The notes beneath the pieces were generated by a model. The model searched no databases. It saw nothing but the letters and a program-made list of their open reading frames with translations, and was not told the origin of the DNA. This document shows positions 1 through 21,644 of a stretch of 21,644 nt of DNA, piece after piece; position 1 is the stretch's first letter, and each line of letters begins with the position of its first letter. Source of the DNA: a virus; the IMG/VR virus record IMGVR_UViG_3300002231_001584, positions 1 to 21,644 of that record; one strand, given 5' to 3'. The position numbers and the translations under genes were made by a program.

Positions 1-201
1 ATAATCAACTGTAAGAGGGGCTGTTATATTACCCGTGAAAGTAACCGTACTACTAAAGGTAACAGCACCAGTAAATGTATTGGTTCCTGTCCATGTGTTA
101 TTTGAAGCAACTAATGAGCCCGAATTAAAAATTGGGAATCCCGTTCCTTGAGAAAAAGCTAATGAACTAAACAACATTAATATTAAAATAACCTTTCGCA
201 T
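1..201 (-). CDS. Exported repeat-containing phage structural protein, N-terminal part
   Basis: The gene starts at the ATG at 201-199, preceded by a good AGGAG ribosome site, and runs off the left edge, so only 67 residues are visible. The first 18 residues form a classic Sec signal peptide: a basic start (MRK), a hydrophobic core, and a likely cut after LAFS before Q. The mature part then shows Thr/Phe-rich short repeats (TWTGTNTFTGAVTF, followed by related STVTFTGN), a pattern common in beta-structured fibre or adhesin stalks. It is the last visible gene of the leftward structural block and the neighbour of two other signal-peptide genes. A fibre or surface-adhesin role is an inference; the catalytic or binding part would lie outside the window. 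Confidence 0.7.
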   Translation of the reverse strand, partial: MRKVILILMLFSSLAFSQGTGFPIFNSGSLVASNNTWTGTNTFTGAVTFSSTVTFTGNITAPLTVDY

Positions 202-216
202 TTTTATCTCCTTTAT

Positions 217-1287
217 TTATTGTGGCCAATTTTCAAAGAAAGCCTTTGGCAATGTATATAAATATATATCTGTTAAATATTCATGTCCATCTATACTATT
301 ATTATCTCCAAGCCAAACGATACTATATGTAGAACTTGGCACTTCTGTTTCATAATTATTTACTAATCCCCAATATTCATCAGAGCCATCTATTTCTGTT
401 CCTACTCCCAATCCGGTAGTATACCCACTCGTTCCTAAATAAAATTCCAACTTTTGCCTTGAATCTGTTAAAGTATCTTCAGCAAAGACCCAGTAAAGAG
501 AATTAATATCATAAGAAGTAAAAGTTTCTCTAACTTCCCTTGCAGCAAATGTACTTCTCAAACCGCTTACATAAAGAGAATTATTCGCTATAGCAGAACT
601 TGCTCCACCAGAGGCAACCCAATCTACAGCTCCATCAGCAGGAAAATGCCATTCATTGACAATCGTAGCATAAGAATTAATATTAGCTCTATCTATCTTA
701 TAAATAGCCATAGTTTCTATAGCACCATTCCAAGTCTGAGAAACATGCCCATTATGTATCTTAAAATGAATATAATCACCAGGGCTAACTATAGTACTCC
801 CTTGATTTGGAGTTCCCCAAGTTCGCATAGTAGTATCTATATAGCTACCTGTTGTATATTTAAGAGAAGTAATGCTATCCCATGGAACATCAGTATATTG
901 TCCTTGTCCTAATGAAGATTGATAAGTTCCTATGTTATTTATTCCAACTATTTGAGGCCAAAGTCTCAACCATTCTTCATTCTGAGTAGATGACCATATA
1001 CTATCAAAATCTACTACAGCTAAGAAAAAATCTCCTTGATCATAATCATCTGTCGCACTTATCCATCCAAATTCTTCTCCTAAAGCAAGATTAGCAAAAC
1101 GTAATTTACCACCAGAAGCTGTTAAATCACCCGGGGTTCCGCTAGTCGTAATACTTGAAGGAATAAGATTATCTTCAAAATCCATGTATTCTACTAATTC
1201 CCATGGACTACCACCAACCATAATCATCTGACTATCCTGAGAAAAAACAAAACTTGATATAGCTAATAATAAAAATATCTTCTTCAT
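217..1287 (-). CDS. Exported beta-rich protein of unknown function in the structural block
   Basis: This is a 356-residue protein whose ATG overlaps the stop of the upstream gene (ATGA), so translation is probably coupled. Residues 1-17 are a Sec signal peptide (MKKIFLLLAISSFVFSQ), with cleavage likely before Q17. The mature part is rich in Trp, Tyr, Gly, Ser and Thr, with almost no cysteine, as in jelly-roll or lectin-like beta domains. I do not recognise a named family. Its place at the end of the virion gene block suggests a tail, fibre or appendage protein. The signal peptide instead suggests export into or across the host membrane, which is unusual for a virion protein. A carbohydrate-binding role is only a guess. 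Confidence 0.8.
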   Translation of the reverse strand: MKKIFLLLAISSFVFSQDSQMIMVGGSPWELVEYMDFEDNLIPSSITTSGTPGDLTASGGKLRFANLALGEEFGWISATDDYDQGDFFLAVVDFDSIWSSTQNEEWLRLWPQIVGINNIGTYQSSLGQGQYTDVPWDSITSLKYTTGSYIDTTMRTWGTPNQGSTIVSPGDYIHFKIHNGHVSQTWNGAIETMAIYKIDRANINSYATIVNEWHFPADGAVDWVASGGASSAIANNSLYVSGLRSTFAAREVRETFTSYDINSLYWVFAEDTLTDSRQKLEFYLGTSGYTTGLGVGTEIDGSDEYWGLVNNYETEVPSSTYSIVWLGDNNSIDGHEYLTDIYLYTLPKAFFENWPQ

Positions 1288-1749
1288 CGGTCTCTATAAG
1301 TTATAGTTATTGAAAAAACATTTACTGAATTTCCAGAAGTAGTAATTACTGGTGTTAAAATGTCTCCTGCATTAATTGAAGTAACATCAAAAGTTGTAGA
1401 TGTTACTCCTGTAGTAATAGCCGTAGCATCAGAAGTCATAATATCTGTACCAGCAACAATAGGCGTAGATGATGATCGTTGCTCAATATTAAATGCAACT
1501 GTTAAAGCACCTGTATAAGCATAGACCTCTGTAATAGTAATATTTTTTGGTACTTTCCATCCGGGAAAAATATCTGTTGCAAAGGTAGATCCTGTCTTAC
1601 CCCAAGAGATGCTATGTGTATTAATTACATAATCTGTAATAGCTGTTCCTGATCCATCCCAGAGGAATAGACTATCAACATAAAATTTTTCTCGTCTGCC
1701 CAAAAGAGATAGAACAAAGAATGAGTAAAAGTAATATTAATTTTTTCAT
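1284..1749 (-). CDS. Small exported beta-rich protein, reading frame broken by one extra base
   Basis: The gene starts at the ATG at 1749-1747, which overlaps the upstream stop codon (ATGA). From there it encodes MKKLILLLLILCSISFGQ, a clear Sec signal peptide, but this frame stops after about 25 codons. The downstream body (from TREKFYVDSLFLWDG to the stop at 1284) lies in the +1 frame. Removing one base from the T5 run at 1686-1690 (A5 in the gene) joins the two into a 154-residue protein, and the corrected length is divisible by three. A TTG start at 1703 for the body alone has no ribosome site. The body is Thr/Ser/Val-rich and beta-like (STTFDVTSINAGDILTPVIT), possibly a small fibre or decoration domain. 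The function is unknown. Confidence 0.75.
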
Positions 1750-2048
1750 GGTGCTATACTCGGTTGGTTGTCGCCCTCGACCTTCATATAGGCATCAGAG
1801 GCAACGGGTTTTTTCTTGAGAGCAGTACCTGTAGAAGACTTTACTATAACAACAAATTTTGCTGTTAAAGCTATGTTTAAGGAATAAGTACCATCTCCAT
1901 TATCTGTATATATTCCTATTAAAGTAGAATTAGTATTCGCGGCATAATCAGCAAGCTCATCACCTGTATTCCAAGTATGTGCCTCCATAATATATCCCGG
2001 AGCAGCACGACCTGTATTCTTATTTAAAATTGTTCTTTCATCTGTCAT
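1746..2048 (-). CDS. Small phage structural-block protein, unknown function
   Basis: This encodes 100 residues with no signal peptide or membrane segment. Start and stop both overlap neighbours by ATGA (at 2045-2048 and 1746-1749), so it is a tightly coupled member of the leftward operon. A motif of the type GIYTDNGDGTYSLNIALTAK looks like a beta-hairpin segment of a small immunoglobulin-like or neck-associated domain. I do not recognise the family. Its position, between the neck/adaptor gene and the exported proteins, fits a minor head-tail joining or tail protein, but this rests on context only. Confidence 0.75.
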   Translation of the reverse strand: MTDERTILNKNTGRAAPGYIMEAHTWNTGDELADYAANTNSTLIGIYTDNGDGTYSLNIALTAKFVVIVKSSTGTALKKKPVASDAYMKVEGDNQPSIAP

Positions 2049-2742
2049 TTTCTTAAAGCCCCCACTCCAATAGGTATTGAAACTCTTCCTCGTGTACCTC
2101 GTTTGTTATTAGCACTTCTTGCAACATTCCTGAAAAATTCAGCCTCATGTGATCTGGCTAAAGCAATCTGTTCTTTATCTTCAGCTAATCGCATCTTTAC
2201 ATAATAAACTAATGCTCTTGCCAAACGATCATCAATGGCAATGGTATCTGTAACAGAAGTAGGTGTAGAGACTTGTGTTGAATACTCAAGCATGATTGCA
2301 GCAGTATCAGCAACAGTAGGTGTTAAATATAATTTTCAACTCTTCGTGAAGAGAAAGGATAGCAATTGTTTGTCCAGAGATATAATATTTATATGTATTT
2401 AAATCAGTAGCCAAAATATCCTCACTAAATAATTATTATTTGATCATCATCAGTAACAGAGTCAACAGAAGAATCTTGTATAAGATTTACATTCTCTATG
2501 AGATCAATCTTCTGATAGATGCTATTATCAGAGTCCACAAGCTCATATACTCCATTAAGTTTTTTCATCGTACTTGGCAAACTATAAAAACGTGTATTAG
2601 CCACTATATCAATCGTGCTTCGTGTAGCATCTGATGGTGTTAAATCTGCTATAGCAGAAAGACCATCATTTATAAATTGTAGTATTCTGGCTTCTTCGCG
2701 AGAGCCAACTTGTTCCATAATATTAAGAACGGTTATTGACAT
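2045..2742 (-). CDS. Head-tail connector/neck protein, two frame-breaking extra bases
   Basis: The ATG at 2742 has a ribosome site (AAGGAGAAGCTA) inside the end of the upstream gene. The first frame encodes 105 residues and stops at 2425. A second stretch in the +1 frame (SEDILATDLNTYKYYISGQTIAILSLHEEL) and a third (KLYLTPTVADTAAIMLEYS through the end at 2045) clearly continue it. Deleting one base in the A3 run at 2427-2429 and one in the T4 run at 2333-2336 gives one protein of 231 residues. The pattern resembles phage adaptor/neck proteins: an early helical part, a YYI-SG beta hairpin, then helices of the type ALVYYVKMRLAEDKEQIALA. It probably sits between portal and tail. The family call is from recognition of this pattern, not from a search. 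Confidence 0.78.
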
Positions 2743-3622
2743 TAGCTTCTCCTTGTGCTTGCTTGATAGCCATAATTTGAGAATTACTATTTATGAAATT
2801 ACGGACATCAGCCTCAGCTTGTTTAAAATATTGATCAGATTTTTGAACATAGATATTTACTGCCTCGCTGAAGCTACGACCCATAGCAATCTCAGCCATC
2901 GCACGCTGTACTTCTTGAGCAGCAGCTTGAGTTGTTATCTGAGATAATTCAGAGTCTTCAGCCGTAAGCTGATCAGCGACAGATTTTGTTAAGGTATCTC
3001 CCATAGCACCAGCATCAACATGAATAAATTGAGCTGTATCACCCATAAATGCCCTCGCACTTTGCAATGCTCTGTCAGCAGTACCTTTATTTACCAGTTT
3101 ATCTGTATTTAACGTAGAGAAATAACTTGATAAAGCGGCAAAGTCTAATGCACGTGCATAATTTAAAATTATATTTTCTATATGTTTATATGATATTGCA
3201 GCATCATCGGTAGTACTTGTAATAACAGGAGGAGTAACAGTTGTAATCAAGCCCGGATATACTGCTGTAGGAGTAGGCTTGATAAAAATCAATCCACCAC
3301 GTACAAAATAAACAGGAAAATAAGCGGTAGGCGCATAAAGGCTTCCCGAAGTATCTAACTGATTTGAGAGCGAAGCAGGAACCTCATCGCACGTAATATT
3401 TTTTCTTCTTACCTCAAGGACTTCATCAATATTAGAAACAGCTTGTCCATTCCCATCAGTAATGGCTGACCCATCGGTACCGAGGAAATGTAATAATTTT
3501 CTTGGGATAGAAGAGATTGCATAGACAGAACCAGCATTTAAAAAATTTACAACAGAAATATCTGATGTTTCGGTAGTCTCACTCTTTGTTACATCTCTTA
3601 CTTTTGATAATAAAGTAGCCAC
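2723..3622 (-). CDS. Phage head/neck structural protein
   Basis: This encodes 299 residues starting at the ATG at 3622. The end overlaps the start of the next gene by 20 bases. The N-terminal part has the look of phage neck or head-completion proteins (short helices such as VVNFLNAGSVYAISSIP, then a beta section including FPVYFVRGGLIFIKPTP). The C-terminal 90 residues are predicted helical and rich in Ala, Gln and Glu, with a coiled-coil feel. It lies between the capsid genes and the adaptor, just after a strong terminator. A role as a head-tail joining component is likely, but no catalytic motif is visible and the exact family is not certain. Confidence 0.75.
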   Translation of the reverse strand: MATLLSKVRDVTKSETTETSDISVVNFLNAGSVYAISSIPRKLLHFLGTDGSAITDGNGQAVSNIDEVLEVRRKNITCDEVPASLSNQLDTSGSLYAPTAYFPVYFVRGGLIFIKPTPTAVYPGLITTVTPPVITSTTDDAAISYKHIENIILNYARALDFAALSSYFSTLNTDKLVNKGTADRALQSARAFMGDTAQFIHVDAGAMGDTLTKSVADQLTAEDSELSQITTQAAAQEVQRAMAEIAMGRSFSEAVNIYVQKSDQYFKQAEADVRNFINSNSQIMAIKQAQGEANVNNRS

Positions 3623-3635
3623 GATTCATCTCCAT

Positions 3636-3657
3636 AAAAAAAAGGGGGCAAGCCCCC
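3636..3657 (-). terminator. Intrinsic terminator between capsid and neck genes
   Basis: Read leftward, a G/C hairpin (GGGGG, CTTG loop, CCCCC; arms at 3644-3648 and 3653-3657) is followed by eight T residues (complement of 3636-3643). It sits in the gap between the 3674 and 3622 genes, so it should reduce transcription of the neck and tail genes relative to the capsid genes. Confidence 0.85.
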
Positions 3658-3673
3658 TAATTCAATTAACGAT

Positions 3674-4282
3674 TTAGGCTACTGTTCCCCATAGCTCAAT
3701 ATATATTCGTCCAGCATCATAAGTGCCAACTGTTCCTGCTTCTCCAGATGTTAAATACAAATATTCATTTGCGGCTGGTAAAGCAGTAAAAGGCTTAACT
3801 GTTCCAATAGCATGGGCACCAGCAGAAGTAACTAAAGCAGTTTCAGTTAAAGTCGCCACACCAGCATCATAAGCGCCTGTTGCTTCTGATGCAGAATATA
3901 AATCAATATCATCTGCACCGGTCGTAGGAACTATTGCACATCCCATCTGACCTTTGAAAATTATACCATTAATAGCAGTTGTAATTTGAGCAATATAACT
4001 TACTCCGGTATCACCTATAATATCTAAATCTGTAGTTGTAGACTTCAACCCTGCCAAATCAATGACAATTGTTGTCTTTATAATATCGCCTATTTTTATA
4101 ACAGATGTTTGAATAGCAGCAGCAGAGGCAGTAATAACACTTGAAGGTGTTACCAATGCCGCTTGAGCTGAAACATCGCAGGCTGAGTTTAATTCAGCAA
4201 TAGTCGCTGTAACAGTATTCAGCGACAAAGCATCTTTTATTGTATTATTAAAACCGTTTCCAACGGCAGCAGCTAAAGGCAT
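3674..4282 (-). CDS. Probable capsid decoration or minor structural protein
   Basis: This encodes 202 residues, very rich in Ala, Thr, Ile, Gly and Val, with one cysteine near the N-terminus and one in the middle. A repeated theme of Ala/Thr-rich strands (ATIAELNSACDVSA; TTTDLDIIGDTGVSY) and a C-terminus of the type AGRIYIELWGTVA are typical of small phage head proteins made in high copy. It is the second small gene after the major capsid gene, and a strong terminator follows it, consistent with high expression together with the capsid. The function is inferred from position and composition. It could also be a head-fibre base protein. Confidence 0.7.
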   Translation of the reverse strand: MPLAAAVGNGFNNTIKDALSLNTVTATIAELNSACDVSAQAALVTPSSVITASAAAIQTSVIKIGDIIKTTIVIDLAGLKSTTTDLDIIGDTGVSYIAQITTAINGIIFKGQMGCAIVPTTGADDIDLYSASEATGAYDAGVATLTETALVTSAGAHAIGTVKPFTALPAANEYLYLTSGEAGTVGTYDAGRIYIELWGTVA

Positions 4283-4311
4283 ATCATTTCTCCATTTTTA
4301 ATTTAAGTTAA

Positions 4312-4331
4312 AAGGGAGATTGCTCTCCCTT
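4312..4331 (-). terminator. Hairpin between two capsid-associated genes, weak terminator
   Basis: An eight-base-pair perfect stem (AAGGGAGA at 4312-4319 with TCTCCCTT at 4324-4331, loop TTGC) lies just after the stop of the 4349 gene. In the leftward direction only a short TTTT-A-A tract follows, so it is either a weak terminator or an mRNA end-protecting hairpin. Confidence 0.5.
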
Positions 4332-4348
4332 ATAATTTTTCTGAAAAA

Positions 4349-4789
4349 CTATATATTAGATTCTTCAGTAGTGAGAAATTCAATTACAACGCGTGCCTTT
4401 GCCGTAGGAAGAGAAGAGTTAGCCCCTCCTAAATTCCATGCAATAACAGTACCTGCGGCAACAACATCAGCCCATTCAACATATTTTGTATTAGCCGCAT
4501 TAGCAGCTAAAACTTTAACATCATCTGTCAAATCAGTAGCTCCTGCAACATCAATTGCCATAGAAGTCGCACAAGCGAATGCAGTTGTACCATAGTTCAA
4601 AACTGTTAAGCATTGTACGACAGATTGAACAGGAAACCGATAGATAACATCACCATCAGTAACATCACTCATATCATCAATCTCAACCACAACGACCTTC
4701 TTATACAAAGATAGACCGTAAGCATTCTCATTTTGAGCAATAGTACCCGGAGAGAAGTGTGTGTCTCTATTTTTTATAGTTGTACTCAT
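4349..4789 (-). CDS. Small capsid-associated protein, likely decoration protein
   Basis: This encodes 146 residues directly after the major capsid gene. The start at 4789 has a strong GGAGG ribosome site. The protein is beta-rich and compact: VVVVEIDDMSDVTDGDVIYRFP, then alternating Val/Ala strands and a C-terminal ARVVIEFLT strand. There is no signal peptide, membrane segment or enzyme motif. Head decoration or head-stabilising proteins usually sit at this place, right beside the capsid gene, and have this size. The role is an inference from synteny. Confidence 0.72.
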   Translation of the reverse strand: MSTTIKNRDTHFSPGTIAQNENAYGLSLYKKVVVVEIDDMSDVTDGDVIYRFPVQSVVQCLTVLNYGTTAFACATSMAIDVAGATDLTDDVKVLAANAANTKYVEWADVVAAGTVIAWNLGGANSSLPTAKARVVIEFLTTEESNI

Positions 4790-4803
4790 TTTTTACTTCC
4801 TCC

Positions 4804-6300
4804 TTATTGAGCTTTTAACCAAGAAACATGCTTCTCGGGATTTTTTAGGCATTGACCTAATTGTGTTTGAATTAAACTGGCATACGCATCAATACCATCT
4901 TTCTCAAGGCTTTGAACTCCAGCATATACAGCCGTATCTCTATTCTTACCGTTACCCACCAAAGGACTAATTTCAACTTCATCCAAAGAAAGACCGGCAA
5001 TAGCAAGAGGACTATTATTTAAGTGGACATCTTCAACTAAATTGATATTACCCTTTGCAGTTTTAATAACACTAACATCAAGTAAACCAGCTCTAGCTTT
5101 CCCTGCATTTTCCATCTCATAACGGAAACTTGAATCAATATTTACATTATTCTTTAACAATCCACCAAGTAAGTTCAACCAATTATAAGTAGGTGTATCA
5201 GCTAAGAAAATCATATTATCTAAAGTTACTTCACTACCAGCATAAGTAAAATTAGTAATATCATGTAAGAAATCATCAGATGTAGCCGTATCAAGATCAA
5301 TAGAATACATAGGAGAATAATTTAATAGATAATCAACAAATCCCTGACATTGTCTGTTCTTACCAGACTTACCTTGAGAACTGAAATGTAACGCACGTTC
5401 AATATCAAGATTATGCTCAATAAGTTTATCAGCCCAAAGGCGCATCCACTCATTGGGATCATGTTTGAATACCGTAGCCATCATCTCTTCGTCCATCTCA
5501 AGAGCAGTTTTAAAAATCTGCATATAAGCGAAACCAGAGCTATACGGATTATCTTGCCATCCAGCAGGATAGCCGGTACCAGCCGCAAAAGAAGTACCAA
5601 TAACATGAGTTTGCTTGCTCACTAAATCAGTCTTTGTCTTTGCTAAACGTGTAGCATAAGTATCAGTTATTGCAACATTAGAAGCATAAGCACATATCTC
5701 AGTATCACCAGAAACAGGAACACTTTTGATAGTAGTTGTAACTTCAACATATGTATCAGAAACTTCAACAACATTAGTTATCAATGCAGTATAGTAACCC
5801 GTAGGCTGTCCACCACCACCAATAGTAGAGCCAACATTGATATTAATTATCTGACCCGCTATGAAAAACTTCGGTATCGTTCCAGCGGCTCCAACAGCAA
5901 AAGCAGCAGAACGTGCAGAAGAACTAACACCATCATATAGGTTGGGGATGTTACCCTCAGATTTATAATCAGTAGCAAGACGAAACAAATGAGTTGCGCC
6001 AACGGTAGTGCTAAGTGTAGCATCACCCGCAGAAATAGTAGTAGCACCATGGGCAATTACATAAGCATATCTTCTTGCTAAAGAACTTCTTTTTTCAAAA
6101 TATTTATATTCGGGATCTGTCTGACTTTTCTTACGGAAAGTAGACATTAGATAAAACCAAGGATCGCGTTTAAACGATAACTCAGAAGTACGAGGCATCC
6201 CAAATCGTCGCCTCAAATCACCAGTATCAAGGGTTGACCCTTGGCTGGCACTATTATTTTCGGTTAATCCGGTCATTCCGGGTATATCAAGACTTGCCAT
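4804..6300 (-). CDS. Major capsid protein, HK97-type fold expected
   Basis: This encodes 498 residues with a GAGAGGT ribosome site before the ATG at 6300. It follows the scaffold gene and precedes small capsid-associated genes, the standard position of the shell protein. Visible features are an N-terminal helical arm rich in charged residues (DLRRRFGMPRTSEL, KRDPWFYLMSTFRKKS), a glycine-rich loop near residue 165 (GGGGQPTGYY), a long helix with acidic residues (ALEMDEEMMATVFKHDP) resembling the spine helix region, and a C-terminal domain with conserved-looking KTAKGNINLVEDVHLNN and YAGVQSLEKDG. It is longer than the minimal HK97 shell protein (about 280-385 residues), leaving room for an insertion domain. 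The capsid call is firm from context; the fold is inferred. Confidence 0.85.
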   Translation of the reverse strand: MASLDIPGMTGLTENNSASQGSTLDTGDLRRRFGMPRTSELSFKRDPWFYLMSTFRKKSQTDPEYKYFEKRSSLARRYAYVIAHGATTISAGDATLSTTVGATHLFRLATDYKSEGNIPNLYDGVSSSARSAAFAVGAAGTIPKFFIAGQIININVGSTIGGGGQPTGYYTALITNVVEVSDTYVEVTTTIKSVPVSGDTEICAYASNVAITDTYATRLAKTKTDLVSKQTHVIGTSFAAGTGYPAGWQDNPYSSGFAYMQIFKTALEMDEEMMATVFKHDPNEWMRLWADKLIEHNLDIERALHFSSQGKSGKNRQCQGFVDYLLNYSPMYSIDLDTATSDDFLHDITNFTYAGSEVTLDNMIFLADTPTYNWLNLLGGLLKNNVNIDSSFRYEMENAGKARAGLLDVSVIKTAKGNINLVEDVHLNNSPLAIAGLSLDEVEISPLVGNGKNRDTAVYAGVQSLEKDGIDAYASLIQTQLGQCLKNPEKHVSWLKAQ

Positions 6301-6330
6301 TAGTTACCTCTCTTCATTGTAGAAGGAATA

Positions 6331-7213
6331 TCATCGAGTTTGTTTAAAGATATTCGCAACTGGGTTCTTCACCTTTTTTATAGCCTCAAACACGAGATCA
6401 TCATCACTCATTGCTTGCGCTGAAGAACTTGTTCCTGAAGCAGTGTTCGGAACTTGTAGCATACGCTCTCTTTGGTTAACCTTAGATTTATTATAATCTT
6501 TGATTACATTCCTATCACGATTTCCCAAATTCATTATCTGGAAAAGCATTTTATAGGTAAGCGTATTATTATTAGCCCAATCATCAATCTTAGCAATATC
6601 ATTATCAGTAAGATTAAATTCTTTCTTCAAATCAGCTTTCTCTTGAGCAAGATTTTTGATCTCTTTCAATAGATTCTTGTTTACGATCTCTGTCATCTAA
6701 ATTAGAATCAACAAGTTTTTGTGCTTGCTTTTTTACTTGTGCATTAAAAACTTTTGCACTTATAGACTCGGGATCACGCATAGCTTCATCGCTATCAAAA
6801 ATAAAATCTTCTGGTAAATTTAATTCTTCTTGTATGGATTTGGGTTCACTTTTTTCGCCAAAGTTCTGAACATGCTGAAAGAAATCTGGGTTCTTCTGCA
6901 TGGCTTCTATCATGGGGATAAATGGCTTGAGAGTTTCAAGTTGGCTGTTCAGTCGTTTAGCCTCGGTACCGGAATCTTCTAAGCGTTTTTCTAAACTCGT
7001 AATCTTCTTATTAGACTCATTTGGAGAGGGATTGGATTGACTTTCAACCCTTGCTCTCTCTTCATTGATAGCCTTGTTAAAAAGATTCTGAGGACTTACG
7101 GATGTTCCAATGTCTTCTTCAGATGTCTCACTTAGGAAAGCAAGATCATTGAATAAGCCTGCATTGTTATCTGCAACAGAATTGTTATCTCCTGTATTAT
7201 TGGCAACTGACAT
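6331..7213 (-). CDS. Scaffolding protein, frame broken by one extra base
   Basis: The gene lies between portal and major capsid genes. The first frame (ATG at 7213) encodes 193 residues and stops at 6632; the second frame overlaps it and runs to 6331. Deleting one base in the T5 run at 6653-6657 (A5 in the gene) gives one 293-residue protein. It reads smoothly through SIERDQ into NLAQEKADLKKEFNLTD. The protein is highly charged, Asn/Glu/Lys/Gln-rich and cysteine-free. It has a coiled-coil section (KKITSLEKRLEDSG to SQLETLKPF) and a lysine-rich C-terminus (FEAIKKVKNPVANIFKQTR), as expected for a capsid assembly scaffold whose basic tail binds the shell protein. The scaffold is normally released or cleaved before DNA packaging. 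Confidence 0.83.
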
Positions 7214-7261
7214 ATTTTATTTCTCCTTTTTTCTCAATTATTTTTCATGGATCAATATATA

Positions 7262-9546
7262 TCACTTTTTGGGCTTGTTGTCAACCTTTTGGGTTTTGTC
7301 TTTTACGAAGTCTTTTATCTTTTTCTTACCATAATCGACTTCTTGCTTAAACTCTCCTGCCAATAAACTCATCCTTGATTGATTATCAACAACATCTTTT
7401 CGCATCTCGCTGACCATACCAGCCTCCTTGACTTTTCATCCTCAATTCAAGCAGTTGTCTCTCAAGAGTCTCAATATCACCTTCACGCTTTTTGATTGCT
7501 CCTTCCAGACCTTCCACCTGACTACGAAGACCAGAGTAGATGCTTTTACGTTTCATCAGACCTTCTTTATCCTGAATATCTGTATGGCGAATAAATTCTA
7601 TGTCATCAATGATGCCAGACTCGAACCAACGGAAATATTCTTCTAACAAAGCCCACCTGTTGAGAGGCATAGTAGAACCAGCTACATAAGCTACATTATA
7701 TTCAGCAGATTGAAGATCGTTGTATCGTCCTACTTCATCACCCAAATCATTATACATCGGGATATTAACTTCTTCAGAGATACTCTTTACCTCGCCTGTC
7801 TCAGCATTTGGCTGAACGACTTTAAAGACTTTGTTTATTCCATAGGTGGCTTGAGCAAATTGATTTACTATAAGCCCAAGTTTCTCCATACCCGGCTCAA
7901 AAATATTAATTATCCAGCCACGCAGTCTTCGTGTAGAGAACTCATCATTCGCTAACATACCTCGATATGTCTCTGGTTGATCTTGGATGATACCCATAGC
8001 AGAACCAAACATACCAATCAGATACTCAATGTCAGATTGTCCTTTTTCTACAATGTTATAAAAGGCTGTGTTAAGTGGCATAGGCTGTATGAACTCAGGC
8101 TTAGTGCCATCACCTAAATTATTCCAATATAATCTAGCGCCAGCAACAGACATATTTGTATCCCATTCTTCATCATCCACTTGCCCTTGCTGTATCAAAG
8201 CTCTAAGGTTACTACCGAGAGAAGCATTATGAATCATAATCTGATGTGCTCGGTTTATTTCTTTTTGCTTTCCAATGGCAGGTGAGATAAAACTCATCGG
8301 GAAAGGAGTACCTGTAAAAATTGCAGGGATAGAAAATAATGGGTATTCGCTGATAGGTTCTGGCAATAGATATTCATAGAGAAGCTGATCGCCTACACTA
8401 CAATTTCTTTGTATACGTGTCTCATAATATGGTATTGCTGAAACGATAAATTCTTTTACAGATGGCTCGTCTTTTAGTAATTCGTATTCTTCTTTTGTAA
8501 TATTTCGTTGTTCTACTTTTGTGGAGTTTTCTCTGGCTTGAGAGATGAGAAGTTGTCTTCTATCGGCTAATGCTTTCTCTGCATCTTTACCGGCTTTCTC
8601 TAAATCAAAGTCATAGCGAGCCTTTATTATTTTCCCTTCTTGAAGCTGTTGCCCTAAATCATTTTTCAACTCTTGTAATTCAACATCGATCTCCATCTTC
8701 ATCTCAGTCATCTCTATCTCAATGGCTTTGTTGAACTCAGCTATATCCTTTGCTGAAGGAGGTATAGCAATAGTAACATTGACATAATCAACTTTTACCT
8801 TGCGATATTTTTCGTAATAATCCAACATATCACTAATAGAACCATCGATATTATATCCTTCGGTTATATCTTCTGGTTGGATGCTTAGGCTTTGTACTAA
8901 ATCTCGTTGGGAATAATTTTCAAATGTTGTTCCGAAACTAGCTTTTTTAATCTTTTTCTCATATTGTGGGAACATATCGAGTAGAGCTTGCCGTGTCTTT
9001 CTCTTATAGATGATCTTGGCAGAAGAGTCATCACCATAAGGATCACTGCTATCTGGTGCTTCGTAGACATCGAAAGCATTCTCCCACACTACGCGTACCT
9101 CACCAAGACCTCTATCACCATCAGGGTCTTGGATAACATGGAAATATCCTTTTGACTTAGTGATTATATCTGTTACTACCAGACCAAGAATAGATTTTCC
9201 TTTTGACCCATGCCATACATATTCTGTTATAGCAGCAAAGACAGCTGCAAAAATCAGTATCACTACCATCACGACCAACAGCTTGCCATCGTGGATTATT
9301 AGCAGTAAGGAAATATTTCATTAGCTCTACAGCAGGAAGAATCATGTTAATAATGAAATCGGGCATCCCGGCTGAATCTAATTTTGTCTGTAAGTCTGAA
9401 TTTATCTGATCGTTTAAAGCAAAGTCATAGCCCTCTTGATTTGTGAGGTGCCATTTTTCTCGGTGGGTGGTTTTGAATGATTGGAATAATGTATAATTCT
9501 CGTAGGCTTTATCCTTGTTTGATTTCCTTCTCTTTGTATCTAACAT
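7262..9546 (-). CDS. Portal protein (P22/podovirus-like), two frame-breaking extra bases
   Basis: The corrected gene runs from the ATG at 9546 (GGAGAACATAA ribosome site) to the stop at 7262 and encodes 760 residues. One extra base in the A5 run at 9249-9253 separates the first 99 residues from the main frame. A second in the T4 run at 7433-7436 displaces the last 60 or so codons (ELRMKVKEAGMVSEMRKDVV to KPKK). The order is: N-terminal wing segment, PDFIINMILPAVE helix, stem and crown. A long charged coiled-coil insertion lies near residues 267-340 (EMTEMKMEIDVELQEL). Motifs SAMGIIQDQPETYRGMLAND and STRRLRGWIINIFEP near the stem are typical of P22-type portals. It forms the dodecameric DNA entry ring that binds TerL. 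Upstream is a small Cys protein and TerL; downstream is the scaffold. Confidence 0.87.
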
Positions 9547-9718
9547 TTATGTTCTCCAATTTAAGGCGGTCAAGGAATTTATTATTATACTTTGGTCTGA
9601 TTCCATTACAACTAACAATATCATCTATTAAACTCTTTCCTTTCCCTCGTCCACAATTTTGCCCATTATTGAACGAAAATGGGCACTCTTTATCTATTTT
9701 TTTACAAAAATCGAACAT
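9509..9718 (-). CDS. Small cysteine-containing protein between TerL and portal
   Basis: This encodes 69 residues from the ATG at 9718, just after the TerL stop at 9732, and overlaps the portal start by 38 bases. Four cysteines in the first half (C5, C12, C22, C37), within a glycine/lysine stretch (NNGQNCGRGKGKSLIDD), suggest a metal-binding knuckle. The rest is basic and helical. The tight packing with its neighbours supports a real gene. The function is unknown; a small packaging or DNA-binding accessory is possible but not shown. Confidence 0.6.
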   Translation of the reverse strand: MFDFCKKIDKECPFSFNNGQNCGRGKGKSLIDDIVSCNGIRPKYNNKFLDRLKLENINVRYKEKEIKQG

Positions 9719-9731
9719 AAAATAGCCCTTT

Positions 9732-11366
9732 CTATCTGAATTGCCAAGTATTGGTAACAGTTTTTTTAAATTTCTTCTTTAATGATACTGTCAATTTTCT
9801 GTTTTGGTTGGGATAAGCTCTTGAGACTCCTATGTGTAAAGCATCGATTGTATCATCATGCGCCATCTTTGCACCGAAGGTAACGATCTCATTTTCCAAA
9901 TCGTACATAGTATTTTCTCTAATAAAGATTTTACTGGCTAAAAAACGCTGTCCAAGACTCGTATAAATACGATTTACCTTATCAGTCTTGCCAACAGGCT
10001 TAACAGGAATGACAATTATATCCCATCGGTTGAGAGTATTTCTTCTGTCATCGAGGGCTTGGAAGACAGAGCGTGTCATAGCCACATCTTCAACAGCGGC
10101 TGAGATGACATGGTAAGAATTATAAAAATCTATGATATAATCAATTACCCCTTTCCCACCTATCAGCTCACCAGAAAGATTACGTTGACCATAAGTAGGG
10201 ATATTCCTTCTGCGTTCATATTGCAGAACATAAACTTCATTTTTAGAATTTAAAGCGAATACTATTATTACCGAGAAATCAGCATGCTTGGTATTTATAT
10301 CTGTTGCCGGATCACAACCAATAAAAATGTTTACCTGCTCACGCTTGCCATTAGGATGTGCAATCCAATTCTGATCATCCGAACGGACATATTCAACATC
10401 ATGGTATCTAATGACTTTTCTACCTAAAGGAGCCGTTTCATCATTTTGTACCCGAAGTAAATATTCCTGATAATATCCTTGTACCCCTCTGGGGCTTGTG
10501 GCTATCTGGGCTTTCCTTGAAGCAAGATATTCTTTTGTTAGTCTCTCTGGCCATACCAAATTCCCTCTTTCATTGATAGCAGGATAATATAATATTGTCC
10601 ATGCCAAAACCCTGCGGAGATCAGGATCATCTTTGATCTTTTCATATCGTTCGATCATAGATTGCGTGAAACCTGCATAATGGACAGGGGTATTTATGAA
10701 GATAAATTTATTACCTAATTGCCCTTGCTCAATGCCGGGCATCAAAGCATTGGTGATGGTATCAGCAAATTTGTCGCGTGCATTATCTGTGATGGTATTC
10801 TGCTCATTCTCAGCATCATCAGCGATAATACAACTATAACGCTCTGCGCCAGTATCAACAGAAGACATCGTATCACCACGCAAAGAAGTAAGGTTCGAGG
10901 CTGATAGCATCCTGTCATCATATTTTGTCGTAATATCTTCCGCAGTCCATCGGCGACCCTTGAGATTACCAAAGACTTCAATGATCTTCTTATTAAACTC
11001 CAGCATGTCTTTGATGTATTGCGTATTATTTTGAGATTTTCTTTGAGATGATGACACCCAACCAATGTGCTCAGTCCTTCGTTGTCCAATACCCCATTCT
11101 TCTGCTACTTTAGAAAAACAAAGCTTTCTAAGGATATGTGCCTTGCATAAGGTAGTCTTAGCAAAGTCTCTGGTAGCAATGAGGGCAATAGGCTTTTTAT
11201 CTAATTTGTCAAATTCTTCCATCACCTCATAATGTGCCGGTGGAGAAGGAGCTTTCTGGAAATCGGGAAGAAAAAGTTTCCCAAAAGCAATCGTGGACTT
11301 AGATGCTTTCAGGAGAGCTTTTTCCATTTTGGATAGGTTGGGAAATTTTAGGTTTAGATTACTCAT
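9732..11366 (-). CDS. terL: Terminase large subunit (ATPase and nuclease)
   Basis: This encodes 544 residues, a normal TerL length. It pumps DNA into the prohead using ATP and cuts the concatemer. The N-terminal ATPase domain has a variant Walker A, ATRDFAKTT (residues 64-72, Lys70), a Walker B CIIADDAE (179-186, acidic residues 183, 184 and 186) and a coupling motif FINTP (224-226 core). The C-terminal RNase H-like nuclease has acidic residues in GCDPATD (D352, D356), AVEDVAM (E426, D427) and HDDTIDAL (D504, D505, D508), all three expected clusters. The frame is intact. Upstream are TerS and a small Lys-rich gene; downstream the portal. The ATPase motif reads R-x-F-x-K-T rather than the classical GK[TS], as in many podovirus terminases. 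Confidence 0.95.
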   Translation of the reverse strand: MSNLNLKFPNLSKMEKALLKASKSTIAFGKLFLPDFQKAPSPPAHYEVMEEFDKLDKKPIALIATRDFAKTTLCKAHILRKLCFSKVAEEWGIGQRRTEHIGWVSSSQRKSQNNTQYIKDMLEFNKKIIEVFGNLKGRRWTAEDITTKYDDRMLSASNLTSLRGDTMSSVDTGAERYSCIIADDAENEQNTITDNARDKFADTITNALMPGIEQGQLGNKFIFINTPVHYAGFTQSMIERYEKIKDDPDLRRVLAWTILYYPAINERGNLVWPERLTKEYLASRKAQIATSPRGVQGYYQEYLLRVQNDETAPLGRKVIRYHDVEYVRSDDQNWIAHPNGKREQVNIFIGCDPATDINTKHADFSVIIVFALNSKNEVYVLQYERRRNIPTYGQRNLSGELIGGKGVIDYIIDFYNSYHVISAAVEDVAMTRSVFQALDDRRNTLNRWDIIVIPVKPVGKTDKVNRIYTSLGQRFLASKIFIRENTMYDLENEIVTFGAKMAHDDTIDALHIGVSRAYPNQNRKLTVSLKKKFKKTVTNTWQFR

Positions 11367-11371
11367 CTATA

Positions 11372-11674
11372 TTATTTTTCGCCTAAGACAAGTTTAAATA
11401 CTGCGATTTGTCCTTCATAATTAGCAAGCTGTAGTTGTTGCTTCTTGAAATCAACAGATTTATTATTCTTCAAATTTTCGTAACAAGATAATGTATTCTG
11501 ATATTTTTCCCGGAAGGCTGTTACAGCTTCTGATATTTTATCTGCCTTATCAGCCTCTTTCTTTACTGGTGGTTCTTTAGGAATATTTACTGCCTTTTTA
11601 GGAGTATCAGTCGGATTTATCTTCTCCTTTGGCATTGCTTTCTTTGGGCTTGCTTTCTTCTTTGGACTCGGCAT
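11372..11674 (-). CDS. Small lysine-rich coiled-coil protein, overlaps TerS
   Basis: This encodes 100 residues. The ATG at 11674 has a strong ribosome site (AAAGGAGG, five bases before). It overlaps the end of the TerS frame by 68 bases in the +1 frame, so both frames code for Lys/Ser/Glu-rich low-complexity sequence there. The N-terminal 45 residues are Lys/Pro-rich and probably disordered (PKKKASPKKAMPKEKINP). The C-terminal half is a helical coiled coil (FREKYQNTLSCYENLKNN, then QLQLANYEGQIAVFKLVLGE). It ends six bases before TerL. Because nearby genes carry sequencing indels, it could instead be the C-terminal end of TerS split by one more extra base. The good ribosome site favours a separate gene. 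Confidence 0.6.
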   Translation of the reverse strand: MPSPKKKASPKKAMPKEKINPTDTPKKAVNIPKEPPVKKEADKADKISEAVTAFREKYQNTLSCYENLKNNKSVDFKKQQLQLANYEGQIAVFKLVLGEK

Positions 11675-12481
11675 TATTGCCTCCTTTTGGTTGGATTTCT
11701 AAAACTTCTTCTATTAATTCAGGATTGATATTTTTAAAAAAGCCTGTGTTTGAGGCTGGTTGTAGGGAGTGTTGTGAAGGAGCATCATGGTCGGGAACAG
11801 TACCTATCACCTGACCAACTTTTATGAGAGCATCAAAATTTCAAATCGATCAGACTTAGAATCTTCAGCTAATTTCTTTATATTCTTGAAAAACCATTCA
11901 TCCGTTACGCCAGATTTCTCTGCCGCTTTTTTGATATTTTCTTTTATCCCTGACACAATAACCTCTCTTCCCATCAGTTCTTTTATCTTGTATGTATAAT
12001 TGGCTTTTGGCCAAATATTAGCAATCAAATTTCTTGGGTCTTGACCCAAAGCATAAAGCTCGATGAATCTTTTGTCAGCCTTGCTAAGAGACTTCTTGCT
12101 CATGCGGTGTGCTATACCCGTATCTAATCCATTTAATGTATATCTACTTTTATGTTTATCAAAATCAGTATCCATCACATACGGAAGATAATCTCGTTTT
12201 TTCTCTTTATCAACTACGAAAGTTCCAACGACAGTTCTGACCATCGTTCTGGGATGCTGATAAGGCTTGTCTTTCCAGCGATGCTTACGCTCGGTATATG
12301 TTTTTCTATACAGAATCTGTGCTATACCACCATCATTAGCCTCAGCCCAATCGCCTATCTCAGCTTCTTCCCACCATAATAACTTCGGAACAACACCATG
12401 CTCAATGAGGAAATGTCTTTCAAATTCTTTTCTATCCTCGAAGACAAGATGTTCTATACCTTTAATCTTCTGTGATTTCAT
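11607..12481 (-). CDS. terS: Terminase small subunit-like protein, one missing base
   Basis: The first frame (ATG 12481) stops at 11822 after SDRFEILMLS. If one A is restored in the A4 run at 11835-11838, translation continues as SDRFEIFDALIKVGQVIGTV and on to the stop at 11607, giving 291 residues. The middle region (LSKADKRFIELYALGQDP, REVIVSGIKENIKKAAEKSGVTDEWFFKNIKKLAED) has the helix-turn-helix followed by a GVT-EW helix and a DRF-ALIK element seen in terminase small subunits. Those proteins recognise the packaging site and load TerL. The N-terminal 120 residues (WWEEAEIGDWAEANDGGIAQILYR) are an unfamiliar extra domain. Position immediately before TerL supports the call. The last 40 residues are Lys/Glu/Ser-rich and overlap the next gene. 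Confidence 0.7.
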
Positions 12482-12492
12482 ATAATATCTAT

Positions 12493-13177
12493 TTATACTC
12501 TCTCTATTGGTGGTGGTGGGTTGACACTTATATTGGACTTCGGTTTATCTTTCGGTTCTCCTTTAGTAACTTCAGCCACCTTCTCCTTCTTAACTTTAGG
12601 AGGGTCGATCTTCTCTTCCTACTTTTTTAACATCAACCTTCGCGACATTCTCTCCCTCCACCTTTTTTACTTTTTGTTTTCTTTTCTTCTTGCCATTTAT
12701 TATCTCAACTAACCTCAACCCACAAACGCTGGCGATGGCAGTAAGCAGTCTCAGGTTAAGTGTCATATTGGTGTAGATGGTATTAGCATTAGGCTTACCC
12801 GTTTTATACATATGCCCAAATTGACCAGCATTATAACTAAGATAAAAAGTATATCGAAGAAGAAATGCTCCCTTGAAGTTAAGACTTTTCTGGAAAGCCT
12901 CAATATTATTAGAACAACCCTTGCTCATCTGGAATTTCAACTCAGTAGCAAGAGCCGCATGGGTGCAAAGAAGATCATATAAAACAGATGACAATTCCTT
13001 TTTAAAAGCGGGGCTGAAACGAAGGTTGCTGATGATAGACTTCTGCATCACCCTTAACACAGCACCCACTTTGTACGATAACTCCAGATATAAGAAATCT
13101 TTCATCATAGTGTTGTCAGGAATTGTAATTTGTTTTTCTTCTATCTTTTTCTGAAAAGCATCTAAAGTTTGTAACAT
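12493..13177 (-). CDS. Unknown helical protein with lysine/proline-rich tail, one extra base
   Basis: The ATG at 13177 follows an AGGAGGATAG ribosome site. The first frame stops at 12596. Removing one base of the CC pair at 12618-12619 joins KVDVKKVEEK to IDPPKVKKEKVAEVTKGEPK and on to the stop at 12493, for a 227-residue protein. The first 150 residues are mostly helical (DTMMKDFLYLELSYKV style), with an FGHMYKTGKPNANTIYTNM motif in the middle. The tail from about residue 165 alternates Lys, Val and Glu and is likely disordered. I do not recognise the family. It lies between the RepL-like gene and TerS in the leftward operon. Confidence 0.65.
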
Positions 13178-13185
13178 CTATCCTC

Positions 13186-13635
13186 CTATTCTTTGTCTTT
13201 GCTGTAATATGACATTAGTACGTCAAAACGTCTAATCTTCTTTTTCTTAGCCTTTGCAGAATCAAATAAAATATTTGGGTTTACCTGAAAGCCAAGCTCA
13301 AGCTCTTTTAAAATATCATTCTCTAAAAGCCTTGCTATGACAGAATAAACAGTGCCACGCGATACTTCCGTATGGCGAATGACCATCTCTTTTGTAACAA
13401 CAACACGATTGAGATGATCTCTATTCTCAATAAAATATAATAATACTTTCATTGCTTTATCGCTAATCAATCCAACAGCATACAATAGATTGTCAAGCCA
13501 CACTTTCTCCCATCCTATATCAACATCATAATGTTCAAAGTGTCCTGTCATTACTATCTCACCCGTTTCAGGATCAACAAGCTCTTTAAAGCCCATAATC
13601 TTTTTTCCTTTTCCAAGGGTCTTGTCATCTATCAC
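13186..13635 (-). CDS. RepL-like winged-helix protein
   Basis: The start is the GTG at 13635, five bases after GGAGG within a complete AGGAGGTGAT ribosome site. An earlier in-frame GTG at 13641 lies inside that site and is not used. The product has 149 residues. It begins with DPETGEI and then WEKVWLDNLLYAVGLISDKAMKVLLYFIENRD. A winged helix follows: VVVTKEMVIRHTEVSRGTVYSVIARLL with NDILKE and a final FQVNPNILF strand. This is the layout of the Firmicute plasmid replication protein family RepL (Pfam RepL), in which a wHTH binds DNA. It could act as a replication initiator or as a transcription regulator. Its place close to the non-coding divergent region is notable. Family recognition is from memory of the pattern, without a search. 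Confidence 0.72.
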   Translation of the reverse strand: MIDDKTLGKGKKIMGFKELVDPETGEIVMTGHFEHYDVDIGWEKVWLDNLLYAVGLISDKAMKVLLYFIENRDHLNRVVVTKEMVIRHTEVSRGTVYSVIARLLENDILKELELGFQVNPNILFDSAKAKKKKIRRFDVLMSYYSKDKE

Positions 13636-13646
13636 GATCACCTCCT

Positions 13647-14075
13647 TTATAATGGTATCGTAAATTCAAAGTCTTCAGAAGCATAATCTTTTTCATCATC
13701 GTCATATATTATTTCAATATCTGGACGTGAGCTAATCAATCTGTTTGTTATCCACTTCTTATAATCATTGTTTCTTTTCTCTAAATCTTTCTTGATATCG
13801 TCTCGCTTAGACTCACTACGTTTCCATACAATGCTCTTAGGAAGATCACCTTCAAAGTTCTTCATCCAACTACTCGGAAGGCGAGGATGGCTAAATATAT
13901 CAGGACGTTTAACTTCTTCTTCTTCCTCTGGAATAACAAAAGTATCAAGATTATATGACAATCGACTGCCTTCTGGAAAGTTCTTTCCTATATTATATCT
14001 CTTTCCCTTCTCGTCTAAATAATAAAACGAACCATCATCGTCTCTGAATATCTTATCTTCACTTATCAATGACAT
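13647..14075 (-). CDS. Acidic hypothetical protein
   Basis: This encodes 142 residues with a GGGAGGAAGTA ribosome site before the ATG at 14075. It overlaps the stop of the upstream gene by one base (TAATG). The protein starts with a short strand-like part (FRDDDGSFYYLDEKGKRYNIG), has an acidic run EEEEEVKRPD, then a helical basic patch (KRSESKRDDIKKDLEKRNND) and ends acidic (DDDEKDYASEDFEF). No cysteines, membrane segments or enzyme motifs are seen. It is the second gene of the leftward operon. The function is unknown. Confidence 0.6.
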   Translation of the reverse strand: MSLISEDKIFRDDDGSFYYLDEKGKRYNIGKNFPEGSRLSYNLDTFVIPEEEEEVKRPDIFSHPRLPSSWMKNFEGDLPKSIVWKRSESKRDDIKKDLEKRNNDYKKWITNRLISSRPDIEIIYDDDEKDYASEDFEFTIPL

Positions 14076-14230
14076 TACTTCCTCCCATCTTTAGGATAAA
14101 CATATTTACATCTGCCACAAACAGTCCACTCTCTACCTTTAAATTCCCATGGCTTAGATCCCTTCGCAGGGGTATGACCAAAATGCCTACATATAAAATT
14201 TAAAAACCGCTTCCACCTATCCTCTCCCAT
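14075..14230 (-). CDS. Small zinc-ribbon-like protein, first gene of the leftward operon
   Basis: This encodes 51 residues from the ATG at 14230 with an AAAAGGAGTGTT ribosome site. A Cys/His cluster near residue 18 (CRHFGHTP) and a CGRCKY pair near residue 42 form a plausible zinc-binding module, with conserved-looking PWEFKGREWTVCGRC between them. This pattern occurs in many small phage zinc-ribbon proteins. The stop overlaps the next start (TAATG). It is the first gene downstream of the divergent non-coding region, so it is probably made early or constitutively with this operon. Confidence 0.65.
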   Translation of the reverse strand: MGEDRWKRFLNFICRHFGHTPAKGSKPWEFKGREWTVCGRCKYVYPKDGRK

Positions 14231-14256
14231 AACACTCCTTTTATTTAATATACTTC

Positions 14257-14286
14257 AATATAATACAATTATATCTAACCTTCCAA
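14257..14286 (-). promoter_or_regulatory. Leftward promoter candidate 1
   Basis: Reading leftward, TTGGAA (14286-14281) and TATATT (14262-14257) are separated by 18 bases. The -35 is part of an AATATTGGA repeat. Transcription would start about 20 bases before the 14230 gene, giving a short leader with its ribosome site. Sigma-70 type by sequence only. Confidence 0.5.
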
Positions 14287-14289
14287 TAT

Positions 14290-14319
14290 TCTATACATAT
14301 TTTATCCCCTTTTTTCCAA
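14290..14319 (-). promoter_or_regulatory. Leftward promoter candidate 2
   Basis: A second TTGGAA (14319-14314) and TATAGA (14295-14290), again with an 18-base spacer, lies directly upstream of candidate 1. The same AATATTGGA repeat supplies its -35, so the two may be tandem copies of one promoter module. Confidence 0.45.
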
Positions 14320-14323
14320 TATT

Positions 14324-14341
14324 TTGGACATTTATGTCCAA
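14324..14341. promoter_or_regulatory. Perfect palindrome, operator candidate
   Basis: TTGGACAT-TT-ATGTCCAA is a perfect 8-base inverted repeat with a two-base centre. It overlaps the end of the third TCCAATATT repeat and lies just upstream of the leftward promoter candidates. This is the size and symmetry of a dimeric repressor or regulator site. Confidence 0.55.
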
Positions 14342-14621
14342 TATTTTATACTACTTTTTGAGTCATAGCAAGGATCTAACTACCTCTCTCTCTTAGTATT
14401 ATAGAGGAGAGTTTTAAAAAAGGCTTTTTTCACTTTTTTGAAACCGACGATAAACTCATTCACTTTGTATAATCGTAAACTTACATTATTATTTTAGTAT
14501 AAAAAAATTATACTTATTCCGAACCAATATTTATATCACAAATTTTATAAAAATTTTGTCGCTTGAGAATGTATTCATCTATGGTACCCCCAAAATCGGG
14601 TTTTACTTTTTGCCTTTTAGG

Positions 14622-14650
14622 TTGAAACTCGATTCAAACTATTCTATTCA
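14622..14650 (+). promoter_or_regulatory. Weak rightward promoter candidate
   Basis: TTGAAA (14622-14627) and TATTCA (14645-14650) have a 17-base spacer and lie just upstream of the first rightward gene. The -35 is part of an inverted repeat TTGAA-6-TTCAA. The -10 matches poorly, so this is a low-confidence call. Confidence 0.3.
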
Positions 14651-14668
14651 TTTAATTAGGAGTCTACC

Positions 14669-14968
14669 ATGGCTATTCAAGAACTTGCGTTTATTAATGA
14701 AGAAGGAAGACCAGTTAGGTATCTTGCCGATCTTACAGAGATTGACAAGACCAACTGGAGCGAAGATCGTATTGCCTATGAGAAAGAGCTTACCAAATTG
14801 GGGTGTGAAGAGCCCCACTGGGAGCAAGTCTCTCTAAACGGGAAAGGAACCGTGAGAGAGCGGACGAAACGGGCAATCATCAAGTCTACCACCCTTGCGG
14901 CAATTGTACGCAAGCAAGCCTTTAAAGACGGGCTTGAGGAGAAAGAAGTCTTCGATCCTATTGATTAA
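14669..14968 (+). CDS. First rightward gene, small conserved-looking phage protein of unknown function
   Basis: This encodes 99 residues. The ATG at 14669 follows an AGGAG ribosome site. The gene uses more G and C than its neighbours (for example CGG, GGG, GAG codons). The sequence has an N-terminal FINEEGRPVRYLADL, a charged middle and a strongly basic helical C-terminal region (RERTKRAIIKSTTLAAIVRKQAF) that could bind nucleic acid or a protein partner. It is a stand-alone unit: an intrinsic terminator follows directly. As the first gene after the divergent promoter region it is expected to be expressed early and strongly. I do not recognise a family. Confidence 0.75.
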   Translation: MAIQELAFINEEGRPVRYLADLTEIDKTNWSEDRIAYEKELTKLGCEEPHWEQVSLNGKGTVRERTKRAIIKSTTLAAIVRKQAFKDGLEEKEVFDPID

Positions 14969-14975
14969 TTGAGAA

Positions 14976-14994
14976 CCCCCTTCGGGGGGATTTT
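14976..14994 (+). terminator. Intrinsic terminator after first rightward gene
   Basis: A CCCCC-TTCG-GGGGG hairpin (14976-14989) with a UUCG-type loop is followed by ATTTT. It lies eight bases after the stop of the 14669 gene, so most transcripts from its promoter should end here and downstream genes may need another promoter or antitermination. Confidence 0.85.
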
Positions 14995-15084
14995 CAAGAA
15001 CGAAGTCTCGCTACGCTCGTTTTTATTAGAGCGTCTACCTTAGAATATAGAATAAACTAACTAAATAATAAGGAATATTTAGTA

Positions 15085-15185
15085 GTAATCAGAAGCTTTT
15101 CTTCAGCCAATGGATAAAGGGCGGTGATACCGACACAAGCTGATAAATAGAGTAACGTGATCTCATCAATCATTATTCTGATTAC
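15085..15185 (+). ncRNA. Candidate structured RNA
   Basis: A ten-base perfect helix is possible between GTAATCAGAA (15085-15094) and TTCTGATTAC (15176-15185). Inside it are CAGC/GCTG (15104-15107 with 15139-15142), CGGT-GAT-ACCG (15122-15132) and TGAT-CTC-ATCA (15158-15168). The 215-base gap around it (15000-15220) has no gene with a ribosome site. The structure is unlike any class I can name and could arise by chance in AT-rich DNA. Confidence 0.3.
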
Positions 15186-15220
15186 CACCAAGTATTTTAA
15201 CCAAATAAAAGGAGAACAAA

Positions 15221-15442
15221 ATGCAAATATCCACAACAAAAAGCAGCTTAAATCATTCCATACCTTTTCAAATAACAATAAGATTAGACAATGAAGAAGA
15301 ATATGATAATCTTCTTTCTATAATAAATGAAGAGATAGGGAGTATTAAAACTACTCCTTCAAGAGTTAAAATAGCTGCAACTATATTTAACATTCTTGAG
15401 GAAGCAAAGATTGAGAATAACTATACTATCAAAGATATTTAA
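15221..15442 (+). CDS. Small hypothetical protein
   Basis: This encodes 73 residues with an AAAAGGAGAACAAA ribosome site before the ATG. It is rich in Ile, Glu, Asn and Thr, with a beta-then-helix pattern (IPFQITIRLDNEEEYDNLLSIINEEIG, shown here as IPFQITIRLDN then EEEYDNLLSIINEEIG). It has no cysteine, signal or membrane segment. A short acidic helical protein of this type could be a protein-protein inhibitor, but nothing in the sequence says so. Function unknown. Confidence 0.65.
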   Translation: MQISTTKSSLNHSIPFQITIRLDNEEEYDNLLSIINEEIGSIKTTPSRVKIAATIFNILEEAKIENNYTIKDI

Positions 15443-15450
15443 CTATAACT

Positions 15451-15466
15451 GCCCTATTTAGAGGGC
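15451..15466 (+). other. Small hairpin before the 15481 gene
   Basis: GCCCT (15451-15455) pairs with AGGGC (15462-15466) around a six-base loop, just upstream of the AAAGGAA ribosome site of the next gene. There is no T tract, so it is more likely a leader hairpin than a terminator. Confidence 0.35.
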
Positions 15467-15480
15467 GAAAGGAATACCCC

Positions 15481-15910
15481 ATGACAAAGACATGGATAAT
15501 GATAAATGAAGGTCATACTCTACTTCCAGAGCAACAAGAAATTCTGGAAGAAAGGTATGGAAGTTGGGAAACTATACTTATCCCTGAAAAGGGATGGAGT
15601 ATAGAAGAAATGAGAAGTATAATCAATGATTCAAGATTTGAATCAACTCTCCAAGACGAAGTTATAAAGACAGTAGTGTTTGTATCTCCTATTGCTTATA
15701 TGATAGGGGAAATGAAATTAAATAAAGGATTCGACGAAGGAATCATGGAGAGTAACTCTTGGGAAGATATATATAAGATTTCTCCAGTTGTTAAGGTTTT
15801 CTTTAATGCCCATCGGGAAGCAAAAGAACTTCCCGGAGGAAAGATAATTCATACAATTGCTAAAGACAGGATGGCTAATTGGTATAATAGAAGTATTTCA
15901 AGGATACTGA
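15481..15910 (+). CDS. Unknown Rossmann-like small protein, possibly related to CRISPR-associated Csx20-type proteins; one extra base
   Basis: The uninterrupted frame from the ATG at 15481 continues through a terminator hairpin to 15951, which is suspicious. Dropping one base near 15862-15868 (for example the A of GACAGG) gives IIHTIAKDGWLIGIIEVFQGY and a stop at 15908-15910, just before the terminator loop; the product is then 142 residues. The N-terminal part has a strand plus helix of the type WIMINEGHTLLPEQQEILEERYG, then LIPEKGW, a central VVFVSPIAYMIGEM strand-loop-helix, and a C-terminal VKVFFNAHREAKELPGGKII segment. This order loosely recalls Csx20-like, Rossmann/CARF-type proteins, but I cannot confirm it. 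It is in an early gene cluster and ends at its own terminator. Confidence 0.55.
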
Positions 15911-15933
15911 TATCTTTCAGTATCCTATTTTTT
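15901..15933 (+). terminator. Intrinsic terminator
   Basis: A perfect ten-base stem (AGGATACTGA at 15901-15910 with TCAGTATCCT at 15917-15926, loop TATCTT) is followed by A and six T residues. The corrected stop of the 15481 gene lies in its first arm, and the ribosome site of the next gene follows at once. Confidence 0.88.
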
Positions 15934-15947
15934 AAGAAGGAGATATT

Positions 15948-16307
15948 ATGAATAACAACCAATTACTCTTAGAAAGTATCAAGCATTGGGAGAGATTACA
16001 AGAATACACCAATGAAGAAGATATTTTAAGAGAAGGCTTAAGTACACAAGATTGTGCTTTATGTTTAGAATACAATAATGTATTAATAAAAACTAAAGAC
16101 AATAATTGTATTGGTTGTCCAATTGCTACTGATACACATAAGAGATATTGTAAAGACACTCCTTATGAACCAGCCCTTAAATATTATGATACTGTTTACG
16201 AAGGAGCATTGTTGAATATATCAAAATGGCATAAGTTATGTCAGGCTGAGATAGATTATCTTAAATCATTAATCAAAAGAGAGGTTAAAGATGCTAACAA
16301 GAAATAA
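15948..16307 (+). CDS. Small zinc-binding phage protein
   Basis: This encodes 119 residues; the ATG at 15948 follows AAGAAGGAGATATT. Two cysteine pairs, CALC (near residues 36-39) and CIGC (near 54-57), and a further CKDTPY, form a pattern seen in a family of small phage proteins with a helical N-terminus (SIKHWERLQEY). The core is TQDCALCLEYNN then NNCIGCPIATDTHKRYC. Zinc binding is inferred from these pairs; what it binds is unknown. The end overlaps the next gene by 17 bases. Confidence 0.75.
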   Translation: MNNNQLLLESIKHWERLQEYTNEEDILREGLSTQDCALCLEYNNVLIKTKDNNCIGCPIATDTHKRYCKDTPYEPALKYYDTVYEGALLNISKWHKLCQAEIDYLKSLIKREVKDANKK

Positions 16308-16470
16308 AAGACAATGGCTTATGATAGCTATGTTTGCATTAGCATTTACATCAATAAGCAGAATACTTTATGCTTTAAAAGATAGAGATTTATCTTCTGG
16401 ATTAATATGGTTATCAATAATAATCATCACAATAGTTTTAACTACAATCATATTAGATCGCAAATCATAA
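16291..16470 (+). CDS. Small two-span membrane protein
   Basis: This encodes 59 residues and starts at an ATG inside the end of the previous gene (16291), with a GAGGTTAAAG ribosome site. Two hydrophobic segments are visible, about residues 10-28 (LMIAMFALAFTSIS) and 39-55 (IWLSIIIITIVLTTIIL), joined by a charged loop (KDRDLSSG) and followed by a basic end (DRKS). The positive ends suggest an inner-membrane protein with both ends inside. The function is unknown. Candidates are superinfection exclusion, lysis-related or membrane-signalling micro-proteins, none shown. Confidence 0.65.
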   Translation: MLTRNKRQWLMIAMFALAFTSISRILYALKDRDLSSGLIWLSIIIITIVLTTIILDRKS

Positions 16471-16498
16471 TATTTCCTCTAACGAAAGGAGGGATGCT

Positions 16499-16507
16499 AT
16501 GAGGTAA
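16499..16507 (+). other. Possible two-codon minigene (ATG AGG TAA)
   Basis: A very strong ribosome site, AAAGGAGG, is followed six bases later by ATG AGG TAA. This resembles the lambda bar-type minigenes (ATG ATA stop), whose translation sequesters a tRNA. It could also be a leader for the next gene or a leftover of a gene broken by a sequencing error, since single-base errors are common here. Confidence 0.25.
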
Positions 16508-16517
16508 TTAATTTAAA

Positions 16518-16562
16518 CTGGCTATTGATAATCATTTAGGTCGTTGTGATATCAATAGTCAG
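16518..16562 (+). other. Long leader hairpin before the 16592 gene
   Basis: CTGGCTATTGATA (16518-16530) pairs with TATCAATAGTCAG (16550-16562) over 13 positions with one G-U pair. No T tract follows. It lies between the minigene-like site and the ribosome site of the 16592 gene, so it may control translation or processing. Confidence 0.5.
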
Positions 16563-16591
16563 ATTAAGTTTATTATCTAAAAGGAGAAACA

Positions 16592-16675
16592 ATGTTTGAA
16601 CATATTAAGACTTTTCTATTAATCATATTTATGATATGGCTGGTGTCAGCCATAATGAATTCAATGTGGGGATAA
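16592..16675 (+). CDS. Single-span membrane micro-protein
   Basis: This encodes 27 residues with an AAAAGGAGAAACA ribosome site. It is almost wholly a membrane helix (KTFLLIIFMIWLVSAIM), with a basic start (MFEHIK) and a short end (NSMWG). It is too short for a normal domain. It is followed by a terminator, so it is an independent unit. The function is unknown; similar phage micro-peptides act on host membrane proteins, which is inference only. Confidence 0.6.
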   Translation: MFEHIKTFLLIIFMIWLVSAIMNSMWG

Positions 16676-16680
16676 ACTGA

Positions 16681-16724
16681 GGGGATTCTGGAGAGCTATT
16701 ATAGTCTTCAGGATTCCCTATTTT
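16681..16724 (+). terminator. Intrinsic terminator
   Basis: A long hairpin has GGGGATTCTG (16681-16690) pairing with CAGGATTCCC (16709-16718), two G-U pairs included. The stem continues inward through GAGA/TCTT and CTAT/ATAG with a one-base bulge. TATTTTATA follows. It ends the 16592 transcript. Confidence 0.75.
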
Positions 16725-16742
16725 ATATAAAGGAGAAAGGAT

Positions 16743-16934
16743 ATGGATATTTTAGCACAGATTACTCTTGGTGGTATTGTTGTCATAGGATTTGTATTTA
16801 TCTTCATTTATGTCAGCAATGTTCCTTTGAATAAAGAATGGGCATTTGTCATTAAGACGATGATAACAATAGAGTTATTCCTAATGGGCATTACAATAAT
16901 ATTTTTCATCTTAAATATAGAAACTTATTTTTAA
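16743..16934 (+). CDS. Two-span membrane protein
   Basis: This encodes 63 residues with an AAAGGAGAAAGGAT ribosome site. The two hydrophobic helices are roughly residues 9-27 (GGIVVIGFVFIFIYV) and 39-58 (MITIELFLMGITIIFFIL), with a short charged linker (PLNKEWAF). There is no signal peptide cut site. It is an integral membrane protein of unknown function, one of at least five membrane micro-proteins in this early region. Confidence 0.65.
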   Translation: MDILAQITLGGIVVIGFVFIFIYVSNVPLNKEWAFVIKTMITIELFLMGITIIFFILNIETYF

Positions 16935-16950
16935 TAAAAAGGGAGTAGAT

Positions 16951-17340
16951 ATGAATGATTTTGTAGAGATGGAAAGATTCCAATGCCCTGTTTGTGGAAA
17001 TATACACCAACATAATGAAGGGATATTGATCTCAAAGAATCTAAAGCCAATAAAGCAAGAAAACACTGTTACAGGTGTTTCTTTATGCGAAGAAGATAAC
17101 AAGATGTTTGAAGAAGGTTATATCGCAGCAATAGAAATAGATGAAAGTAAGTCTGTTGTTGAGAATGATACAGTAAAACCTAATGAAGCACATAGAACAG
17201 GTAATATAATTCACATCAGACGAAGAGTATTCTCTGATATCTTTGAGGTAGCTGAGACACCTAAGATAATGTTTTTCATTAATAGAGAGTTGTTTACAGC
17301 CCTTAAAGGTCAAATGGAGGTAGGCAGTGAAAAAAACTAA
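16951..17340 (+). CDS. Phage zinc-ribbon protein
   Basis: This encodes 129 residues; the ribosome site GGGAGTAGAT precedes the ATG. The N-terminus carries FQCPVCGNIHQHNEG, then ISKNLKP, and NTVTGVSLCEEDNKMFEEGYIA: a CPVC knuckle and a later Cys, as in phage zinc-ribbon proteins of the type CPxCGxxH...CxxH/D. A beta section (YIAAIEIDESKS) and a C-terminal RTGNIIHIRRRVFSDIF and PKIMFFINRELF follow. I recognise the layout as a recurring small phage protein, but its biochemical role is not established. The next gene overlaps it by 14 bases. Confidence 0.75.
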   Translation: MNDFVEMERFQCPVCGNIHQHNEGILISKNLKPIKQENTVTGVSLCEEDNKMFEEGYIAAIEIDESKSVVENDTVKPNEAHRTGNIIHIRRRVFSDIFEVAETPKIMFFINRELFTALKGQMEVGSEKN

Positions 17341-17500
17341 ATATTGTATAGTTAATATGAATGAATTAGCTCCTTATGGGATAGCTCATAATATTGTAAA
17401 AGGTATTTCACATCTTGATATCCCTCTGGGTAGTAAAACAGAAGAAAGGATTGATAATATGTTTGAGCAAAAGAGACTAAAAAAATTACAAAGGAAATAA
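17327..17500 (+). CDS. Small basic hypothetical protein with GTG start
   Basis: This encodes 57 residues. The GTG at 17327 has a perfect GGAGGT ribosome site five bases before and overlaps the previous gene. The visible sequence begins KKTKYCIVNMNELAPYGIAH and ends in a basic helix (NMFEQKRLKKLQRK). A conserved-looking NELAPYGIAHNIVKG motif suggests a short fold, but I do not recognise it. It is followed two bases later by another small gene. Confidence 0.65.
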   Translation: MKKTKYCIVNMNELAPYGIAHNIVKGISHLDIPLGSKTEERIDNMFEQKRLKKLQRK

Positions 17501-17502
17501 TT

Positions 17503-17682
17503 ATGAAATTTAAAGAACTTGTAACATCAATCAAGTTACATAACAATACTATTCCTATTTTGGCTAAGGTAGATAACAAAAATATTCGCGTTAGTATCAA
17601 TAAGAAAGCCATAAAAACGACATTCAGAGAATCTCATAATTTCAAGACATGGGGTCAAGTAGTCCTTTGGATGTTAAGATAA
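17503..17682 (+). CDS. Small basic hypothetical protein
   Basis: This encodes 59 residues starting two bases after the previous stop. It is basic, with a strand-like LAKVDNKNIRVSINKKAI and a C-terminal FKTWGQVVLWML hydrophobic end. The ribosome site is AAAGGAAATAATT, acceptable but not strong. The function is unknown; coupling to the previous gene is likely. Confidence 0.55.
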   Translation: MKFKELVTSIKLHNNTIPILAKVDNKNIRVSINKKAIKTTFRESHNFKTWGQVVLWMLR

Positions 17683-17691
17683 TTATATTAA

Positions 17692-17726
17692 AGAGATAAG
17701 TTTGTAATTTTATCTTACTTATCTCT
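17692..17726 (+). other. Perfect 10-base inverted repeat
   Basis: AGAGATAAGT (17692-17701) pairs with ACTTATCTCT (17717-17726) around a 15-base loop. A TATAAT at 17731-17736 follows. It may be a hairpin in the 3' end of the 17503 transcript, a weak terminator (no T run), or an operator for a promoter that would use that TATAAT. Confidence 0.5.
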
Positions 17727-17752
17727 CCAGTATAATTAATTGGAGGTACCAA

Positions 17753-17854
17753 ATGAAAGCTCCTCTTGGAGATAGAATTATTTTTGGAATATATATTATA
17801 TTAAATTTCATCCCATTTATTTTAATTTGGGGGTACGCATTTAGAATATGGTAA
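17753..17854 (+). CDS. Membrane micro-protein
   Basis: This encodes 33 residues with a TTGGAGGTACCAA ribosome site. After MKAPLGDR it is a single membrane helix (IIFGIYIILNFIPFILIW) ending GYAFRIW. The function is unknown. A strong ribosome site and tight spacing to the next gene support that it is real, despite its size. Confidence 0.58.
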   Translation: MKAPLGDRIIFGIYIILNFIPFILIWGYAFRIW

Positions 17855-17879
17855 AACAACTAACAATTAAAGGAGGCAA

Positions 17880-18173
17880 ATGAGCGCATATCGCATCAAG
17901 CAACAAAGATCCGGCTATTATGCTGGTCTAAGACAAGCCAAACGAGTCATCAAGAGACATCTCCGAAAGTTAGAGACAGGAGAGCTCATTGCTCGTCAAG
18001 CAAAAGAGACTTCTATAGCAGTAGAGTCTTCTTATAATGAAGCTATTAAAGCTCTCAAAAGTTCTACTTTTATGGGTAGAATATTATTTTTATTAATCCA
18101 AATATTAAACATTTGGAAAATTACTAATCTCTTAACCCTTTGCAGAGTTTTTCTTGATCCTTTGGCTCTGTAA
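17880..18173 (+). CDS. Basic helical protein of unknown function, end uncertain
   Basis: The ATG at 17880 has AAAGGAGGCAA before it. The first 60 residues are basic and helical (YRIKQQRSGYYAGLRQAKRV, then KRHLRKLETGELIARQAKE, then EAIKALK), as in small nucleic-acid-binding or coiled-coil proteins. After residue 60 the sequence turns hydrophobic and the frame runs into a terminator hairpin to the stop at 18173. That end is suspicious because other genes here are broken by extra bases. Dropping one base near 18060 would end the protein near 18100. The 97-residue form is given with doubt about its C-terminus. Confidence 0.55.
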   Translation: MSAYRIKQQRSGYYAGLRQAKRVIKRHLRKLETGELIARQAKETSIAVESSYNEAIKALKSSTFMGRILFLLIQILNIWKITNLLTLCRVFLDPLAL

Positions 18174-18185
18174 AGGTTTTTATTT
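18137..18185 (+). terminator. Intrinsic terminator overlapping the end of the 17880 frame
   Basis: CCTTTGCAGAG (18137-18147) pairs with CTCTGTAAAGG (18166-18176), one G-U pair, followed by TTTTTATTT. The stop of the 17880 frame lies in its 3' arm, unusual for a real gene end. Confidence 0.8.
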
Positions 18186-18199
18186 AAGGAAACTCCCCT

Positions 18200-18412
18200 A
18201 TGAATATGAATAAACAACAAGTAATCACTTCACCTCATTTAAAAGGGCGGAAGAAGAAAGTTTTTGATGAAGATGAAGATAAGATATTTTTTTGTCTTAG
18301 TTGTCATACTGTTTGGCAAAGGCCGAGTGCTGTCTTCAAAGAAGTAGCATATTATAAAAATCTACCTTCTCTTGGTAGAGTAAGACGTATTTGTCCTTCA
18401 TGTGGAGGATAA
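18200..18412 (+). CDS. Small zinc-ribbon protein
   Basis: This encodes 70 residues. Two cysteine pairs, CLSC (near residue 32) and CPSCGG (at the C-terminus), make a four-Cys zinc ribbon, with a basic and acidic N-terminus (HLKGRKKKVFDEDEDK) and a linker PSLGRVRRI. It is a common type of phage nucleic-acid- or protein-binding micro-protein. The start at 18200 uses AAGGAAACTCCCCT; an in-frame ATG at 18206 is possible. The next gene starts five bases after its stop. Confidence 0.7.
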   Translation: MNMNKQQVITSPHLKGRKKKVFDEDEDKIFFCLSCHTVWQRPSAVFKEVAYYKNLPSLGRVRRICPSCGG

Positions 18413-18416
18413 GAAT

Positions 18417-18497
18417 ATGAATAATTATGAAATTTGTACAATGATAATATTAATTATATTAATTATTAGATATTGGAGATTTATTGATGAAGATTAA
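18417..18497 (+). CDS. Single-span membrane micro-protein
   Basis: This encodes 26 residues with a TGTGGAGGATAAGAAT ribosome site that overlaps the previous stop. It has one membrane helix (TMIILIILIIRYW) and ends RFIDED. It overlaps the start of the 18487 gene by 11 bases. Unknown function. It is very short, but the ribosome site is strong. Confidence 0.5.
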   Translation: MNNYEICTMIILIILIIRYWRFIDED

Positions 18498-18684
18498 AAA
18501 ATATTACCTTAAATATCGTAATTTTATTCATGTATGCTGGGCTTCCTCTGAAGCAAAAGCAAAAAGGAAAGCATTAGCAGTCATGGAATTTAAAGGAATG
18601 TTTTTAAGGAGGAAAGATGATTTCACTATCATTACTCAGCCCGAATATTATGAAGAAAGGAAGAAAAGTTCCACATTTGAATAA
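18487..18684 (+). CDS. Small basic hypothetical protein
   Basis: This encodes 65 residues. An ATG at 18487 has GGAG eight bases before; a TTG at 18484 is also possible. The sequence is basic and helical (KIKKYYLKYRNFIHVCWASS, then EAKAKRKALAVMEFKG), ending with a RRKDDFTIITQPEYYEERKK segment. It may bind nucleic acid or protein; the pattern is not one I recognise. A second gene starts inside it in another frame. Confidence 0.6.
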   Translation: MKIKKYYLKYRNFIHVCWASSEAKAKRKALAVMEFKGMFLRRKDDFTIITQPEYYEERKKSSTFE

Positions 18685-18751
18685 AATTAAGATAAAAGCT
18701 AAAATAAAACTCAAATTATATTTGAATGGAGTGTTATATCTATTGGATTAA
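18617..18751 (+). CDS. Overlapping small basic protein
   Basis: This encodes 44 residues. The ATG at 18617 has a near-ideal GGAGG ribosome site (AAGGAGGAAAG) located within the 18487 gene, overlapping it by 68 bases in another frame. It is basic, with MKKGRKVPHLNKIKIKAKIK in the middle, and ends LNGVLYLLD. It could be a small DNA- or RNA-binding protein. It is short and could be spurious, but the ribosome site and clean lysine-rich frame argue for it. Confidence 0.45.
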   Translation: MISLSLLSPNIMKKGRKVPHLNKIKIKAKIKLKLYLNGVLYLLD

Positions 18752-18797
18752 CTATATTAGTTTATTATATTATACACTTTAGTTCAATTAATATATG

Positions 18798-18843
18798 AAA
18801 GGATTACAAACAGAGAATATACTGTTATAAGTAATCCTTTTTT
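18798..18843 (+). terminator. Intrinsic terminator
   Basis: AAAGGATTAC (18798-18807) pairs with GTAATCCTTT (18831-18840), with an inner ACAG/CTGT pairing, and the T tract is 18838-18843. It ends the small-gene cluster before the 18864 gene. The 47 bases between the 18751 stop and this hairpin hold nothing further I can support. Confidence 0.88.
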
Positions 18844-18863
18844 CATTTAAAGGAGAATTAATC

Positions 18864-19265
18864 ATGGATATATCAACAAAATCATGGCATTATAAGATAG
18901 TCAAAATGTCTGATAATACTCCATTGTCTTTATGTACCTATTTTTGGACATTTATAAGAAATTTAGGAATATTATTATTAGTATTATTAGTTGTTGGATT
19001 TTTTGTATTTAGCTTTTTTAATACAATAATAGTTTTCTTTCTTTATGGGATAGAATTTATACCTGATTCAAGCAAAGTAGCTTTTGGTATGGTTTGTATT
19101 ATTGCTTTTTGTTTTTTATGTGCTTTTCTTTTTATTAGGACAAAAGAAAGTGAGTGGTATCAAAAAAGAAAAATGGAAAATATACAAAAACCACCAAATA
19201 TATTATTTAGCTATCTAAAAGCTAAAAAAAGAAAGATATGCCCTATGATTAATTATAAATATTAA
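18864..19265 (+). CDS. Phage membrane protein with conserved SWHY and LKAKKRK-C ends
   Basis: This encodes 133 residues with an AAAGGAGAATTAATC ribosome site. Two membrane segments lie at about 33-60 and 72-91. The N-terminus (MDISTKSWHYKIV, later SLCTYFWTF) and the C-terminus (PPNILFSYLKAKKRKICPMI) match a recurring pattern of phage inner-membrane proteins that I have seen in many environmental phage genomes. Its role is not known. It lies directly before the tRNA gene and is preceded by a terminator, so it may have its own promoter. Confidence 0.75.
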   Translation: MDISTKSWHYKIVKMSDNTPLSLCTYFWTFIRNLGILLLVLLVVGFFVFSFFNTIIVFFLYGIEFIPDSSKVAFGMVCIIAFCFLCAFLFIRTKESEWYQKRKMENIQKPPNILFSYLKAKKRKICPMINYKY

Positions 19266-19274
19266 TCTAGTTTT

Positions 19275-19359
19275 GGAGAGATGGCTGAATTGGCTAAAGC
19301 ACCCGGCTGTAACCCGGTAGTACCCATTGAGGTTGAAGGTTCGAATCCTTCTCACTCCA
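19275..19359 (+). tRNA. tRNA-Tyr (anticodon GTA), class II
   Basis: The 85-base gene has acceptor arms GGAGAGA and TCACTCC (one mismatch) with discriminator A, a D-arm, and the anticodon loop CTGTAAC with GTA at 19309-19311. It has a long variable arm (including ACC-CATTGA-GGT) and the T arm GAAGG-TTCGAAT-CCTTC. The CCA end is not encoded. A 5' C-T mismatch in the anticodon stem may be a sequencing error. Confidence 0.88.
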
Positions 19360-19387
19360 CAAAATTCATTAATTAACAAAAGGAGAA

Positions 19388-19729
19388 ATGATGAATAAAC
19401 AACAAGGCGCTTTTATTGAGTCATTAAAGCGTAACAATACCCAAATCCGCGATGAAAGAGCCATCGCCATCTATGAAGACGCTGAACTGATTTATAAGCG
19501 TAATATTGAAGATATAGAGGTCAATATTAAAAGATTAAATCGTAAGCGTGAAGGGATGCTTGATCTAAGTCCTACTCATGCAGATTCATTAGTATTAGCG
19601 AAAGATTTTGATTCCAGATCTTTCTTTCGAGAAGATATAGAACTTGGAATAAATATTCGTAACGAAGAGATAAAGCTAAAAATAGCAAAAGATCGTTATG
19701 ATATATTATTTACAGTTAAGAAAAGCTGA
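19388..19729 (+). CDS. Conserved phage coiled-coil protein
   Basis: This encodes 113 residues (ATG at 19388, AAAGGAGAA ribosome site; an ATG at 19391 is also possible). Sequence features are a helical start (AFIESLKRNNTQIRDERAIA, then YEDAELIYKRNIEDIEVNIK), a conserved-looking LDLSPTHADSLVLAKDFD loop, and a second helix (IELGINIRNEEIKLKIAKDR). I recognise this layout from other phage genomes. It is likely an oligomeric helical protein without enzyme motifs. Its stop overlaps the nuclease start (TGATG), which suggests that they work together. Confidence 0.75.
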   Translation: MMNKQQGAFIESLKRNNTQIRDERAIAIYEDAELIYKRNIEDIEVNIKRLNRKREGMLDLSPTHADSLVLAKDFDSRSFFREDIELGINIRNEEIKLKIAKDRYDILFTVKKS

Positions 19730-20486
19730 TGAAAAAAATTCTTGAAAATATATATAATGATCATATTGATGCTTTAAACGAGGCAAATAAACAAGACCGA
19801 TATATTGGTAACGAAAGTTGGTTTCAAGCCAGTAATGCAGGTTTATGTATCAAAAAAACTGTATTACAATAAGTTTGGCTTTAAGCGTCCTAAAAAAAGA
19901 CATAAAATCAAATCGTTTATTACGTCTTGGAACGATTGTTCATGTAGACATTCAAAATGCTCTACTCAAAGACACTACAATAAAGAAACTGATTGAACAT
20001 GAAGTAAAAATCGAAGAACTCAATGTACGAGGATTCTTAGATATTGCCCTATTAGATACTAACCCGGTGATGGTAGTAGATATAAAAACCACATCGGCTT
20101 TCAAGTGGCAGAAAATGTTTGGCAGAGATTATAATCGAGACACAAACCCATCTGAGAATTATCAACTACAGTTGGCTACTTATGTTTATGCTTTGTCAAA
20201 GGAACTTAACCTTAATCCTTATGAAGAAATTAAAGGTGTACTTTTCTACTATAAGAAAGATAACTCTGATATGAAATGGGTAGAGATAGATTCAAACTAC
20301 ATTGACAAAGCAATCGATTATTGGGAAGAAGCAAATTCCTATAAAGATGAAATAACTAAAGACAATATTAATGATATACTTATTCCCGGAAAGACTATGA
20401 ATGTACCTGTTATGAGATGGGAATGTAACATAAAATATTGTGATTTTGCAAAATATTGTAATTCACCACATCTAACAAAGGAGTAA
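19729..20486 (+). CDS. Cas4/RecB-family Fe-S nuclease, two frame-breaking extra bases
   Basis: The ATG at 19729 overlaps the previous stop (TGATG). Extra A bases in the A7 runs at 19852-19858 and 19892-19898 split the frame into three. Removing one from each gives a 251-residue protein reading SNAGLCIKKLYYNKFGFKRP then KKDIKSNRLLRLGTIVHVDI. It is a PD-(D/E)XK exonuclease of the Cas4 type: Cys40, H71 (GTIVH), D104 (GFLDIA), D117-x-K119 (VVDIKT) and a QxxxY motif (Q147, Y151). Three C-terminal cysteines (C232, C237, C243 in ECNIKYCDFAKYC) join C40 in an expected 4Fe-4S cluster. Such phage nucleases act on DNA ends in recombination. No cas1/cas2 is near, so a CRISPR adaptation role is not indicated. 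Confidence 0.85.
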
Positions 20487-20488
20487 TT

Positions 20489-21167
20489 GTGGAAAAGACA
20501 AATAACGCGGAGATAAACTTCGTTGAGACATATTTAATCGAAGAAGTAAAAGAATTGATTCATGACAATGATAAATTGGATGAATATCAAACTCTCATAA
20601 AAAAGATTGGAATAAAAAGCAGTCTTTCTTCTTCTACGGTAAAGAGTCCAATTCCTTTTATGCCATTAACAGCTGAGATGAGAAATACTTTTCAGACTTT
20701 ATGTCCATCTACATCAAAGATTAAAGATTTTGATAAGACACCGATCCCTTTAGCAATATTAAAGTTGATCAATATGTCTATTGAAGAAAAATATTTCTCT
20801 GAAATCGAAATCTGGCATGATTATAAGGCACCAGACCCTGTAGCTATAGGATGTGCTGGTTATTTTTATGCTTATAATAGTAAAAATGATCTGTTAAAAA
20901 CAGATGATGGCTATACAATAAAGTTTAATACAAGAGAAGAAGCTCAAGAAGCTACTGGAAAAGGTAATAGTGTTTATTTCTCAGAACAACAACAATATAT
21001 TATTGGTCGTTGGGCTGATGTAAAGGCTTCTTTTCCTGAATTACAACAAAGAGCTAAGGAAAGATATTTAAAAGAAATAACTATTTGTTCAAATAAAGCT
21101 ATTGTTCATGCACAGACGAGAGTTAGCTGATGCAGAGATGGAAGCCTTAGAACGATTTGGAGTATAA
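20489..21167 (+). CDS. Conserved phage protein next to the nuclease, one extra base
   Basis: The GTG at 20489 follows AAAGGAGTAATT, two bases after the nuclease stop. The frame ends at 21130, but dropping one base near 21110 (the G of CATGCAC) joins AIVHHRRELADAEMEALERF to the stop at 21165-21167, giving 225 residues. The middle has SPIPFMPLTAEMRNTFQTLC, TPIPLAILKLI and KYFSEIEIWHDYKAPDPVAI, then a GYFYAY strand and QYIIGRWADVKASFPELQQR. I recognise this as a family common in environmental phage genomes, of unknown biochemical role. Its coupling to a Cas4-like nuclease suggests a DNA-processing partner. Confidence 0.75.
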
Positions 21168-21198
21168 CACTAATTAAAATCATTTAACCAAAGGAAAC

Positions 21199-21644
21199 AT
21201 GAAATCTAACTTTAAAAGCTTAGTGGAATTTAGTCAAGAAGTAACTCGCAGAGAAAATGCTAAAAAAGATTGGCTTGTACCCACTAAAGAACTTTATCCG
21301 TATGAAAATAACAATGAGCTCAGACTACTCTCTTACTTATCAAACGAACCAGTATTTGATTCCCCTGTAAATAAGCACGCACAGCATCAATTAGCTAGTA
21401 TTTATGGCATACCCATAAAGTATTGGGAGTCAATGAAAGAAATCCCTCATTTAAGAGCTAAGAACCTCGAAGCATGGTTTAACGAGAAGCAAAGTACTCG
21501 CATGATAAGAGAATTAGATGGTGATATTCGTGCAGTCGTATCTAATAGATTTAAACCCTTCGATAATTTTATTGTCATCAATGCTATGATGCCTGTTTTA
21601 TCAGAATACAAAAGTGATATGATTATTAATGCAAATGTACTTAC
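21199..21644 (+). CDS. DUF932-like phage protein, N-terminal part
   Basis: The ATG at 21199 follows AAAGGAAAC. The visible 148 residues run off the right edge in an open frame. The protein shows a helical start (SNFKSLVEFSQEVTRRENAK), then HAQHQLASIYGIPIKYWESM, a MIRELDGDIRAVVSNRFKPF core with the R-A-V-x-S-x-R-[FY]-x-P pattern, and DNFIVINAMMPVL. This fits DUF932/DUF945-type proteins, often found near phage recombination genes and in plasmids. It is probably part of the same DNA-processing group as the nuclease. Confidence 0.7.
   Translation, partial: MKSNFKSLVEFSQEVTRRENAKKDWLVPTKELYPYENNNELRLLSYLSNEPVFDSPVNKHAQHQLASIYGIPIKYWESMKEIPHLRAKNLEAWFNEKQSTRMIRELDGDIRAVVSNRFKPFDNFIVINAMMPVLSEYKSDMIINANVL

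What the first reader, a model, noticed from the sequence alone, without database searches (positions are those of the whole stretch)
1..1749. Three consecutive genes at the end of the virion block encode Sec signal peptides
The genes at 1-201, 217-1287 and 1284-1749 each begin with a clear host-like signal peptide ending in FSQ or FGQ, one visible only after undoing a frame break. Virion proteins normally have no signal peptide. A phage that exports several beta-rich proteins, possibly to coat or modify the host surface or as envelope-anchored appendages, would be unusual. The peptides also give a hint of the host group.
Basis: partly seen in the sequence, partly recalled or inferred. Interest (0 to 1): 0.65.

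Follow-up and report, generated by a model that had tools for sequence, protein, structure and literature searches.

The report
Exported fibre-like proteins in phage operon
A tailed phage ends its known particle-building gene block with at least three genes carrying export tags for the bacterial cell envelope, and two distant relatives do the same, suggesting that these phages send fibre-like proteins out through the host's own secretion pathway, which tailed phages are not normally known to do.

Summary
The ORFs at 1-201 (cut by the contig end), 217-1287 and 1284-1749 (interrupted by a frame break) each start with a textbook Sec signal peptide, with Gln as first mature residue. Two are coupled to the virion operon by ATGA overlaps. 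In 219 loci (3,169 ORFs) a strict search for such peptides found 9 where shuffling predicts 1.2. Seven are late-strand genes of only three contigs: the window, L187 and L010.

L187 shares the window's gene order and has tandem signal-peptide genes in the same slot. The conserved mature start (RKxxVDSLF) shows that signal peptide and body of gene C belong together, so the break is very probably an assembly indel; portal and scaffold genes of this contig are broken too. L010 has a signal peptide on a >=752-aa tail-fibre-like protein. L187's protein belongs to a secreted Bacteroidota family and ends in a transmembrane helix.

I read them as late, Sec-exported, fibre/adhesin-like proteins directed to the infected cell's envelope, perhaps masking receptors. 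Virion fibres attached outside the cytoplasm remain possible. Gln at +1 suggests a Bacteroidota-like host, but heavy Shine-Dalgarno use argues against a typical one. Sequence alone cannot settle particle versus cell surface.

The parts
1..201 (-). Gene A, 67 aa, open at the contig end; fibre-like Thr/Ser-rich repeats (NTWTGTNTFTGAVTFSSTVTFTG)
   Evidence: only weak matches to Beta_helix and a tail-fibre PHROG (E 0.008 and 0.2)
151..201 (-). Signal peptide of gene A (MRKVILILMLFSSLAFS, Q at +1)
   Evidence: sequence; rule-based; strong Shine-Dalgarno AAAGGAG before the start
217..1287 (-). Gene B, 356 aa, no convincing homologue found
   Evidence: one dubious hit (E 0.003, frame with stops) in 395 Bacteroidota genomes
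1240..1287 (-). Signal peptide of gene B (MKKIFLLLAISSFVFS, Q at +1); ATGA overlap with gene C at 1284-1287
   Evidence: sequence
1284..1749 (-). Gene C: signal peptide in one frame, 134-residue body in another (ORF 1284-1703)
   Evidence: break attributed to an assembly indel
1699..1749 (-). Signal peptide of gene C (MKKLILLLLILCSISFG, Q at +1); ATGA overlap with the upstream gene at 1746-1749
   Evidence: sequence
1638..1688 (-). Conserved mature N-terminus KFYVDSLFLWDGSGTAI, shared with the L187 signal-peptide genes
1746..2048 (-). 100-aa late gene directly upstream; homologues in L003 (56%) and L187 (36%), which fixes the synteny
4804..11366 (-). Late block core: SU10-type capsid protein (4804-6300), scaffold, P22-type portal, terminase large subunit (9732-11366)

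Best explanation
The three genes are genuine late genes of a podovirus-like phage. They encode beta-rich, fibre- or adhesin-like proteins that the host exports through Sec, with signal peptidase I cutting before a glutamine. Shown from sequence: the signal peptides, operon coupling, recurrence in the same slot of a relative, and the fibre or secreted-adhesin identity of the counterparts in L010 and L187. Inferred: that export happens, and that the products act at the envelope or surface of the infected cell, where such binding proteins most plausibly mask or block the phage's own receptor (superinfection exclusion, less re-adsorption of progeny to debris). My estimates: exported at all 0.85; mainly an envelope role rather than a virion role 0.5; the receptor-masking step is the weakest.
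For: Seven of nine Sec+Gln N-termini in 3,169 ORFs fall in three related contigs against 1.2 expected in all. ATGA coupling and a strong Shine-Dalgarno site fix the starts. L187 has two tandem signal-peptide genes right after the homologue of window 1746-2048, with the same mature start as gene C. L187's 512-aa protein matches secreted Bacteroidota proteins, nearly all with signal peptides, and ends in a transmembrane helix plus positive residues, a type I membrane topology that fits an envelope place. Fibre-domain proteins with signal peptides are ordinary secreted proteins of Bacteroidota (15 of 17). Precedent: T5 Llp, an exported late protein encoded next to the receptor-binding protein gene, blocks the receptor (PMC9586334).
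Against: L010's signal-peptide protein looks like a true tail fibre by homology, which favours a particle role. A conserved N-terminus with variable remainder is typical of parts that dock to a common structure such as a tail. Genes A-C have no transmembrane anchor after the signal peptide and no lipobox. No domain in A-C shows binding or receptor masking. No SignalP run and no protein data.
Confidence: 0.5

Rival explanations
1. They are true fibres or tail appendages of the particle that travel through Sec, mature in the periplasm (cut before Gln, capped as pyroglutamate) and join the tail outside the cytoplasm or at lysis.
For: Position at the fibre end of the late block, coupled to adaptor-like genes. 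L010's >=752-aa signal-peptide protein matches virion structural and tail-fibre families and annotated phage fibres and has no match in 99 Bacteroidota genomes. Mature N-terminus conserved between gene C and L187 while the rest differs. No other fibre gene is visible in these incomplete contigs.
Against: Tailed phages assemble in the cytoplasm (established knowledge). Two phage homologues of the L010 fibre have no signal peptide. L187's product has a C-terminal transmembrane helix. Four Bacteroidota phages show no such peptide on annotated structural proteins.
Confidence: 0.28
2. The N-terminal hydrophobic segments are uncleaved and serve as membrane or particle anchors rather than as export signals.
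For: The segments are hydrophobic, and anchoring N-termini exist in phage proteins (general knowledge).
Against: Short positive n-region, 10-14-residue core and small residue before Gln in every case, as expected for cleaved Q-rule substrates (PMC5837995); a transmembrane anchor would not need the cleavage pattern. Homologues of the L187 protein in Bacteroidota carry the same type of peptide.
Confidence: 0.1
3. Incidental cargo: host-derived secreted adhesin genes carried as late passengers (morons) that alter host surface or aggregation, without a role in receptor masking or particles.
For: L187's protein belongs to a secreted Bacteroidota family; tandem paralogues in L187.
Against: ATGA coupling to virion genes and the recurrence of the slot in diverged relatives suggest a retained function tied to the late programme.
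Confidence: 0.12

Closest known systems
Secreted tail-fibre-domain proteins of Bacteroidota (Peptidase_S74 PF13884 and related GIGT...DYVFE C-terminal modules)
   Same: Sec signal peptide with Gln at +1 before fibre-like beta repeats; L187's phage protein is homologous
   Different: Encoded in a phage late operon; window genes A-C show no sequence match to this family; L187's copy ends in a transmembrane helix
Tail fibres of Caudoviricetes
   Same: Position after adaptor genes; L010's protein matches tail-fibre and virion structural families
   Different: Known homologues start without a signal peptide; virion presence unknown
T5 Llp and Cor superinfection-exclusion lipoproteins
   Same: Exported late phage proteins; Llp is encoded next to the receptor-binding protein gene (PMC9586334)
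   Different: No lipobox, larger, fibre-like, several in tandem; function untested
Minor coat proteins of filamentous phages such as pIII (from memory)
   Same: Signal peptide plus C-terminal membrane anchor, as in L187's product
   Different: No sequence relation tested; this is a tailed phage with SU10-type capsid, portal and terminase

Membership tests
Sec/SPI substrates under the Bacteroidetes Q-rule | n-region positive, hydrophobic core, small residue before the cut | tested here: met
   All three window proteins by sequence; rule-based, two detected directly and gene C by eye
Sec/SPI substrates under the Bacteroidetes Q-rule | Gln at +1 | tested here: met
   3 of 3 in window; 3 of 3 in L010 also in a scan that did not ask for Gln; 2 of 2 in L187
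Sec/SPI substrates under the Bacteroidetes Q-rule | Host of typical Bacteroidetes kind, without Shine-Dalgarno use | tested here: not met
   62% of window genes have a motif against 0-7% in four Bacteroidota phages (PMC3155529)
Sec/SPI substrates under the Bacteroidetes Q-rule | Cleavage and pyroglutamate in the protein | not testable with these tools
   needs mass spectrometry
Tail fibre of Caudoviricetes | Homology to fibre families | tested here: inconclusive
   Window genes: weak or none; L010 counterpart: met
Tail fibre of Caudoviricetes | Location among late structural genes | tested here: met
Tail fibre of Caudoviricetes | Present in the particle | not testable with these tools
   needs virion proteomics
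Secreted Bacteroidota fibre-domain family | Sequence homology to the family | tested here: not met
   Window genes B and C: no credible match in 395 and 99 genomes; L187's protein does match
Llp/Cor-type superinfection-exclusion lipoprotein | Lipobox with Cys at +1 | tested here: not met
   Gln, not Cys, at +1
Type IX secretion cargo | C-terminal Por_Secre_tail type domain | tested here: not met
   No Pfam match in genes B and C at E 1 other than an unrelated weak hit; gene A is truncated, so untested there

The most novel reading that the evidence does not exclude
A lineage of tailed phages exports its receptor-binding fibres through the host Sec pathway, has them cut by signal peptidase and capped as pyroglutamate, and completes its tails outside the cytoplasm or at lysis, breaking the rule that tailed phages assemble wholly in the cytoplasm.
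Probability: 0.22. Interest if true: 0.85.

Novelty: new variant of a known kind. Interest (0 to 1): 0.6.

Why it matters
Exported proteins in or near the fibre slot of three related but diverged contigs would mean that a phage lineage either dresses its infected host with fibre-like proteins or builds part of its particle outside the cytoplasm. It also gives a sequence signature (Sec peptide + Gln + RKxxVDSLF after the adaptor-like genes) for finding more members, and a host clue (Gln rule together with Shine-Dalgarno use).

Tried and rejected
Direct homologue searches for genes B and C in viral contigs and phage records found nothing. Family scans, the PDB search and NCBIfam gave nothing usable. 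AlphaFold without an alignment gave mean pLDDT 36 (gene B) and 48 (body of gene C), too poor for a fold search. Searches with L010's two virion-block signal-peptide proteins returned only L010 itself. Programmed frameshifting in gene C was considered and set aside because conserved genes of the same contig are broken too. A typical Bacteroidota host was considered and downgraded because of Shine-Dalgarno use. The first signal-peptide rules missed L187 because they forbade proline in the core; the later rule allows it. Homology between L010's 281-aa signal-peptide protein and the window's 202-aa protein was rejected. Ten literature searches found no report of Sec signal peptides on fibres of tailed phages; one paper takes the absence of signal peptides from phage DGR proteins as support for their phage origin (PMC6199706). 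Only open-licence papers were searched, so absence of a report is weak evidence.

Full report
What is there. The window is bases 1-21,644 of a 25,342-base virus record. Genes from about 13.6 kb down to 1 run on the - strand and form a late block: terminase, P22-type portal, scaffold, SU10-type capsid protein and adaptor-like genes. After the 100-aa gene at 1746-2048 come gene C (1284-1749), gene B (217-1287) and gene A (1-201, cut off by the contig end). Gene C overlaps its upstream neighbour, and gene B overlaps gene C, by ATGA; gene A has a strong Shine-Dalgarno sequence. The start codons, and therefore the N-termini, are well fixed.

The signal peptides. Each protein begins with a short positive n-region, a hydrophobic core of about 10-14 residues and a small residue before glutamine. 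A strict search for such N-termini in 219 loci (3,169 ORFs) found nine, with 1.2 expected from shuffled N-termini; seven are late-strand genes in just three contigs: window (two; the third is hidden by the frame break), L010 (three) and L187 (two). The other two hits look spurious by position or composition. A hydrophobicity-only scan that did not ask for glutamine found the same three L010 genes. Some of the 219 loci overlap one another, so the ORF count is not fully independent.

The frame break. Relative to L003, whose capsid protein is 73% identical, the window breaks the portal twice and the scaffold once, and its 121-aa adaptor-like homologue matches only from residue 28. Portal and scaffold are genes a phage cannot easily lose, so the contig probably has indel errors, and the break in gene C is best read as one more. 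In L187 the equivalent gene is continuous across the same place, and the first 17 residues of gene C's body match it in fixed register better than any of 200,000 shuffles.

The slot in relatives. L187 (terminase 48% identical) has the same order: adaptor-like genes, then the 114- and 92-aa genes, then a 512-aa protein starting MFNKIIFLVLIPMLIFS|QSRKLWVDSLF and a tandem gene starting MTKKIIYIVLIPILLFS|QSRRLWVDSLF. The 512-aa protein matches Bacteroidota proteins in its ISGG/IGGG repeats and in its GIGT...DYVFE module; nearly all of those homologues have signal peptides. It ends in a hydrophobic helix followed by positive residues. L010 (capsid protein about 40% identical) carries a signal peptide on a >=752-aa protein that matches virion and tail-fibre families, on a 281-aa protein between capsid and adaptor genes, and on an 82-aa protein. 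The L010 fibre has no match in 99 Bacteroidota genomes, and the two phage homologues I checked have no signal peptide.

Controls. Four Bacteroidota phages (Cellulophaga phi38:1, Nonlabens P12024L, Polaribacter P12002L, Flavobacterium 6H) show no Gln-type signal peptide on an annotated structural protein; phi38:1 has one on a 97-aa hypothetical protein. That scan used the older rule, which forbids proline in the core. Of 17 Peptidase_S74 fibre-domain proteins in Bacteroidota genomes, 15 carry signal peptides (14 by rule, one by eye), so the combination is ordinary in hosts but was not seen in those phages.

Host. Glutamine at +1 in all eight points to a Q-rule host: Bacteroidetes average 71%, and some others such as Ignavibacterium album reach 77% (PMC5837995). 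But 62-79% of genes in the window, L003 and L010 have Shine-Dalgarno motifs against 0-7% in the Bacteroidota phages, and Bacteroidetes and Chlorobi lack them (PMC3155529). A Q-rule lineage outside typical Bacteroidota is the better guess. The only match in the genome collection was a 9-kb contig in a Flavobacteriales MAG; it uses Shine-Dalgarno motifs too and may be mis-binned.

How it may work. Shown: peptides, operon coupling, recurrence of the slot. Inferred: export. The counterparts in relatives are fibre- or adhesin-like, and one is membrane-anchored, which fits a role at the infected cell's envelope; by analogy with T5 Llp (PMC9586334) receptor masking is an economical function, but nothing in genes A-C shows it. 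The rival is that they are particle fibres delivered through Sec: L010's fibre homology and the conserved mature N-terminus speak for it, cytoplasmic assembly of tailed phages and L187's membrane anchor against it. Sequence cannot decide.

Verdict.

Noticed in passing
window 6331-7213, 7268-9525 and 2045-2332 (-): Scaffold, portal and an adaptor-like gene are broken by frame changes relative to L003; the contig also holds ambiguous bases further on (L002). Sequence quality of this record is low.
   Followed up: partly
window 13186-13641 (-): RepL-like replication protein (Pfam RepL, E 1.8e-17) just upstream of the late block, with a homologue in L003; unusual in a tailed phage of this kind.
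   Followed up: no
L010 11975-12820 (+): 281-aa protein with Sec signal peptide between capsid and adaptor genes, starting 4 bases after the preceding gene ends.
   Followed up: partly
L010 4224-4472 (+): Small signal-peptide protein upstream of the terminase (MKKLIVLLFMVIAFG|QEVEV...); possibly a lysis or periplasmic protein.
   Followed up: no
L187 17443-18981 (+): Phage-encoded relative of secreted Bacteroidota adhesin-type proteins that, unlike those, ends in a transmembrane helix; a tandem second copy starts directly after it.
   Followed up: partly
L144 31090-31383 (-), Cellulophaga phage phi38:1 gp052: 97-aa hypothetical protein with a clear signal peptide and Gln at +1, outside the structural genes.
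   Followed up: no
L141 (NHFY01000002.1): 9-kb relative of this phage group binned in a Flavobacteriales MAG, but with Shine-Dalgarno motifs before 67% of its genes, which suggests mis-binning.
   Followed up: partly

Follow-up and report, generated by a model that had tools for sequence, protein, structure and literature searches.

Direct repeats 22 bp apart are found upstream of many RepL genes of plasmids and phages, and such an array stands at the head of a leftward phage operon that contains a RepL-family gene and leads to the terminase. The stretch of viral DNA analysed here (21,644 nucleotides, hereafter the window) takes up positions 1–21644 of a linear record in IMG/VR that is 25,342 bases long. 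The best-supported reading is that RepL, taken over together with its repeat array, would act as a regulator of the leftward operon, and we assign to it a probability of about 0.45.

The RepL gene and its operon

The genes of the window, with the ORFs as chosen in the analysis, run leftward up to position 14230 and rightward from 14669. In the leftward block RepL comes third; the order of the ORFs is as follows, with small ORFs between the presumed small terminase subunit (TerS) and the large one (TerL):

14075–14230, minus strand: the operon's first ORF, encoding 51 aa that include cysteine pairs; weak zinc-ribbon match (0.0082, under the cut-off)
13647–14075, minus strand: acidic protein, 142 aa; no useful Pfam match, best PHROG 0.0071, of unknown function
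13186–13635, minus strand: RepL-family winged-helix protein, 149 aa; PF05732 match; GTG start at 13635, GTG at 13641 possible
12596–13177, minus strand: MazG-like protein, 193 aa; resembles 3160–3762 of the related contig L007
11822–12481, minus strand: presumed TerS, from its place before TerL and its homologues in 64 fetched loci
9732–11366, minus strand: TerL; phrog_38, 1e-61

The gene described as RepL-like in the earlier note is real, and its coordinates agree with the better of the two possible GTG starts, 13641 and 13635. The latter, which gives the 149-residue protein, is the likelier one because GTG 13641 falls, by eye, within the Shine-Dalgarno-like AAAGGAGG. The comparison with the Pfam RepL family that the note had proposed gave a clear match to PF05732 (E 1.8e-17, 63.7 bits against a cut-off of 20.3), covering residues 11–136. 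No rival family scores higher: the second-best Pfam match, FUR (7.7e-5, 23.3 bits against its own cut-off of 23.1), covers only the winged helix at residues 61–117 and is far below the RepL score. A search of NCBIfam returned no matches at E ≤ 1, and PHROGs gave only weak ones, the top two being “transcriptional regulator” (0.025) and “DNA binding protein” (0.028). By tblastn, 150 plasmid records were matched at E ≤ 0.1, 123 of them staphylococcal, and an annotated RepL lies beneath the match in 14 of the 20 plasmid rows among the matches listed; the same search against phages matched only four records at E ≤ 1, two of which are one and the same phage. At the C-terminal motif described for RepL, hydrophobic-N-P-X5-G (PMC5779722), the window protein reads VNPNILFDS, where the Asn-Pro pair is kept and Ser replaces Gly. 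The assignment of the protein to the RepL family is sound.

The structure prediction proposed in the earlier note yielded the expected winged-helix core. The AF2 model, built from five sequences, is confident only in the winged helix (pLDDT 85–93 at residues 61–120, mean 63.7 overall), both ends of the protein not being modelled. VIA places the model closest to solved winged helices of the Fur and CRP types (Z up to 9.9; rmsd 2.2 over 78 residues), and Foldseek alone gave no match at E < 0.001; the VIA matches inform on the fold and on nothing beyond it. By homology and from the model, RepL is a predicted DNA-binding winged helix.

The earlier note placed the gene between an acidic protein and TerS, within a leftward operon. 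The operon setting holds, as RepL lies within the leftward block leading to the terminase, and the acidic protein is present upstream (13647–14075); the downstream neighbour is the MazG-like gene and not TerS. The 193-aa product of this neighbour has no useful Pfam match itself, and it is 26% identical over 135 aa (E 1.6e-12) to the protein encoded at 3160–3762 in the same operon of L007, which matches Pfam MazG at 1e-5. The presumed TerS has no useful match in Pfam or PHROGs. A portal gene is recognised on the leftward side (phrog_156, 6.3e-21), and a joint scan of 33 proteins from the window record and from L007, L011 and L015 gave single matches to SU10_MCP, P22_portal and SU10_adaptor. On these structural-gene matches the virus would therefore be a tailed phage, perhaps a short-tailed one. 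The portal gene is apparently split into two overlapping frames, 9157–9546 and 7386–9278 (window 7386–9546), by a frameshift or a sequencing error, and a tRNA-Tyr gene (anticodon gta) is located in the rightward arm at 19275–19360.

Repeats 22 bp apart upstream of RepL genes

The 22-bp spacing was first noticed in a comparison of intergenic regions, as repeats before RepL in the Alteromonas schitoviruses PT11-V19 (V19; −126/−104) and R22Y (−131/−109). The direct-repeat test covered up to 400 bp upstream of RepL, with lags from 12 to 60 in two sets and from 12 to 100 in 35 upstream regions. Lag 22 was the best of lags 12–60 in the first set of 20 upstreams (mean 13.6 vs 9.93 for all lags) and again in a later set of 14 (14.43 vs 10.26), the latter hand-picked for variety and not fully blind, since the spacing was known before they were fetched and the score was fixed after a palindrome test had failed, on the same upstreams. 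Over the 35 upstreams, which are partly related (Priestia, Selenomonas, a staphylococcal group and four from one Arsenophonus plasmid) and in which L011 is counted twice, the lag-22 mean is 13.89; lags 12–100 outside 21–23 and 43–45 average 9.78 (sd 0.28, maximum 10.51). The lag-22 mean of 122 random segments, taken from 17 fetched loci and the window's leftward side with overlap with RepL upstreams allowed, is 9.75. Contig L013, a near copy of the Pseudoalteromonas phage HS1, and L014, with too little upstream sequence, were left out of the test.

Taken individually, 14 of 21 upstreams in the first group and 11 of 14 in the later set reach p < 0.05. The ten of the 35 that do not are those of L007, L011 (two anchors), HS1, pONE430, Providencia and C. 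helveticus, together with three of the four from the Arsenophonus plasmid. The first copy is found between −150 and −100 in 20 of the 28 upstreams with positions, the other seven of the 35 all being without signal, and the typical placing of the repeats is about 120 and 100 bp before the start. Single cases range from the plasmid pSN2 (22-bp-spaced repeats, p 0.002) and the Vibrio phage 1.233.A (a pair 23 bp apart) to HS1, whose upstream has no 22-bp repeat (p 0.62). The Campylobacter coli plasmid pCC2228-1 (L124) has two identical 14-mers 22 bp apart. It has the same RepL accession as its relative pWestmill 11, another C. coli RepL plasmid, which a 2024 paper (PMC11389370) describes as being without tandem iteron repeats. 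The inovirus Inovirus bajarodino 61 (L103) has an exact 14-mer repeat, also 22 bp apart, at −185/−163. The occurrence of direct repeats 22 bp apart before many RepL genes, in plasmids as well as in phages, is new here; closed journals aside, none of the papers listed for RepL, or for RepL with late genes, could be recognised as describing such repeats.

Tandem palindromes were considered as a general RepL site and rejected. Palindrome pairs with at most one mismatch and a spacing of 20–24 bp occur in six of the 20 first upstreams (expected 0.03); only one of the later 14 has such a pair (expected 0.01), the seven other spacing classes being found in none or one of the 14 each, so that palindromy is not general for RepL sites. 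The window passes this test only when two mismatches are allowed. A dyad common to the window, V19 and R22Y, KGACWNNNNWGTCM, was noticed post hoc and not used, as it is absent from L007, L011 and L015 and occurs elsewhere in V19 too.

In the window, the array occupies the divergent region ahead of the leftward operon; positions are given relative to the first ORF:

14337–14351, minus strand: repeat copy 1, GTATAAAATATTGGA, at −121
14315–14329, minus strand: repeat copy 2, GTCCAAAATATTGGA, at −99, 22 bp from copy 1
14282–14296, minus strand: repeat copy 3, GTATAGAATATTGGA, at −66, 33 bp from copy 2, overlapping the first hexamer of the promoter-like site
14324–14341, no strand assigned: dyad of two 8-bp arms around 2 nt, lying between the first two repeat copies (p 0.05 against 100 shuffles); it scores as a terminator-like stem too
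14257–14286, minus strand: weak sigma-70-like site, TTGGAA-18-TATATT, 9/12

At lags 21–23 the repeats of the window have p 0.012 against 500 shuffles; the next-best matches to the copies within the window contain three mismatches, and of 425 stretches of 400 bp across it only those over 14282–14351 reach this lag-22 score. The copies lie about 660 to 716 bp before RepL; the gene that they directly precede is the first of the operon, not RepL itself. The best pairs in the relatives are placed at −125 in L007 (p 0.33) and at −119 of the first ORF in L011 (p 0.12), neither significant alone. The distance that is kept seems to be that to the first gene of the transcript, significantly so only in the window. 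Matched stretches of 22 relatives lacking RepL have a mean lag-22 score of 9.68 vs 9.78 for all lags, the anchors coming from simple gene calls and those of L059 and L093 not being true operon heads. Two of these 22, L030 and L032, reach p < 0.05, and their predicted presumed TerS proteins are identical over the part compared. Few parts of the window are as rich in A+T as the repeat region (GC 0.269, with 11 of 425 stretches as low). Within 14150–14720, four sigma-70-like sites were found on both strands against 2.4 expected, the promoter being weak and near chance.

RepL in related loci, other phages and plasmids

A scan of IMG/VR with TerL gave 80 loci, the best of more, and PF05732 was matched in none of 79 new TerL relatives (0 of 50 and 0 of 29), many of them short. 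Scans of viral contigs with RepL queries, one of which gave nothing, led to L007, L011, L013, L014 and L015, and one with a gene read as RusA led to L007 and L015; the name RusA was given by eye, and the gene has no Pfam family at E 0.01 in either contig. Bacterial genomes, scanned twice, yielded no more loci of this kind. The RepL of L007 (TerL 69% identical; PF05732 5.6e-19) has 51% identity to that of the window, and the one of L011, found by the RepL query, 60%. In both contigs the gene is at or near the head of an operon running into TerL; in L011 it is the second ORF, or the third if the 88-aa ORF at 1101–1367 counts as a gene. The L007 relative (884–1382) is interrupted, its C-terminal part carrying on in another frame.

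The operon of L015 (TerL 48%) has extra front genes and is headed by the gene of a 177-aa protein in which Pfam recognises no family at E 0.01. Aligned with the RepL profile over 125 columns, this protein reaches a probability of 71.8 and a score of 36.3; the best of 150 shuffles scored 19.9, and among 106 other operon genes two RepL genes scored 314 and 220 and the next 20.2. Its sequence INPKLIARG agrees with the RepL motif described in PMC5779722, and the protein is probably the product of a very divergent RepL-like gene. Judged by sequence, the place of RepL at the operon head is hence not unique to the window, being found in L007, L011, the divergent L015 and the two Alteromonas schitoviruses. 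Among the 22 relatives without RepL, the presumed TerS is one of the first three operon genes in 18, the fourth in L027 and the seventh in L017; small reverse ORFs broke the operon call in L059 and L093.

V19 and R22Y encode RepL proteins 26–27% identical to that of the window (PF05732 2.1e-26 each) as the first gene of a block leading to TerL, which is contiguous in R22Y and spans the ends of the linear record in V19. The gene is labelled hypothetical in the V19 record, and the R22Y record is without annotation. The annotation of V19 includes DNA polymerase I, primase, helicases and two RNA polymerases; for R22Y, a DNA polymerase I, a primase and two RNA polymerases are reported (PMC11705849). 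A second gene with a RepL domain, of 78 aa, directly follows RepL in each of them (L002 12415–12651 and L006 1275–1511; 1.6e-5 and 2.2e-5).

In L014, RepL (PF05732 1.4e-22 for the record) heads a same-strand block that contains a DnaB helicase (PF03796 2.8e-56), with TerL about 9 kb on. The genes of HS1 (PF05732 2e-19) and 1.233.A (PF05732 1e-7, with HTH_36 scoring higher) belong to replication modules, one gene before a gene annotated as primase/helicase or having a primase-helicase domain, and in L013 a helicase gene adjoins RepL. Inovirus bajarodino 61 has RepL (PF05732 9.3e-29) together with a separately annotated replication initiator. Phage RepL genes occur, then, in replication modules and also apart from them. 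The P2-like phage FLC5 (L125) has a RepL-like ORF44 (1292–1801, PF05732 5.6e-6), which adjoins the portal gene, points to it and lies near the terminase genes. Among plasmids, repL is the sole annotated gene of pSRD77 (1471 bp) and of pCC2228-1 (1307 bp), with the repeats upstream. The Arsenophonus plasmid L105 contains four RepL genes in a row (1001–4772).

Possible roles of RepL at the operon head

If RepL is a regulator of the leftward operon, the protein, a RepL relative with a presumed DNA-binding winged helix, would probably bind the repeats at 14282–14351, a site suggested by the enrichment of the 22-bp spacing before RepL genes. Copies two helical turns apart would be bound on one face of the DNA, and RepL would, by repression or activation, set the activity of the promoter reading through RepL, the MazG-like gene, the presumed TerS and TerL to the structural genes, its own gene included, thereby timing or limiting late expression. 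The overlap of copy 3 with a weak promoter-like hexamer would fit repression. This reading is favoured because the repeats, at the distance typical of RepL, precede the operon's first gene instead of RepL, and because RepL occurs also in phages with replication genes of their own. The Salmonella island protein SEN1990, which would act on expression and not on copy number, is an analogy in its favour. Against it are the lack of a significant repeat in L007 and L011, the weak promoter, and the plasmid-like parts and A+T-richness, which would suit an origin too; nor is running into TerL a proof of a regulator, since the block of L014 does so with DnaB. The earlier note had supposed recruitment as a transcription or a packaging regulator: the repeat position and the presence of RepL beside other replication genes in phages favour the former, and nothing supports the latter.

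A plasmid-like origin is the next most likely reading: RepL would bind the repeats of the divergent region and start replication, in the manner supposed for the plasmid proteins, perhaps as the sole initiator of the virus. It would agree with RepL and upstream repeats being the whole annotated content of pSRD77 and pCC2228-1, with the placing of RepL in L014, HS1 and 1.233.A, and with the A+T-rich region; it would also agree with the 25-kb window record, in which there is no DnaB match. No replication gene was recognised beside RepL, but the record is a fragment, and DnaB matches were obtained in four of 11 records searched, all of them longer relatives lacking RepL (L007, L011 and L015 are short records without one). 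Three genes of the window's early arm are common to fetched relatives (13, 6 and 7 loci). Because the longer relatives have DnaB and the early-arm genes are shared, a separate replication module is likely to lie past the end of the record. Moreover, V19 and R22Y have many replication genes besides RepL, and the inovirus has an initiator annotated separately from its RepL. GC skew changes sign at the divergent region of the window, and it was discarded as origin evidence, as the same change is seen in 16 relatives of the 17 tested, none of these 16 having RepL; the 17th, L015, was mis-split by the gene call. Both activities could be combined if RepL started replication at the operon head and coupled it to late transcription. 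Repression of their own promoter is common among plasmid initiators that bind iterons next to it, and the parts required are those of the regulator and the origin; such a dual role has no evidence separate from theirs, is less simple than either and appears improbable. The least probable case is that of a recently acquired passenger gene that does nothing for the operon, with repeats that arose by chance. The 79 TerL relatives without a PF05732 match, the p of 0.012 for the window repeat alone and the non-significant repeats of L007 and L011 would be in line with it, whereas the place kept in L007 and L011, and divergently in L015, its recurrence in V19 and R22Y, and a repeat distance that fits the RepL family argue against it.

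More widely, and tentatively, RepL may be a largely iteron-binding family that recognises direct repeats spaced by two helical turns and placed at a fixed distance from the gene that opens the transcript. With the protein and the repeats at the head of the terminase operon in at least two distant phage groups, a plasmid-type Rep–iteron switch might time late genes. If the 22-bp repeat is common, much of the RepL family would have a binding site open to testing. For phages, such a switch would be an instance of plasmid replication control being reused for the timing of late genes. The window suggests a plasmid control module put to use in a phage, either as a switch or as a starting site for replication.

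Compared with known systems, the window shares the family and the 22-bp-spaced upstream repeats with RepL of the pSN2 group, which is the replication protein of a 1.3-kb plasmid (PMC5703833), whereas the window gene keeps company with MazG-like, presumed TerS and TerL genes, is third in its operon and has the repeats before another gene. V19 and R22Y resemble it in having RepL first in a block leading to TerL, with repeats 22 bp apart, and differ in the low identity, the 78-aa RepL-domain neighbour and the virus group. HS1, L014 and 1.233.A are alike in the PF05732 match and differ in their placing in replication modules and, for HS1, in the missing repeat. SEN1990 of the Salmonella island ROD21, a winged helix annotated as RepL, left the island copy number unaltered and reportedly affected oafB expression (PMC10655114); it is without the Asn-Pro pair of plasmid RepL, which the window protein has. 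RepL of phage P1, whose origin is placed inside the repL gene (PMC9948254), is likened here by name and as a phage protein with a role in lytic replication. In the pSN2 record (L116), the RepL gene is labelled aminoglycoside nucleotidyltransferase ANT4, which looks like a wrong label.
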